Source: Nitrospirota bacterium (GTDB lineage Bacteria; Nitrospirota; Thermodesulfovibrionia; Thermodesulfovibrionales; UBA6898). From it: DNA of 61,481 nt. Below are positions 1-61,481 of this stretch, one piece after another. Positions within the stretch are counted from its first letter, which is position 1. Each line of letters starts with the position of its first letter. The notes under the pieces are model-generated. The model was not told the origin of the DNA. It made no database searches and worked only from the letters and a program-made list of their open reading frames with translations. The stretch lies in assembly GCA_021811105.1 (NCBI GenBank), contig JAJZPM010000016.1:1-61481 (forward strand), given 5' to 3'. A program made the position numbers and the translations under genes.

Positions 1-74
1 TGCATGGTGCGGTCATAAGTCATTTAAGATTTATCCAGAAATCACCAAATCGTGTCCGCTCCTATTTTAATAAC

Positions 75-1685
75 TCAACAACAAAGTACGCAGCTTGATG
101 TTGTTTCTATTATGAGACAGTTAATAACATTGTACAATGACATCCCGCCTGCAGGCCACTTCTTTCTCGGCTCGATGGGCAGACTGGTACGACGAAGATA
201 TGCCACTGCCGCATTTACCAGCCCCGGATCTATCGAAGACGGCAAAGGTGGCAAGGCGTTCGGACGAACTGTTCGGGGATCACCGTCGAGCGCCTGGATA
301 AGAAACTCCATGTGACCTGATGTTAGACTCACGTATTCCTGCATCTGGCGTTGCTCATCACGCCGCAGGGCAGTCAGACGCTCCGCCCTTTCCCAAAATG
401 CTTCACTCAAGGTTGACGCGGTCAACTGCCACCTTGATCCTTGTTTGGCTATCGGCGCTGGTGATTCCAAGGCCAGTAGAGCAATTGTTTTTTCGATACG
501 ACCCTTACTTACATTTATCCTGCCAAGCAACTCAGGAACAGAAAGACCTTGTGGGGCTGCTTCCAGCGCAGCAAGCACTTTCCGGACTTCCTCACGCGTA
601 GGGAAGGCGCTTTCAATGAAGTAGTCCGTAATCTCTGTCTCTTCCTCGCCACTGAGCAATACACCGTAAGCGGCATCGAGTGCCCGCCCCGCACGCCCGA
701 CCTGCTGGTAATAGGCAACTACCGAACCCGGGGTCTGATAATGAATAACAAAGGAGAGGTCCGGCTTGTCAAAACCCATTCCCAGCGCAGTCGTAGCAAC
801 TAATGCCTTTACCTGGTTATCAAGTAACGCCTGCTCCAGTTCGGCCCGGCCTTCACCGGTTTCGCCGGTATATGCCGCAACGTTCAGTCCCTGCGATATG
901 AGCCAGTCAGCCACTTGAACTGCATCGCGGACCGTCAGCGTATAAATAATTCCGTGTCCGGGCAAAGCAGCCACCTGAGCCGCAAGCCAGGCCAGACGCT
1001 CCGCTTGGCTTGGCAAACGCATCGTCTGAAGCATCAGAGAAGGCCGGTTCAAGTCGCCACGCGAAACGCTAAGGTTCGGCCCGAGAACTGTTTTCAGATC
1101 ATCCATAACACGATTATTCGCAGTCGCCGTAGTTGCCAACAGCCGCAAATTCGGCGGTAATGTGCGCACAATCCTCTCTATCAGACGATAGTAAGGGCGG
1201 AAGTCGTGACCCCAGTCTGAGATGCAATGGGCTTCATCGATCACCAATAAGGCAATCCGTCCTGCAACGCCCACAAGCACCTCTGTGCGAAAGCGTTCGT
1301 TGGCCAGCCGTTCAGGCGAGATCAGCAGGATGTCCACCTCATTACGCTGAATCAAGGCCTCGACGTTAGCCCAGTCCTCAGTGTTATCGGAATTGATCGT
1401 AGAAGCGCGCACGCCCATGCGCTCAGCTGCCGCAATCTGGTTTCTCATCAACGCAAGCAATGGCGAGATGAGAAGCGTCGGCCCGCTGCCTGCTTCACGC
1501 AATAGTTTGGTTGCGATGAAATATACAAAGCTCTTGCCCCAGCCGGTTTTCTGCACGACCAGCAACCGCCCCTGGCCATCGACAACGTGACGCATTGCTT
1601 CTTCCTGACCTTCCCGGAAAACAGCTGCAGGCTGGCCAGTGCCTTGACGAAGCAACTCCAGGGCACGCTGAGGATTGTAGCTCAT
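75..1685 (-). CDS. RecQ-family ATP-dependent DNA helicase, C-terminally truncated
   Basis: Superfamily 2 DNA helicase. Visible motifs are motif I (QKTGWGKS, in place of the usual GxGKS), the DEAH-type box VIDEAHCISDWGHDFR, TTATA (motif III), and the C-terminal helicase motifs ATTALGMGFDKPD and QQVGRAGR. A winged-helix-like region follows. The family-like sequence stops at the WPAGG residues near position 141. The last 22 codons are A+T-rich and unlike the rest, so the C-terminal domain has been replaced. The start ATG overlaps the stop of the upstream hsdR remnant by 4 bp. Lying last in a damaged type I restriction locus suggests a defence or repair role (inference). The helicase core looks intact; whether the product is active is unknown. 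Confidence 0.75.
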   Translation of the reverse strand: MSYNPQRALELLRQGTGQPAAVFREGQEEAMRHVVDGQGRLLVVQKTGWGKSFVYFIATKLLREAGSGPTLLISPLLALMRNQIAAAERMGVRASTINSDNTEDWANVEALIQRNEVDILLISPERLANERFRTEVLVGVAGRIALLVIDEAHCISDWGHDFRPYYRLIERIVRTLPPNLRLLATTATANNRVMDDLKTVLGPNLSVSRGDLNRPSLMLQTMRLPSQAERLAWLAAQVAALPGHGIIYTLTVRDAVQVADWLISQGLNVAAYTGETGEGRAELEQALLDNQVKALVATTALGMGFDKPDLSFVIHYQTPGSVVAYYQQVGRAGRALDAAYGVLLSGEEETEITDYFIESAFPTREEVRKVLAALEAAPQGLSVPELLGRINVSKGRIEKTIALLALESPAPIAKQGSRWQLTASTLSEAFWERAERLTALRRDEQRQMQEYVSLTSGHMEFLIQALDGDPRTVRPNALPPLPSSIDPGLVNAAVAYLRRTSLPIEPRKKWPAGGMSLYNVINCLIIETTSSCVLCC

Positions 1686-1771
1686 GGCGTGTGCTCCAGG
1701 ATTAGCATGGCACCGGGCTCACCATACGCGACTACCGCGTCCTCGACGACTGATTCGTTTAAATTACTCAT
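1682..1771 (-). pseudogene. hsdR: hsdR remnant: 5' end of a type I restriction endonuclease gene
   Basis: This 29-codon ORF begins MSNLNESVVEDA, which matches my memory of how many HsdR subunits begin (LxESVVEDA followed by AxxW). It then diverges and stops at once. Its ATG overlaps the stop of the four-helix-bundle gene by 4 bp (ATGA), as an authentic operon gene would. Its stop overlaps the RecQ start in the same way. The likely explanation is an in-frame deletion joining the first ~12 codons of hsdR to the last ~17 codons of a lost gene upstream of recQ. No HsdR motor or nuclease domain is present in the window. Confidence 0.6.
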
Positions 1772-2315
1772 GGTTTTCTTCTGGCCGCCTGCCGCTGTTG
1801 GTAAAGCCTTTCCGTAAAGCCCCCCGCTGTCAAAAACTGCTCCTCCAACTTCTGCAACTGCCGACACAGCAGATAGCTCGCCTGGATCAGACAGATCAAA
1901 GTGTTGGCGGCAACTTCCGAGGTGGCAGTTGAAATTGACCTGTCAGACGGGTCAGACTTGTCCGATGAAAAGGCCTTTCTGACTGCAAGCGCTTCCGGAA
2001 AATTTTTGTCCCACAGGCGTAATCCCCTCTGTCGCAGGAAGTCTTCGTAATCAAGCAGCAATTCCTCAAGACTGGCTCGCGCCACACCGGTTAGTTTCAG
2101 CTCGGTTTTCTTGGAGGTGGCGGAGGCCATGCTCCCCTCCGCAATATTCTGAACACCGCTTCGGGCGGCCTGGATCATCTGGTCGTGGGTACGCGAGCGC
2201 TTGTCAACAAAACGATTGCAGAAGACAACAGTAAGGTCATAGACAAGCTGAGCCGTTTGAAAGCTGCGCAGTTTTCTGTATCCGCCGTGAGGCGGAATCA
2301 GGGAGTGCTGGTTGT

Positions 2316-2319
<4 letters not shown>
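1768..2319 (-). CDS. Four-helix-bundle protein of the S23/suffix type
   Basis: A 183-residue soluble helical protein. The segment MIQAARSGVQNIAEGSMA followed by an 'LKLTGVARASLEELLLDYEDFLR' type helix is typical of the four-helix-bundle family first described from 23S rRNA intervening sequences. Members with a C-terminal extension are often found inside type I restriction operons. The molecular role is unknown. The start overlaps the end of hsdS by 4 bp and the stop overlaps the hsdR remnant by 4 bp, so it was translated as part of the RM operon. Confidence 0.75.
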
Positions 2320-3645
<1,326 letters not shown>

Positions 3646-3656
<11 letters not shown>

Positions 3657-3720
3657 ACCCAAGCTCCTTCAAGTTTGCGGCGATGGCGGCGTCCAGTATT
3701 GCAGTCTTGGAGAAACTCAC
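3646..3720 (-). pseudogene. Duplicate hsdM 3' tail between yhcG-like gene and hsdS
   Basis: A 24-codon ORF starting at a GTG that overlaps the stop of the DUF1016 gene. It ends LDAAIAANLKELGYGR, closely matching the end of the hsdM product here ([16 protein letters not shown]). In both places the codons for the ELGYG ending also contain the ATG of the next gene. The simplest reading is that the DUF1016 gene entered between hsdM and hsdS, leaving an imperfect direct repeat of the hsdM 3' end on each side. Translation is possible but is unlikely to matter. Confidence 0.65.
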
Positions 3721-4895
3721 GATTTCCTCCTGCGGGCGATCGACCCCGCCTTCAAACCACCTGACAGCTCCGCTTCGATCTCCTCCACAGTTGGCAGAGC
3801 TGACCGCAACCGGGCCGGCAGCGCCCGCGTCAGTTCATACGTTGAAATGCCGATGGGCTTGTCGATGCCGGCGAAACTGTACTCGGCCAGAAGTTGATCC
3901 TTCGTCTGGCAGAGTATCAAGCCTATGGTTGGGGCATCAGTCGGTTGCCTGAGACGATCGTTGACGACGTTGCAGTAGAAGTTCAGCTTGCCGGCATATT
4001 CTGGTTTGAATTTTCCCTTCTTTAAGTCGATGACGACAAACGCCCGCAGTCGCAGGTGGTAGAAAAGCAGATCGATGTAGAAATCCTCCTCACCGACATC
4101 GAGGCGGTACTGCCGGCCGACAAAGGCAAACCCTTGGCCGAGTTCGAGCAGAAATTTCTCCAGGTGGCGGACGAGTTCGGCTTCGAGTTCGCGTTCCTGG
4201 AATGGCTCGGTGAGGGTAAGGAAGTCGAAGATGTAAGGATCTTTGAGCGTTTGCTGCGCAAGGTCTGACTGCGGCGCGGGAAGGAGCTTCTCAAAGTTCG
4301 TTATGGCCTGACCGTGGCGGCTATAAGCCTTGGCGTCAATTTGCATGGCGAGGATGTTCCGGCTCCAGCCGTGCGTGAGAGTCTGCTCCATGTACCAGCG
4401 ACGCACAGTATGGTCCTTGATCTTTTCCATAAGGGTGACATGATGCGCCCATGGAATAGACCAAAGCAGGGAAGACTGCAAAAGTGCCAACGGTTGTGGC
4501 ACTTTTTGAGCAGACCGAGTTTGTGCCACAGGCAGCGGCGCTTTTTCTGACACAGGCATTCGCTCAAGCGGTTCTTGCACGATTGCCAACAGATCTGCAT
4601 ACTCCCGGTAAAACGCCAGCATCCGCTTGATATTTCGTTCCGAGAATCCCTTGATTTCCGGCAATTCATTGTGCAGAGCACGAGAAAGACGGGGAATTAC
4701 CGCAGCGCCCCATCCTTCGCGCTGTTGACGGTCGTCGATGATCCTGCCGATGTCCCAGTATAGGCGGACGAGTTCGCTGTTTACAGCCAGCACGGCACGC
4801 GTCTGGGCATCTTGGATGCGTTTCTTTACATCGGCAAGTAATGAAGTAAAGTCTGAGCGGTTGACTGCTGTTTTTTTGGGCTTTCTATCCCCCAT
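3717..4895 (-). CDS. YhcG/DUF1016-family PDDEXK nuclease-domain protein
   Basis: A 392-residue protein of the YhcG (DUF1016) family. The N-terminal helical half contains [16 protein letters not shown] and the [19 protein letters not shown] motif. The C-terminal half is a PD-(D/E)XK-type nuclease fold, with [28 protein letters not shown] carrying the acidic and lysine positions. The family often sits inside type I RM operons; its role is not settled, and defence or DNA processing is a reasonable guess. The start overlaps the 3' end of hsdM by 11 bp. A second copy of the hsdM tail follows the stop, suggesting the gene was acquired as a cassette. Confidence 0.85.
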
Positions 4896-6440
4896 ACCCC
4901 AGCTCCTTTATACTTGCGGTGATAACCGCGTCCAGCTTCGCAGCTTCCTTCTGCTGTTCACGCAGCGTCGCCGTAAGCCGCTTCATCTTTTTCTCAAATG
5001 ACTCGCCATCGGCCTCCGCCGCCTCCGCGCCCACATAGCGTCCGGGAGTGAGCACATGACCATGTTTGCGGATGTCATCGAGCTTTGCTGCTTTACAGAA
5101 ACCGGGAATGTCCGCATATTCACCCGAATCCTTATCACCCCGCCAGGCATGATAAGTTCCGGCAAGTTTCGCGACATCCTCATCGGTGAGTTCTTTGTGA
5201 ACCCTGTCTACCATAGTGCCCATTTTGCGAGCGTCGAGGAAAAGTGTCTCGCCTCGCCGATCACGGAAACGTCCGTTTTTCTTGTTGCGGGCAATGAACC
5301 AAAGACATACAGGTATCTGGGTCGAATAGAAGAGCTGGCCCGGCAGAGCAACCATGCAGTCAACAAGGTCTGCCTCGATTATAGCCTTGCGAATTTCTCC
5401 CTCGCCAGACTGGTTGGACGACATCGAGCCGTTGGCCAGTACAAAGCCCGCGAGTCCGGTAGGTGCAAGATGGTAAATGAAATGTTGCACCCAGGCGAAG
5501 TTTGCATTGCCAGCAGGTGGTGTGCCATATACCCAACGCTTGTCGTCCTTTAACAACTCTCCGCGCCAGTCACTGTCATTGAAGGGCGGATTGGCCAGCA
5601 CATAATCAGCCTTCAAGTCAGGGTGTCGGTCATTATGAAATGTATCACCATGGCCGATCTGTGCATCAATACCTCGAATAGCAAGATTCATCTTCGCGAG
5701 CCGCCATGTCGTGTAGTTAGACTCCTGGCCGTAAATGGATATATCTCCGAGCTTTCCGCTATGAGCTTCGATGAATTTCTCGCTTGATACAAACATCCCG
5801 CCTGACCCGCAGCAGGGGTCATAAACGCGGCCTTTGTAAGGCGCAAGCATCTCGACCAGCACGCGCACAACACGCGAGGGCGTGTAGAACTGGCCGCCGC
5901 TCTTGCCTTCGGCACTCGCAAAACGGGAAAGGAAATATTCGTACACACGGCCCAACGTATCTTTTGCGCGGTCCGCTGCACTGCCAAGGGCTATGTCACT
6001 GACCAGATTGATAATCTGGCCAAGCCGCTGTTTATCGAGTCCAGGCCTGGCAAAGTCTTTTGGTAACACGCCTTTGAGAGACGGATTGTCACGCTCGATG
6101 GCGGTCATCGCATCATCAACCGGTTTCCCGATTGTCGGCTGCGGCGCACTCGCTTTGAGATGAGCCCAGCGGGCCTCCTTCGGCACCCAGAAATACTTAC
6201 TGCGCGATACTCATCGGGATCTTCTGCGTCCGCACCTTGCGCTTTCTGCGACTCCAGTTCGGCATGCTTCGCTTCGAAGGCATCGGAGATGTACTTGAGA
6301 AAGATCAATCCCAGAACGACATGCTTATACTCAGCCGCATCCATGTTGTTCCGTAGCGCGTCAGCAGCCTGCCAGAGCTTCTGCTCGAAACCGAGATTAG
6401 CAGCTGTATCGCCATTTCCATTCTTTTTTTGTTTAGCCAT
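4885..6440 (-). pseudogene. hsdM: Type I methyltransferase subunit HsdM, split by a frameshift
   Basis: N6-adenine methyltransferase subunit. The first ORF (from the ATG preceded by AAGGA) encodes about 80 residues, including [23 protein letters not shown] and ending in homology at DEYRA. The rest continues in another frame from [10 protein letters not shown]. That part carries the SAM-binding motif [10 protein letters not shown] and the adenine-methylase motif NPPF, then runs to ELGYGG. One base appears to be missing near 6205. The rejoined product would be about 515 residues, normal for HsdM. The frameshift may be real or a sequencing error. A downstream restart at MPKEARW would lack the N-terminal helical domain. 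Confidence 0.85.
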
Positions 6441-6879
6441 AAAGTCCTTACCTCGATTTATTGATGCGCGTAGGAAATTATATTATCTCATGTACACGTC
6501 GTAGATATATCCCGAAAGCGACTTTCTGTCCCTAGTTTTCAACGACTGCCCCACTATGCTATCCCCTTCAAAACTAAGCATTTTATTGAACTGCCGTATT
6601 GTATCATGGCAAGAGGAAAATGCGGAAGGACAAACCGAAGATAGCTTCGAGGACGATCGGAATTGTGCAAAAGTTGTGGGTTGGAATACCTATTGAGTAT
6701 CAGTCACTAACACTGACTGGTGCCGTGTATGATGAATTGCGCGAACCAGCCTATTCGAGAGGTTCGTTTAGTTGAGTTGGAATTTGTTATCCCGTCAATG
6801 CGCCGGTTTTGCGCGGTAGTCGGTCTACCTGACCCTCAGCGGTCGACGGACTGCAGGCGCCTAACCAGGCATGTCCTGA
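6441..6879. other. Gene-free gap between the hsdM operon and the nuo/amidohydrolase operon
   Basis: A gap of about 440 bp between hsdM, which reads away from it, and the 3' end of the amidohydrolase gene. It contains the putative hsdM promoter. It also holds a 51-codon plus-strand ORF at 6620-6775 with an AAGAGG ribosome-site-like sequence just upstream; I do not recognise its product and consider it doubtful. No strong terminator is visible for the leftward operon. The gap separates the accessory RM locus from core metabolic genes and may be a junction. Confidence 0.4.
6477..6482 (-). promoter_or_regulatory. Putative -10 box of the hsdM operon
   Basis: A perfect TATAAT on the minus strand about 37 bases upstream of the hsdM start. 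No convincing -35 box was found at the right distance. Confidence 0.35.
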
Positions 6880-7842
6880 CTACGTCTGCAGTTCTCCGCG
6901 AACATACCTGGCCTCGATGCCGCCCTTCTCGATAAAGTCTTCTTTGACAAGGAGATAATTCCCTTTTTCTATTTCGCCGGCATCCATGCAGGCAGCGGAT
7001 AATATTTGTTCATTCGTAAGCCCGGCCTTTCTAAAGAGCCGCATCTCTTCAAAGAAAGAACCTCCGTGGCTCACTTCTTTCGAACCACTGTCGCTGCCTA
7101 CCCGCAGTTTTACGCCGGCCGCACATGCCAGGTGGATGGAAGAAAGATGAGCCTCTACGACCCCTTCGAGGTATCTTCTCTGATCGTGGGGGAGCGGGGC
7201 AGCCACGCTCAGAAGCGCAAAGGCGGTCGGTGTCCATGCGACCCCCGCCTCAGCCATCATGTGGAGCGTCTCCTTCGATACAAAAAACCCGTGCTCGATC
7301 GAGGAGACTCCTGCTGCCACGGCATCCCGTATCGCGCTGTCGGAATTCGCGTGGCATGCTACCTCCAGCCCTGCCTCCCGCGATTCTCCACAGAGCATTC
7401 TAAGTTCTTCCCGGGTAAAACCTCCGTCAGTCACGAGGCGGTTGCCGGCCGCGCTTACGATGCCGGAATTAATCACCTTTATAAAATCGGCGCCTGCACG
7501 ATGCAGAGTTTCCACTTCCCTCCCCATGTCCTCTAGCCCCTCCACACCCTTGCCGAGAAAGGCGCCGTATGTACCTTTCTTATAAAGGGCGTAGCCACAG
7601 GATTTGACTGTAATTTCGCCCCTCAGTATCTTTCTGGCAAGGAGCCCCGCCCCGAAACGGTTCCCCATATCCTGAACCCCGCAGACCCCCCGGCGCAGGT
7701 ACTCCTTCTTTATGGTTTCGAGATCGGGCATCGAGGCGGGCCGTCCCTGCACCGTAAAGTGCATATGGGCGTCCCTGAAGGGCGGAATGCGGTACAGATC
7801 GGGCGATTTATCGTAAATAAACGTTTGCAGGTACTCCAGAAT
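6880..7842 (-). CDS. Amidohydrolase-superfamily metal-dependent hydrolase, non-ATG start
   Basis: A TIM-barrel metallohydrolase of unknown substrate. The metal-ligand set is visible: the HxH motif in RDAHMHF, a lysine in DFIKVINSG, histidines in ACHANSD and SIEHGF, and the aspartate of RVGSDSG. The first ATG codes for the residue between the two HxH histidines, so translation must begin upstream. The frame stays open back to the nuoN stop codon, which lies in the same frame. That leader has no ATG, GTG or TTG. An ATT three codons after the nuoN stop, or the adjacent CTG, are candidates; I used the ATT (320 residues). The N-terminal beta-sandwich seen in many amidohydrolases is absent. The gene is last in the nuo operon. 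Confidence 0.7.
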   Translation of the reverse strand: MLEYLQTFIYDKSPDLYRIPPFRDAHMHFTVQGRPASMPDLETIKKEYLRRGVCGVQDMGNRFGAGLLARKILRGEITVKSCGYALYKKGTYGAFLGKGVEGLEDMGREVETLHRAGADFIKVINSGIVSAAGNRLVTDGGFTREELRMLCGESREAGLEVACHANSDSAIRDAVAAGVSSIEHGFFVSKETLHMMAEAGVAWTPTAFALLSVAAPLPHDQRRYLEGVVEAHLSSIHLACAAGVKLRVGSDSGSKEVSHGGSFFEEMRLFRKAGLTNEQILSAACMDAGEIEKGNYLLVKEDFIEKGGIEARYVRGELQT

Positions 7843-7848
7843 GAAAAC

Positions 7849-9282
7849 CTACGGAAAGGCGATACGTGCAAGGTGTACGACCGATGCCGGAAGCACCCCT
7901 ATCGCGATGACCCCGAAGAGGGTGATCGCCAGAGCAAGACTCATCGAGGGAGACGTCGAAATTGCGACCTCTTGCTTCGGGTCTTTCATATACATATACA
8001 TAACGATCCGGAGATAGAAATAGGCGGATATGGCGCTGAATATAACGGCAATGATCACGACCCACGTGTACCCGGCATTCACTGCGCTCATAAAGAGATA
8101 GAACTTCCCCATAAAGCCCGCGGTCGGGGGGATGCCGGTGAGGGAGAACATGAAGACAAGCATCAGGGAGGCGAGCAAGGGATGCGTCTTCGACAGCCCT
8201 TCGTAATCGGTGATATTGTCGCCCTTGAAACCCTCGGTACGAAGCATGATGATCACGGCAAAGGCCCCGATATTCATAAATGCATAAATAAGCATGTAGT
8301 TCATGACGCTCGCAAGCCCGTCGGCGGTCCCGGCGATCACGCCAAGAAGTGCATATCCGGCGTGGGCGATCGAAGAATAGGCGAGCATCCTCTTGATGTT
8401 GGTCTGCGACAAGGCAACGATATTTCCAACGCCCATCGTGAGGATGGCGATCGGGATAAGCACGGCCGACCATTCGGGCTTGATAGGGTAAAGGCCGTCG
8501 AGAAGGACCCTTCCCATGACGGCAAACCCCGCCGCCTTCGGACCGACCGACATGAATGCGGTGATCGAGGTAGGTGCACCTTCGTATGCGTCGGGCGCCC
8601 ACATGTGGAAAGGCACCGCGGCGATCTTAAACGAGAAGGCCACCACGAAAAGCGCCATCGCCAGGGTCAGCGCCGGGTTTCCCATAAGACCGTGCAACAG
8701 GATATATCCGGCGATTGCCTTTATATTCGTCGTTCCGGTGAGTCCGTAAATCATCGATGTCCCGTAGAGCAGAAAGGCCGAGGCAAAGGCCCCAAGAAGA
8801 AAATACTTCATCGCCGCCTCATTGGACTTGACATCGTATCTGATGAATCCGGCCAGGATATAGGTGCTTAACGCCATTAATTCAAGTCCGAGATAGAGCA
8901 CGATCAGGTCTCCGGCCGACGCCATGATCATCATCCCGAGTGTCGAAAAAAGGATGAGACCGTAATATTCCCCGAAGTTAACCCGCTCGATGCCTATATA
9001 CTTGACCGATATCAGCACAGTAAGGATCACGTTCAGGACAAAGATAATACCAAAAAATCTGCTGTACCCGTCCGAGATGAACATGCCGTTGAAGGTGACG
9101 CCCAGCGAATCCCTGAATGTGAAAGCGACCGCAGCGACGCTCAGTATGCTCAACAGTGCAATCGTCTCCTTCCTCTTGATGACGAGGTCCGATAAAAGGA
9201 CAAGGAGCGACAGCACGGTCATAAGTATCTCGGGCGTCAAAGGTCTCAGGTCAGGCATCACAAACTGCATCGGAACCCCCAT
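7849..9282 (-). CDS. nuoN: NADH-quinone oxidoreductase subunit N
   Basis: Antiporter-like proton-pumping membrane subunit of respiratory Complex I, 477 residues with about 14 hydrophobic segments. The segment KIAAVPFHMWAPDAYEGAPTSITAFMSVGPKAAGF is the signature region of the Mrp/NuoLMN family. It includes a membrane lysine and the glutamate of YEGAP. It closes the nuoA-N order, 28 bp after nuoM. Its TAG stop is in frame with the downstream amidohydrolase. Confidence 0.96.
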   Translation of the reverse strand: MGVPMQFVMPDLRPLTPEILMTVLSLLVLLSDLVIKRKETIALLSILSVAAVAFTFRDSLGVTFNGMFISDGYSRFFGIIFVLNVILTVLISVKYIGIERVNFGEYYGLILFSTLGMMIMASAGDLIVLYLGLELMALSTYILAGFIRYDVKSNEAAMKYFLLGAFASAFLLYGTSMIYGLTGTTNIKAIAGYILLHGLMGNPALTLAMALFVVAFSFKIAAVPFHMWAPDAYEGAPTSITAFMSVGPKAAGFAVMGRVLLDGLYPIKPEWSAVLIPIAILTMGVGNIVALSQTNIKRMLAYSSIAHAGYALLGVIAGTADGLASVMNYMLIYAFMNIGAFAVIIMLRTEGFKGDNITDYEGLSKTHPLLASLMLVFMFSLTGIPPTAGFMGKFYLFMSAVNAGYTWVVIIAVIFSAISAYFYLRIVMYMYMKDPKQEVAISTSPSMSLALAITLFGVIAIGVLPASVVHLARIAFP

Positions 9283-9310
9283 ATTTCTTGCGCTCTCAAT
9301 GGCTTACAGT

Positions 9311-10849
9311 TCATCTGATTACCTCGATGATATTCCTTGCGATCGCCGGGCCGCTCGCGCCGCCAGTATTGACCCTCGCGATGAGGTGCTCAACCGACTT
9401 GTGCATAAAACCGAGAAAGGTATCGGGGTATACCCCTATCCAGAATATCAGTATCACCATCGGAAGGAGCGCCATGATCTCCCTTCCGTCCATATCTTTC
9501 AGGCCGGCCACCTTCGGGTTCGTTTCCATGAAGAAGACCCTTTGATAAAGCCAGAGCATGTACCCTGCGCCGATGATGATGCCGGTGGCCGCGAGCACGC
9601 CGGCCCACTGGTTGGCCGTAAACCCTCCGAGTATGATCAGGAACTCGCCGACAAACCCGTTTGTCGAGGGCAGGCCGATCGCCGCGAGCGTGAATACGAT
9701 GAAGAGCGATGCGTATAACGGCATCACAGAGGCGACGCCTCCGTAGTCTGCAATCTGCCTCGTATGCGTCCTGTCGTAAATGACGCCCACGCTCAGGAAG
9801 AGCGCACCGGTCACGATACCGTGGTTGACCATCTGGAGTATTCCTCCCTCCATCCCCTGTATGTTGAGCGCGAAGATGCCGAGGGTCACAAATCCCATGT
9901 GACTCACTGAACTGTACGCGATCAGCCTCTTCAGGTCGGTCTGCGCAAGACAGATAACGCCTCCGTAAATGATGGCGATGACCGATAAAGTAAGCATCAC
10001 CGGCGTCATCGCCTTCGACGCCTCCGGCAGGATCGGCAGGGAGAACCTAAGGAATCCGTAAGCCCCCATCTTGATCAGCACGGCCGCAAGGATCACGCTT
10101 CCTGCGGTCGGCGCCTCGGTATGCGCGTCGGGAAGCCAGGTATGGACCGGGAACATCGGGACTTTCACGGCAAAAGCGGCAAAAAACGCCCAGAACAGCC
10201 AGAGCTGCATCTCGTAGGGATACATCTTCGTGGAGAGTTCGACGATATCGAAGGTCCTGCCGGCATACAGATAGAGGACGATGATCCCGACCAGCATAAG
10301 CACGCTGCCGACGAGCGTGTAGAGGAAAAACTTAACTGCGGCGTAGACCCTGTTGGGACCTCCCCAGACTCCTATCAGGAGATACATCGGTATCAGCATC
10401 GCCTCCCAGAAGATATAGAAGAGGAAGAAATCAAGGGCGCAGAAGACACCTATCATTGCGCCTTCGATGATCAGCAGCGAAATGTAGAATTCCTTCACCT
10501 TGGCCTTTATAGAATTCCAGGATATCAGCACGCAAAGGATTATCACGAGCGTTGAAAGAAGCACGAAGAGGATGCTGATGCCGTCTATGCCGAGGGAATA
10601 ATTGATGTTCCATGCCGGTATCCAGGCGTGCCTCTCGACGAACTGCATGACATGGGTGGTCTTGTCGAATCTCGTGAAAAGCGGCAGGGAGATGACAAAC
10701 GTGATCACGCTCATCGCGAGCGTAAACCATTTGATCAGTTTCTCTTCCGACCTCGGGATCAGCAGCAGGAAGGCCGCTCCTACTACGGGCAGGAATACCA
10801 GCGTGCTGAGTATCGGAAAGCCCAAGCTGTTCGTCATAACCTGTTCCAT
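9311..10849 (-). CDS. nuoM: NADH-quinone oxidoreductase subunit M
   Basis: Antiporter-like membrane subunit of Complex I, 512 residues and about 14 transmembrane helices. AVKVPMFPVHTWLPDAHTEAPTAGSVILAAVLIKMGAYG is the family signature, with conserved membrane lysines and the EAPTAGS segment. FWEAMLIPMYLLIGVWGG carries the conserved glutamate of helix 5. The start could be MEQ or MTNSLGF four codons later. It lies 7 bp after nuoL in the operon. Confidence 0.97.
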   Translation of the reverse strand: MEQVMTNSLGFPILSTLVFLPVVGAAFLLLIPRSEEKLIKWFTLAMSVITFVISLPLFTRFDKTTHVMQFVERHAWIPAWNINYSLGIDGISILFVLLSTLVIILCVLISWNSIKAKVKEFYISLLIIEGAMIGVFCALDFFLFYIFWEAMLIPMYLLIGVWGGPNRVYAAVKFFLYTLVGSVLMLVGIIVLYLYAGRTFDIVELSTKMYPYEMQLWLFWAFFAAFAVKVPMFPVHTWLPDAHTEAPTAGSVILAAVLIKMGAYGFLRFSLPILPEASKAMTPVMLTLSVIAIIYGGVICLAQTDLKRLIAYSSVSHMGFVTLGIFALNIQGMEGGILQMVNHGIVTGALFLSVGVIYDRTHTRQIADYGGVASVMPLYASLFIVFTLAAIGLPSTNGFVGEFLIILGGFTANQWAGVLAATGIIIGAGYMLWLYQRVFFMETNPKVAGLKDMDGREIMALLPMVILIFWIGVYPDTFLGFMHKSVEHLIARVNTGGASGPAIARNIIEVIR

Positions 10850-10856
10850 TATATAT

Positions 10857-12776
10857 CTACCTCATAAGCATCAAGACGAGGATGACCAGCAGTCCCATCG
10901 CCATGATCGTTGCGTAATGGTGAAGAAAGCCGGTCTGGGCCTTTCTCAGCTGCCTGCTGAACGCCCCTATGGCGCCGGGCACTCCGTTGACGATCGCCTC
11001 TATGACCTTGGCGTCCGTGACGCCGATCAGGACGTTTTTTGCGACCCAGATCGTCGGCCTTATGATCAGGAAACTATAAAGTTCGTCGACGTAATATTTA
11101 TTGAAGAGGACCTTGTACGCGCCGTTGAACTGGGCGGCGAGCTTAACCGGCAGGTCCTTCCGCATCATATACATATAGTAAGCTAGTCCGATACCCGAAA
11201 AACCGGCGGCGACTGAGATTCCCATCACGACCAGTTCCTCGGCATGGGTCCCGTGACCCTCCGGATGCCCCAGGATCGGCTTCATGAATTCGGTGAAATG
11301 GGCGCCACCGCCAAGCACGGGCGGAATCCCCACCCATCCCGCAGCGACCGCGCCGACGCAGAGGAGCATCAGAGGGATGGTCATCGACTTCGGAGATTCA
11401 TGCAGGTGGTGCTCCTGCTCATGGGTGCCGCGGAACGTGCTGTGGAAGGTAAGGAAAATCAGTCTGAAAGAGTAAAATGCAGTAAGAAACGCCACGAATG
11501 CACCGATAGCCCATACGAGTTTACCGACCGGGTTCGGGCTAGAGTACGCTAACCAGAGAATTTCGTCCTTGCTGAAGAACCCGGCGAAACCGGGGATGCC
11601 TGATATGCTGAGAGACGCGATGAACATAGTCCAATAGGTGATGGGCATATATTTTTTCAGACCGCCCATCTTCTGGATGTCCAATTCTCCCGCCATGGCG
11701 TGCATCACGCTTCCGGCACAGAGGAAGAGAAGGGCCTTGAAAAAAGCGTGCGTATAGAGGTGGAAGACGCCGGCGGTGTATGCACCCACTCCGCAGGCCA
11801 GGAACATATACCCGAGCTGGCTTATCGTCGAATAGGCGATGATCCGCTTGAGATCGTTCTGCACAAGGGCTATCGTGGCGGCAAAGAGCGAGGTGATTGC
11901 ACCTACCAGGGCGACCACGATGAGCGCGGTTTCGGAAAGACTGAATATCGGGTTGCAGCGTGCAACAAGGAATACGCCCGCGGTCACCATCGTCGCGGCA
12001 TGGATGAGCGCGCTGACAGGGGTGGGGCCTTCCATCGCATCCGGAAGCCATACATGAAGAGGCATCTGTGCGGACTTCCCGACCGAGCCGCAGAAAAGGA
12101 GCAGCGCGATCAGGGTCATAAGGTGGACATCGTAGCCGAGGAAGTTCACCGTCTTCGCTGCAAAGGCGCCCGCCTGGCTGAATACCGGCTCATAGTAGAC
12201 GGTCCCGAAGGTGAGGAATATAATAATGATACCCAAGCCGAAGCCGAAGTCTCCGAACCGGTTCACGATGAACGCCTTCTTCCCTGCATCCGATGCCGAC
12301 TTCTTGTTGAAGTAATAGCCTATCAGGAAATAGGAGCAAAGGCCGACACCCTCCCAGCCGAAGTAGAGCTGGAGGAAGTTGTTCGCCATCACGAGCATCA
12401 GCATGCTGAAGGTAAAAAGGCTGAGATACGAGAAGAACCTGTAATAGCCCTTGTCTCCGTGCATGTACCCGACTGAATAGATGTGGATAAGCATGCTGCA
12501 GGTGGTGACGACAATCAGCATCACCGTCGTCAGTTGGTCGATCAGGAACCCCACTGACACCTTGAACCCTCCTGATAGTATCCAGGTGTAGAGGTCCTGG
12601 TTCAGGCTCTTCCCGGACAACACGTCCGTCAGCGTGGCGACCGACACGACCCAGGACCCTGCCACGGCAGCAATCGCCACCCAGTGGGCCTTGTCCCTGA
12701 TGATGCTCTTTCCGAAGAGGATATTGATTATAAAGGCCGCAAGCGGCAAAAAGGGTATCAGCAGATAATAATTCAT
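10857..12776 (-). CDS. nuoL: NADH-quinone oxidoreductase subunit L
   Basis: Largest antiporter-like membrane subunit of Complex I, 639 residues. FGWEGVGLCSYFLIGYYF and SAQMPLHVWLPDAMEGPTPVSALIHAATMVTAGV are family signatures. The C-terminal part is long enough for the lateral amphipathic helix that braces NuoM and NuoN, and it ends in a final membrane helix. Length and order match standard bacterial Complex I. Confidence 0.97.
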   Translation of the reverse strand: MNYYLLIPFLPLAAFIINILFGKSIIRDKAHWVAIAAVAGSWVVSVATLTDVLSGKSLNQDLYTWILSGGFKVSVGFLIDQLTTVMLIVVTTCSMLIHIYSVGYMHGDKGYYRFFSYLSLFTFSMLMLVMANNFLQLYFGWEGVGLCSYFLIGYYFNKKSASDAGKKAFIVNRFGDFGFGLGIIIIFLTFGTVYYEPVFSQAGAFAAKTVNFLGYDVHLMTLIALLLFCGSVGKSAQMPLHVWLPDAMEGPTPVSALIHAATMVTAGVFLVARCNPIFSLSETALIVVALVGAITSLFAATIALVQNDLKRIIAYSTISQLGYMFLACGVGAYTAGVFHLYTHAFFKALLFLCAGSVMHAMAGELDIQKMGGLKKYMPITYWTMFIASLSISGIPGFAGFFSKDEILWLAYSSPNPVGKLVWAIGAFVAFLTAFYSFRLIFLTFHSTFRGTHEQEHHLHESPKSMTIPLMLLCVGAVAAGWVGIPPVLGGGAHFTEFMKPILGHPEGHGTHAEELVVMGISVAAGFSGIGLAYYMYMMRKDLPVKLAAQFNGAYKVLFNKYYVDELYSFLIIRPTIWVAKNVLIGVTDAKVIEAIVNGVPGAIGAFSRQLRKAQTGFLHHYATIMAMGLLVILVLMLMR

Positions 12777-12818
12777 ATTTCTATCCCTTCACGCATAACG
12801 CTTCACGCTTTCCGTATT

Positions 12819-13121
12819 TCATCCCTTCATCTCGTTCATGTCGTCGACGTGCGCCGTGGTCTTGTTTCGGAAGAGCGCGATGATAATTGCAAGTCCGATG
12901 GCCGCCTCGGCAGCAGCGACGGTAATGATAAAAAAAACGAGTATCTGGCCCCTCAGGTCCTGAAGATAATGGCTGAACGAGACGAGGCTGATATTCACCG
13001 CGTTCAGCATCAGTTCTATCGACATGAACATTATAATGATGTTCCTCCTCGTAAGGAACCCGAAGACGCCTATCGTAAAAACCGCTGCGCTGAGCATCAA
13101 ATACCACTGTAAAGGGACCAT
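12819..13121 (-). CDS. nuoK: NADH-quinone oxidoreductase subunit K
   Basis: Small three-helix membrane subunit of Complex I, 100 residues, the usual length. [22 protein letters not shown] carries the conserved glutamate of helix 2, and [17 protein letters not shown] the one of helix 3. Three bases separate it from nuoJ, so translation is likely coupled. Confidence 0.97.
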
Positions 13122-13124
13122 AGC

Positions 13125-13637
13125 CTAACTCCTCATCCTTTTCTTTGCGAGCACAATCGCCCCTATGATCGCGATCAGAAGTATGAGAGATGCGATCTCG
13201 AACGGAAAAAGATATTCCGTATACAACACCTCGCCCAGCACCTTCGTATACGTCTCCTTCTGGATATAATCGATCGAATACGTCCCCATCGGGCCCGGCA
13301 CAAAGGAGTTGATCGCAAAGACCATGCTGACCATGATCGCCGCGGCGACGATGAGCCCGGCAGGCCAGGACCCGATAAAGCGGTTCGCCTTGAGTTCCTC
13401 CCTGAGGTTAAGGAGAAGGACCACGAACAAAAAGAGGACCAGGATCGCCCCCGCGTAGACGATCACCTGTATCGCCGCGATGAACTCCGCATCGAGGAAG
13501 AGATACATGCTCGCGAGATTGAAAAACAGGAGGAGCATCCACATGACGCTGTGCACCGGGTTTCTCCTCGTCACCACAAGAATCGAAAGAACGGTGATCA
13601 CCGCGGCAAAATATCCGAAGAACAGTTTGGGCAGCAT
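13125..13637 (-). CDS. nuoJ: NADH-quinone oxidoreductase subunit J
   Basis: Five-helix membrane subunit of Complex I, about 170 residues from the start MLPKLFFGYFAAV. The frame is open further upstream, but that part lies opposite nuoI coding sequence, and the chosen ATG sits 2 bp after the nuoI stop. The segment LFLDAEFIAAIQVIVYAGAILVLFLFVVLLL is the NuoJ helix-3 signature, with its pi-bulge region and conserved tyrosine. Confidence 0.95.
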   Translation of the reverse strand: MLPKLFFGYFAAVITVLSILVVTRRNPVHSVMWMLLLFFNLASMYLFLDAEFIAAIQVIVYAGAILVLFLFVVLLLNLREELKANRFIGSWPAGLIVAAAIMVSMVFAINSFVPGPMGTYSIDYIQKETYTKVLGEVLYTEYLFPFEIASLILLIAIIGAIVLAKKRMRS

Positions 13638-13639
13638 CT

Positions 13640-14197
13640 CTATTTCTTCTCCTTCAGCTTCACTCTGCTGAACATCGCCTGGTCCTCCCGGCCGGTAAAG
13701 TTCCCGGACTTGGGCTGCCAGAAATCCCTGAAATACCGTTCGCCTTTCGGCCCGGCAAAATACTTGTCCCAGTTTTCGAGGAGCTTGTCCTTCGTCATAT
13801 AGAAATATTGACGTGAAGAATTCGAGTATTCGTAATGCTCGCTCAGGGTGATCGCACCGAAAGGACACGCTTCGACACAGAAGCCGCAGAAGATGCACCT
13901 CAGGACATCGATCTCATACCGGTCCACCACCTTGGCATGGTCTTCCCCTTCGGAGGTATAGATATAGATGCACTTCGACGGGCAATAGGCGCCGCAGAGT
14001 CCGCAGCCTACGCATTTCAGTTTGCCGTCAGCGTTCTTTGCAAGGGCATGCAGCCCCCTGAAGCCCGGCTTGGCCGGTACCTTCACCTTCGGGTACCGTC
14101 TGGTGACCGGGGGCGTAAAGAGCGTCCTGAAGGTAACGCCGAGACCCTTCAGAATCTCGACAAAAAATACCGTTCTGAGAAACTTTCCACTTGTCAT
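13640..14197 (-). CDS. nuoI: NADH-quinone oxidoreductase subunit I, 2x[4Fe-4S]
   Basis: Peripheral-arm ferredoxin-like subunit that passes electrons through clusters N6a and N6b, 185 residues. Two complete [4Fe-4S] motifs are present: KCVGCGLCGAYCPSKCI and RCIFCGFCVEACPFGAI. The start overlaps the end of nuoH by 4 bp (ATGA). Confidence 0.97.
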   Translation of the reverse strand: MTSGKFLRTVFFVEILKGLGVTFRTLFTPPVTRRYPKVKVPAKPGFRGLHALAKNADGKLKCVGCGLCGAYCPSKCIYIYTSEGEDHAKVVDRYEIDVLRCIFCGFCVEACPFGAITLSEHYEYSNSSRQYFYMTKDKLLENWDKYFAGPKGERYFRDFWQPKSGNFTGREDQAMFSRVKLKEKK

Positions 14198-15249
14198 ATG
14201 ATTCCCTTAACCCAGATTTTCACCAGCCCCGTGAGCACGATGTTTGCGAGGGCCAGAGGGATGAGCAGCTTCCACCCGATCGCCATGAGCTGGTCGTACC
14301 GGTACCTGGGCAGCGTCGCCCTGATCCAGTAATAGAAGAACATGAAGGCATAGACCTTGATGAGGAACCAGAAAAGCCCGAGCACCTGGGCTAGGATATG
14401 GGGAACATTAGCCGTAATAAAGGCCGGCAGGCCCCACCCGCCGAGAAAGCAGAGTGCTGCAATCGCAGACATGATAAGCATCCCTGTATATTCTCCGAGG
14501 AAGAAGAGGGCGAACCTGAACCCGCTGTATTCGGTAAAATAGCCTGCGACGAGTTCACTTTCGGCCTCGGGAAGGTCGAACGGGAGCCTGTTCGTCTCGG
14601 CGAACGCAGCGACCACAAAAACAAAGAAGCCGAGGATCTGGGGGATCGCAAAAACGCCCAGCGGATATTGCTGCTGGGCCTTGACGATATCGGTAAGGTT
14701 CAGCGAACCCGCGAGCATCATCACCCCGACGAGACTGAGCCCCATCGCTATCTCATAGCTGATGATCTGGGACGCCGACCGCATCCCGCCGAGGAAGGCG
14801 TACTTGGAGTTCGAAGACCATCCGGAAAGCACGATCCCGTATGCGCCGAGGGAGGACATCGCAAAAAGGAAGAGAATCCCCACATTTATATTCGCAATCA
14901 CGAAGCCGTTAAAGAAGGGCAATACCGAAAGCGACGTAAGCGCCGCGACGAAAAATATCACCGGCGCAAGATAAAAAAGCGGCTTGTCCGCATTCGCAGG
15001 GATAATGTCCTCCTTAAAGAAGAGCTTTATGCCGTCCGCAAAGGGCTGAAAAAGACCAAAGGGCCCTACTTCCCGCGGACCGAGCCTCACCTGCATATGC
15101 CCGATCACCTTACGCTCCCAGTACGTGGCATACGCGACGTGGAGAAGGGCTACCGCCACGACCGCAGCGATCTTCAGAAGTATGATCACGATATTGATGA
15201 TCATCTGAAAGCCCCCGGCGCCGATTATCCCGTCAACCATCTCTTTCAT
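14194..15249 (-). CDS. nuoH: NADH-quinone oxidoreductase subunit H
   Basis: Membrane subunit that forms the quinone site next to NuoB and NuoD, 351 residues and about 8 helices. GHMQVRLGPREVGPFGLFQPFADGIKLFFKED is the NuoH signature, and NRLPFDLPEAESELVAGYFTEYSG is the conserved acidic loop near the quinone cavity. It overlaps nuoG and nuoI by 4 bp each. Confidence 0.97.
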   Translation of the reverse strand: MKEMVDGIIGAGGFQMIINIVIILLKIAAVVAVALLHVAYATYWERKVIGHMQVRLGPREVGPFGLFQPFADGIKLFFKEDIIPANADKPLFYLAPVIFFVAALTSLSVLPFFNGFVIANINVGILFLFAMSSLGAYGIVLSGWSSNSKYAFLGGMRSASQIISYEIAMGLSLVGVMMLAGSLNLTDIVKAQQQYPLGVFAIPQILGFFVFVVAAFAETNRLPFDLPEAESELVAGYFTEYSGFRFALFFLGEYTGMLIMSAIAALCFLGGWGLPAFITANVPHILAQVLGLFWFLIKVYAFMFFYYWIRATLPRYRYDQLMAIGWKLLIPLALANIVLTGLVKIWVKGII

Positions 15250-17828
15250 CGTTCCACCTTCTCTATCATCACTGCATTGCAGTCTATTACGGGAGCGCCC
15301 GTGACAGGGTCGACCGCGTATTCGGCAAGGCCGAAGGCCCCTTTGCCCTCAAAGTTGTTCGTGAGCATCACGACCGACTGCTCGACAGCACCGTCGATCG
15401 CAACGGGGAGTTCAAGCGATCCGATCTTCGTCGATACCCTGACGACGTCGCCGTCCTTCACTCCCAGCGAGACCGCGTCGGCAGCACTGATCCGGGCCAG
15501 CGCCCCCGAATAGATATTGACCAATGCCGCAGCCTTTCTGCTTAATGTGCCGGAATGGAAGAGCGGCCTTTCGAGCCTGAGATAAAACCGGCTGGCCGCC
15601 ACGGCTCCCGTGCCCTTATCGACTGAAATTCCCTCCAGGGTACTCCTCAGCGGCTCCCCCTTATACGGATATATGGACTGTCCCTTTTCGATCTCCTCGT
15701 AGGTGAGATCACGGTACAGCGGCGAGACCTTGCATATCTCCGCAAAAACCTCTTCAGGCCCGGTGTAATGAAACTTCGAGGCCATATTCCTGGCGATCTC
15801 CGCAATAATCCTCCAGTCCTCCATGCCCTCGCGGCTCACCGCCTTTCTCACGCGCTGTATCCTTCTTTCCATGTTCGTGAAGGTGCCGCTCTTTTCGGAC
15901 CAGCTGAGGGCCGGGAAGACGACATCGGCAAGTTTGGCGGTCTCGGAGAGAAAGATGTCCTGAACCACGAGAAAATCGACCTTTTGAAGCGCTGCCTCAA
16001 CGTCCCTGGAGTTCGGAAGGTTGTAAACCGGATTCTCGCCCATCACGTACATCGCCTTCAACGATCCCTGCTTCGCGGCGTCGATCATTCCGAAGATCGA
16101 AAGTCCGGGCCTCTCCGAAATCGCTGTCTTCCAGGCCGTTTCGTACCTCTTTCTGAACTCCGCATAGGCAAGCGGCCTGTAGCCGGGCAGGAGGTCCGGT
16201 GCACAGCCCATATCGAGAAGGCCCTGTTCATTCGCCCGTTCCGAAAGCAGATATATCCTTCCGTTCACCAGATAGTTGATCGCGGCAAGGAGGAAGAGTT
16301 TGTAATTCCCGCCGCTGCTCTGGACAATTTCCTTTCCGATGACGATCGCCGGAGTGGCAGCCCCGGAAAGCCTGTCGACGAATGCGGCGTAGTCCTTTTC
16401 CGTAACCCCGCACGCCCCGGCCGCCTCTTGCGGCGTGGTATTGATATCCTTCAGCTTCGCTTCGAGTATTTGGTTCGATCCCGGGAGTCCTTTCTTGTTC
16501 TTGAGCGCCGATACGATGCCTTCGAGGGCGAGTGTCTCCCTGAACAACGCAGGTCTCAGCTCAACAGGGCTATAGTGCCTGAGGCCCTTGACATGCCCTA
16601 TCGTGAGGATGCTTCCGCCCCTCCTCGCGCAAGCCCTTATCTGAAGTCCGAGTATCGGGTTGACCGCGGTAGGGTCTCCGCCTGCCACAAGGACCGCGTC
16701 CGAGTTGGCAAGACCGGGGATGAGATTGGCGGTAGAACCCTGGCCGAAGATGTTTTCGATGAAGGCTTGGGCGCCCGCGTATCCCGTTCTCGCGGTGCTG
16801 TCGATGTTGTTGGTGCCGAGCGTCACCCGCATAAATTTCTGAAAGACATAATTGTCCTCATTCGTGCACCGCGGCGATGCGATGCCCGAGATAGCGTCGC
16901 TTCCATGCTTTGCCTTTATCTCTCCGAGTCTCTTTGCTACGAGACTGATCGCTTCTTCCCACGTGGATTCTTCGAGGACGCCTTTCTTTCTTATCAGGGG
17001 GCTCGTAAGCCTTTCTTTGCTTCCAACGAACTCGTAGCCGAACCTGCCACGCGAGCAGAGGAGTCCGTTATTGACCGGCGTACCTATCCTCGGGACAACC
17101 CTCTTGATCACATCGTCGCGCACCTGCGCCACGAGCGTGCATCCCACGCCGCAATATGGGCATATCGTCTCGGTCTCGCTCACCAACTGCCAGGGCCGGT
17201 AACTGTGCCTGTGCAGCCTCGACATAATCGCGCCGACAGGGCAGACCGAGACGCAATTTCCGCAATACTCACACTCGAACTTCCCGCCGGAGAAAGGCTC
17301 GATGTGCGAATGGCCTCCCCTGCTTATGACGCCTAAGGCGGCGGCTCCCTGGACGCCCTCGCACATCCTCACGCAGCGGGTGCATACCACGCACCTCTCC
17401 ATGTTCCGTACAAGGACAGGGTCTTCGAGACTTTCGGGGACCTTCCTCTTCTCCTCGGTAAACCTTCCTGCCCTTGCTCCGTATTTTTCGACGAGGTCCT
17501 GCAGTTCGCACTCCCCGGCCTTGTCGCAGTAAGGGCAATCGAGCGGATGGTTGATGAGCAGGAATTCGAGGACGCTCCTCCTTACGTTGGCGATCGTCTC
17601 GGTCTCGGTCCTCACCACCATACCGTCCGTCACCATAAGGGTACATGCGGTCTGGAGCCGGGGCATCTTCTCGACCTCGACGAGGCAGAGCCTGCAGCCG
17701 CCGTATTTTTCGAGCTGCTCATGGTAGCAGAGGGTCGGTATCTTTATCCCCGCTGACCTCGCCGCATCGAGGACAGTGACCGCCTTTTCAAGTTCTATCT
17801 CTTTGCCGTTTATCGTGACTTTTATCAT
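15246..17828 (-). CDS. nuoG: NADH-quinone oxidoreductase subunit G
   Basis: Iron-sulfur subunit of the NADH module, 860 residues. The N-terminal [2Fe-2S] ferredoxin domain (CYHEQLEKYGGCRLC, then C) is followed by an HxxxCxxC-type cluster (HPLDCPYCDKAGEC), two [4Fe-4S] motifs (CVVCTRCVRMC; CEYCGNCVSVCP) and an N7-type site (CPYCGVGC, LCSRGRFG). The rest is a molybdopterin-oxidoreductase fold. At the position of the catalytic Sec/Cys of formate dehydrogenases the sequence reads ARTGYAG, so this is a structural NuoG and not an active Mo/W enzyme. It lies 3 bp after nuoF. Confidence 0.95.
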   Translation of the reverse strand: MIKVTINGKEIELEKAVTVLDAARSAGIKIPTLCYHEQLEKYGGCRLCLVEVEKMPRLQTACTLMVTDGMVVRTETETIANVRRSVLEFLLINHPLDCPYCDKAGECELQDLVEKYGARAGRFTEEKRKVPESLEDPVLVRNMERCVVCTRCVRMCEGVQGAAALGVISRGGHSHIEPFSGGKFECEYCGNCVSVCPVGAIMSRLHRHSYRPWQLVSETETICPYCGVGCTLVAQVRDDVIKRVVPRIGTPVNNGLLCSRGRFGYEFVGSKERLTSPLIRKKGVLEESTWEEAISLVAKRLGEIKAKHGSDAISGIASPRCTNEDNYVFQKFMRVTLGTNNIDSTARTGYAGAQAFIENIFGQGSTANLIPGLANSDAVLVAGGDPTAVNPILGLQIRACARRGGSILTIGHVKGLRHYSPVELRPALFRETLALEGIVSALKNKKGLPGSNQILEAKLKDINTTPQEAAGACGVTEKDYAAFVDRLSGAATPAIVIGKEIVQSSGGNYKLFLLAAINYLVNGRIYLLSERANEQGLLDMGCAPDLLPGYRPLAYAEFRKRYETAWKTAISERPGLSIFGMIDAAKQGSLKAMYVMGENPVYNLPNSRDVEAALQKVDFLVVQDIFLSETAKLADVVFPALSWSEKSGTFTNMERRIQRVRKAVSREGMEDWRIIAEIARNMASKFHYTGPEEVFAEICKVSPLYRDLTYEEIEKGQSIYPYKGEPLRSTLEGISVDKGTGAVAASRFYLRLERPLFHSGTLSRKAAALVNIYSGALARISAADAVSLGVKDGDVVRVSTKIGSLELPVAIDGAVEQSVVMLTNNFEGKGAFGLAEYAVDPVTGAPVIDCNAVMIEKVER

Positions 17829-17831
17829 CGG

Positions 17832-19091
17832 TTATCCCGTACTACAGGCCTTATTCTTTATATGCGCCTCGAATTCAGGCCTGAAGTGTTTAATGAAATT
17901 CTGGACAACTGAAGCAGCTCCGTCGCCGAGGGGGCAGAAGGTCTTGCCAAGCATATTGCCCGCTATCGACTGCAGAAGGTCTATATCGCTTTCCATCCCT
18001 TGCCCGTTTTCTATCCTGCCCAGGACCTTCCTGAGCCACCCTGTCCCCTCGCGGCAAGGCGTGCATTTGCCGCACGATTCGTGCTCGAAGAACTTGAGCG
18101 CCCGGTAACAGACCTTCACAAGGCATACAGACTCATCCATCACGATCACCGCGCCCGAGCCGAGCATGCTGCCGTGCTTCGGCATATTCACAAAATCCAT
18201 TGCGCAGTCTATCTTGTCCGGGGGAAGGATCGGGGTAGAGATGCCGCCCGGGATGACGGCCTTAAGTTTTTTCCCTCCCTTTATCCCGCCACAATGGGAA
18301 TAGATGATGTCTTTGAGGTTAGTGCCCATCGGAAGCTCGTAAACGCCCGGTTTTTCGACGTGCCCTGAGACGCAGTATATCTTGGGTCCGGGGCACTCAG
18401 GGCTGCCTATCTTAGCATATGCCTCCCCGCCGGTCCCGATAAGATAGGGCAGATTCGAAAGGGTCTCGACGTTGTTCACGACCGTCGGCTTCGCAAACGC
18501 ACCCACGTTAACCGGAAACGGAGGCTTGATCCTCGGCTGTCCCTTGTCACCTTCGAGCGATTCTATAAGCGCGGTCTCTTCACCGCATATGTACGCACCC
18601 GCCCCCTGGTGTACGGCGAGGTGGAACTTGAATCCCTTCCCCGCAACATTGTCGCCTAGAAAGCCCTTTTCGTATGCCTGGGCGATCGCCTTGTTCAGGA
18701 TGTCTTTTGCCGCCGGATATTCCCCCCGTAAATAGATGTAGCCGTATTCGGCTCTGAGGGCGAATCCGGAAATCGTCATGCCTTCTATCAAGAGATGGGG
18801 GTTCTTTTCGAGGATCGGCCTGTCTTTGAATGTCCCCGGCTCACCTTCGTCTGCGTTGCAGAGGAGGTATTTCGGGAACTTAGGGTCGGCAGAGGCAAAG
18901 GTCCACTTCATTGCAACAGGGAACCCCGCGCCGCCGCGGCCCCTCAGGCCGGCCTTCTTCACCTCTTCAATGATCTCTTTCGGCTGCATCCCAAGTGCCT
19001 TCGGAAGACTCTGATATCCGCCGGTCTTCATGTATTCGGCGATGTCTGCCGAGTTCGGGTTCTCGATATTCTTGAGGAGTATCTTTTCCAT
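17832..19091 (-). CDS. nuoF: NADH-quinone oxidoreductase subunit F
   Basis: NADH-oxidising flavoprotein of Complex I, 419 residues. GLRGRGGAGFPVAMKW is the NADH-binding glycine-rich loop, NADEGEPGTFKDR lies in the FMN site, and ESCGKCTPCREG plus a downstream cysteine bind cluster N3. It lacks the N- and C-terminal ferredoxin extensions found in the second NuoF-like protein at about 31 kb. It lies 5 bp after nuoE. Confidence 0.97.
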   Translation of the reverse strand: MEKILLKNIENPNSADIAEYMKTGGYQSLPKALGMQPKEIIEEVKKAGLRGRGGAGFPVAMKWTFASADPKFPKYLLCNADEGEPGTFKDRPILEKNPHLLIEGMTISGFALRAEYGYIYLRGEYPAAKDILNKAIAQAYEKGFLGDNVAGKGFKFHLAVHQGAGAYICGEETALIESLEGDKGQPRIKPPFPVNVGAFAKPTVVNNVETLSNLPYLIGTGGEAYAKIGSPECPGPKIYCVSGHVEKPGVYELPMGTNLKDIIYSHCGGIKGGKKLKAVIPGGISTPILPPDKIDCAMDFVNMPKHGSMLGSGAVIVMDESVCLVKVCYRALKFFEHESCGKCTPCREGTGWLRKVLGRIENGQGMESDIDLLQSIAGNMLGKTFCPLGDGAASVVQNFIKHFRPEFEAHIKNKACSTG

Positions 19092-19096
19092 ATCTC

Positions 19097-19561
19097 CTAC
19101 TTGTACTTCTCCAGGATCTCTTCTATGTATTTTTCAGTCAGGTTCTCGTAGAAATCGTCATTCACCAGCATCGCCGGGGCAGTGCCGCATGCGCCGATAC
19201 ACTCCATGATGACGAGCGAAAACTGTCCGTCAGGGGAAGTCCCGCCCGGCTCGAGACCGTATTTAATTTTCAGGAAATCCACGAGTCTCTCGGCACCGAG
19301 TATCATACAGGAGACGTTCGTACACAGCTGCACGATGTTTCTTCCCATCGGCTTGTGCTTATACATCGCATAAAAAGTCCCTACGCCGCGGGTGATCGCC
19401 TTCGGGACACCGAGGAGACTAGAGACCGCCTCGTAGGCCTCGGGGGACAGCCATCCGAACTCCCTCTGCGCAAGATAGAGTGCCGGCAGCAGTGCTGCCC
19501 TCGCGTTCGGGTATTTAAGCCTTATTTCCTCTAATTCTTTCTTCGCAGTCTCGCTGAACAT
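19097..19561 (-). CDS. nuoE: NADH-quinone oxidoreductase subunit E
   Basis: [2Fe-2S] subunit with a thioredoxin fold that works beside NuoF, about 154 residues. The four cluster cysteines are in CTNVSC and CIGAC. I chose the start MFSETAKKEL, 7 bp after the nuoD stop. The longer open frame upstream lies over nuoD and is not family-like. Confidence 0.96.
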   Translation of the reverse strand: MFSETAKKELEEIRLKYPNARAALLPALYLAQREFGWLSPEAYEAVSSLLGVPKAITRGVGTFYAMYKHKPMGRNIVQLCTNVSCMILGAERLVDFLKIKYGLEPGGTSPDGQFSLVIMECIGACGTAPAMLVNDDFYENLTEKYIEEILEKYK

Positions 19562-19568
19562 TGTCCTT

Positions 19569-20771
19569 TTACCTGTCGCATTCTCCAAGGACGATGTCGA
19601 TCGTCCCGATATTGGCGATAACGTCTGCAATGAGCCCTCCTTCGGACAGCCTCGGGAGAACCGATGCATGCACAAAAGAAGGTGCCCTCACCCTCATCCG
19701 GTAAGGCTTGCCTGTGCCGTCGCTCACGAAATAAAATCCCAGTTCGCCTTTCGGCACTTCGGTCCCCACATAGACTTCACCTTCCGGAATGGTCGGGCCC
19801 TTCGTAATCAGGATAAACTGGTGTATCAGGTGCTCCATATCTTTAAGGACCAGGTCCTTTGGAGGAAGGGTCAGTTTCGGCGCGTCAGACATGACCGGAC
19901 CGGCAGGGAGGTTCTCTATGCACTGTTTCATGATCCTATTGGCCTGCCTCATCTCCCCAACCCTCACGAGATATCTGTCGTAACAGTCGCCGTTCCTGCC
20001 GACCGGCACCTCGAAATCGACCTTGTCGTATGCGTCATAAGGGAAATATTTTCTGACATCGTAATCGACTCCGGAACCCCTCAGCGTACCGCCCGTGAGG
20101 CCCCAGTTGACGGCCTCCTCGGCCGAGATCACGCCTATCCCCACTGTCCTGTCCTTCCATATCCTGTTTTCGGTAACCAACGTTTCATAGTCGTCCATAT
20201 GGGAAGGAAATTCGAGGACAAACTGATAGAGGTCATCAAGGAATTCCTGAGAGATGTCGTTCCGGACGCCGCCCACCCTGGGGTAACTCACAGTCAGTCT
20301 CGCCCCGCAGAGTTCCTCGAAAAGGTCAAGGAGCCGCTCCCTCTGGGCCATCGCGTGCAGGAACGGGGTCGTCGCCCCGATGTCCAGGACGTGCGTGCCG
20401 AGCCAGATGATATGGCTCGATATCCTCCCCATCTCGGCCACTATCGTCCTGATATACCTGGCACGTTCCGGCGCTTCGATGCCGAAGAGCTTTTCTACGG
20501 CGTTCACATAGCCGACATTGTTGTTCATCGAGGATATATAGTCGAGACGGTCGCTCAGGGGAAGTGCCGCAAAGTAGGTCCTGTTCTCTCCCAGTTTCTC
20601 GACACCCCTGTGGAGATACCCGACATACGGCGTGCACTTGACGACGGTTTCGCCGTCGAGGTGCAGGACGAGCCTGAGCACGCCGTGGGTAGCAGGGTGC
20701 TGAGGCCCCAAGCTCACCGTCAGTTCCTTGGTCTCGAATGTTCTTTCTATCTCTTCCATCTCTTTATCCAT
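19569..20771 (-). CDS. nuoD: NADH-quinone oxidoreductase subunit D
   Basis: 49-kDa-type subunit lining the quinone site, 400 residues. [16 protein letters not shown] is the conserved beta-hairpin region with the quinone-binding histidine, and [23 protein letters not shown] is a family signature. It is separate from nuoC, unlike the E. coli nuoCD fusion, and overlaps the 3' end of nuoC by 8 bp. Confidence 0.97.
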
Positions 20772-21297
20772 GCCACTCGAACTCGCGGTACCGCTTCGCC
20801 TTATCGAGGACTTCCAGGAACCCCGGCCATTCTTTTTCAGGACCCTTCACCGGGTAGTCCTTCCTCAAGGGATGGCCTTCCCAGTCCTCCGGCAACAGTA
20901 TCCTTCTTAAATCGGGGTGGCCCTTGAATACGATCCCGAACAGGTCGTAGCACTCACGCTCGTGCCAGTTGGCGCCCACCCATACCGGCATGACCGAATC
21001 AATTGACGGGTCGGAGTCAGGCACTTCGGCCTTCAGCCGGATGGCATGACGGTGTCTGATGGAATAGAGATGGTAGATCACCTCGAACCGCACGTCTTTC
21101 TTTCCGAGGTAGTCGCATCCGCAAACGTCGACAAGATAATCGAGAAAAAGGTCGGGATCGTCGTGGAGGTACCTGCAGATGTCGAGTATCCGGCCTTTTT
21201 TGAGTGTGACGGATACCTGTCCCCTGAATTCCCTGAAGTCCAGGGTCTCTTCAGGAAATTTCTCCTTTATCTTTTCGGCGATCTGTAATGCTTCCAT
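20764..21297 (-). CDS. nuoC: NADH-quinone oxidoreductase subunit C
   Basis: 30-kDa-type peripheral-arm subunit, 177 residues. [40 protein letters not shown] is the classic C-terminal signature of the family. It begins 82 bp after nuoB, the largest gap in the operon; nothing notable is visible in that gap. Confidence 0.97.
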
Positions 21298-21379
21298 AAG
21301 CCCTTAATCCGCACTCCTCTCTACGTTCGACACTGGGCTATGCTGCAAGCTGCCTTGATTCAGTTCCGCTGCTTCTTGA

Positions 21380-21907
21380 CTATCGCCAGCGGCTCCAGTG
21401 GAAATGTTCCGCCTTGATCTTCTCCTGAAGCCTGATTATCCCCTCGATAAAAGCCTCGGGCCTCGGGGGACACCCGGGGATATAAACGTCTACCGGCAGG
21501 AAGGTGTCGCATCCCTGCACCGTACTGTAGGTATTGAAAATTCCGCCGCTGTTTGCACAGCTGCCGACCGAAATGACATATCTCGGCTCGGGCATCTGGT
21601 CGTACACCCGCCTCACTACCTGGGACATCTTCTTCGTCACCGTCCCGGCGATGAACATAAAATCAGACTGCCTCGGCGAGCCCCTCGGGATGATGCCCAT
21701 CCTGTCGAGGTCGTTATGGCTCGCATAGGTCGCCATCATCTCTATCGCGCAGCAGGCGAGGCCGAAGGTCATCGGCCATAGGGAAGAGCGCCGGCCCCAG
21801 TTGATCAACTTATCAAAGGAGGTGATGATAATGTTCGGAGATATGATCTTCGTGCCTTCTTCAACCTCGACAAGTGCGGCTGAGCCCACTTCAGTGATCA
21901 ATCCCAA
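21380..21907 (-). CDS. nuoB: NADH-quinone oxidoreductase subunit B, probable TTG start
   Basis: Subunit carrying the terminal cluster N2. Its ligands are the tandem cysteines of [11 protein letters not shown], the cysteine of GSCANSGG and that of PGCPPRPE. An ATG seven codons upstream is open, but it would overlap nuoA by 31 bp and contains an AAGGAGG-like ribosome site. That site lies about 7 bases before the TTG of [11 protein letters not shown], so the TTG start is preferred. The product is about 175 residues. Confidence 0.93.
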
Positions 21908-22254
21908 ATGAATGCCTCCTTCTTCCATGCGTAGATATAACCAACAAGCAATATGATAATAAAAATTATCATTTCAACAAAAGCATATATACCGAGTTTG
22001 TCGAAGACGATCGCCCATGGATAAAGGAATACCGCCTCCACGTCGAACACCACGAAGAGCATGGCGATGATATAGAATTTGACGGAGAACCTGATGCGCG
22101 GCTCCCCCACCGGAGGATTACCGGATTCATACGGCATGAGCTTTTCCGGATAGGGCCTGCGAATCCTGAAGAGTTCTCCGATGACGAGGGCGCCAAGCCC
22201 AAAGGCCGTGGCGACCATTAAGAAGATGAGAATCGGCAAATATTGTGACGGCAT
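21898..22254 (-). CDS. nuoA: NADH-quinone oxidoreductase subunit A
   Basis: First gene of the Complex I operon, a three-helix membrane subunit. MPYESGNPP and the acidic [14 protein letters not shown] segment are family signatures. Two earlier ATGs are open, but a sigma-70-like promoter overlaps or immediately precedes them. I therefore chose [11 protein letters not shown], which gives the typical length of about 118 residues. Confidence 0.93.
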
Positions 22255-22279
22255 AAACGTACCGGGCATACAGTTATCA

Positions 22280-22309
22280 TTTATATATAAAATCAATCAT
22301 GGATGTCAA
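22280..22309 (-). promoter_or_regulatory. nuoAp: Sigma-70-type promoter of the nuo operon
   Basis: A minus-strand TTGACA and a TATATA/TATAAA -10 box separated by 16-18 bases. The predicted transcript would begin about 20 bases before the nuoA start, leaving a very short leader. Confidence 0.6.
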
Positions 22310-22343
22310 GTAAAAAATTAAACCTGTGGTTTTAGGTTTTTTG

Positions 22344-22371
22344 TTGCATTAATAATGAGAAATAGTATAAA
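22344..22371 (+). promoter_or_regulatory. Putative sigma-70-type promoter of the haem sensor kinase gene
   Basis: TTGCAT and TATAAA separated by 16 bases, about 12 bases before the kinase ATG. The gene has no visible Shine-Dalgarno sequence, so the message would be nearly leaderless. The promoter is divergent from that of nuo. Confidence 0.4.
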
Positions 22372-22383
22372 TTTCTTCTAGCG

Positions 22384-23967
22384 ATGTTCGTAAGAAAGTC
22401 CTTACATTCACTAACGGGAAAGCTCATTATTACGATCGGCACGCTGATGGTTGTAGGGAGCACCATCTTCTGGTATTTTCTCTTCCGGCACCAGGAAGGA
22501 GAACTCATCAAGAATTCCGTAAAATACGGATATTCCTTTGTCGATTACGTCAAAAAGAGCACCCGCTACGGGATGCTCACCTTCCAGCAGTTGCTGATCC
22601 AGCAGACGATCGAGGCGATCGGTTCAGCGGAGGGGGTCCTCCACGTCCGCATCTTCGACAGTAAAGGAAAGATCGCCTATTCGTCGAACAAAAAGGACAT
22701 CGGTCTCGTCCTCGACAAGAAATCCCCGATCTGCATAAGCTGCCATTCCTCTCCCGGCGTCCCCCCGAAGGACACGCAGACCGTCTCAATCAGCAGGGAC
22801 GCCAATAATTTCAGGGTGCTCAATATAGTCCAGCCGATCTACAATGAGGTAGCATGCTACACCTCGGCCTGCCACGTCCACCCCAGGGAGCAGAAGGTCC
22901 TCGGCCTGGTCGAGGCGAGTCTTTCGCTCGCCCCACTCGACAACAGCATCAAGCACCAGGGGATCGCGATCACGGTCTACGTACTTGTCTTTCTTTTCGT
23001 GATATCGGTCGTGCTCTGCACGATCCTCTGGAACCTCGTCTCGACACCGGTCAGCATGCTGACCCGGGGCATGGAGAAGGTAGCGGGAGGTGATCTCGAC
23101 TACCACCTCGACATCAACACAAAGGACGAGATCGGCGAACTCGCACATGCCTTCAACGCCATGACCTCTGACCTGAAGAAGGCGAAAAACGAGCTCGTCG
23201 AATGGGGCAATACCCTCGAAAAGAAGGTGCAGGAAAAGACCGAAGCAATACACCGCGCCCAGGCCCAGCTCATCCATTCCGAAAAACTGGCGTCTCTCGG
23301 AAGGATGGCGGCCGGCGTGGCACACGAGATCAACAGCCCCCTGACCGGGATTGTCACTTTCGGCCACCTGCTTCTGAAAAAATTCCCTGCAGGGACAGAA
23401 GAGTATGAGGACATCCAGGTGATTATCGAACAGGCGAACCGGTGCTCGTCCATCATAAAGGGGCTGCTCGGCTTTGCCAGGGCCTCGGCAGCGGAGAAGG
23501 CGCCGACGAACATCAACGACGTCATTAACCACTCGCTGAACATCGTCCGCAACAAGGCGGATTTCTTCAATATAAAATTGGTCACGAATTTCGACGAGCG
23601 CCTCACAAAGGTAAGGGCCGACTCCTCGCAGCTTCAACAGGTGTTCCTCAATATGATCATGAACGCGGCAGACGCGGTCGAGGGCAAGGGGACGATCACC
23701 ATCACCACGAAGAACATCAGGGACAACAGCGGCGACTTCGTCGAGATCGAATTCAGGGACACCGGCCCCGGCATCGACGACGAGAATCTTGCGAAGATCT
23801 TCGAGCCCTTCTTCACCACCAAACCCGTCGGCAAGGGCACAGGCCTCGGCCTCGCAGTCAGCCACGGTATCATACAAGAGCACGGGGGAACCGTCTTTGT
23901 GAAAACTAAACTCGGAGAAGGGACGAGCTTTTTCATTAAGCTCCCCGCTCTCAAGGAAGGACCATGA
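22384..23967 (+). CDS. Membrane sensor histidine kinase with two haem-c-type motifs
   Basis: A 527-residue two-component sensor. Transmembrane helix 1 (about 13-35) and helix 2 (about 193-217) flank a periplasmic domain with a classic CxxCH haem-c motif (CISCH, 117-121) and a CX4CH motif (CYTSACH, 158-164). These are followed by HAMP (about 215-268), a coiled coil, HisKA with the phospho-acceptor His314 in GVAHEINSPL, and HATPase with N, G1 (DTGPGID) and G2 (GKGTGLGLAVSHG) boxes. Covalent haem suggests sensing of redox state or a gaseous ligand (inference). Its stop overlaps the next response-regulator gene by 4 bp, giving a kinase-regulator-NtrC operon. Confidence 0.92.
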   Translation: MFVRKSLHSLTGKLIITIGTLMVVGSTIFWYFLFRHQEGELIKNSVKYGYSFVDYVKKSTRYGMLTFQQLLIQQTIEAIGSAEGVLHVRIFDSKGKIAYSSNKKDIGLVLDKKSPICISCHSSPGVPPKDTQTVSISRDANNFRVLNIVQPIYNEVACYTSACHVHPREQKVLGLVEASLSLAPLDNSIKHQGIAITVYVLVFLFVISVVLCTILWNLVSTPVSMLTRGMEKVAGGDLDYHLDINTKDEIGELAHAFNAMTSDLKKAKNELVEWGNTLEKKVQEKTEAIHRAQAQLIHSEKLASLGRMAAGVAHEINSPLTGIVTFGHLLLKKFPAGTEEYEDIQVIIEQANRCSSIIKGLLGFARASAAEKAPTNINDVINHSLNIVRNKADFFNIKLVTNFDERLTKVRADSSQLQQVFLNMIMNAADAVEGKGTITITTKNIRDNSGDFVEIEFRDTGPGIDDENLAKIFEPFFTTKPVGKGTGLGLAVSHGIIQEHGGTVFVKTKLGEGTSFFIKLPALKEGP

Positions 23968-24338
23968 ACAAGAAAAAGGTTCTTGTGATCGATGACGAAG
24001 ATATTGTCAGGACAAGCTGCAGCCGAACGCTCGCCCCGGCAGGATTCGAAGTACGCCTGGCCAGGAACGGGGTTGAGGGGCTGAAGATCCTCGAAGAGGG
24101 GCCGTTCGATCTTGTACTCACCGACCTGAAGATGCCGGACATGGACGGCATCGAGGTCCTCAGGAAGATCAAGGAGGGGTGGCCGGCGGTCGAGGTGATC
24201 ATCATCACCGGCTACCAGACCGTTGACACGGCAGTGAAATCGATCAAGCTCGGCGCATTCGATTATATTGAGAAGCCTTTTACGCCTGATGCACTGATCA
24301 CGGCGGTTTCGAAAGCGCTGGACCGCAAAAACGCCTGA
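23964..24338 (+). CDS. Single-domain response regulator (receiver only)
   Basis: A 124-residue CheY-like receiver with the acidic pair DDED, phospho-acceptor Asp54 (VLTDLKMPDMDG), the threonine of IITGY and the lysine of EKPFTP. No output domain. It overlaps the kinase gene by 4 bp, so it is a probable direct phosphorylation target. It may shuttle phosphate to, or compete with, the NtrC protein encoded 13 bp downstream. Confidence 0.93.
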   Translation: MNKKKVLVIDDEDIVRTSCSRTLAPAGFEVRLARNGVEGLKILEEGPFDLVLTDLKMPDMDGIEVLRKIKEGWPAVEVIIITGYQTVDTAVKSIKLGAFDYIEKPFTPDALITAVSKALDRKNA

Positions 24339-24351
24339 CAAAAGGCAGGGT

Positions 24352-25749
24352 ATGGACAAGGGCAGCATACTCATCATCGACGATGAAGAAATCATCCGGG
24401 AGAGCTGCAGGCGCGTACTCGAACCGGAAGGATACGCGGTAAAGACTGCCGACTCCGGGGGCAGGGGACTGAAGGCGCTTGCCGCCGGAGATGTGGATCT
24501 CGTTCTTACCGACCTGAAGATGCCGGACATGGACGGCATCGAAGTCCTAGTAAAGATCAAGGAGAACTGGCCTGACGTCGGAGTGATCATCATGACCGGA
24601 TACGGAACGGTCAAGACCGCAGTAAAGGCCATGAAGATGGGAGTATTCGATTATATCGAAAAGCCTTTCAGCCCCGCCGATCTCGTCGCCCTTGTCCGGA
24701 AGGCCTTCGAAAGGCGTAAACTCCCCGCCGCAGACGCGGTCCTTCGTGAGGCGGTCCCGTCCCACTACGAGTTAAGCAACATCGTAGGGGTATCGCAGGA
24801 GATGCAGAAGGTGTTCCAGTTGATCGCCAAGGTGGCAACTACCGGCAGCACCGTTCTCATCACCGGGGAGAGCGGCACCGGCAAGGAACTCGTGGCCAGG
24901 GCGATCCACTTCAACAGCCCGCGGAAGGACCAGCCCTTCGTCATAGTCGACTGCACCGCCATCCCGGAGACACTCATTGAATCCGAGCTGTTCGGCCATG
25001 CAAAAGGCGCCTTCACCGGGGCATCCGAAAAAAAGAAAGGGCTCCTCGAAACGGCAAACGGGGGCACGATCTTCTTCGATGAGATAGGCAACCTCAATCT
25101 CGCGGTCCAGGCAAAGCTCCTGAGGGTCCTCCAGGAGCGCGAATTCAGACCGCTCGGGGAAAAAAAGACTGTCCACGTAGACGTGCGCTTCATCTCCGCG
25201 ACGAACAAGGACCTCCTGGCGATGACGCGCGAGGGGACCTTCAGGGAAGACTTCTTTTACAGGCTGAACATCTTCCCGATCCATATCGAGCCGCTCAGGG
25301 ACAGGAGGGAGGACATCCCCCATCTCGCCCAGCACTTCCTCGAAAAATACCGGAAGGAACTCGACAAGAACGTGCCCCATATATCCGCCGAGGCGATGAA
25401 GCTGCTCGTCTTCCATGACTGGCCGGGAAACGCCAGACAACTTGAAAACGCGATCCACCGCGCGGTAATTATGTGCCAGGGCAAGACTATCAAGCCGGAG
25501 CATCTCACGTCGCTCGAAATATCCGAGAGGGAAGAGGTGCCGAAGACCGTAGCGGAGCTGAAAGAGCGGAAGAAGAACCTGAGGCTGAAATCAGTGGAGG
25601 ACATAGAGAAGATTTTCCTTATTGAGGCTCTCAGGAGAAATAATATGAACGTCTCTCGCGCCTCTTCCGACGTCGGCATGCAGCGCACGAACTTCCACGC
25701 GCTGATGAAAAAGTACAACATCACCGTCAAGTCTGCGTCTGCAATCTAA
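24352..25749 (+). CDS. NtrC-family sigma-54-dependent response regulator
   Basis: A 465-residue activator. The receiver has phospho-acceptor Asp54. The AAA+ domain (about 142-375) has Walker A GESGTGKE (172-179), the sigma-54-contacting GAFTGA loop (219-224) and a Walker B-like TIFFDEIG. A Fis-type helix-turn-helix follows (SRASSDVGMQRTNFHALMKKY). It is third in the haem-kinase operon. A good -24/-12 promoter lies 2.3 kb downstream, in front of the receiver-NuoE operon, and is the most obvious target in view (inference). Confidence 0.95.
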   Translation: MDKGSILIIDDEEIIRESCRRVLEPEGYAVKTADSGGRGLKALAAGDVDLVLTDLKMPDMDGIEVLVKIKENWPDVGVIIMTGYGTVKTAVKAMKMGVFDYIEKPFSPADLVALVRKAFERRKLPAADAVLREAVPSHYELSNIVGVSQEMQKVFQLIAKVATTGSTVLITGESGTGKELVARAIHFNSPRKDQPFVIVDCTAIPETLIESELFGHAKGAFTGASEKKKGLLETANGGTIFFDEIGNLNLAVQAKLLRVLQEREFRPLGEKKTVHVDVRFISATNKDLLAMTREGTFREDFFYRLNIFPIHIEPLRDRREDIPHLAQHFLEKYRKELDKNVPHISAEAMKLLVFHDWPGNARQLENAIHRAVIMCQGKTIKPEHLTSLEISEREEVPKTVAELKERKKNLRLKSVEDIEKIFLIEALRRNNMNVSRASSDVGMQRTNFHALMKKYNITVKSASAI

Positions 25750-25820
25750 ACCGCTTAGTTTCAAAATAGTTCTCCCTGACTACATTGACAGGACGGCCCC
25801 GGCATGATACATGTGGAATC

Positions 25821-26975
25821 ATGTCATCCCTGATGCTCATGCTTGGGGCCGGAGTCGTAGTTGTCGTCCTCTGGGATGTCTTTGAGACGATCGTCCTGCC
25901 CCGCCGCGTAACCCGCAAATACCGCCTGACTAGGCTTTTCTATAGGTACACCTGGATCTCCTGGGCTGCGGCAGTCCAGTCGGTGTCGGCGTTCCGGGGC
26001 AGACGGCAGGAGACCCTTCTCAGCTATTACGGGCCCTTCTCGCTCATCTTCCTGCTCAGCCTCTGGGCGGCCGGGCTGATCTTCGGCTTCGCCCTTATTT
26101 ACGCGGGGGCGAATTCGTCGCTGAGGGTGCCGGACTGGATGCAGCCCGGTCTCGGCGCAGCCCTCTACGCAAGCGGCACGAATTTCTTCACACTCGGGCT
26201 CGGCGATGTGACACCCCTGTCGCCTCCGGCGCGGATTCTTACCGTCGCCGAGGCAGGAATAGGCCTCGGATTGCTCGCCCTCGTCATCGGGTATCTTCCT
26301 TCTATCAACCAGTCTTTCTCCCGGCGCGAGGCGAAGATATCCCTCTTGGACGCCAGGGCAGGCTCACCCCCCACTGCTGCCGGAATGCTGGTGAGACAAT
26401 GCCACAACAGCGATCTCGACGCGCTTTTGAAGCACTTTGTGGAATGGGAACAGTGGTCAGCGGAACTTCTCGAAAGTCACCTCTCCTATCCGGTGCTGGC
26501 CTACTTCCGTTCCCAGCACGACAACCAGTCATGGGTATCGGCCCTTACGGCGATCCTCGACACCAGCGCCCTTGTGATCGCGGGGACAGAGGGGCCCTGT
26601 GCCCGGCAGGCACAGCTCACCTTTGCGATGGCCAGGCATGCAGTAGTAGACCTTGCGCTTATCTTCCACTCCGCACCGCTAATGACAAGGCATGACCGCC
26701 TTTCCGAGGTCCAGTTCGAGACCCTGAGAATCATGCTGGCAAACGCCGGAATTCAACTCAGGCAGGGGGAAGAGACCGAACGGGCGCTCACCCAGCTGCG
26801 TGAGTCATACGAACCATATGTCTACGCGCTTTCCCGCTATTTCCGGCTTGCAGTCCCACCGTGGATACCGGAAGCAGGTCGCAAGGACAATTGGGAAAAA
26901 AGCGCCTGGAGGATCAGGAAAGGGGCCCAAAAAAAAGCAGGGACGGCCGTCGAAGGTGACGACGAACACTTCTGA
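25821..26975 (+). CDS. Two-helix ion-channel-domain membrane protein
   Basis: A protein of about 384 residues with three or four hydrophobic segments near the N-terminus. A pore loop precedes the selectivity-filter-like sequence FTLGLGDVTP, which sits between hydrophobic helices as in two-TM potassium channels (usual filter TVGYGD). A long soluble helical domain of about 230 residues follows, of unknown function. I chose the ATG of MSSLMLMLGAGV over an upstream TTG. Substrate ion is unknown. The gene follows the NtrC operon but has its own 70-bp gap. Confidence 0.7.
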   Translation: MSSLMLMLGAGVVVVVLWDVFETIVLPRRVTRKYRLTRLFYRYTWISWAAAVQSVSAFRGRRQETLLSYYGPFSLIFLLSLWAAGLIFGFALIYAGANSSLRVPDWMQPGLGAALYASGTNFFTLGLGDVTPLSPPARILTVAEAGIGLGLLALVIGYLPSINQSFSRREAKISLLDARAGSPPTAAGMLVRQCHNSDLDALLKHFVEWEQWSAELLESHLSYPVLAYFRSQHDNQSWVSALTAILDTSALVIAGTEGPCARQAQLTFAMARHAVVDLALIFHSAPLMTRHDRLSEVQFETLRIMLANAGIQLRQGEETERALTQLRESYEPYVYALSRYFRLAVPPWIPEAGRKDNWEKSAWRIRKGAQKKAGTAVEGDDEHF

Positions 26976-27073
26976 AAAAGTCGGATACGCGGGACGTGAC
27001 GCATCTGTCTCACAGAGCAAAGGAGTTGATCATGTCTCATAAAGCAAAAACTTTCGAGTCGAAGGAGGACCTT

Positions 27074-27451
27074 ATGATGCGGTTGCGATCGTATTTCGTC
27101 GTAGTGTGTGCTGTACTGTGCGTGGTGACAACTGCCGCGGCAATCGAGTATCAGCCGCTGGTCACAAAAGAAGGCGTTGAAACGATGGTGAGTTACGATC
27201 CGCTCGGGCCCAACAATCAGATAGTGGCCTATGTCAAGTTCGTCAACAGCAATAGTTACAAGGTTGATGTTGACTGGAAGCCGGTCATGACCTGCGAAGG
27301 CGGCGAGATTATAAGGGGGGCTGCTGCCGGATTCAGCATAGATGCAAAGTCGGCCTTTGAAGTTACCTTGTGGAGATCAAAGGCGTGCGGACTCCGGCAA
27401 ATCGAAAAGCTCACCGTGGAGATGAAAGTAAAAAGAAGTGCCGGATTTTAG
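27074..27451 (+). CDS. Small exported protein of unknown function
   Basis: About 125 residues, starting MMRLRSYFVVVCAVLCVVTT with a clear signal peptide cut after AAA. A strong GAAGGAGG ribosome site lies 5 bases before this ATG, which decides the start over longer open frames. The mature part is beta-rich, with two cysteines (MTCEGG and SKACGL) that could form a disulfide. No family recognised. Confidence 0.7.
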   Translation: MMRLRSYFVVVCAVLCVVTTAAAIEYQPLVTKEGVETMVSYDPLGPNNQIVAYVKFVNSNSYKVDVDWKPVMTCEGGEIIRGAAAGFSIDAKSAFEVTLWRSKACGLRQIEKLTVEMKVKRSAGF

Positions 27452-27519
27452 AAAAGGTTCAGACAGATCCGGGGCCGGACCGGGAAATTGATACTGAGGA
27501 TTCAGGAAAAGACGCCGGC

Positions 27520-27801
27520 CTATTCGACAAACATGAGCCCCATTTTGTAAAGCTCGCCGACATCTTTCCGTACCCACCGTACCGTCGCCCTCGAAGACGG
27601 GACAGGGAGTGAACTTTTGAACTCTATGCTTTCGCCCTCTTCGGGCCTGGCGTCGGAATAAACACAGATCCCGGAATCGCTCATATTGGAGGTCACGCCG
27701 AAGTGAATATCGGAAGAACGGGAAGGGAAACGGTACGCAAAGGCACTAACATATACCGTCCTCTGATGTCTTCTCTCCTTTCCTTCAGATGACGCCCCCA
27801 T
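27520..27801 (-). CDS. PilZ-domain protein, putative c-di-GMP binding
   Basis: A 93-residue single-domain protein. It shows the two PilZ signatures: arginines near the N-terminus (ERRHQRT) and the NMSDSGICV segment matching [D/N]xSxxG. It ends with the usual YKMGLMFVE strand. Likely a cyclic di-GMP receptor. It is convergent with the preceding exported-protein gene and divergent from the receiver-GcvH operon. Confidence 0.8.
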   Translation of the reverse strand: MGASSEGKERRHQRTVYVSAFAYRFPSRSSDIHFGVTSNMSDSGICVYSDARPEEGESIEFKSSLPVPSSRATVRWVRKDVGELYKMGLMFVE

Positions 27802-28141
27802 GCTTCAAGATAATCCAACGCAGGGAAAATGTCAAACTGAATTTACTCTGGAAAAGAGGCTGAAAATCGCGGCTCTTCGCTCTCAATGCCCGATTTCTGC
27901 CCCGAAGGCATTCGGGGGCAGCGGAGGCTTATATAAAAACTATACACCGCCGGGACTGTTGAATCTGTAGGTCTTGCCGGCCGATTGACACCGGCTTGTG
28001 TATTTTTTATTTATACACTTGACGGGAAGGGCATTATGCCGGAATATCATCAAAGGCTTATTTCGGCTTGATTATCAACAATTTCTAAAGATGGCATTCA
28101 TATTGCATAAATATGAACGAATTTAAAAAAGGAGGCCGGTC
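27802..28141. other. Divergent intergenic region upstream of the redox-signalling operon
   Basis: A gap of 340 bp containing the -24/-12 promoter listed next. An inverted repeat near 27976-27995 (GCCGG...CCGGC) precedes a T-rich stretch and could be a terminator or an activator site. The A+T-rich part between 27995 and 28090 could hold upstream NtrC-type activator sites, but I could not define one. Confidence 0.4.
28092..28107 (+). promoter_or_regulatory. Sigma-54 (-24/-12) promoter of the receiver/NuoEFG operon
   Basis: TGGCAT, five bases, then TTGCA. This matches the sigma-54 consensus TGGCAC-N5-TTGCW at all but one position, with the essential GG and GC dinucleotides at the right spacing. 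A GGAGG ribosome site and the ATG of the first gene follow at the expected distances. An NtrC-type activator is encoded 2.3 kb upstream. Confidence 0.75.
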
Positions 28142-28909
28142 ATGGAAAACAAGGGGAAGATACTAGTACTCGATGACGATCCCGTTGTGACGCTGAGTTG
28201 CAAAAGGATTCTCGGTGCTGAAGGCTACAATATTATCACCGTCGACAAAGGGGAAGACGCGATCAAGAAAGTCGCCAACGAGGAGTTCGATCTACTGATA
28301 TCCGACATCCGGCTCCCCGACGTCAACGGCATCACGGTGCTGAGGGAGTCCAAGAAAGTCCAGCCGAAGCTCGACGTGGTGATCATCACCGGCTACCCCA
28401 CCCTTGAAGACGCGAAAGAATCGGTCAAGCTCGGGGCCTTCGAATTCATAGAAAAACCCTTTACGCCCGAGTTCATGATGAACGTGGCGAAGAAGGTCTT
28501 CGACAACAGGGGGTGGATCCTCCGTAAGGCGTTCATCGACGAGTTCAGGAATGAGATCGTATCCCTCAGGGACACGGCAAACCCGGTCATCTTCTATAAG
28601 GAAGGGACATGGGCAAGGCCGGCAAGGAACGGACAGTGGGAGATAGGCTGCGACGTAAGGTACTGGCTTCTGTCCGGCCAGCTGATGTATATCGATCTTC
28701 CCGATACCCTTAAGATGGTGGCGGCAGGTGAGGCCTTTGCGAAGGTGCTCTCAGGCGGCGGACAGACCGAGGACCTCATCTCTCCGATGACCGGAAAAGT
28801 CGTCGAGTTAAACCACCAGGCGAATACCGCAATGTCCGCGCTTGTCCGCGACAACCTGTGCGAGGGCTGGCTGCTCTGGCTCGCGCGTATCGAACCATTG
28901 AAAATCTAA
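28142..28909 (+). CDS. Response-regulator receiver fused to a GcvH-like domain
   Basis: A 255-residue, two-domain protein. Residues 1-125 form a receiver (DDDP acidic pair, phospho-acceptor Asp55 in ISDIRLPDVNG, lysine of EKPFTP). Residues about 145-255 resemble the glycine-cleavage H protein, with IGCDVRYWLLSGQLMYIDLP, SPMTGKVVELNH and EGWLLWLARI at the places where H protein has its beta-barrel strands. The lipoyl-lysine position (VKA in H protein) is occupied by a GGGQTED stretch, so it is probably not lipoylated. First gene behind the sigma-54 promoter. The role is unknown; a docking or signalling domain is a guess. Confidence 0.85.
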   Translation: MENKGKILVLDDDPVVTLSCKRILGAEGYNIITVDKGEDAIKKVANEEFDLLISDIRLPDVNGITVLRESKKVQPKLDVVIITGYPTLEDAKESVKLGAFEFIEKPFTPEFMMNVAKKVFDNRGWILRKAFIDEFRNEIVSLRDTANPVIFYKEGTWARPARNGQWEIGCDVRYWLLSGQLMYIDLPDTLKMVAAGEAFAKVLSGGGQTEDLISPMTGKVVELNHQANTAMSALVRDNLCEGWLLWLARIEPLKI

Positions 28910-28940
28910 CCATAGGCATAGAGAGAATGAGGAGGACTTT

Positions 28941-29867
28941 ATGGCTGAACCCAAAATACTGATAGTCGACGACGAACTCATCGTCATAAAGAGCGCCGAG
29001 AGGGTGCTCAAGAGCGAAGGGTACAGCGTCGAGGGCGCCCTCGGCGGAAGAGAAGCGATCCTGAAGATGGGCCAGAACAGCTTCGACCTCGTCTTCACCG
29101 ACCTGAAGATGCCCGAGGTCGACGGCATCACCCTTATCCGCTGGATCAAGAAGACGAAGCCCGATGTCGGCATCGTGATCATCACCGGCTACCCGTCCCA
29201 GGACACCATCAAAGAGGCGCTCGAACTGGGCATTATCGACTATGTCCCGAAACCCTTTACCCCTTCCGTACTGCTCGACGTCACCGAGAGGGCGGTCGAA
29301 TGGACTAAGGGCAAAAAGCCGGAAGAGGCGAAAACCGCAGAGGAATTCCCTCCCGCGATGGCGGCGGAGTTGGACAGAGTGATCGCCCAGCTGAAAAAGA
29401 AACCCGGCGCGCTGATACCCGTGCTTCAGCGCGCCCAGGAGATAGTCGGGTATCTGCCGCCTGTAGTGCAGAAAAGGATAGCCAAGGGGATGAACATACC
29501 CGAGGCGGAGGTGCACAGTGTCGTGTCCTTTTACTCGTTCTTTACGATGAAGCCGAGGGGAGACCACAACATCAGGGTCTGTCTCGGCACCGCCTGCTAT
29601 GTAAAAGGCATCGAAGGGGTCCTGAAGAAGATCCAGGATACGCTGAAGATAAACGTGGGAGAGACCACCGAGGACAGGAAGTTCTCTATCGAGGCCGTCA
29701 GGTGCCTCGGTGCATGCGGTCTCGCCCCGGTCATGGTTATAGACCAGGAGACGTACGGCGCCATGTCACCAAAAAAGGCACTCGAGAAAATCAGTCAATT
29801 CGATCCGACAATTATAGAGTCAGCTTCCGCCGAACAGGCGGAAGAAATGGCCGAGAAGGAGGCTTAA
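28941..29867 (+). CDS. Response-regulator receiver fused to a NuoE-type [2Fe-2S] domain
   Basis: A 308-residue fusion. Residues 1-125 are a receiver with phospho-acceptor Asp54 (FTDLKMPEVDG) and the lysine of PKPFTP. Residues about 140-280 are a NuoE/HydC-type thioredoxin-fold ferredoxin with the four-helix N-terminal part (VLQRAQEIVGYLPP) and cluster cysteines 214, 219, 255 and 259 (CLGTAC, CLGAC). It stands where a NuoE subunit is expected, directly before the small ferredoxin, NuoF-like and NuoG-like genes. The natural reading is that this subunit of an NADH-oxidising complex is controlled by phosphorylation, or serves as a redox-reading response regulator (inference). Confidence 0.9.
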   Translation: MAEPKILIVDDELIVIKSAERVLKSEGYSVEGALGGREAILKMGQNSFDLVFTDLKMPEVDGITLIRWIKKTKPDVGIVIITGYPSQDTIKEALELGIIDYVPKPFTPSVLLDVTERAVEWTKGKKPEEAKTAEEFPPAMAAELDRVIAQLKKKPGALIPVLQRAQEIVGYLPPVVQKRIAKGMNIPEAEVHSVVSFYSFFTMKPRGDHNIRVCLGTACYVKGIEGVLKKIQDTLKINVGETTEDRKFSIEAVRCLGACGLAPVMVIDQETYGAMSPKKALEKISQFDPTIIESASAEQAEEMAEKEA

Positions 29868-29868
29868 T

Positions 29869-30252
29869 ATGCCGAGATTAACGATAGATGACCTTAAGAA
29901 AATCAAGGAAAAACACCGCGCCGACTTCACCCTGCGCGAAGGCGGCTACCGGGCAAAGGTGACCGTCCATATGGGCACCTGCGGAATCGCCGCGGGCGCC
30001 AGGGCGGTGATGACCGCGCTCATGGACGAGATCACGAAGGCGAACATAACCGACGTGATCGTCACCACCTCCGGATGCGCAGGCCTCTGCGCGAAAGAGC
30101 CGCTGGCTACCGTCGAGATCATGAACCATCCGCCGGTGAAGTACTGCGACCTGAACGACGAGAAGATGAGGGAGATATTCAGGGAGCATATCATGGCCGG
30201 TAACCCGGTCGAAAAATATGCGCTGGTGGCCGGATGCGAATCGACCTACTGA
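29869..30252 (+). CDS. Small thioredoxin-like [2Fe-2S] ferredoxin
   Basis: 127 residues. Cysteines in HMGTCGIAAGA and SGCAGLCAKEP form the C-x(n)-C...CxxxC set of stand-alone thioredoxin-like [2Fe-2S] ferredoxins found beside HydB/HndC-type subunits. It lies 1 bp after the receiver-NuoE gene, so it is co-translated. It probably relays electrons within or next to the NuoEFG-like complex. Confidence 0.88.
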   Translation: MPRLTIDDLKKIKEKHRADFTLREGGYRAKVTVHMGTCGIAAGARAVMTALMDEITKANITDVIVTTSGCAGLCAKEPLATVEIMNHPPVKYCDLNDEKMREIFREHIMAGNPVEKYALVAGCESTY

Positions 30253-30335
30253 TGCCGGGCAAAGAGAAAAAGAGAGGCAGAGAATACCTTATCTTTACCT
30301 CTGCCTGTTCATTCAAGAATTCGAGGAGGATATAG

Positions 30336-32207
30336 ATGGACAAGGTACGTGCAAATCTGATGTTATGCGCAGGCACGGGCTGCGTGGCCAGCGGGACGCC
30401 AAAGGTAAAGGAGGCGCTCCTGGAAGAGTTGAAGAAGAGGGGCCTCGATGAGGAGATCAAGCTCGTCCTCACCGGCTGCAATGGGTATTGCGCGGAAGGC
30501 CCTGTCATGGCGGTATACCCGGACCAGGTCTTCTACCAGAAGGTGACGGTCGAGGACATACCAATCCTGGTCGAGGAGCATTTCCTGAAGGGAAGGCCTT
30601 ACCAGAAGCTTATGTTCAAGGAGCCGGAGAAGAAGACCGCTATCCCGCGCATGGGCGACATCCCCTTCTTCAAGCACCAGGTACTCAGGGTCCTGCGGAA
30701 CAAGGGGCTTATCGACCCTGAAAAGATCGAGGAATATATAGCCAGGGACGGATATCAGGCGATGGCGAAGGCGCTGACCGAGATGACGTCCGAAGACATC
30801 GTGAAGGTCGTGAAAGACTCGGGCCTGAGGGGAAGAGGGGGCGCGGGGTTCCCGACCGGCCTGAAGTGGGATTTTGCCTCGAAGGTCAAGTCCGACATTA
30901 AATACATGCTCTGTAACGGCGATGAGGGAGACCCCGGCGCTTTCATGGACAGGTCGGTCATGGAGGCAGACCCCCACTCCGTCATAGAGGGCATGGTCAT
31001 AGGCGCCAAGGCGATCGGCGCGCATCATGGATATATTTATGTGAGGGCGGAATATCCCCTTGCGGTAAAACGTCTGCAGCTGGCGATAGACCAGGCGACC
31101 GAGTCCGGGCTCCTCGGCGAGAATATCCTCGGGACCGGCTTCGATTTTCACCTCGAGATATATCTCGGGGCAGGCGCCTTTGTCTGCGGCGAAGAGACGG
31201 CGCTCATGCGTTCCCTCGAAGGCAAGCGCGGCATGCCGCGTCCGAGGCCGCCCTTCCCGGCCCACAAGGGCCTCTGGGACAAGCCTTCTGTCCTGAACAA
31301 CGTCGAAACGCTCGCCCAGATAGCCCCCATCATAATGAACGGATCGGAGTGGTACAGGAGCCTCGGCACGGAAAAGAGCGCAGGAACAAAGGTCTTTGCG
31401 CTGACCGGTGCGGTCAACAACGTAGGACTCGTCGAAGTACCGATGGGCATTCCGCTCAGGACGATCATCTACGACATAGGAGGCGGGATAAGAAAAGGAA
31501 GGAAATTCAAGGCAGTCCAGTTGGGCGGCCCTTCGGGCGGCTGCATCCCCGAAAGCCACCTCAATACGCCAGTCACATACGAGGACATCGTCGCTACAGG
31601 CGCGATCGTCGGCTCGGGCGGTATGGTCGTCATGGACGACAACACCTGCATGGTCGGAACCGCCAAATTCTTCCTGGAATTTACTGCTGATGAGTCCTGC
31701 GGAAAGTGCACCCCCTGCAGGGTCGGCACAAAGATACTACTCGACATGCTCACCGATATCACAGAGGGCAAAGGCAAGGAGTCCGATATAGAAACTCTTC
31801 TCGACCTCGGCAGGGACATCATCTCCACCTCCCTCTGCGGGCTCGGCCAGACCGCGCCGAACCCCGTCCTCACGACAATAAAATACTTCAGGGACGAATA
31901 CGAGTCACATATCAGGGACAAGTGGTGCAAGGCAGGGGTCTGCCGCAACCTCACCACCTTCTGGATCGACGAAAAACTCTGCAAAGGGTGCGGCGCATGC
32001 CTGAGGGCGTGCCCTTCGAAGGCGATCATAGGGGAAAAGAAACAGCCGCACAAGATCATCCAGGAGGTCTGTGTCCACTGCCGGACCTGCTATGAGGCAT
32101 GCAAATTCAAGTCGATCAAGATCCTTCCTGCCGGCTTCGAGGGAGACCCGTCGGAGCTACTCGGGGCTGCGGCAGCCGGCGAGGGAAAGAAGGGAGACCT
32201 AAAATGA
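30336..32207 (+). CDS. NuoF/HydB-like NAD(P)H-binding flavoprotein with extra Fe-S domains
   Basis: 623 residues. The N-terminal thioredoxin-like [2Fe-2S] domain has cysteines 11, 16, 48 and 52. The 51-kDa core has GLRGRGGAGFPTGLKW (NAD-binding loop), GDEGDPGAFMDR (FMN) and ESCGKCTPCRVG (cluster N3). A C-terminal ferredoxin carries two [4Fe-4S] motifs (CKGCGACLRACP and CVHCRTCYEAC). This layout is that of HydB/HndC-type subunits of soluble, sometimes electron-bifurcating complexes, and differs from the Complex I NuoF at 18 kb. AGGAGG precedes the ATG, and the stop overlaps the next gene by 4 bp. Confidence 0.93.
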   Translation: MDKVRANLMLCAGTGCVASGTPKVKEALLEELKKRGLDEEIKLVLTGCNGYCAEGPVMAVYPDQVFYQKVTVEDIPILVEEHFLKGRPYQKLMFKEPEKKTAIPRMGDIPFFKHQVLRVLRNKGLIDPEKIEEYIARDGYQAMAKALTEMTSEDIVKVVKDSGLRGRGGAGFPTGLKWDFASKVKSDIKYMLCNGDEGDPGAFMDRSVMEADPHSVIEGMVIGAKAIGAHHGYIYVRAEYPLAVKRLQLAIDQATESGLLGENILGTGFDFHLEIYLGAGAFVCGEETALMRSLEGKRGMPRPRPPFPAHKGLWDKPSVLNNVETLAQIAPIIMNGSEWYRSLGTEKSAGTKVFALTGAVNNVGLVEVPMGIPLRTIIYDIGGGIRKGRKFKAVQLGGPSGGCIPESHLNTPVTYEDIVATGAIVGSGGMVVMDDNTCMVGTAKFFLEFTADESCGKCTPCRVGTKILLDMLTDITEGKGKESDIETLLDLGRDIISTSLCGLGQTAPNPVLTTIKYFRDEYESHIRDKWCKAGVCRNLTTFWIDEKLCKGCGACLRACPSKAIIGEKKQPHKIIQEVCVHCRTCYEACKFKSIKILPAGFEGDPSELLGAAAAGEGKKGDLK

Positions 32208-34672
32208 TAGAGCTTACGATAAACGATAAAAAGATATCCGTAGAGGACGGCACCACGATCCTGAAGGCCGCACAGCAAAACGGCATAAGGATCCCTAACA
32301 TGTGTTACGACAGGAGGCTCAGGCCTTACGGAGGCTGCAGACTGTGCGTGGTCGAAGCGGAAGGGCAGCCGAGACTTTTCGCTGCCTGCTCGACCCCGGC
32401 GGCGGCCGGGATGGTCATAAAAACCGATACGCCGAAACTGAGAAAGGCGCGGCAGACCGTCCTCGAACTCCTGCTCATCCACCATCCGCTCGACTGCCCG
32501 ATCTGCGACAAGGCAGGAGAATGCGACCTGCAGGACATCGCCTATGAATACGGCAAGCCCGAAGGCCGTTTTATCAGACACAGGAAGTCTGCCCCGCCGG
32601 ACGTGAGGGGCCCGCTCGTAGAACTCACGGCCAACAGGTGCATCCTCTGCGGGAAATGCGTGAGGGTATGCGCCGAGCATCAGGGCAGGGGCGCGCTCGG
32701 ACTGATCGGCCGGGGATTTTCTACTGTCGTTCAGCCTGCATTCGGCGAGATCCTCGAATGCGATTACTGCGGCCAGTGCATCGACATCTGCCCCACCGGC
32801 GCGCTCCTTTCAAAGCCTTTCAAGTACCAGGCCCGTGCATGGTTCCTCGAAGAAAAGGACACGATATGTCCGTTCTGCGGATGCGGGTGCACCCTTACCC
32901 TCGGCACAAGGGAGGGTAAGGTAATGCGGTCGAGAGCAAAAGAGGACAACGGCAGAAGCGAAGGCAATCTCTGCGGCAGGGGCAGGTTCGGCTTTGACTA
33001 TATCTACAGCGAAAACCGCCTGAAGACGCCTCTTATAAGAAAAGAAGGGGTACTCGTGCCTGCGACATGGGACGAGGCCCTGAACTATATCAGCGAGAGC
33101 CTGAAATATGTCATCGGCACCTATGGAAAAGAATCCGTCGGGGCGATAGGTTCGCACCGGTGCACGAATGAAGACAACTACATGTTGAGAAAATTCATGA
33201 CCACCGTCGTCGGATCTCCTCATCTGGACTCCTCTGCGGCCTTCGGCTATTCCAAGGTACAAGCCGCGCTTGCCAAGGCGTTCGGCATCAAATCCCACCC
33301 GATAAATCTGAAGTCGCCGCTCGGCAAAGAGGTAATTCTCATCGTCGAGTCCGACCTGAGCATCACGCACCCCATATACGCACTGAACATACTTCAGGCG
33401 AAGAGGGACGGCTCGACACTTATCGTTGCGGACTCTCGCGAGACAAAGCTGTCGAAGCACAGTTCGAGCCGCATAAAGATGCGACAGGGGACCTCGGTGG
33501 CATTCCTGAACGGGATAATGAAGATTATAGTGGACAAAGGCCTCTTCAACCGCGAGATCGTCTCGAAGATCGAGGGCTTCCCCGAGTTCGAAAAGGGGCT
33601 TGCCGATTATACTTCCGACAAGGTTTCCAAAATCACCGGCATCCCTGCGGAAGAAATGATCTCCGCGGCAGATACCCTCGCAAAGGCGAAGTCCAGGATG
33701 ATCTCGCTGACGGTGGGGCTTTCCGAAAACACCAAGGGGAGCGATACGGTCCTCGCCGCCTCGAACCTTATCATTCTTCTCGGGGAGGAGGCAGACGCCC
33801 TCCAGATACCCGCGGAATACGCGAATACTTACGGACTATATGCGATGGGTATACGGCCTGACGCGGGGGGACCGCAGGGAAAGGACCTCTTTACGATGCT
33901 CTATGAGCCCGGCTCACTCCATGCGCTCTATATCATGGGTGAAGATCCTGTCAGCGCCTTCCCCTATAATTCGAAGATCATCGGGGCGCTCAAGTCTCTC
34001 GAACTGTTGATCGTCCAGGACATCGCAATGACCGAGACGGCTAAGTTCGCCCACGTCGTATTGCCGGCATCGAGTTGGGCCGAAAAGGGAGGGACTTTCA
34101 TCAACGCCGAAGGGGTCACCCAGAAGCTGCAGCGGATCGTCGAACCGACCGGGCAGTCGATGCCGGACTGGCAGATACTGAGGAACCTCTCCCTGTCATT
34201 GGGGAAAGAGATCGCGGTGAGGAACCTGGAGGACGTCTCTTCCGAGATAAAAAACACGGTCCGTCAGGTGCAGAGCATATCCGACAGGAGGATATTCCAT
34301 CCCGTCAACCATGCCCCCGGAGAGGAGACCGACGCGGAGTATCCGCTGAGCCTCGTTACGAGGGACGTATTGCAGCACTCCGGCACAATGTCGACCAGGT
34401 CTAAGGCGCTCGATCTGGTCGTCTCCGAGGCGTTCCTCGAGATCAGCGAGGAGGACGCGAAGAAGTACGGCGTTACGGACAACAGCCACGTGAAGGTCTC
34501 ATCCCGGCGCGGCACAGTCTACCTGAAGTCAAAGATCACCGATGCCGTTCCAGAAGGGGCCATCCATACGTCGGTCCATTTTCCTCACGGCCGGGTAAAC
34601 GCCCTCACTTATCCGCCGGAGAACGGATCGGCCTTCAAGGACGCAGTGAAAGTGGAAGCGGTAAAAGGCTGA
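32204..34672 (+). CDS. NuoG-like iron-sulfur protein with degenerate molybdopterin domain
   Basis: 822 residues. It has an N-terminal [2Fe-2S] domain (CYDRRLRPYGGCRLC), a HPLDCPICDKAGEC cluster, two [4Fe-4S] motifs (CILCGKCVRVC; CDYCGQCIDICP), an N7-like site (CPFCGCGC, LCGRGRFG) and a full molybdopterin-oxidoreductase fold. The region holding the catalytic Sec/Cys in formate dehydrogenases reads SSAAFGYSK here, with no Cys or Sec. There is no H-cluster motif. So the module oxidises NAD(P)H or accepts electrons for an unknown partner. The start ATG overlaps the NuoF-like stop. It is a paralogue of the nuoG product at 16 kb. Confidence 0.9.
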   Translation: MIELTINDKKISVEDGTTILKAAQQNGIRIPNMCYDRRLRPYGGCRLCVVEAEGQPRLFAACSTPAAAGMVIKTDTPKLRKARQTVLELLLIHHPLDCPICDKAGECDLQDIAYEYGKPEGRFIRHRKSAPPDVRGPLVELTANRCILCGKCVRVCAEHQGRGALGLIGRGFSTVVQPAFGEILECDYCGQCIDICPTGALLSKPFKYQARAWFLEEKDTICPFCGCGCTLTLGTREGKVMRSRAKEDNGRSEGNLCGRGRFGFDYIYSENRLKTPLIRKEGVLVPATWDEALNYISESLKYVIGTYGKESVGAIGSHRCTNEDNYMLRKFMTTVVGSPHLDSSAAFGYSKVQAALAKAFGIKSHPINLKSPLGKEVILIVESDLSITHPIYALNILQAKRDGSTLIVADSRETKLSKHSSSRIKMRQGTSVAFLNGIMKIIVDKGLFNREIVSKIEGFPEFEKGLADYTSDKVSKITGIPAEEMISAADTLAKAKSRMISLTVGLSENTKGSDTVLAASNLIILLGEEADALQIPAEYANTYGLYAMGIRPDAGGPQGKDLFTMLYEPGSLHALYIMGEDPVSAFPYNSKIIGALKSLELLIVQDIAMTETAKFAHVVLPASSWAEKGGTFINAEGVTQKLQRIVEPTGQSMPDWQILRNLSLSLGKEIAVRNLEDVSSEIKNTVRQVQSISDRRIFHPVNHAPGEETDAEYPLSLVTRDVLQHSGTMSTRSKALDLVVSEAFLEISEEDAKKYGVTDNSHVKVSSRRGTVYLKSKITDAVPEGAIHTSVHFPHGRVNALTYPPENGSAFKDAVKVEAVKG

Positions 34673-34694
34673 CCCTCCCGGGTCATCGACGGGT

Positions 34695-35051
34695 ATGACG
34701 TTAGACGACATAAAGGGCATCCTCGGGGCCCTGGCCCTGACCGGAAGGGGCGATATGGAGATAGACATCGGGCGGGCATATTGCGCAGACCTCATGAGCG
34801 ATGTGCTCGCCTTCTCCGTCACCAACTCGCTGTTGATCACCGGCCTCACCAACGCCCAGGTGGTCAGGACTGCGGAAGTGGCTGACATAAAAGCGATCGT
34901 CTTTGTCCAAAACAAAAGGCCGGACATTCAGACAATCGCGATGGCGGAGGCCAAGAACATCCCCCTTTTCGTCACCGAACTCTCTATGTTCGACACCTGC
35001 GGCAGACTCTATGAAAGGGGGCTGAGGAGCCAGATGGGGCCGACGGTATGA
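34695..35051 (+). CDS. DRTGG-domain protein (first copy)
   Basis: 118 residues, probably a single DRTGG-type domain (IGRAYCADLMSDVLAF, then alternating strands and helices, ending ELSMFDTCGRLYERGL). DRTGG domains are ligand-binding regulatory domains of unclear specificity. Similar cassettes are known beside soluble hydrogenase/NADH modules in anaerobes (family knowledge). It shares its plan with the third gene of the cassette and overlaps the next gene by 4 bp. Confidence 0.75.
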   Translation: MTLDDIKGILGALALTGRGDMEIDIGRAYCADLMSDVLAFSVTNSLLITGLTNAQVVRTAEVADIKAIVFVQNKRPDIQTIAMAEAKNIPLFVTELSMFDTCGRLYERGLRSQMGPTV

Positions 35052-35485
35052 CCGGCAATTCCGACGGGGTCTTTTTCCTGACCGGTAAGGACTTCGCCAA
35101 TGCAGGTTCGGCATCGAGCAATTTAAAGGGCATCCTCGAAAAAAGAGGGATCCCTGCAGAGATAATCAGGAGGGCCTCGATCGCAGCCTTCGAGGCCGAG
35201 ATGAATGTGATCATCTATGCCGTTGCCGGCATGATGCATTATACAATCACCCCGGAGACGATAAAGGTCGTGCTTCAGGACATGGGACCCGGCATCCCCG
35301 ATATCGGCCTCGCGATGCAGGAGGGCTACTCGACCGCACCGGATTACATACGGGAGATGGGGTTCGGCTCAGGCATGGGCCTGCCGAACATCAAAAGGAA
35401 TGCCGACAAACTCACGATCAATTCGGTTGTGGGCGAAGGCACGACGGTCGAATTCGTGATATCTCTTGAGAGGAGCGGACGATGA
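35048..35485 (+). CDS. Anti-sigma/RsbW-type HATPase protein
   Basis: 145 residues with a GHKL ATPase fold: AAFEAEMNVIIYA (N box), QDMGPGIPDI (G1) and FGSGMGLPNIKRNADKL (G2). There is no histidine phospho-acceptor domain, so it resembles the serine-kinase/anti-sigma group and not a sensor kinase. It overlaps both neighbours by 4 bp. It is a likely signalling partner of the flanking DRTGG proteins (inference). Confidence 0.82.
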   Translation: MTGNSDGVFFLTGKDFANAGSASSNLKGILEKRGIPAEIIRRASIAAFEAEMNVIIYAVAGMMHYTITPETIKVVLQDMGPGIPDIGLAMQEGYSTAPDYIREMGFGSGMGLPNIKRNADKLTINSVVGEGTTVEFVISLERSGR

Positions 35486-35823
35486 AACTATTCGAACTGG
35501 TAGAGAGTCTGTCCCTTGACGTCAAAACTCCCGGTGCCGACCTGACGCGGGAAGTGACCGGAGGCTACGTGAGCGATCTGCTCTCTGACGTCATCGGCCA
35601 CGCGCCTGAGGGCGCAGTCTGGGTAACCCTTCAGGCCCATCTCAATATTGTCGCGGTCGCTTCGCTCAAGGGGCTCGCGGGAATCATTCTGGCGAACAAC
35701 AGGGTGCCTGAAGAAGGCACGCTGAAGAAGGCTTCGGAAATGAATGTCCCCGTCATGACGAGCGGGCTTCCCGCCTTCGAACTCGTCGGCAGGCTATATG
35801 CCCTCGGCCTGAGATGCCGGTAG
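35482..35823 (+). CDS. DRTGG-domain protein (second copy)
   Basis: 113 residues of the same DRTGG type as the first copy (VTGGYVSDLLSDVIGHA, LVGRLYALGLRCR). The two copies bracket the HATPase gene. The 3' end overlaps the PHP gene by 10 bp. Confidence 0.75.
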   Translation: MKLFELVESLSLDVKTPGADLTREVTGGYVSDLLSDVIGHAPEGAVWVTLQAHLNIVAVASLKGLAGIILANNRVPEEGTLKKASEMNVPVMTSGLPAFELVGRLYALGLRCR

Positions 35824-36554
35824 AATTCATCGCCGACCTTCATATCCATACCTGCCTTTCACCCTGCGCCGAACTCTCGATGACGCCGCGTGACATCGTC
35901 GCAAAGGCCGCATCGCTGGGAATCAATATCATCGCCGTATGCGACCACAATTCCGCCGAGAACGTTGCCGTCACTCACGACCTCGCCGGGGCAAAGGGGA
36001 TTACGGTCATACCGGGCATGGAGATCTGTTCCTCCGAGGAAGTACACATACTCGGGTTCTTCGGACGGCTCGAAGACGCCCTCAAAATGCAGGAGACCGT
36101 GTACGAACATCTCCAACCCGGAGAAAACGACGAGGATACCTTCGGGATGCAGGTGGTCGTCAACGGCGTCAACGAGGTCCTGGGGTTCAACAAAAGACTT
36201 CTGATAGGGGCTACGGACCTTTCCGTCAATGCGGTGGTCGATTTCATCCACCGCTTCGGCGGCCTTGCCGTCGCCAGTCACATCGACCGCGAGGGCTTCG
36301 GCATCGTCGGCCAGCTCGGGTTCATACCGGCTGAACTGAAGTTCGATGCGCTCGAAATTTCGCGCAGGACAGAGCCTGAACGCGCGAGGGAACGATTTGC
36401 CGCCTATCGGCAGTTGCCCTGGATTTCGTCTTCGGACGCCCACCGGCTGGAGGATATCGGGAAGAGGACGACGAGCCTCTTTCTGCGCCACTCGACATTC
36501 GAGGAGCTCTGTTTGGCTCTGAAGGGCGTAGACGGCCGGAAGGTGGCATTCTGA
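35814..36554 (+). CDS. PHP-domain metal-dependent phosphoesterase
   Basis: 246 residues with the PHP metal ligands in order: DLHIHTCLSPCAELS, AVCDHNSAEN, PGMEICSSEEVHILGF, ASHIDREGFG and SSSDAHR. Likely hydrolyses a phosphate ester; the substrate is unknown. In related anaerobes PHP proteins recur in DRTGG/HATPase cassettes next to hydrogenase-type modules, so a nucleotide-signal or regulatory role is possible. Confidence 0.88.
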   Translation: MPVEFIADLHIHTCLSPCAELSMTPRDIVAKAASLGINIIAVCDHNSAENVAVTHDLAGAKGITVIPGMEICSSEEVHILGFFGRLEDALKMQETVYEHLQPGENDEDTFGMQVVVNGVNEVLGFNKRLLIGATDLSVNAVVDFIHRFGGLAVASHIDREGFGIVGQLGFIPAELKFDALEISRRTEPERARERFAAYRQLPWISSSDAHRLEDIGKRTTSLFLRHSTFEELCLALKGVDGRKVAF

Positions 36555-36563
36555 GAAGAGCCG

Positions 36564-37112
36564 ATGAAAGATATCTCTCTTCATATTCTCGACATAGCGC
36601 AGAATTCGGTTGCCGCCGGCGCAACGCGCATCGCAATACGCATTTCCGACAACGCCTCTGACGACAGTTTTGTGCTCGAGATAGAAGACAACGGCCGCGG
36701 CATTCCGCGGGATCTCCTGGAAAAAGTCCTTGACCCCTTTTTCACGTCGCGCACGACACGCAATGTGGGACTCGGCCTTTCGCTGCTCGCCCAGTCCGCA
36801 AGGGACACCGGCGGCGACATTTCGGTAGAATCCGAGGAGGGCGCGGGTACGAGGGTCAGGGCCTGCTTCAGACCCTCCCATATAGATATGAAGCCGCTCG
36901 GTGACGTCGCCGATACGCTGCTGGTGCTGATCGCCGCCAATCCCGTGATCGATTTCTTCTTCTCCTACGAAAAGCCTTCGGAAAGATACGTGCTTGATAC
37001 GCGGGAGATAAAGGCGCAACTCGAAGAGGTGCCGATCACTTCCCCGGATGTCCTGTCATTGCTGAAAGATGAGTTGCGGAGGTCCCTGGATGCATATTTG
37101 GATGAAACATGA
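36564..37112 (+). CDS. Stand-alone histidine-kinase-like ATPase
   Basis: 182 residues. GHKL ATPase with LHILDIAQNSVAAGA (N box), IEDNGRGIPRDLLEKVLDPFFTSR (G1 and F box) and VGLGLSLLAQSARDTGG (G2). It lacks any phospho-acceptor histidine domain and sensor region. A 70-residue C-terminal extension is predicted to be helical. It lies 9 bp after the PHP gene and is the last gene of the cluster. Confidence 0.85.
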   Translation: MKDISLHILDIAQNSVAAGATRIAIRISDNASDDSFVLEIEDNGRGIPRDLLEKVLDPFFTSRTTRNVGLGLSLLAQSARDTGGDISVESEEGAGTRVRACFRPSHIDMKPLGDVADTLLVLIAANPVIDFFFSYEKPSERYVLDTREIKAQLEEVPITSPDVLSLLKDELRRSLDAYLDET

Positions 37113-37147
37113 GAAGTGAAATGCAAAAAAAATGGCAATAAAATATC

Positions 37148-37177
37148 TTGACAGGAAAATGCATGCCATGATTTAAT
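37148..37177 (+). promoter_or_regulatory. Sigma-70-type promoter of the secreted-protein block
   Basis: TTGACA and TTTAAT separated by 18 bases, ending about 46 bases before the first gene of the A+T-richer block. The next gene has a GGGGGA ribosome site. Confidence 0.5.
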
Positions 37178-37223
37178 TCCCTCAGTTACCGCAAGCCTTG
37201 CGTTGAAAAAAAGGGGGATCTCG

Positions 37224-39518
37224 ATGAAACCTTCTCTGCAAGTTTTCATTTTCTTGCTTCTTGCACTCATATCGGTTTCAGATGTTTATTCTGCGACCTG
37301 GAACGGCGGGGCTGCCGATAACCTAGCATCAACTCCTGAGAACTGGACCGGAAGCGTTCTACCTTCACCTGGCGACAGTATTATTTTTTATGGCACATCA
37401 TCAAAAGACTGCACATGGGACTTACCCGAAACCTATACTGCCCTTGCCATCGGCGGCGGATATGCCGGGACAGTAACCATAGATTCAACTTCAACTCTTA
37501 CCCTTTCAGGCAGTTACGTTCCGCCTGCAGCGCCGTCCGGACTTAACGCTGTTGCAATTTCCTCAAGCAGCATAGATTTATCATGGACAGATAATTCCAG
37601 CGGCGAGCAGGGCTTTGAGATTGAACGCAAGACCGGCCTTAACGGAACTTATAGTCAGATAGGGACTGTAGGAGCAGAAACAACGGCATATTCCGACACC
37701 GATGCCTCCCTTTTGCCGGGAACGACATATTTCTACCGGGTAAGGGCGTATGATATATTCGCTGATTCATCTTATAGTAACGAAGCAAATGCGACAACAT
37801 CGGCTGTTGCCCCATCTGCCACGACGAATACCGTCAGCAATAATGTCGGTACTTCCGCCACATTAAACGCTACAGTCAATCCCGGCGGGGCGGAGACTTC
37901 AGTTCATTTTGAATGGGGATTAACAACGTCTTATGGAAATATAACACTTACTCAAGTAATCCCTGCAGGAACCGCTGATGTTGCTGTTTCGGCCGATATT
38001 ATAGGACTCACGGCAAACACGTCTTACCATTACAGGATTGTGGCTACAAATTCCATAGCGACGACCAATGGTTCCGATGTACCCTTTACAACGCCGATAA
38101 TTGCGCCTTCTGTCACTACTAATCCTGTAAGCAGCAATACTGGAAATTCCGCAACATTGAATGCGTCCGTCAATCCAAATGGGGTCGAGACTTCAGTCTA
38201 TTTCCAATGGGGTACGGATTTATCTTACGGCAATACGACATCCGTGCAGGTCACCCCCGCCGGTATAACCGTCATTCCTGTTACAGCAAATATCTCAGGG
38301 CTGACGCTCAATACTACTTATCACTACCGGGTGGTTGCCACTAATTCTGCCGGAACCACTTATGGAGGCAATGTTCCCTTTACGACGCCTTCCAATGCTC
38401 CGCCATGTGCCATGACGAATTCGGCGACAAACAAGAACGGCAATTCTGCTACTTTGAATGGAACCGTCAATCCTAACGGGCTTGAAGCATCCGTATATTT
38501 TGAGTGGGGCTTAACAACGTCTTATGGAAATACAACCTCGGCTCAGTTGTTGTCTGCGGGGGTTGATGATATTTCTGTAGCTGCAAATATAACAGGACTC
38601 TCCATAAACATGACATATCATTTCAGGGTCGTCGCCACTAATGCAGATGGGACAACTTATGGTCCTGACATGTCGTTTATGACACCGCCTATTACGATAG
38701 AGATTACATCTCCTACCGATGGAAGCACCATACATAGACCAGATGTCATGGTGACTGGAAGCCTTATCACTCCTGGCAACGAAACTGGGGTGACTATAAA
38801 TGGAAAGGTAGCAATGGTTTATGGCAACCAGTTTGTCCTTAATCATGTGCCTCTTTCCAATGGGGCTAATACATTGTCAGTAACTGCAACAGACACTGCA
38901 GGCAATACCGCGACAACTGCGATAACGGTCACCGCCGATACTTCGCAGCCATATGTGACTTTAACGGCGAATCCAGAATCAAGCGTCGCGCCGCTAACGG
39001 TGAACTTCTCGGCCTCAACAGCAATTCCTAATGGCGTGGCAAGTTATAGCATTGATTTTGACGGCAATGCGACAATTGACTACACCGGCACATCGTTTGA
39101 AAACGTAAGTAGTCTCTATTCAACTCCAGGTATTTATTATGCGACATTGACCGTTGTTGATACTGCGGTCATTTCATATACGGATACTATTGCAATAGTG
39201 GTTGTGAATGCGAACGACTTGGATGCTTTGCTTAGGGCAAAATGGATCGCAATGACAACTGCCCTTGGGAATAAGGATGTAAATACGGCGATTGCTTTAA
39301 TATCGCCGGCTACCCGCACAGTCTATCAGCAAATGTATAACGAAATAATAAACCAGTTGCCTGCAATGGTCGCCACACAAACTGAATTCAACTTTATTTC
39401 CTTTAACGGTAACATCGCCACCTATGAGCTGGTCACATCAGAAAATGGCGATACATACTCTTATGAAGTGATCTTTATAAAGGACTCAAACGGCATATGG
39501 ACGCTACAGGATTTTTAG
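37224..39518 (+). CDS. Secreted multidomain beta-sandwich (FN3/PKD-like) protein
   Basis: 764 residues from the ATG after the GGGGG ribosome site. Order: signal peptide (1-23), a Trp/Gly-rich N-terminal domain, one fibronectin type III domain (about 108-195), three tandem 98-residue beta repeats (196-489, each with ATLNxxVNPxGxExSVxFxWG), an Ig/cadherin-like domain (about 490-580), a PKD-like domain (LTANPESSVAPLTVNFSAS, about 585-665) and a C-terminal domain resembling a stalk-associated mixed alpha/beta fold. It has many Thr, Asn and Ser codons and is A+T-richer than its neighbours. Probably a surface or extracellular protein; ligand unknown. Confidence 0.8.
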   Translation: MKPSLQVFIFLLLALISVSDVYSATWNGGAADNLASTPENWTGSVLPSPGDSIIFYGTSSKDCTWDLPETYTALAIGGGYAGTVTIDSTSTLTLSGSYVPPAAPSGLNAVAISSSSIDLSWTDNSSGEQGFEIERKTGLNGTYSQIGTVGAETTAYSDTDASLLPGTTYFYRVRAYDIFADSSYSNEANATTSAVAPSATTNTVSNNVGTSATLNATVNPGGAETSVHFEWGLTTSYGNITLTQVIPAGTADVAVSADIIGLTANTSYHYRIVATNSIATTNGSDVPFTTPIIAPSVTTNPVSSNTGNSATLNASVNPNGVETSVYFQWGTDLSYGNTTSVQVTPAGITVIPVTANISGLTLNTTYHYRVVATNSAGTTYGGNVPFTTPSNAPPCAMTNSATNKNGNSATLNGTVNPNGLEASVYFEWGLTTSYGNTTSAQLLSAGVDDISVAANITGLSINMTYHFRVVATNADGTTYGPDMSFMTPPITIEITSPTDGSTIHRPDVMVTGSLITPGNETGVTINGKVAMVYGNQFVLNHVPLSNGANTLSVTATDTAGNTATTAITVTADTSQPYVTLTANPESSVAPLTVNFSASTAIPNGVASYSIDFDGNATIDYTGTSFENVSSLYSTPGIYYATLTVVDTAVISYTDTIAIVVVNANDLDALLRAKWIAMTTALGNKDVNTAIALISPATRTVYQQMYNEIINQLPAMVATQTEFNFISFNGNIATYELVTSENGDTYSYEVIFIKDSNGIWTLQDF
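37809..38690 (+). repeat. Three tandem 294-bp coding repeats
   Basis: Units start at 37809, 38103 and 38397, an exact 294-bp period (98 codons). They encode three beta-sandwich domains. Copies 1 and 3 share the stretch TTAACAACGTCTTATGGAAA, pointing to fairly recent duplication or conversion. Confidence 0.8.
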
Positions 39519-39541
39519 AATTTTTTAAAAGGAAGGGTGCA

Positions 39542-40177
39542 ATGATTCCCAAAAAAAAGCTTATCTGTTTGGTAGTTTTTGTGTCGCTTTGGGCTTCTAT
39601 CTCCCACTGTTCCGGGGGGTGGCTTGTTTATCATAAGCCGGAATTTAAAGGCAAAGTCATAGATGCTGAGACTAAGGAGCCGATAGAAGGGGCAGTCGTA
39701 GTTGTTATTTATTATAAGGAGAATTTTGGTGGTCCGGGCGGCGGGTATACAACAGTGGTGAAGGCCAAAGAGACCTTAACAGATAAAAGAGGCGAATTTT
39801 TTTTCCCTTCTTACACTACTTTAATTCAGCCATTGTCGGCGGAAGATTATTCCAAGTTTATTATTTATAAACCAGGATACGACACTTTCCCCGCTCGGGG
39901 AACAATGCTCGCAGGACTTGGACTCGATGGCATTGAGACATTCTTTTCAAAGCCAATTGGAAGCGAGGGCGAATTAGAAGTGATGATAAAAGGAGGGTTC
40001 TTTAAAAAGGTCAAAGTTAAATTTGGCATTGCCGAGCTTCCTAAAGTGAAAACTGCAGAGGAATGGTTTAATGCGCAGCCGAGTACGCCACCGGATATAC
40101 GGTCAAAAGAATTACCGCTTTTGTTTAAAGCAATAAATGAGGAACGGCGAAGACATGGGATGGAGGAGATTAAATGA
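39542..40177 (+). CDS. Secreted protein with carboxypeptidase-regulatory-like domain
   Basis: About 211 residues from MIPKKKLICLVVF, preceded by an AAGGAAGGG ribosome site. The N-terminus is a signal peptide ending near SISHCSGG; a lipoprotein site is possible but the residues before the Cys are unusual. FKGKVIDAETKEPIEGAVVVV and the later TLTDKRGEFFFPSY are typical of carboxypeptidase-regulatory-like (CarboxypepD_reg) beta-sandwich domains. No catalytic function seen. It overlaps the next gene by 4 bp. Confidence 0.7.
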   Translation: MIPKKKLICLVVFVSLWASISHCSGGWLVYHKPEFKGKVIDAETKEPIEGAVVVVIYYKENFGGPGGGYTTVVKAKETLTDKRGEFFFPSYTTLIQPLSAEDYSKFIIYKPGYDTFPARGTMLAGLGLDGIETFFSKPIGSEGELEVMIKGGFFKKVKVKFGIAELPKVKTAEEWFNAQPSTPPDIRSKELPLLFKAINEERRRHGMEEIK

Positions 40178-42282
40178 CTATGATTCGAAGCGTCAGGCTA
40201 TGCAGAATTCTGTTGACGCTTGCTATTGCGTTCAACTTAGCCTCTGTTTGTTATGCCCTGGAGACAAAGACTCATCAGGCAATTAATGAATACATAGCAC
40301 GCGGCACCTTTAATGGTTTTTCATTAAAGTCTTACCTGCAAGCCCAGTTGGGAATTCAAGAAGGAGTAGCCGCATCTATTCAGTCAAAAACAGTCTCGGA
40401 GTGGCTGGGTTACGGCGGTATCTATGAAGACATTCCTTACTGGTATATGCCCTATCTTCGCTCAGTCAATCATTTCCACAATCCTTTAACGAAGCAAGGG
40501 TTCAGCGGTTTTTGGGGAATCGGATTTCTTTCTGGTGTTTCCTCTATTCAATGGTCTCAAGAGTCATTCGGCACTCAAGGCCCCGGAGGTCATTATTCCT
40601 GGTTCGATGTTCGGGATTATTTCTATAAGGCTCTTACCGCTACCGATAAGACAACAAGAGATCAGAATTTTGCAGATACCTTTAGAGGGCTGGGACAACT
40701 CATGCATTTGGTCGAGGACTTGTCCGTGCCGGAGCATACGCGAAACGACAGTCATGGCCCATGCTGGCTATCATACAATTATGAATGCTGGGCGGAGAAT
40801 AAGATCACAGACATTACGATTTCAACTTATCCGCCCATTTATTTTGACTCATCTCAAATCGGCAATCTTAATCCTTTGGCTTCTATTCCAATTGCCAATC
40901 TCTTTGACACTAATCAATATAATGGAACAAATCCGAACGTTACCTTGCAAAATAATGTTGGTCTTTCAGAATACACAAATGTCAATTTCCTAAGCCCCGG
41001 CACTGCATTTATTTCTGACTTTCCATATCCAAATTGGTCAAGTATAGTTTTGTATGATTGGACTGATCCAGGCACGGGAAAAAAGACGACATATCTAAAA
41101 AAGCTTGGACAAGGTGAGACAGGGGGTAATGGGCAAATTGGAAATGGCGAACATATAGACCATCTTGCAGCGGCCAGGTGGGGCTATAAGCTTCTTCCAT
41201 CATGGCTCCAGCAAAATGGGATTTTTTTAAAATTAGATGACGCATGTTATACCGAATATGCCTCCAGGCTTATCCCCCGCGCCGTCGGCTATTCCGCAGG
41301 CCTTCTCAACTACTTCTTCCGTGGCAGCATCGAAATAACCGTCCCGAGCAGCGGCGTCTATTCTTTGATAACCCCATCGCAGACCGGATTCACGAGTATT
41401 AAACTCATGGCCAAAAATGCCACATCGAACGGCGAAGAAATGACCGACGGCAGCATACAATTGGTGGTGAAATACAAGGTTGCGCAGTCAGACCCCTTTC
41501 AGTCCGGGCCTGTTCCGAAGGCCCCTGACTTCTCTTACATCGTGGCGCCCGAGAAGAATAATGTCCGTTCTCTATCAAGGGCATCGACCACGGAGTTGAA
41601 TTTCGACCTAAGCCAGAACCCTATCCCCCTTTGGGCTACGGATGTCTATCTTCAGGTTGTATATAAGGGGGCCCTCGGCAACGAAGCCGAAGCCGTTGCA
41701 GTTGGGTTCAAGGACATAGGCGAGCCGACCCCGATGGACCTGCTCAACAATATGGACAGGATATGCCTTTACAGCACCTGGTATGTGGCAGGCAGTCCCG
41801 AAGCCATCGCTCAAGTGGACACCAATCATAACGGCATAGCCGATGAATATGACGTGTATGCGCATGACCTGACGAACATCTATATGAGGATTTTGCCGTA
41901 TGGCGTTGCTCAATACGCATCGCCGAGTCTTTATAATTTCTCTGTTCCGTCACTTCCGGCAGGCAGCTTTCTGAGGGCCGCATATTTTCTCAGCGACTAC
42001 CAGCTTTACTTTGGAGATTATTCTACCGTTACCGCACCGGACCCCGCCGACGAGGGGACGCATTACATTAGCAGGGTAATCTTGTCCGGTGAATCCATAA
42101 GGCGGCAGACTGATTATTCGGAAGATAGCATACAGTGCGGCGGGGCGCCTCCTTGTTACGTCGACAACTATCCCGAATTTGTATCCATAAGAGGATTTTC
42201 GGCCTGGGGCAGGGCAGGAGAAATATGGAATGCGCTCCCTTATCCCACGGGGTCATCCTGCCTATACGTTGATTTGCCGTAG
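40174..42282 (+). CDS. Secreted zinc-phospholipase-C/P1-nuclease-like protein
   Basis: 702 residues with a signal peptide (cut near CYA-LETKTH). Histidines in ETKTHQAINEYIA and GQLMHLVEDLSVPEHTRNDSH, and a later HIDHLAAARWGYKLLP, match the helical zinc-dependent phospholipase C/P1-nuclease fold. A C-terminal beta-rich half contains DTNHNGIADEYD, a dockerin-like calcium-loop motif. Base composition changes sharply inside the gene near 41255: A+T-rich before, G+C-rich after. Enzyme activity is unproven and the substrate unknown. Confidence 0.65.
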   Translation: MTMIRSVRLCRILLTLAIAFNLASVCYALETKTHQAINEYIARGTFNGFSLKSYLQAQLGIQEGVAASIQSKTVSEWLGYGGIYEDIPYWYMPYLRSVNHFHNPLTKQGFSGFWGIGFLSGVSSIQWSQESFGTQGPGGHYSWFDVRDYFYKALTATDKTTRDQNFADTFRGLGQLMHLVEDLSVPEHTRNDSHGPCWLSYNYECWAENKITDITISTYPPIYFDSSQIGNLNPLASIPIANLFDTNQYNGTNPNVTLQNNVGLSEYTNVNFLSPGTAFISDFPYPNWSSIVLYDWTDPGTGKKTTYLKKLGQGETGGNGQIGNGEHIDHLAAARWGYKLLPSWLQQNGIFLKLDDACYTEYASRLIPRAVGYSAGLLNYFFRGSIEITVPSSGVYSLITPSQTGFTSIKLMAKNATSNGEEMTDGSIQLVVKYKVAQSDPFQSGPVPKAPDFSYIVAPEKNNVRSLSRASTTELNFDLSQNPIPLWATDVYLQVVYKGALGNEAEAVAVGFKDIGEPTPMDLLNNMDRICLYSTWYVAGSPEAIAQVDTNHNGIADEYDVYAHDLTNIYMRILPYGVAQYASPSLYNFSVPSLPAGSFLRAAYFLSDYQLYFGDYSTVTAPDPADEGTHYISRVILSGESIRRQTDYSEDSIQCGGAPPCYVDNYPEFVSIRGFSAWGRAGEIWNALPYPTGSSCLYVDLP

Positions 42283-42438
42283 CAGTTCCAGAAAGCGCAA
42301 GAGGCGTTGATGGCATAGGTCACCTTATACTGGGGATGGTAGCCGACGCAAGGTTGAATGCTGGCCGTTACACGTCGGACGCTTGAGAAGTAACTCGTGT
42401 ACAATATATGGTATGCATAACAGCGGACAGGCGGGCAA

Positions 42439-43110
42439 GTGATCCCGTATAAGGACGACAACCCGACAAAAACGACTCCGTTCGTCACCCTTGTCATCAT
42501 CGCGTTGAACATCGCGGTTTTTGTGCTTCAGTTGCTTTCCCCGAGGGGAAGCCAGCAGATCGCGTATGATTACGGGGCAATACCGCAATACATCCTTCAC
42601 TTTCACTCGGACCAGCCCATACCCGCACCGCTCACCATATTCACCTCAATGTTCATGCATGGAGGACTGATGCACATCGGCGGGAACATGCTCTACTTCT
42701 GGATCTTCGGCAACAATATCGAAGACCGGATCGGTCACGTACGGTTTGTTTTTTTCTATCTATTCTGCGGCGTGGCTGCGGCCTATGCCCATGCGCTTTC
42801 ATCCCCGGGGTCCGCAATCCCGATGATCGGGGCGAGCGGCGCCATTGCCGGGGTGCTCGGCGCATACCTCCTCCTGTTTCCGTCGGCTAGGGTCCACACA
42901 ATCGTCTTCTTCGGCTTTTTCGTCCAGGTCATACGGATTCCGGCCTTGATAGTTATCGGGTTTTGGGCTATTATACAATTCGTGAGCGGCTTGGTCGGCC
43001 AGGGAATGCTGCATCAGGGGGGCACTGCCTGGTTCGCGCATGTAGGCGGTTTTCTTGCGGGTCTGATCACGATAAAATTGTGGTTGCCAAGGAGGAACTA
43101 TACGTGGTAG
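42439..43110 (+). CDS. Rhomboid-family intramembrane serine protease
   Basis: 223 residues, GTG start, six membrane helices. GASGAIAGVLGAY holds the catalytic serine (GxSG) and WFAHVGGFLAG the catalytic histidine. MFMHGGLMHIGGNMLYFWIFG is the conserved HxxxHxxxN region. Cleaves membrane proteins; substrate unknown. The 3' end overlaps the next gene. Confidence 0.93.
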   Translation: MIPYKDDNPTKTTPFVTLVIIALNIAVFVLQLLSPRGSQQIAYDYGAIPQYILHFHSDQPIPAPLTIFTSMFMHGGLMHIGGNMLYFWIFGNNIEDRIGHVRFVFFYLFCGVAAAYAHALSSPGSAIPMIGASGAIAGVLGAYLLLFPSARVHTIVFFGFFVQVIRIPALIVIGFWAIIQFVSGLVGQGMLHQGGTAWFAHVGGFLAGLITIKLWLPRRNYTW

Positions 43111-43991
43111 TCGGCTGTCCGAAGTGCAAAGTGCGCCTGAAGGTCGATGAGACAAAGCTGTCGCCCTCAGGTTCGCGCTTCAAATGCCCCAGATGCGCCA
43201 CCGTACTCCTCGTAAGAAAGCCTGCCGCAGCCGAGAAGAAGGACCTCGTGAAAAACAAAGTACTCGCAGCCCATTCCAACCCGGACATACTCGGCATGAT
43301 CGTCACAATGCTGACTGATCAGGGGTACAAAGTAGTAACCGCCGCTGACGGAATCGACGTCATGGTCAAGGCGCTGAAAGAGCTTCCGTTTCTTTCCATC
43401 GTCGAGGTGGCCCTTCCCAAAATTTACGGCTTCGAGGTGTGCAAGAGGCTGAAGATGCGGACGGAAACAAAAGAAATGAAATTCATCCTGGTCCCCTCGA
43501 TCTATGACAAGACCAGGTACAGGAGGGACCCCGTCTCTCTGTACGGCGCTGACGAATATATCGAAGACCACGATATTTCCACGCAGCTCCTCGACAAGAT
43601 CGACAAACTGCGCGGGGCCAGGGACGCAGAAGAACCCGGGGAGCCTCCCAGGGCCGAAACAAAACAGCCTGCGGCGTCACAGCCCGAGCCGACTCCCCAA
43701 CCCGTCGTGAATATCACCCCACCGCCTCCGCCGAAGGGAGATACCGACGAGAGGATCGAAAGGGCAAAGAGACTGGCGCGGACGATCATCAATGACATCT
43801 ACTTGTACAATACTGCAAAGCTTGACGATTCGCTCCGGAAAAACACCTTTTACGCGGTATTCGCCCCCGAACTGAAGGAAGGCAAGAAATTATACGACCT
43901 CAGGATTCCCCAGGAAATCCGTAATATCGGGGATTTTTACAAGGAAGCGATAGAAAATTTTCTCTCCGCCAAGAAAAAAACGCTCTCATAA
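43104..43991 (+). CDS. Zinc-ribbon plus pseudo-receiver domain protein
   Basis: About 295 residues. I chose the GTG of VVVGCPKC because an AAGGAGG site lies just upstream; longer frames are non-homologous. Residues 1-37 form an MJ0042-type zinc ribbon (CPKCKVRL...CPRCATVL). Residues about 50-170 form a CheY-like receiver (NKVLAAHSNPDILGM, ADEYIEDH). The phospho-acceptor Asp appears replaced by Glu (SIVEVALPKIYG). A proline-rich linker and a helical C-terminal domain (about 215-295) follow. Such proteins occur in gliding or polarity clusters; the role here is unknown. Confidence 0.75.
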   Translation: MVVGCPKCKVRLKVDETKLSPSGSRFKCPRCATVLLVRKPAAAEKKDLVKNKVLAAHSNPDILGMIVTMLTDQGYKVVTAADGIDVMVKALKELPFLSIVEVALPKIYGFEVCKRLKMRTETKEMKFILVPSIYDKTRYRRDPVSLYGADEYIEDHDISTQLLDKIDKLRGARDAEEPGEPPRAETKQPAASQPEPTPQPVVNITPPPPPKGDTDERIERAKRLARTIINDIYLYNTAKLDDSLRKNTFYAVFAPELKEGKKLYDLRIPQEIRNIGDFYKEAIENFLSAKKKTLS

Positions 43992-44069
43992 TTTATTAGA
44001 AAATTCGAGTAATCAAGAGTTAGAGCGAAAAAGAAGCAGTTTTTAGATTTTTTTTCCCAAAAAAAGGCC

Positions 44070-44099
44070 TTGCGTAACCTTCAATTTTTTTTGTATATT
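44070..44099 (+). promoter_or_regulatory. Sigma-70-type promoter of groES-groEL
   Basis: TTGCGT and TATATT separated by 18 bases, immediately before the CIRCE operator. Confidence 0.55.
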
Positions 44100-44124
44100 A
44101 GCACTCACTTGCATTGAGTGCTAA
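44098..44124 (+). promoter_or_regulatory. CIRCE operator (HrcA binding site)
   Basis: A perfect TTAGCACTC-N9-GAGTGCTAA inverted repeat overlapping the transcription start region of groES. HrcA would repress groESL here in the absence of heat stress. Confidence 0.95.
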
Positions 44125-44163
44125 TAATCCCACAATAGCAGAAAGAAGAAAGGAGAAGAGTCT

Positions 44164-44427
44164 ATGAAATTCAAGCCACTGAAAGACAGGGTGTTCGTGA
44201 AGTACTCCGAAGAGGGTGAGAAGACCCCGGGCGGTCTTTATATCCCCGACTCCGCCAAGGAAAAACCCCAGAAGGGTGTTGTTGAGGCGGTAGGTTCGGA
44301 GGTGAAAGACGTGAAGGTCGGAAACACGATCCTCTTTGACAAGTATTCGGGGTCGAAGATAAACATTGACAACAACGAATACCTGATCATCAAGGAAGAG
44401 GACATCCTCGGCATTGTCGAAGGATAA
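44164..44427 (+). CDS. groES: Co-chaperonin GroES
   Basis: 87 residues. It begins MKFKPLKDRVFVKY, contains the mobile-loop region EEGEKTPGGLYIPDSAKEKPQKG and ends IIKEEDILGIVEG. About ten residues shorter than E. coli GroES, mainly within the roof loop, as in several other phyla. AGGAGAAG precedes the ATG, and CIRCE lies upstream. Confidence 0.97.
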   Translation: MKFKPLKDRVFVKYSEEGEKTPGGLYIPDSAKEKPQKGVVEAVGSEVKDVKVGNTILFDKYSGSKINIDNNEYLIIKEEDILGIVEG

Positions 44428-44476
44428 GGCTGTCCCGAAAAAATCAATATCATACACTATATAGGAGGAAATACAG

Positions 44477-46111
44477 ATGGCAAAACAGCTTCTATTTGAT
44501 GAGGAGGTAAGGACCACGATATTAAAGGGCATCACCATGCTCACCAACGCGGTCAAGGCCACCCTCGGCCCCAAGGGCAAAAACGTCATCATCGACAAGA
44601 AATACGGCGCTCCGACGATCACAAAGGACGGCGTCACGGTTGCAAAAGAGATCGAGTTGAAAGACCCGTTTGAGAACATGGGCGCCCAGCTTGTAAGGGA
44701 GGTGGCAAGCAAGACCTCTGACGTTGCCGGCGACGGAACGACAACAGCGACCGTCCTGGCCCATGCGATTTACAGCGGCGGTATCAAACACGTGGTAGCC
44801 GGTTCAAACCCCATGGACATCAAGAGGGGCATCGAAAAAGCGGTAGAGGCAGTCGTGACAGAGCTCAAGAAGATCAGCAAGCCCGTGCAGGACAAGAAGG
44901 AGATCGCCCAGGTCGGCACCATCTCTGCAAACAACGACTCGACGATCGGCGAACTTATCGCCGACGCGATGGACAAGGTGGGCAAGGACGGCGTCATCAC
45001 GGTGGAAGAAGCCAAGAGCATGGCGACGGCCCTTGATGTCGTCGAAGGGATGCAGTTCGACAGGGGATATATCTCACCGTACTTCATCACCGACCCCGAC
45101 AGGATGGAGTGCAATCTTGAAGACGTCTTCATCCTCCTGAACGAAAAGAAGATCTCATCAATGAAGGACCTTCTCCCGATCCTTGAGCAGACCGCGAAGA
45201 TGGGCAAACCGCTCATGATCATCTCCGAGGAAGTCGAGGGCGAGGCCCTTGCGACCCTGGTCGTCAACAAACTGAGGGGCACCATTCAGGTATGTGCAGT
45301 CAAGGCGCCCGGCTTCGGTGACAGGAGAAAGGCTATGCTCGAAGACATCGCAATCCTCACCGGCGGGACTGTGATCTCCGAGGACCTCGGCATCAAGCTC
45401 GAGAGCGTAAAGCTCAATGACCTCGGAAGGGCGAAAAAGATCACCGTCGACAAAGAAAACACCACGATTGTTGAAGGTGCGGGAGATACCGCCAAGATCC
45501 AGGGCAGGGTGAAACAGATCAAGGCCCAGATCGAGGAGACGACCTCCGACTACGACAGGGAAAAACTCCAGGAGCGTCTCGCGAAGATCGTCGGCGGGGT
45601 CGCGGTCATCAACGTAGGCGCTGCCACCGAGACCGAGATGAAGGAGAAGAAGGCGCGGGTCGAAGACGCCCTCCATGCCACAAGGGCAGCGGTCGAAGAA
45701 GGCGTTGTCCCCGGTGGCGGGGTCGCGCTTCTCCGCTGCGTAAGCGCGCTGAAAGGCCTGAAGCTCGACAACCACGACCAGACCGTCGGCGTCGACATCC
45801 TGAAGAGGGCGCTCGAGGAGCCGATTCGCCAGATCATTAACAACACCGGACTGGAGCCGTCTGTGATCGTCGATAAGGTCAAGGGCTCGAAGGACGCAAA
45901 CTACGGGTTCGATGCGGCCGGCGAAGAGTATGTGGATATGCTGAAGGCCGGCATCATCGATCCGACGAAGGTGACGAGATATGCGCTCCAGAATGCATCC
46001 TCGGTCGCTTCACTGATGCTCACCACCTCCGTGATGATCACGGATCTGCCTGAAGAAAAACCTGAAATGCCTGCCATGCCTCCAGGCGGCGGCATGGGCG
46101 GGATGTACTAA
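44477..46111 (+). CDS. groL: Chaperonin GroEL
   Basis: 544 residues. Conserved ATP-site motifs [13 protein letters not shown] and the long family core are complete, and it ends with the typical GGMGGMY tail. It folds non-native proteins in the cytoplasm with GroES. AGGAGG precedes the ATG. It forms an operon with groES, 50 bp upstream. Confidence 0.98.
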
Positions 46112-46133
46112 GTCGTTCAAACCCGACTCTCGG

Positions 46134-46162
46134 AAAGCGGGGCCATGCCCCGCTTTCTTCTT
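46134..46162 (+). terminator. Rho-independent terminator after groEL
   Basis: A 10-bp perfect stem (AAAGCGGGGC / GCCCCGCTTT) with a CAT loop, followed by CTTCTTTC. Confidence 0.8.
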
Positions 46163-46242
46163 TCATCCATAGCGTGCCGTGAATCCTTTCCGACCCCCGG
46201 TTTTCCTTTACATTTTTCGAGGGTCTTTGTCATGCTAATCCT

Positions 46243-47316
46243 ATGAAGAAGAATGTTATTCTCATGTTCGTCATGATTATTGTCCTGGCCGGTTCCTATG
46301 CCGCCTTCGAGATGCTCGTGCCCGCTCAAAACGTAAACAAATATACGGAAGTCGAGATCCCGAAGGGCGCGACATTCAGGGAGGCAGTCGATATACTTTC
46401 GGCCCAAAAACTCATCAGGGACGGGAAGCTCTTCCTTTTATTAGGCAGGCTGACCGGCGCTGACAGAAAGATCAGGGCCGGGTTTTATTCGATCTGGGCC
46501 AACATGAGTCCCCTTGACATATTCAAAATTATCCTCAGGGGCCGTATCATCGAGTATCAGATAAAGGTCCTCGAAGGGGACTCGCTCCTCGAGGTTGCGG
46601 ACGCGTTCGTCAAAACCGGGATTGCCACGAAAGAGGATTTTATGAAGCTTGCGCACGACCCCGGCTTCCTCGAGTCATATGATATCGACAGCCCCAGTGC
46701 CGAAGGGTATATCTTCCCGGACACGTACACCATCCCCAAAGGGGTCGGTCTGGAAGAGGCACTTGGTGTGATGATCGACAAGATGCGGGAGAAATATTCG
46801 ATCAACCTCATGGAGGAGACCGAACAGCGCGGCATGACCGAGGCAGAAGTGCTCACGCTCGCCTCCATTATTGAAAAGGAGGCGGTAAAGGATGAGGAGA
46901 GACCGTTGATCTCGGCGGTCTATCATAACAGACTGAAAAAACGCATGCCCCTTCAGGCCGACCCGACATCCATCTACGGGATCAAGAGTTCGAAAGAGAG
47001 GATAACTATGACGGACCTTCACCGGAAAACACCTTACAATACCTACATAATCAATGGACTGCCTCCCGGACCTATCGCCTCCCCGGGCCTGAAGTCTATA
47101 GAGGCGGCCCTCAATCCGGCAGAGGTGCCGTATCTCTACTTCGTCTCGAATAATGACGGGACGCATACATTTTCGGTAACGCTCGGCGAGCACGAGGCTG
47201 CCGTGAAGGCATACCGTGAAAAAAAGAAGATGGCGGAAGAAGGGGAAAGAGACGTGACAGCGTCGCGCGTGCAAGTCGAACAGTCCATCCCGAAAAAGGA
47301 AGAACAAATACCATGA
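46243..47316 (+). CDS. mltG: Endolytic murein transglycosylase MltG (YceG-like)
   Basis: 357 residues: one N-terminal membrane helix (NVILMFVMIIVLAGSYAAF), a LysM-like region (EVEIPKGATFREAVDIL), then the YceG domain. The catalytic glutamate lies in LTLASIIEKEAV, and LQADPTSIYG and PYNTYIINGLPPGPI(A)SPG are family signatures. It cuts nascent glycan strands near the inner membrane. The 3' end overlaps ispG by 4 bp. Confidence 0.96.
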   Translation: MKKNVILMFVMIIVLAGSYAAFEMLVPAQNVNKYTEVEIPKGATFREAVDILSAQKLIRDGKLFLLLGRLTGADRKIRAGFYSIWANMSPLDIFKIILRGRIIEYQIKVLEGDSLLEVADAFVKTGIATKEDFMKLAHDPGFLESYDIDSPSAEGYIFPDTYTIPKGVGLEEALGVMIDKMREKYSINLMEETEQRGMTEAEVLTLASIIEKEAVKDEERPLISAVYHNRLKKRMPLQADPTSIYGIKSSKERITMTDLHRKTPYNTYIINGLPPGPIASPGLKSIEAALNPAEVPYLYFVSNNDGTHTFSVTLGEHEAAVKAYREKKKMAEEGERDVTASRVQVEQSIPKKEEQIP

Positions 47317-48371
47317 GTATGCCTCTGAAGAGAAAAAAGACGAGGACCATTTACGTCGGCGGTGTTGCCATCGGAGGCTGCAGCCCGATATCCGTCCAGT
47401 CAATGACGAAGACCGATTCCCGGAACGCGAAGGCGACGGCAAGACAGATCAGGACGCTCGAAAAGGCGGGCTGCGAGATCATAAGGATCGCTGTACCCGA
47501 CATGGATGCGGCGGAGACGCTCGGGAAGATCAAACGGTCCGTATCGATCCCGATTATCGCCGATATCCACTTCGACTGGAAACTGGCGCTCGAGGCTGTC
47601 CGGCAGGGGATCGACGGGCTGAGGATCAATCCGGGCAACATCGGCGCAAGGTGGAAGGTGGAAGAGGTCGTCACGGCGGCGCGTGACAGGCACATACCGA
47701 TCAGGATCGGAGTCAACGCCGGATCGCTCTCCAAAAAACTCCTCGCAAAATATCACCACCCTTCCCCCGAGGCGCTTGTCGAAAGCGCGGCGGAGCACAT
47801 CGGAATTCTCGAGTCCTTGCAGTTCAGGGACATCAAGGTTTCGCTGAAGGCATCGAATGTGCCGACCACGGTAGATGCATACCGTCTCTTTTCAAAAAAA
47901 TTCAGGTACCCGCTCCACATCGGGATATCTGAGGCCGGCCCTTCCTTTACCGGCATGATAAAGAGCTCAGTCGGCCTAGGTATCCTTCTTGCGGAAGGCA
48001 TCGGCGATACCGTCCGTGTCTCTCTTTCGGCGGAACCGGCTGAGGAAGTGAGGGTCGCCTTCGAGATACTGAAATCATTAGGACTGAGGGAAAAGGGGGC
48101 GAACATCGTTTCCTGCCCTACTTGCGGAAGGTGCGAGATCGACATTCGCGGCCTCGCGGCGAAGGTGGAAAACCTACTGAAAGATGTCCATAAGCCCATA
48201 ACAGTTGCGGTGATGGGCTGTATCGTGAACGGCCCGGGCGAGGCGAGGGAGGCGGATGTCGGCATCGCCGGAGGAAAAGGGACCGGCCTTCTCTTCAAGA
48301 AGGGGAAGATCGTCCGGAGGCTTAAAGAGAGCGAACTGCTCGATGCGCTGAAGAAGGAGATAGGGGAGTAA
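47313..48371 (+). CDS. ispG: 4-hydroxy-3-methylbut-2-en-1-yl diphosphate synthase IspG
   Basis: 352 residues. The penultimate enzyme of the MEP isoprenoid pathway. The [4Fe-4S] ligands lie in SCPTCGRCEID and MGCIVNGPGEA, and SMTKTD, ADIHFD and INPGNIG are family signatures. The ATG overlaps the mltG stop, so the two are co-transcribed. Confidence 0.97.
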   Translation: MSMPLKRKKTRTIYVGGVAIGGCSPISVQSMTKTDSRNAKATARQIRTLEKAGCEIIRIAVPDMDAAETLGKIKRSVSIPIIADIHFDWKLALEAVRQGIDGLRINPGNIGARWKVEEVVTAARDRHIPIRIGVNAGSLSKKLLAKYHHPSPEALVESAAEHIGILESLQFRDIKVSLKASNVPTTVDAYRLFSKKFRYPLHIGISEAGPSFTGMIKSSVGLGILLAEGIGDTVRVSLSAEPAEEVRVAFEILKSLGLREKGANIVSCPTCGRCEIDIRGLAAKVENLLKDVHKPITVAVMGCIVNGPGEAREADVGIAGGKGTGLLFKKGKIVRRLKESELLDALKKEIGE

Positions 48372-48563
48372 CTCGAATCACTTTTTTCTTATTCCTCACC
48401 TGGATAATTTTAGCTGCGGCCTCAATTATTCCGTTTGGAAGCAAGACCACTCATGGCCGGTTGCACACGAAAGTATAACTTCCTGTAATCTTGCGTTGAT
48501 CATTTCTTTCAATACATGTATAGTTCAAATAGTAATTAAGTATACGTCTCCAAGGATGCTGGG

Positions 48564-49079
48564 ATGAAAAGGGTAAATGCGTTACTCATTTTATTTCTTT
48601 GTGCGTCACCTTTTCTTGTCTCATGTGGAGATAGCGGAAACGATGGCACTAAGAGCAGTGGACTAGTAACAAGCACGGGGCAATATGGGTCGTTGCAGGT
48701 TACCTTGACTACGCTACCTGTCAATCGTCTTGGTGATACGGTTCCAATAACATTTTCCATCAAGAATATCGGGGGTAGAAGTGTTTTTATAGAATATGGC
48801 CTGCTAGAGGCAGACGCCCAAGTTAAACAGGGCGATACTATTATATGGCAGTGGTCGTTTGGTAAAGTGTATCCTGCCATTAGCTTTGGAGGGTCAATGT
48901 TACCTGGCGATTCAAGAACATTTTCTCTTGATTGGAATCAGAAGGACAACGAGGGTAATCAGGTACCAGGCGGGAGTTACACGATCATAGCATGGTTTGA
49001 CTCACTAAGCGTGGATGGCGTCAAAGTTACACCGCAAACTGACCTTGCCGCTCAGCCGCTAACAATTGTTCTCCAGTGA
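48564..49079 (+). CDS. Lipoprotein with BsuPI-like proteinase-inhibitor domain
   Basis: 171 residues. Lipoprotein signal ending LVSC-GDSG. The mature part (LQVTLTTLP, ITFSIKNIGGRSV, WQWSFGKVYPAI, PGGSYTIIAWFDS) has the strand pattern of the BsuPI intracellular-proteinase-inhibitor-like fold, common in exported proteins of unknown function. It is A+T-richer than its neighbours, with 190 bp of featureless sequence before it. Confidence 0.65.
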   Translation: MKRVNALLILFLCASPFLVSCGDSGNDGTKSSGLVTSTGQYGSLQVTLTTLPVNRLGDTVPITFSIKNIGGRSVFIEYGLLEADAQVKQGDTIIWQWSFGKVYPAISFGGSMLPGDSRTFSLDWNQKDNEGNQVPGGSYTIIAWFDSLSVDGVKVTPQTDLAAQPLTIVLQ

Positions 49080-49425
49080 GAGTACCGAACCTTCAGCTAA
49101 CAAAGCGACCACAACAGAATCGCTTCATTTACCACGGTTTTAGGGGTACGTGCGCGTCTCCTCTCGTAAATGTGGAGGTGCTGCTACTTTCGATACCTGC
49201 GGATAAGTCGGTGTTATCGATATTGGACATTATGAGGAGGCAGTGTTTATTTCCCGATGCAACAGGCGACTTGGCCATAATCGGTCACTGTCCTTCACAT
49301 CAAGTATTGTCGATTGCTACCTTCCGTTTGATCTGGCTACCTGACCTGCGACTGCCAATACGGGCAATTTGCGCTGTTTCCTCCCCTTTCATTCCGTGAT
49401 AAGATGGTCGTAAGAGGTGATCAAG
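49080..49425. other. Gene-free gap before the Usp gene
   Basis: A 107-codon plus-strand ORF (49076-49399) crosses the gap but has irregular composition and no recognisable domain. I see no terminator, RNA gene or repeat. A promoter for the Usp gene is likely near the right end but was not defined. Confidence 0.3.
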
Positions 49426-50328
49426 ATGAAGGTACTGCTTGCGACAGACGGATCGGAATATTCGGAAGGGGCGGCGAGATTTCTTACCCGTTTCAACTTT
49501 TCCAAAAAAGACGAGATCGTCGTCTTGCATGTGATCAGCGAAATTCCGTACGAAGACGACTACAGCGCTCAAGTCAAGCGGGCAATCAAGAGAGTCGCCC
49601 CGAAGATCCTGCATGCCTCAGCCCAAATACTGAGGCCTCTCAACGCAAACGTCGTTACGATCGAAGAAGAAGGCTACCCGGACACAACGATTATAGAAAA
49701 GGCTGGCGACTACGGCGCGGACCTGATCGTGATGGGGGCAAGGGGGGTAAAAGGGGTCCAGATATTGTTTCTCGGCAGCGCGACAAGGGCGGTTGCAATC
49801 AATTCCACGATACCGGTCCTCGTATTTAAGCGCCCTTCGTGGAAGGAATCAGGCAATCTGAAGGTCATCTTTGCCACAGACGGGTCCCCGACCGCCGATG
49901 CCGCAGGACAATTTCTTGCTTCGTTGCCTCTGCCGGCCGAAACAGAGGTCATGGTACTGCACACCGCGTTTTCCTTCGTACCGGACATCCCTGAAAAATA
50001 CATGAAGGAAGTACGCGAAGAGCTCACGGCAAAACCGTCCACCTACAAAAAGTCGGAGCGGATCTTTGAACAGGCTCGAACGTCTCTGGGCGGCAGCTTC
50101 AGTAAGATCGATTACCTGCTCAGGACAGGCGACCCCTCGCGTGAAATATTGAGCATGGAGAAAACGCTTCAGGCCGACATGATCGCCGTAGGGTGCAGGG
50201 GGTTAAGGGGAATGAGGGGCATGATGGGGAGCGTCTCCAGAAGGATATTGGGCAACTCCGAATCCTCTGTCCTGATCGGGAAACCCTGCGCAAAGGCAGA
50301 TGTGCCGCGAGAATCGGGTATCAGCTGA
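49426..50328 (+). CDS. Tandem universal stress protein (two Usp domains)
   Basis: 300 residues. Two UspA folds: residues 1-140 (MKVLLATDGSEYSEGAARFL, VMGARGVKGVQILFLGSATRAVAINS) and 145-290 (KVIFATDGSPTADAAGQFL, VGCRGLRGMRGMMGSVSRRILGNSESSVL). Both end with the G-x(n)-GS-hydrophobic ATP-binding pattern. The start ATG follows GAGGTGATC; an upstream in-frame GTG is less likely. It is convergent with the OsmC gene, overlapping it by 8 bp. Confidence 0.93.
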   Translation: MKVLLATDGSEYSEGAARFLTRFNFSKKDEIVVLHVISEIPYEDDYSAQVKRAIKRVAPKILHASAQILRPLNANVVTIEEEGYPDTTIIEKAGDYGADLIVMGARGVKGVQILFLGSATRAVAINSTIPVLVFKRPSWKESGNLKVIFATDGSPTADAAGQFLASLPLPAETEVMVLHTAFSFVPDIPEKYMKEVREELTAKPSTYKKSERIFEQARTSLGGSFSKIDYLLRTGDPSREILSMEKTLQADMIAVGCRGLRGMRGMMGSVSRRILGNSESSVLIGKPCAKADVPRESGIS

Positions 50329-50749
50329 GCAATGTCGCCTTTAATCTGATTTCTGTTCCGGCCAGAGCCACCGATACCGGACAATCCTTCTTCGTCGTCT
50401 CGGCGAGTTCCTGAAATTTCTTTTCGTCTATCCCTGAGACCTTAGCCTGCGTATCGAGTTCGATCACGGTTATCTTGAACCCTTCTCCAACCTTGTCGAT
50501 ATGCACGTTCGCATCGGTGTGAATGCGTTCGGGGCTGAATCCGGCCTTTTCGAGGAAAAGCGAAAACGCCATGGAGAAACATCCGGCATGGGCAGCGCCT
50601 ATGAGTTCCTCGGGGTTCGTTCCGGCTCCGGATTCAAAACGGGATGCAAATGAGTAAGGCCCCTCAAAGGACCCGCTTCCCGTCTTTATCGTCCCCTTCC
50701 CTTTCGCCAAATTGCCTTCCCAAATCGCTTCTGCTTTCCTTACCGGCAT
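50321..50749 (-). CDS. OsmC/Ohr-family peroxiredoxin
   Basis: 142 residues. The two redox cysteines lie in AAHAGCFSMAFS and TKKDCPVSVAL, and GAGTNPEELIGAAHAGCF is the OsmC-type signature. Reduces organic hydroperoxides. AGGTGG precedes the ATG. Oxidative-stress context fits the neighbouring Usp gene. Confidence 0.92.
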   Translation of the reverse strand: MPVRKAEAIWEGNLAKGKGTIKTGSGSFEGPYSFASRFESGAGTNPEELIGAAHAGCFSMAFSLFLEKAGFSPERIHTDANVHIDKVGEGFKITVIELDTQAKVSGIDEKKFQELAETTKKDCPVSVALAGTEIRLKATLLS

Positions 50750-50826
50750 ACTCCACCTCCTGAACCTTCAGTTTATTGTTTTATCAAGTTCTCCCTAACG
50801 TTACGTACCCACTACAAAGCAGGAGT

Positions 50827-50978
50827 GGCGAACGTGCTGAAAAAGGTCCATAATCTGAGGCACAGCGCAGTCCATGATATTTCTCAATCCCCGCCTAGAA
50901 GTAACTCAGTGCCAGGCCGGTTTACGTGAATCATTTTAAACATTCGCCGAATTTATGGACTTTTTCAGCATGCTCGCC
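50827..50978. repeat. MITE-like element, copy 1
   Basis: A non-coding 152-bp segment bounded by near-perfect 26-27-bp inverted repeats (left GGCGAACGTGCTGAAAAAGG..., right the complement with three differences and one gap). An internal GTTTACGTGAAT is shared with copy 2. No transposase in the window. Confidence 0.7.
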
Positions 50979-51000
50979 TTGCCCTTATGTAACAGCAACG

Positions 51001-51390
51001 TCATCTCAAGTTATCTATTACCTTCTTGAGCTTTTCCCTCACCTGTCCGGCAACATCCCCAAGCCTCGGATTTTCGACCGCCCGCATAGAGGCGACAGGA
51101 TCAACGGCTGCCACCTCGATCTGCCCGGTTGCAAGCTCCTGGACGATCACGTTACAGGGCAGCATCGTACCGATTTTGTCTTCGATCTCAAGAGCCCTGT
51201 GTGCAAATGAGGGGTTGCAGGCGCCGAGGATCTTGTAGTTCCTGAAATCGGCGCCGAGTTTTTCCTTCATTGTCTTTTTCACATCAATCTCGCTAAGGAT
51301 ACCAAATCCTTCCCGTTTCAGCTCCTCAGCCACCCTTTTGAGTCCTTCTTCGAAAGACGTATTAAGGGTCTTACTGAAATAGTATTTCAC
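51001..51390 (-). CDS. DUF302-family protein
   Basis: 129 residues. FEEGLKRVAEELKREGFGILSEIDVKKTMKEKLG, YKILGACNPSFAHRAL and MLPCNVIVQE are the DUF302 signatures. Function unknown; members are soluble and occur beside stress or metal genes. The gene is flanked by the two MITE-like copies. No strong Shine-Dalgarno site (a GAGG stretch lies before the ATG). Confidence 0.88.
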   Translation of the reverse strand: MKYYFSKTLNTSFEEGLKRVAEELKREGFGILSEIDVKKTMKEKLGADFRNYKILGACNPSFAHRALEIEDKIGTMLPCNVIVQELATGQIEVAAVDPVASMRAVENPRLGDVAGQVREKLKKVIDNLR

Positions 51391-51442
51391 CGGAAAACCT
51401 CATTTCTTAACAACGCAGTCTGCAAAAAGTCTTATAAGAAAG

Positions 51443-51600
51443 GAGCTGGGCGCGATGAAAAACGACCATAGTCGAGGCTCCGCTAGTACCCGAAGACTTG
51501 AGACAAACCTCTGAAAGCTTACACAGAAGGTTCTGCCTGCGTTTACGTGAATAGGATAATAATCTGCCGATTCTATGGCGTTTTTCAGCACGCCTGGCTC
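51443..51600. repeat. MITE-like element, copy 2
   Basis: A non-coding segment of 158 bp bounded by about 29-bp imperfect inverted repeats (GAGC..GGCG.G.TGAAAAACG(A)CCATAG on the left, its complement on the right). It is related to copy 1 in its ends and in the internal GTTTACGTGAAT, but diverged in between. It lies just upstream of panC. Confidence 0.65.
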
Positions 51601-51741
51601 CACCTTTTTTTGCATAAAGGTAACGCTTCCTCTGTCATCATATGTACCATGAAACCGGCCTGCCGTCAACCTCATCATGTCCCTGCATCGCTTCTTTCCG
51701 GACCGGACGTTTGTGATACAATACCCGTGAAAGCACCGCAT

Positions 51742-52590
51742 ATGGAACTGATCAGAATACCGCGTATTATACAGGACACCTGCAAAAAACATCTTCAAAA
51801 GGGAAGGTCGATAGGCTTCGTGCCAACGATGGGAGCCCTTCATGAGGGCCATCTGAGTCTTATAAAGAGATCAAAAATGGAAAACGACGTGACCGCGGTC
51901 AGTATCTTCGTAAATCCTACTCAGTTCGGTCCTGCGGAGGACCTCGACAGATATCCCCGCGATATCGAAGGCGACTCAAAAAAAATAAGGGAACTTGAGG
52001 CCGATGTCCTGTTCCTGCCCGATGACCGCATGATGTATCCCACCGGCTTCTCGACGTTCGTAGACGTCGAGAAGATCTCCGGAAAGCTCTGCGGGGAATT
52101 CAGGCCGGACCATTTTAAAGGGGTCTCGACCGTCGTCTCGAAACTGTTGAACATCGTGCGCCCCACAAGGGCATATTTCGGCCAGAAGGACTTCCAGCAG
52201 AGCGTAGTGATTAAGAGGCTCGTAAAAGACCTGAACTTCGACACCGAGGTCGTCGTCTGTCCGACGATAAGGGAGCACGACGGTCTCGCAATGAGTTCGA
52301 GGAACGCCTACCTGAACCCTGAACAGCGCCATGCAGCCACTGCCCTGTTCCGGTGCCTCACCGAGGCGTCGCAGGCGATACTGTCCGGCAAGCACTCTCC
52401 TGCTAAAGTCAGGGAAATGATGCATGCCGTGCTTTCAGGGGAACCGCTGATAACCGCGATAGAGTATGCTGGTGTCTATGATCCTGAAACGCTGGATGCA
52501 GTCGCTGAGATAAAAGGCGAAGTACTGCTCGCGGTCGCGGTCAGACTCGGCAATACCAGACTGATCGACAATATGCTGGTGAATACATAG
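51742..52590 (+). CDS. panC: Pantothenate synthetase
   Basis: 282 residues. Joins pantoate and beta-alanine with ATP to make pantothenate for coenzyme A. FVPTMGALHEGHLSLI contains the HxGH motif, and FGQKDFQQSVVIKRLV, LAMSSRNAYL and EYAGVYDPETL are family signatures. I chose MELIRIPRII; the frame open further upstream enters MITE-like copy 2. Confidence 0.96.
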   Translation: MELIRIPRIIQDTCKKHLQKGRSIGFVPTMGALHEGHLSLIKRSKMENDVTAVSIFVNPTQFGPAEDLDRYPRDIEGDSKKIRELEADVLFLPDDRMMYPTGFSTFVDVEKISGKLCGEFRPDHFKGVSTVVSKLLNIVRPTRAYFGQKDFQQSVVIKRLVKDLNFDTEVVVCPTIREHDGLAMSSRNAYLNPEQRHAATALFRCLTEASQAILSGKHSPAKVREMMHAVLSGEPLITAIEYAGVYDPETLDAVAEIKGEVLLAVAVRLGNTRLIDNMLVNT

Positions 52591-52665
52591 CTACGAAGTC
52601 TTATAATTGAAAAGGCATTATCCTGAAAATCTCCCCTCGCCCCTGCCTACTGGCAGGCAGGCCTT

Positions 52666-52701
52666 TTTGCCAAATCCCGAAAGCTTTCGGGATTTGGCAA
52701 A
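52666..52701. terminator. 36-bp perfect palindrome, likely two-way terminator
   Basis: TTTGCCAAATCCCGAAAG followed by its exact reverse complement. It lies between panC and the convergent corrinoid-activation-type gene and has T-rich sequence on one side and A-rich on the other. Outer parts (AAATCTCCCCTCG... / ...GGTCAGGAGGGATTTT) are also roughly inverted, so it may instead be a dispersed intergenic repeat unit. Confidence 0.65.
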
Positions 52702-52755
52702 GGGAGGTCAGGAGGGATTTTGTTGATCAAAGTCCGCATTATTTGGAGGCTGTCG

Positions 52756-54621
52756 TTATTTCTTATATATACCCTTCACGGTCGGGAAGAGGCCGATATC
52801 GGTGTGGGGCAGGAAAAGGGCAGACATATATTCGTCCATGAACCCCCTCGATACCGAGAGTTCCATGTAGGTCATCTTTGAGGCGATCTCCTCCGCCTCC
52901 CTTCGCATCTGTCCGGACAACAGGCAGAGATAAGCCCCTGCGATGGAAGTGTTGCCTATGAAGGCAAACTTCTCCTTGGGGAGGTCGGGCAGCATGCCGA
53001 TCATGATCGCCTTGTCCACATTGAGATAATTGCCGAAGCCGCCGGCGATATAAATGCGTTCTACGATATCCAGCGAAAGTCCGACTTCCTTCAGTAAGAC
53101 TGATACGCCCGCGTAGAGGGCCGCCTTCGCGCGGACCACATTCTCAATGTCCACCTCGGTAAGGACGATGTCCTTCCGCTCTCCGCGGTAGAGGACGAAT
53201 TCCGGCCCTTCCTCGCCGGTCCTGATCCTGTCGGTGCCGAGGTCTCTCCTCAGTTTGCCCTTCTGGTCTATCGCGCCGGAGAAAAAGAGTTCCGAGATGG
53301 CGTCTATCATGCCTGAGCCGCATATTCCTGAGGGAGTGGTGTTTCCGACCACGCCGAGCGACGGCTCAAAACTCGATGGGTCGATCTTTACCGACTCGAC
53401 CGCCCCCTCCGTCGCCCGCATGCCGTGCCGTATGCCGCTGCCTTCGAAACACGGCCCCATCGAACACGCAGCGGTCATCATCCAGTCATTGTTGCCTACC
53501 GCGATCTCGCCGTTCGTCCCGATGTCCATGAAGAGAGCGACCTCAGGGTTCTTGTACATCTTCGAGGCGAGGACTCCCGCCACGATATCCCCTCCGACAT
53601 AACTCCCCACGTTCGACATCGTATACACCGGAGCCTGAGAATTTATCTTCAGCCCGGCGGTGCCCGCCCTCCAGACCGGATAGTTGTTGACAGTCGGGAT
53701 ATAGGGCTCTTCCCTGATGGAAGCCGGATCGAGCCCCCAGAAGAGTTGCGTCATCGTCGTGTTCCCCGAAATAACCGCAGAATCGATGTCTTCGACATCG
53801 ATCCCGTTTTTTTCTATGATCGGCGCCAAAAGGTCGTTCACGTCGTTCACGATCGCGTTTCTCAGGTCCTGAAGTCCCGCTCCCTCCGTCGCATAGACGA
53901 TCCTCGTGATCACGTCATCGCCGTACCGCATCTGCGAATTATAGGTCATTCCGGCGTCGACCAAAGTACCGTCCGCACAATTCACCACATATACAACGAC
54001 CGTTGTCGTCCCGATATCGACCGCAACCCCGTAATGGTGCGTCTTGCATACGGCAGAAAGCCCTATCGCTTCGTGCTTTTCAGTATAGGAAAGACAGACA
54101 TCCCACGCCGCGTCCCTGAGGGCCTTCGGCATGGCAAGGATGAATGCATGGGAGAAAACCATATCATGGATACCTTTTTCGCCGAGCGCCCTTTTGAGCC
54201 TTTCGAGATCACCCGTATTGTCCTGGATCGACGGGGGCGCGAGGTTGAGGACGATTCTCCCTACAGCAGGGGTAAGCGCCGAATCGATCGAACGCAGATA
54301 CTCCAGCAGGTCCTTCGTCTTCGAAAGCGCGATCTTGTCCCCTATGATGAGTTTCGATTCCTCGGGGATCTCGATGAGAACGTCGCCTTCCGGTATGGTC
54401 TTGCAGGCGAGCGCGAATTTCTCTTCGATCTCTTTTTTCAGGAGCTTACCCGTTGATTCGATCCGGGCACTACCTTCGATGAGCTTTACGCGGCACTTCC
54501 CGCATACCCCCTTACCCCCGCACGAAGAGACAAGATATACTCCATTGTCCTTCAAGGTTTTATAAATGCTTTTGCCGGCTTCAGCCGCTATCGTTTTTCC
54601 GTTCAATATCCTGATTTCCAT
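52756..54621 (-). CDS. ASKHA/[2Fe-2S] protein, corrinoid-activation (RamA/AcsV-like) type
   Basis: About 621 residues from MEIRILNG; the longer frame upstream is not family-like. The N-terminal plant-type [2Fe-2S] domain has cysteines in SSCGGKGVCGKC plus the later LACK. A middle domain follows, then a C-terminal DUF4445-type ASKHA ATPase (VAVDIGTTTVVVYVV, ISGNTTMTQLFWG, MDIGTNGEIAVG, IYIAGGFGNYL). Such proteins reductively reactivate Co(II) corrinoid proteins, as in the Wood-Ljungdahl pathway or methyltransferase systems. No corrinoid protein or methyltransferase gene is in the window, so its partner lies elsewhere. Confidence 0.85.
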   Translation of the reverse strand: MEIRILNGKTIAAEAGKSIYKTLKDNGVYLVSSCGGKGVCGKCRVKLIEGSARIESTGKLLKKEIEEKFALACKTIPEGDVLIEIPEESKLIIGDKIALSKTKDLLEYLRSIDSALTPAVGRIVLNLAPPSIQDNTGDLERLKRALGEKGIHDMVFSHAFILAMPKALRDAAWDVCLSYTEKHEAIGLSAVCKTHHYGVAVDIGTTTVVVYVVNCADGTLVDAGMTYNSQMRYGDDVITRIVYATEGAGLQDLRNAIVNDVNDLLAPIIEKNGIDVEDIDSAVISGNTTMTQLFWGLDPASIREEPYIPTVNNYPVWRAGTAGLKINSQAPVYTMSNVGSYVGGDIVAGVLASKMYKNPEVALFMDIGTNGEIAVGNNDWMMTAACSMGPCFEGSGIRHGMRATEGAVESVKIDPSSFEPSLGVVGNTTPSGICGSGMIDAISELFFSGAIDQKGKLRRDLGTDRIRTGEEGPEFVLYRGERKDIVLTEVDIENVVRAKAALYAGVSVLLKEVGLSLDIVERIYIAGGFGNYLNVDKAIMIGMLPDLPKEKFAFIGNTSIAGAYLCLLSGQMRREAEEIASKMTYMELSVSRGFMDEYMSALFLPHTDIGLFPTVKGIYKK

Positions 54622-54806
54622 GGTTTTACATTTTATGGGTAATAAGAGGTGAAAATCAATGGATACGAGCAGCGGCGGATTCGCCGAGGAGAACTGCAAG
54701 TCATTTTTTCGCGTCCCTCTCCGGTTTTGTAAAAATTTGTTTGCAACTATATGTCAAGCTACGCCTAAACTGTTGACGCCATTCAAAAACAGCGATATCT
54801 TATGGT

Positions 54807-55082
54807 ATGAACTTATCCCGCCGGCCAAAAACAGGAAAGGAAATAGTTTTTGCGGGCAGGCATAAACTGGCCGCTGCCATAGCAGCGGCATTACCATGTG
54901 CGGCATCGGCGGCGTATGCCCACGGGGGGCGTCCCGGACACATCGATGAGGGGCCCGGCCCCGGGACATGGATAACCATAATTATGGTGGTTTCCTGGAT
55001 CGTTATCGCTCTGGGGGTCGTTTTTTTTGTCCGCAGATTGATATCAGGGGGTTCCAAAAAGCAGGGTAGCGGCGACAAATAG
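54807..55082 (+). CDS. Small membrane protein at the head of the copper cluster
   Basis: 91 residues. Signal-like segment KLAAAIAAALPCAASAAYAHGG, a Gly/Pro/His-containing loop, then one transmembrane helix (TWITIIMVVSWIVIALGVVFFV) and a basic tail. A periplasmic N-terminus with HGG residues after the signal is often seen in metal-handling clusters. No family recognised. Confidence 0.55.
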   Translation: MNLSRRPKTGKEIVFAGRHKLAAAIAAALPCAASAAYAHGGRPGHIDEGPGPGTWITIIMVVSWIVIALGVVFFVRRLISGGSKKQGSGDK

Positions 55083-55263
55083 CGCCAAGCCCCTGATGAA
55101 GGGCAGAAACCAGGAAATCGAGAGGACTCTTTCCCTTGACAAGGCGACCGGGCTGAAGCTCTTTATCGGAAGGGCGCGCCACATGAACGGCCCTCCCATC
55201 TCCACCTTATAATTATAATTTGATGTTGACAAATAAAAGGGCATCCCCAAAAATAACAGGCAG

Positions 55264-55545
55264 ATGAAAGCCCGAGCCCTAGTGATCCTGTTTGCATTGA
55301 CCGTCTCGATTGTTGCGCCGCTGTCCGTCGCCCCATCTCCAGCCGGCGGCGGAACATTTCTCGTTACGCTGGACGTCTGCGATGCGGCAAACCCGGCAGT
55401 ATCCGCAAACTCCACGATGCCGGGGATTCATGAAAGCCCGTGCATAATAATATCTGCAGTATTTGTCGATTTCACCCGGATTACCTCCCTTATGTTTCAT
55501 CCTCTGTTAATCGCAACACAAGAAGAACACCCTCCGAGAATTTAG
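55264..55545 (+). CDS. Small exported protein, possibly copper-cluster associated
   Basis: 93 residues. Signal peptide (MKARALVILFALTVSIVAPLS), then GGGTFLVTLDVCDAANPAVSANSTMPGIHESPC. Short exported proteins with a LDVCxAxxPAxSxNxxMPxxxExPC pattern occur, from memory, in heavy-metal operons of other anaerobes. The ribosome site is weak. Moderate to low certainty. Confidence 0.45.
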   Translation: MKARALVILFALTVSIVAPLSVAPSPAGGGTFLVTLDVCDAANPAVSANSTMPGIHESPCIIISAVFVDFTRITSLMFHPLLIATQEEHPPRI

Positions 55546-55994
55546 TCCCCTTCATTCCGAAGTCAGCGAGTTGGATTTTCTCCGACCTGGGCGGTTTTTT
55601 ATGCCTGGGCCGGCATGTACTTTATGGACTTTCTCCCCTTATACTCGACTCCGCTTCGGATTATCACCGACAGTTCCGGAGATCTTCCGGAGCGGGGTCC
55701 CCTTTTTTTAACCGAGGTCGGGGAGGGAAAAAACCAGGTTTTCATAATACGATGGTTTCGGAGCGGGCCTTTTGGCACTTGGCTAGACCTCCTTAAAGGA
55801 GGGCATTAAAAGCAGTATTCGAATCCTGATCGGGGCGGAGGCTATGCCTCCGTCCCCTTATGGGAAGTACACCTGCAGCGGATGGTCCTCTTGAGTGTGA
55901 TAGGAGGTACCTGCAGGGGAATTCGCTGGACTGGATGCAGATACAACGAAAAATAAGGGCTTTAAGCCTGATAGAAAAGGGAGAGATTCAAAGA
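55546..55994. other. Gene-free region upstream of the NosL-barrel gene
   Basis: A gap of about 450 bp. It contains a TCCGGA-GATCT-TCCGGA hairpin followed by GGGGTCCCC and seven Ts (55675-55709), a plausible terminator. It also has a long hairpin GGGGCGGAGGC-TAT-GCCTCCGTCCCC (55832-55857) in front of the next transcription unit. Open frames in it lack coding character. Confidence 0.4.
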
Positions 55995-57488
55995 ATGAAA
56001 CTGCTCAAAACAATCACCACATCTTTTGCGGTCTTATCTGTTGTGCTTCAGCTGTTCTGTACGCTGCCCTCATACGCGGGCGGCGCTGCGGACCCCGTTG
56101 AAAATCCCAGACTCTGCAATCAATGCGGGATGGACCGGACCGTTTTCGCCCGCAGCAGAATGCTGATTGTCTATGCTGACGGGACCACCGCGGGAGTCTG
56201 CAGCATCCACTGTGCAGCCATCGAGTTGCGGCAGAACAAAGACAGACAGGTAAAGTCCATAATGGTCGCGGATTACACGACGAAAAAGCTGACGGACGCG
56301 AGGACCGCGACATGGGTGATCGGCGGCAGCAAGGAAGGCGTCATGACCGCTGTCCCAAAATGGGCCTTTGCCACGGAGGAAGAGGCACATCAATTCGTGA
56401 AGGAAAACGGCGGTGAGATAGCGTCTTTCGACCAAGCCATGCAGGCGACTGAAAAGGAACTGGATAAGGGCGCTGGAATGGATCATGCTCACATGGGCCA
56501 CGATATGAGTATGCACATGGGCCCGGGCGCCCAGATGCTCTTCAACCCTGCCTTTGGCGACGATATCTACCATACCCATCCGGCCGGGATGTGGATGGTG
56601 ACATACAAGCTCATGCATATGAACATGAGCGGACTGCGCGCCGGCACATCGGACGTCGACCTGAACAGCGTCGGGTTCAAAAGGGACAAGCCGTATAATT
56701 ACATGATGATACCTACAGATATGACCATGGACATGCACATGTTCATGCTGATGTACGGGATCACCGACCGGCTGACTGTTATGGCAATGGCGAATTATCA
56801 GGTAAACTCCATGGGCATGCTGATGGACATGGGTCCCGGGAAAATGATCACACGAGAGGACCCCATGACCACGCGCGGCTTCAGCGACACGGAACTGAGG
56901 GGGATATACAAGATCAACAAATACCTGGTCGGCAGTCTCGGCATCAGCCTCCCCACCGGCAGCATCGACGAGACGGTAGTAATGATGCGGAAGGAATATC
57001 GGGCCCCTTATGACATGCAGCTCGGATCCGGCACATACGACCTGAAGCCCGCCCTCACATATAATGACCTCAGTGACGACGCGAAGTGGAACTGGGGCGG
57101 CCAGGTCATGTACACCTACCGCATAGGAACAAATGATAACGGTTACAGCCTCGGCGACAACCTCAAGGTGACCGGCTGGCTGCAGCATGCATTCGGCCCC
57201 CTCAGTTCCTGGGTGCGCCTCGCCTTCAACGACACAGGACGTATTCATGGAAAGGACCCCGAAATCGACAAACTTATTCATCCTGTGACGGGGATGGGTG
57301 CGCCGACACCTGACGCAGACGCTGACAACTACGGGGGGCAGCGGCTCGACGGCCTGATAGGAGCCAGTTTTCAGATGGGCTCACTCAGCTTCGGAGTGGA
57401 AGGCGGAGTGCCCATTTATCAATATCTGAACGGCCTGCAGATGAAAACCACGTGGATTATCAATGCCGGTGTACAGGTAATGTTTTAG
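55995..57488 (+). CDS. NosL-like copper-binding domain fused to an outer-membrane barrel
   Basis: 497 residues. Signal peptide (to PSYAGG). NosL-like domain (about 25-155) with RLCNQCGMDR, the copper-site-type motif, VYADGTTAGVCSIHC, DYTTKKLTDARTATWVIGG and FATEEEAHQFVKENGGEIASFDQA. A Met/His-rich linker follows (MDHAHMGHDMSMHMG). The remainder (about 185-497) is a beta-barrel of the phenol-degradation MetA/transporter type, ending in VQVMF, a typical outer-membrane C-terminal aromatic residue. Probably a copper-binding or copper-exporting outer-membrane protein. The ATG of MKLLKTI was chosen because the upstream frame is not signal-like. Confidence 0.8.
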   Translation: MKLLKTITTSFAVLSVVLQLFCTLPSYAGGAADPVENPRLCNQCGMDRTVFARSRMLIVYADGTTAGVCSIHCAAIELRQNKDRQVKSIMVADYTTKKLTDARTATWVIGGSKEGVMTAVPKWAFATEEEAHQFVKENGGEIASFDQAMQATEKELDKGAGMDHAHMGHDMSMHMGPGAQMLFNPAFGDDIYHTHPAGMWMVTYKLMHMNMSGLRAGTSDVDLNSVGFKRDKPYNYMMIPTDMTMDMHMFMLMYGITDRLTVMAMANYQVNSMGMLMDMGPGKMITREDPMTTRGFSDTELRGIYKINKYLVGSLGISLPTGSIDETVVMMRKEYRAPYDMQLGSGTYDLKPALTYNDLSDDAKWNWGGQVMYTYRIGTNDNGYSLGDNLKVTGWLQHAFGPLSSWVRLAFNDTGRIHGKDPEIDKLIHPVTGMGAPTPDADADNYGGQRLDGLIGASFQMGSLSFGVEGGVPIYQYLNGLQMKTTWIINAGVQVMF

Positions 57489-57515
57489 GCTTTGATTAGA
57501 CCTCGTGCCAATTTA

Positions 57516-57556
57516 TTGGTACACTTCTAAGATAGCGCAACATCTTAGGAGGAACG
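57516..57556 (+). promoter_or_regulatory. Two small hairpins upstream of the second barrel gene
   Basis: GTGCCAAT-TT-ATTGGTAC (one mismatch) followed by CTAAGAT-N8-ATCTTAG. The second ends against the GGAGGA ribosome site, so it could influence translation of the next gene. Confidence 0.3.
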
Positions 57557-58507
57557 ATGGGAACCATAGCGGGAATTTCAACAGCGGGATGTTTACGCCG
57601 GGCATTCGGCGTGGCACTGTTGTGCGTACTATTGGTGCCGGCTTCATCCTGGGCCCACGGATTTGCGGGCCAGAGGTTTTTCCCTACCACGTTTCAGGTC
57701 GACGACCCGTTCATCTCGGATGAGTTTTCGATCCTGATTAACCGTGCAAAGGGCCCGGATGCTAAGACAACGGAAATCGATATCGACTATTCCAAACGCA
57801 TCCTGCCTAACTTCGGGCTGGAATTCCATGAGGCATACCTGCACCTCCGCGCGGACGACGGCAGCTCGGCAAACGGCTGGGACAACCTCGGCATAGGAGC
57901 AAAGTGGCAGTTCCTCACGAACGAACCTCATGAGTTGATCCTTTCTGCCGGCACGGACTTCGACATCGGAGGAACAGGCGCGCACCAGATAGCCGAGTCT
58001 TTTACGACGATTTCGCCTGCGTTATTTTTCGGAAAAGGCTTCGGCGACCTGCCCCAGTCGGTGGGCTTCCTCAGGCCATTTGCGATTACCGGGGTCGTCG
58101 GCCCGAACTTCCCGACCCGGGCCGGCAACGTCTCTGTCAATCCGGAGACTGAAGAAACCGAGATCGAGCGCAACCCCACGACCCTTACCTGGGCATTCAC
58201 CGTGCAGTACAGTCTCATCTACCTTCAGTCTTTTGTAAAGGACATAGGGCTCGGGAACCCTTTTAAGCGCATGGTACTTGTGGTAGAGTTTCCTATGGAG
58301 ACCTGCATGAGCGCGGATTGCAAAGGACAGACCACAGGAACGGTCAACCCGGGAATCGTCTGGGCCGGCAAGTCCGTGCAGCTCGGCATCGCTGCGCAGG
58401 TCCCCGTGAATTCGAATTCAGGGAGTGCCGTCGGGGTCCTGGGTCTGATCCATCTGTATGTCGATGATCTCTTTCCAAAGAGCATCGGCAGGCCGATTTT
58501 CCCGTGA
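57557..58507 (+). CDS. Exported beta-barrel protein of the copper cluster
   Basis: 316 residues. Signal peptide ending PASSWAHG; the mature protein is rich in amphipathic strands (ILPNFGLEFHEAYLHLRADD, LGIGAKWQFL, FRPFAITGVVGPNF). It resembles outer-membrane barrels that accompany CopC/CopD-like genes. Two cysteines in METCMSADCKGQ. Specific function unknown. AGGAGG precedes the ATG; CopC follows 4 bp after the stop. Confidence 0.65.
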   Translation: MGTIAGISTAGCLRRAFGVALLCVLLVPASSWAHGFAGQRFFPTTFQVDDPFISDEFSILINRAKGPDAKTTEIDIDYSKRILPNFGLEFHEAYLHLRADDGSSANGWDNLGIGAKWQFLTNEPHELILSAGTDFDIGGTGAHQIAESFTTISPALFFGKGFGDLPQSVGFLRPFAITGVVGPNFPTRAGNVSVNPETEETEIERNPTTLTWAFTVQYSLIYLQSFVKDIGLGNPFKRMVLVVEFPMETCMSADCKGQTTGTVNPGIVWAGKSVQLGIAAQVPVNSNSGSAVGVLGLIHLYVDDLFPKSIGRPIFP

Positions 58508-58511
58508 GCCT

Positions 58512-58886
58512 ATGAGATCCGCGAATCTCAGGACCGGAATAGCTATCATCTTCTTTGTCCTGCTCTGGGGACTGCCTGAGGCGTTGTGGGCGCACGCGTT
58601 TCCCGACCATTCGGACCCTAAGGTCGGCTCGACGATCTCCTCTCCCCCCGCACAGGTCCGCATCTGGTTCGACGGCGATCTGGAGCCGGCCTTTTCGACG
58701 ATCATGGTCCATAACATGGACGGCAGGATGGTAAGCAAGGGCGACGGTCGGGTAGACCCGTCTGACCCGACTCTTCTTGAGGTGAGTCTGCCCAAGCTGC
58801 CTCCCGGCACGTATCTCGTGATCTGGAACGTCGTGGCAAGGGACGGGCACCGGACGCAGGGACAATACACGTTCACAATCAAATGA
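58512..58886 (+). CDS. copC: CopC-domain periplasmic copper-binding protein
   Basis: 124 residues. Signal peptide ending EALWAHAF, which leaves the copper-ligand histidine at the mature N-terminus. DPKVGSTISSPPAQVRIWFDGDLEP and PGTYLVIWNVVARDGHRTQGQYTFTI are the CopC/YobA fold signatures, with the conserved DGHxxxG motif. The ATG is 4 bp after the preceding stop, so it belongs to the same operon as the barrel gene. Confidence 0.9.
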   Translation: MRSANLRTGIAIIFFVLLWGLPEALWAHAFPDHSDPKVGSTISSPPAQVRIWFDGDLEPAFSTIMVHNMDGRMVSKGDGRVDPSDPTLLEVSLPKLPPGTYLVIWNVVARDGHRTQGQYTFTIK

Positions 58887-58950
58887 GACAGAAGCCTCTG
58901 ATCGGTGATCGAATACCCCAACGGCGCTCAATGCGAAGGACCGCCACCCG

Positions 58951-60000
58951 ATGATCTCCATTCTGCACGTAATCCCCGGATGGTTTGAGCTTCTTTCCCT
59001 GGCATTCTGCATAGGGGTCCTCGTTTGTCGCATCTGGGTAATTCCCCCCCCGCCCGACACCGCTTCCGCCCATGGAGATTGTCTCGCCGACATGTGGCGA
59101 TGGTTCGGTATCGGCGTAGGCGTCATGATCGCCTGTACCACCTCAAATTTATTTGTGCGCGCAGTAGAGATGAGCGGGTCATCCTTTTTTTCGGTTTTCC
59201 CGATACTGCCTGTCGTTCTCTTCCGGACTCACTTCGGCAGGGTCTGGATTATCCGCATTGCTGCCGAAATCCTTTTATTGATTTCGTTGAAGGTCTTCGG
59301 GCAGCGCCGGGATTCGCGCGTATTCCTTGTATTCATGCTCGTCCTGGCAGGCACCGTCGCTGCGACCGAAAGCGCATCGGGACACGCCTCGGATGCAGGC
59401 GACTTCAGCCTTCCCGAAATAACGGACTGGCTTCACCTGCTCGCCACTTCTGTCTGGGGCGGCGGCCTTCTCGTGCTTTCTCTCTTTCTTCTCCCGAAAA
59501 TTGTAAAACCGGATGATAACCGGACAGCGCCCCGGGTCGCCGGGGTTGCCCGCAGATTTTCACTTATCGCAGGGTTCGCGGTCGGAATTGTCGCGATCAC
59601 CGCTATTTACAACGGATTTTCGTATGTCGGGAGTTTCGAGGCGCTCTGGAAATCAACTTTTGGACTTATCGTTATCGCGAAGACCGGCCTATTTCTCTTG
59701 CTCGTCAATTTCGGCGCCTTCAACCGTTACGTCAGCGTTCCTCTTTTACAGGAGTGGGCGGGAACTTCAGCAGAAGGCCGTGGAGTCATCACCCGCATCG
59801 CAATACGCTTTTTCCCCAGGATTCAGCTTGAGGGGAACGGGGGCAAGGTCGCCTCCCGGTTCATGCGCAGCGTAAAAGTCGAGACGGCACTGATTGTGGG
59901 CCTGCTGCTCTGTGCGGCTCTGCTCAGGCATGAGGTCCCTGCGCGCCACCTGCACCATCTGGGTCACGCGGACGGGAAACCGATGCATATGCACCGATAA
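58951..60000 (+). CDS. copD: CopD-family copper-transport membrane protein
   Basis: 349 residues and about 8 membrane helices. EITDWLHLLATSVWGGGLLVLSLFLLP is the CopD signature with conserved His and Trp, followed by RFSLIAGFAVGIVAITAIYN and WKSTFGLIVIAKTGLFLLLVNFGAFNRY. The C-terminus is His/Met-rich (HLHHLGHADGKPMHMHR), fitting copper binding. It pairs with CopC in moving copper across the inner membrane. Confidence 0.88.
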   Translation: MISILHVIPGWFELLSLAFCIGVLVCRIWVIPPPPDTASAHGDCLADMWRWFGIGVGVMIACTTSNLFVRAVEMSGSSFFSVFPILPVVLFRTHFGRVWIIRIAAEILLLISLKVFGQRRDSRVFLVFMLVLAGTVAATESASGHASDAGDFSLPEITDWLHLLATSVWGGGLLVLSLFLLPKIVKPDDNRTAPRVAGVARRFSLIAGFAVGIVAITAIYNGFSYVGSFEALWKSTFGLIVIAKTGLFLLLVNFGAFNRYVSVPLLQEWAGTSAEGRGVITRIAIRFFPRIQLEGNGGKVASRFMRSVKVETALIVGLLLCAALLRHEVPARHLHHLGHADGKPMHMHR

Positions 60001-60013
60001 GAGAGATATCCGG

Positions 60014-60451
60014 TTACCAGCATCTCTGGTCTCCGGACCCCCTGTCGCCGTTTTCGATCGTGACAAGAGTCCCTCCCCTGAAGGTGAGGATCCTGATAAA
60101 CCTGCCCTGTCCGCAATTGAAGTAGAGTTTTTCGATCCTCTCGGTAGAGGAGGTGAACCCTCCCTGCTTTGTCCCTTTTTCCCTGGTCGAACCGAACTGG
60201 CCGGCCGTCACCTGGGAGCTCTCCTCTTCATAATCGGGTTTGCCGCATTTGCGGACCACATCGAACTTGGAATCGCCTTCGCAGGCCAGTTCCGTATAGC
60301 TGTTGCCGGTATGGGAGAGGCAACTCATACAGGCGGCCTCCGCGGGACCGCTGATCAGTAAGGAGATAAGAAAGGCAAGCACTATCCGGGGACCTTCTTT
60401 GCGCCGCGCACTGCCGGCGCAATGGAGCCTCCGTGAAGCCATAAATGTCAT
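60014..60451 (-). CDS. DUF2845-family exported protein
   Basis: 145 residues. A signal-like segment (IVLAFLISLLISGPAEA) precedes a mature part with CEGDSKFDVVRKCGKPDYEE, ERIEKLYFNCGQGRFIRILTFRGGTLVTIENGDRG, the DUF2845 pattern. Function unknown. It is convergent with copD, 13 bp apart, and probably not part of the copper operon. Confidence 0.8.
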   Translation of the reverse strand: MTFMASRRLHCAGSARRKEGPRIVLAFLISLLISGPAEAACMSCLSHTGNSYTELACEGDSKFDVVRKCGKPDYEEESSQVTAGQFGSTREKGTKQGGFTSSTERIEKLYFNCGQGRFIRILTFRGGTLVTIENGDRGSGDQRCW

Positions 60452-61129
60452 AACTGTAGATTATTTCTTGACAGGGGAAATGTCAACAAAAGGGGAGAGG
60501 GGCTGAAAGACACCTGTCGCAGGATACTGAACCTAGCGCGTCGGGAATCCTGCTGAAAACAAGAAAGATTCCGGACAAGCCGGAACGACAAGTTTGTGGA
60601 ACCTTCACCTGTTTAGTTGCCGGAGTATTAAATGGCGGCGCCGAGGAGCCTGGACAACCTCTTGAATGCTTATGATACGGTAAGCGTTACAAAAAATAAG
60701 TTTTGGTGGAGCTGAACGGGATCGAACCGTCGACCTCTTGAATGCCATTCTAAAACATGAGATCATTACAAGTGCTTGAAAATACCAGAAACTTCTTTTT
60801 TATCAGATAGTTGGGTCTTTGATATTTTTATGTATAATTCGACGAATTTATACCTTTTTCGCTCTATTTTGTCACGATTTTGTCACGTTGCGACTTATGA
60901 CCGGGGAAATTAGCAAATTGTTTTCAGGCACCCCATAATAGTTGGCGACTTCTCCTGCCACTCTCATAATGATGATCATGCAACCATTCGTTCTTTCTAC
61001 CGGAGTTTTCGCAGATCACAATACTCTCTCAGCCACTCTGCGCGAGAGCAGCGCACCGAATCCGAGGTGAACGATATTTTCAAGCGGCGCTTGTGATAAA
61101 ATACCAAGTCTAACAATGGGGTGTGTTCC
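60452..61129. other. Gene-free junction region with tRNA remnant
   Basis: About 680 bp. It has a short hairpin TTCCGG-ACAAG-CCGGAA at 60569-60585, the tRNA-Ala 3' fragment listed next, and an A+T-rich stretch (60750-60900) ending in two TTTTGTCACG repeats. On the minus strand near 60870-61010 a frame ends PVISRNVTKS, which could be a decayed integrase or other mobile-element tail but is not convincing. Confidence 0.4.
60704..60750 (-). pseudogene. 3' fragment of a tRNA-Ala gene (anticodon GGC), possible att site
   Basis: Read on the minus strand, GAATGGCATTCAAGAGGTC continues into GGTTCGATCCC and CAGCTCCACCA. This matches the 3' half of tRNA-Ala(GGC): anticodon arm, variable loop, T arm and acceptor with encoded CCA. 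The 5' half (D arm and GGGG acceptor strand) is absent, so it cannot be a functional tRNA. Such fragments are left by tyrosine-recombinase integration into tRNA genes. Confidence 0.75.
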
Positions 61130-61481
61130 ATGGAATCAATAAGAAAAGGCAGTTCTGAAGACCTGAAGCAAGCCGCGAGAAAATTGCGAAAGAGAAAGTT
61201 CAAATCTATCAAATTGAAGGTCTCGCGCCTTCATAAGCCGGAGGAACTCGAGCTTGAGGAGTGGCAGCGGCTTTTGAGGAGGCAGTTCGCGGAGCAGCAG
61301 AGCTTCCGGCTCAAGAATACAGGAGACCATCCGGTCTTCTCCGAATTCTCTCTTGCCAATCCTGTGTCCGGAAAGACTTACAAACTCGCCATTCGGGGAG
61401 ACAAGCCCGGGGACAACTATTGCTCCTGTCCCGATTACGCCATCAATAATCTCGGCACGTGCAAGCACATAGAATTCACCC
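61130..61481 (+). CDS. SWIM-zinc-finger protein, probable SNF2-type helicase (5' part)
   Basis: The gene runs off the window; 117 residues are visible. It begins with a basic stretch (LKQAARKLRKRKFKSIKLKVS). A SWIM zinc finger follows (NYCSCPDYAINNLGTCKHIEF, CxCx(n)CxH). SWIM domains of this kind are usually the N-terminus of SNF2-family DNA translocases of about 900-1100 residues, often in defence or mobile contexts. The helicase part is not visible, so that assignment is inference. Confidence 0.7.
   Translation, partial: MESIRKGSSEDLKQAARKLRKRKFKSIKLKVSRLHKPEELELEEWQRLLRRQFAEQQSFRLKNTGDHPVFSEFSLANPVSGKTYKLAIRGDKPGDNYCSCPDYAINNLGTCKHIEFT

Follow-up and report, generated by a model that had tools for sequence, protein, structure and literature searches.

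A NosL Domain Fused to a Methionine-Rich Outer-Membrane Barrel in Nitrospirota: A Candidate Copper-Entry Channel behind a Leader Peptide

Organization of the Locus

The window analyzed here is a 61,481-nucleotide stretch of a contig from a Nitrospirota bacterium. On its forward strand, a leader ORF and a proposed RNA switch precede a gene (55995–57488) that is a single open frame of 497 aa plus stop, according to the ORF reading of the window, and that joins a NosL domain to a predicted outer-membrane barrel. The features are listed in order.

55264..55545, + strand: leader ORF, 93 aa, with an exported-type N-terminus, the motif LDVC (Cys39), and Pro90-Pro91
55555..55562, + strand: RNA region 1, TTCCGAAG, directly behind the leader stop, complementary to region 2 and proposed as an antiterminator arm
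55647..55660, + strand: RNA region 2, GACTCCGCTTCGGA, 5' arm of the terminator and alternative partner of region 1
55686..55709, + strand: RNA region 3, TCCGGAGCGGGGTC followed by CCC and seven T, 3' arm and tail of the intrinsic terminator
55995..56078, + strand: signal peptide of the fusion protein, with cleavage probable after SYA and a helix at residues 3–26 in the AlphaFold2 (AF2) model
56103..56438, + strand: NosL domain, residues 37–148 (PF05573, 2e-14)
56463..56555, + strand: Met/His-rich linker, residues 157–187, read from the sequence and a low-confidence coil in the model
56526..56591, + strand: conserved segment ahead of strand 1, residues 178–199, including YHTHPAGM, with many invariant residues in the orthologue alignment
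56592..57485, + strand: predicted 12-stranded outer-membrane barrel, residues 200–497 (AF2 model and fold match)
57557..58507, + strand: conserved exported protein, 316 aa, with no Pfam family above cut-off
58458..58886, + strand: CopC (PF04234, 8.6e-21)
58951..60000, + strand: CopD (PF05425, 5.5e-19)

A longer frame from 55860 exists at the fusion gene, but the frame of the closest orthologue opens only at the equivalent of 55995. Comparison with the nearest orthologue (L036) gave a dN/dS of ~0.13 (0.041/0.321). In L036 a split-Soret cytochrome gene lies between the leader and the fusion; relative to it, the window is missing ~810 bp, including most of the split-Soret gene, with the junction near 55761.

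CopC and CopD, noticed beside the fusion in an earlier sequence-only reading of the locus, accompany it in the window and in L045 and are absent beside most fusions, so that the association is not general. In L104 and L114, CopD and the protein encoded at 57557–58507 recur behind the leader. The AF2 model of the latter protein (pLDDT 33) was not used.

A NosL Domain Precedes a Barrel with a Methionine-Rich Face

The N-terminal domain had been called NosL-like on account of its motif CNQCGMD, and both profile and fold comparisons bear this out. The protein scores 54.5 bits against PF05573, with a curated cut-off of 24, and residues 31–155 of the AF2 model match the fold of NosL 7og7 (Z 12.5). 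Within the CxxCGM metal motif (residues 41–47), C41, C44, G45, and M46 are invariant in 12 orthologues. The Met/His-rich linker also has a counterpart in the solved NosL structure 7znq, whose C-terminal stretch at the corresponding place is rich in Met and His. In contrast to known NosL proteins, the domain forms the N-terminal part of a predicted outer-membrane protein in a genome without NosZ; no lipobox was seen when the signal peptide was read, so the lipoprotein anchor of the NosL family is lacking.

Structure prediction likewise favors a barrel as the C-terminal half. In the AF2 model (mean pLDDT 66.6, pTM 0.54), the NosL domain is followed by a 12-stranded barrel, and residues 188–497 match the COG4313 channel 4rl8 at Z 24.6. 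FapF is a further fold match (Z 23.5), and PcoB is found among the matches at Z 12.6 only. Against PF13557, the Pfam family of COG4313 channels, the window protein scores 15–16 bits, under the cut-off of 22, which is passed by the orthologue L012 (27 bits) and the relative L053 (22.9 bits).

Among 14 divergent sequences, Met occupies 9 of the 34 invariant barrel columns, and on strands 1–3 (residues 201–279) all 14 conserved Met residues share a single face. Because aliphatic and aromatic residues are more frequent on the opposite face, the Met face, assigned by strand alternation, is probably the barrel lumen. The Met-rich strands and the attached NosL domain distinguish the fusion barrel from known COG4313 members. 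In the crystal structure of a COG4313 channel, an N-terminal segment folds into the lumen (PMC4493636), on which basis segment 178–199, with its HxH motif, is a possible lumen plug in a part of the model where confidence is low.

Several relatives elaborate on this architecture. L016, L048, L049, and L051 have a long Ser/Gly-rich insert, probably extracellular, in the loop that follows strand 3 of the barrel. In L056 (Methyloglobulus), four tandem proteins of ~900–1070 aa carry the Met-barrel at the C-terminus; in the one that was scanned, it is joined via a His-rich linker to a DUF3570 domain (1.6e-114).

Identity as a TonB-dependent receptor is ruled out, there being no match to a plug or receptor domain at E values up to 1. 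If, as proposed, the fusion protein brings copper through the outer membrane to supply enzymes of the periplasm, it resembles OprC/NosA and CrtA in role, but it has neither their plug nor their TonB-dependent receptor domain and belongs to another barrel family.

The Fusion Recurs in Several Phyla

The same NosL–barrel fusion was found in 13 of 101 genomes (the window's own and its relatives) and in named assemblies of Nitrospirota and Thermodesulfobacteriota; two members carry the label Myxococcota. This recurrence rules out a misjoined pair of genes or a misassembly, a reservation attached to the sequence-only reading. A search of Flavobacteriaceae located the barrel in 20 of 149 genomes, including five copies that are NosL–barrel fusions. 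Fused proteins occupy two separate places in the tree, where the Flavobacteriaceae fusions are nested among unfused Bacteroidota barrels and apparently arose independently; the starred branches force at least four changes. The close relatives L015, L044, and L051 keep the barrel without NosL, a state that probably reflects loss of the domain, and L152, L158, and L159 encode barrel and NosL as separate adjoining genes, a Rosetta-stone arrangement. DNA relatives were also sought on plasmids, with no useful result.

Retention of the barrel after loss of NosL would be expected if the domain were mainly a periplasmic gate or assembly element whose copper handling is incidental. This is very improbable given that fused proteins retain the CxxCGM motif and the NosL core and that NosL is found attached to barrels of this family in two distinct clades.

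A second alternative concerns the cargo: the barrel might carry copper bound to a chelator, a different thiophilic metal, or a small hydrophobic compound, with NosL processing only an accompanying metal. COG4313 channels are otherwise implicated in the uptake of hydrophobic molecules, the copper receptor CrtA imports chelated copper, and relatives are found in diverse settings, for example in clusters for cytochrome c biogenesis on Ruegeria plasmids. Still, this reading has a slim chance, as the most conserved lumen-type residues are Met, typical of Cu(I) sites, and the linkage of barrel and NosL is repeated.

The Leader ORF Belongs to a Widespread Family with a Fixed Spacing

Upstream of 11 of the 13 fused genes among the relatives lies a homologue of the leader ORF. 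A profile of the leader matched 108 places in 65 of the 101 genomes; for 32 of these, a NosL or barrel match follows on the same strand, beginning no more than 3 kb away, and no other near arrangement was found. The family is widespread in the order and unnamed in Pfam and Rfam. A dN/dS of ~0.35 supports its being coding.

From the Cys of LDVC to the Pro-Pro there are 51 residues in 44 of 47 distinct leader sequences. The same spacing is recovered from leaders recruited with just the N-terminal half, and from 12 of 13 of those found via the barrel. Pro-Pro lies two residues from the end in 39 of the 47, as Pro90-Pro91 does in the window. The LDVC Cys is the only invariant Cys; further Cys residues vary, so a CxxC or CxxxC motif is not a family feature.

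These properties invite comparison with CruR and CutF (DUF2946), which sense copper via Cys motifs and Pro-rich ends. The leader shares with them a small size and exported-type N-terminus, a Cys motif, a Pro-Pro near the end, a conserved Cys-to-Pro spacing, and a position upstream of copper-related genes. It differs in having a single invariant Cys instead of CxxC or CxxxC, in its spacing of 51, in being followed by an intrinsic terminator, and in lacking a match to PF11162 (no family was matched by the window leader, and 1 of 13 members matched weakly at 0.0031). In CruR, copper relieves an arrest and expression goes down, whereas in CutF copper delays export and expression goes up; given these opposite signs, the sign of the response at the present leader is not predictable by analogy.

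Other genes headed by the leader family encode split-Soret cytochromes, TonB-dependent receptors, and a thioredoxin-like protein. The receptors include copper-type ones, for which TIGR01778 scores of 706 and 331 bits were obtained (cut-off 472). Split-Soret cytochrome genes are headed more often than obvious copper genes, which means that the signal may be redox or another metal.

A Proposed Terminator/Antiterminator Follows the Leader

Downstream of the leader stop, two hairpins and an intrinsic terminator with strong covariation are common to 28 aligned sequences; these were picked for showing this layout, which is missing behind roughly one in four of the 47 leaders. In these 28, the whole structure is 88.2% paired, compared to 34–50% in slid controls, and contains 76 double-change cells, compared to 28 after shuffling, a value reached in 0 of 500 shuffles. 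The terminator helix is 93% paired. For the proposed antiterminator, formed by regions 1 and 2, 92% of cells are paired (21–61% in slid controls) and 4 pairs show double changes (0.9 when shuffled), so that covariation supports it modestly.

An earlier terminator scan limited to short loops had found a strong hairpin with a T-run behind 13 of 47 leaders and behind 1 after shuffling; it missed the 14-bp terminator of the window and is superseded by the aligned structure. Nothing in Rfam reached the gathering score in the region after the leader: three weak, chance-like matches were returned for the window and one sub-threshold suhB match for L027.

Genomic Context and the Direction of Copper Transport

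The sequence-only reading had proposed copper capture or efflux at the outer membrane. Genomic context bears on this choice in Flavobacteriaceae, where L140, L141, and L142 contain three complete nos operons with the fusion between NosL and NosD, in the order NosZ, membrane protein, NosL, NosL–barrel, NosD, ABC ATPase, membrane protein. NosZ scores 940, 937, and 933 bits in the three (cut-off 625), and NosD 445 and 422 bits in the two operons tested (cut-off 300). L139 has the same nos gene order on a shorter contig. Such a context calls for copper supply. A paper on Kordia lists nosZ-nosL-nosD-nosF-nosY, with the barrel unmentioned.

In the window's genome, by contrast, NosZ is absent. That no nos genes were in view had already been remarked for the window, and a search of the whole genome found no NosZ above cut-off. 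Two weak matches were read from their sequences as a COX2-like protein (cytochrome oxidase subunit II) and a multicopper oxidase–like protein, which suggests that other copper enzymes could be served. Two additional NosL-like loci were observed: G000:C2:43849-44550 (L062), a single ORF with two tandem NosL-like domains, of which the first looks degenerate, and G000:C66:12574-12957 (L061), a separate NosL gene adjoining ABC transporter genes and lacking NosZ.

CopC/CopD and Met/His-rich segments also occur in resistance operons, and the principal alternative to copper entry is efflux or sequestration by a CopB/PcoB counterpart, in which NosL and the linker would gather periplasmic copper and pass it out or hold it. 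The downstream CopC and CopD genes, the Met/His-rich N-terminal stretch ahead of an outer-membrane barrel, as in CopB, the PcoB fold match, and the multicopper oxidase–like protein are all compatible with this model. Membership in CopB/PcoB is ruled out, however, by the lack of any CopB Pfam match at E values up to 1 and a PcoB fold match far weaker than that to COG4313. Moreover, CopC/CopD are not kept beside most fusions, and the Flavobacteriaceae fusions lie in operons that require copper supply. Efflux or sequestration is thus considered rather unlikely.

The unfused barrels provide a second contextual clue. In Flagellimonas, a small ORF ending in Pro-Pro precedes an unfused barrel, which is followed by a PepSY_TM gene, and in L118 a gene similar to PepSY_TM lies downstream of the barrel; PepSY_TM adjoins only these two of the Bacteroidota barrels, and the ORFs before Bacteroidota barrels matched no family. 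The Flagellimonas order resembles that of the Bordetella operon cruR-bfrG-bp2921, whose receptor imports copper (PMC9426467, PMC12914433). Based on the fusions inside nos operons and the stand-alone barrel before PepSY_TM, a role in copper entry is favored over efflux with reasonable, if incomplete, confidence. The leader family heading OprC/NosA-type copper receptors adds to this leaning, so that the capture half of the original suggestion is retained and the efflux half disfavored.

Proposed Model and Implications

Taken together, sequence and context make it fairly likely that the fusion protein is a channel through which copper enters across the outer membrane and that it carries its own copper chaperone in the periplasm. 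In this model the barrel would span the outer membrane and NosL would face the periplasm; copper, probably Cu(I), would move along the Met ladder of the lumen, the HxH plug, and the Met/His-rich linker to NosL. The enzymes that NosL would then supply in the periplasm would be nitrous oxide reductase in Flavobacteriaceae and, in the NosZ-lacking genome of the window, perhaps a multicopper oxidase or cytochrome oxidase (CuA). The leader peptide would set expression and may sense metal during its own synthesis. A ribosome paused at the leader Pro-Pro would cover RNA region 1 and favor the terminator, whereas an unpaused ribosome would allow the antiterminator to form.

A more general proposal, held tentatively and at slightly below an even chance, is that Met-lined COG4313 barrels are TonB-independent outer-membrane copper importers that were twice joined to NosL, and that the Nitrospirota members are controlled, via a terminator/antiterminator, by previously undescribed ruler-like leaders that sense metal or redox state. 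The component parts are already known; in open-licence papers, neither the fusion nor the Met-lined barrel subfamily nor the Nitrospirota leader family was found described.

Little is known of how ionic copper gets through the outer membrane where no TonB-dependent receptor takes part. A conserved barrel that carries its own chaperone and occurs both in nos operons and in NosZ-lacking Nitrospirota offers a directly testable route by which copper could reach N2O reduction and other copper enzymes. Through its constant 51-residue spacing and covarying RNA switch, the leader would add a further phylum, and intrinsic termination as a further mode, to metal sensing by nascent chains.
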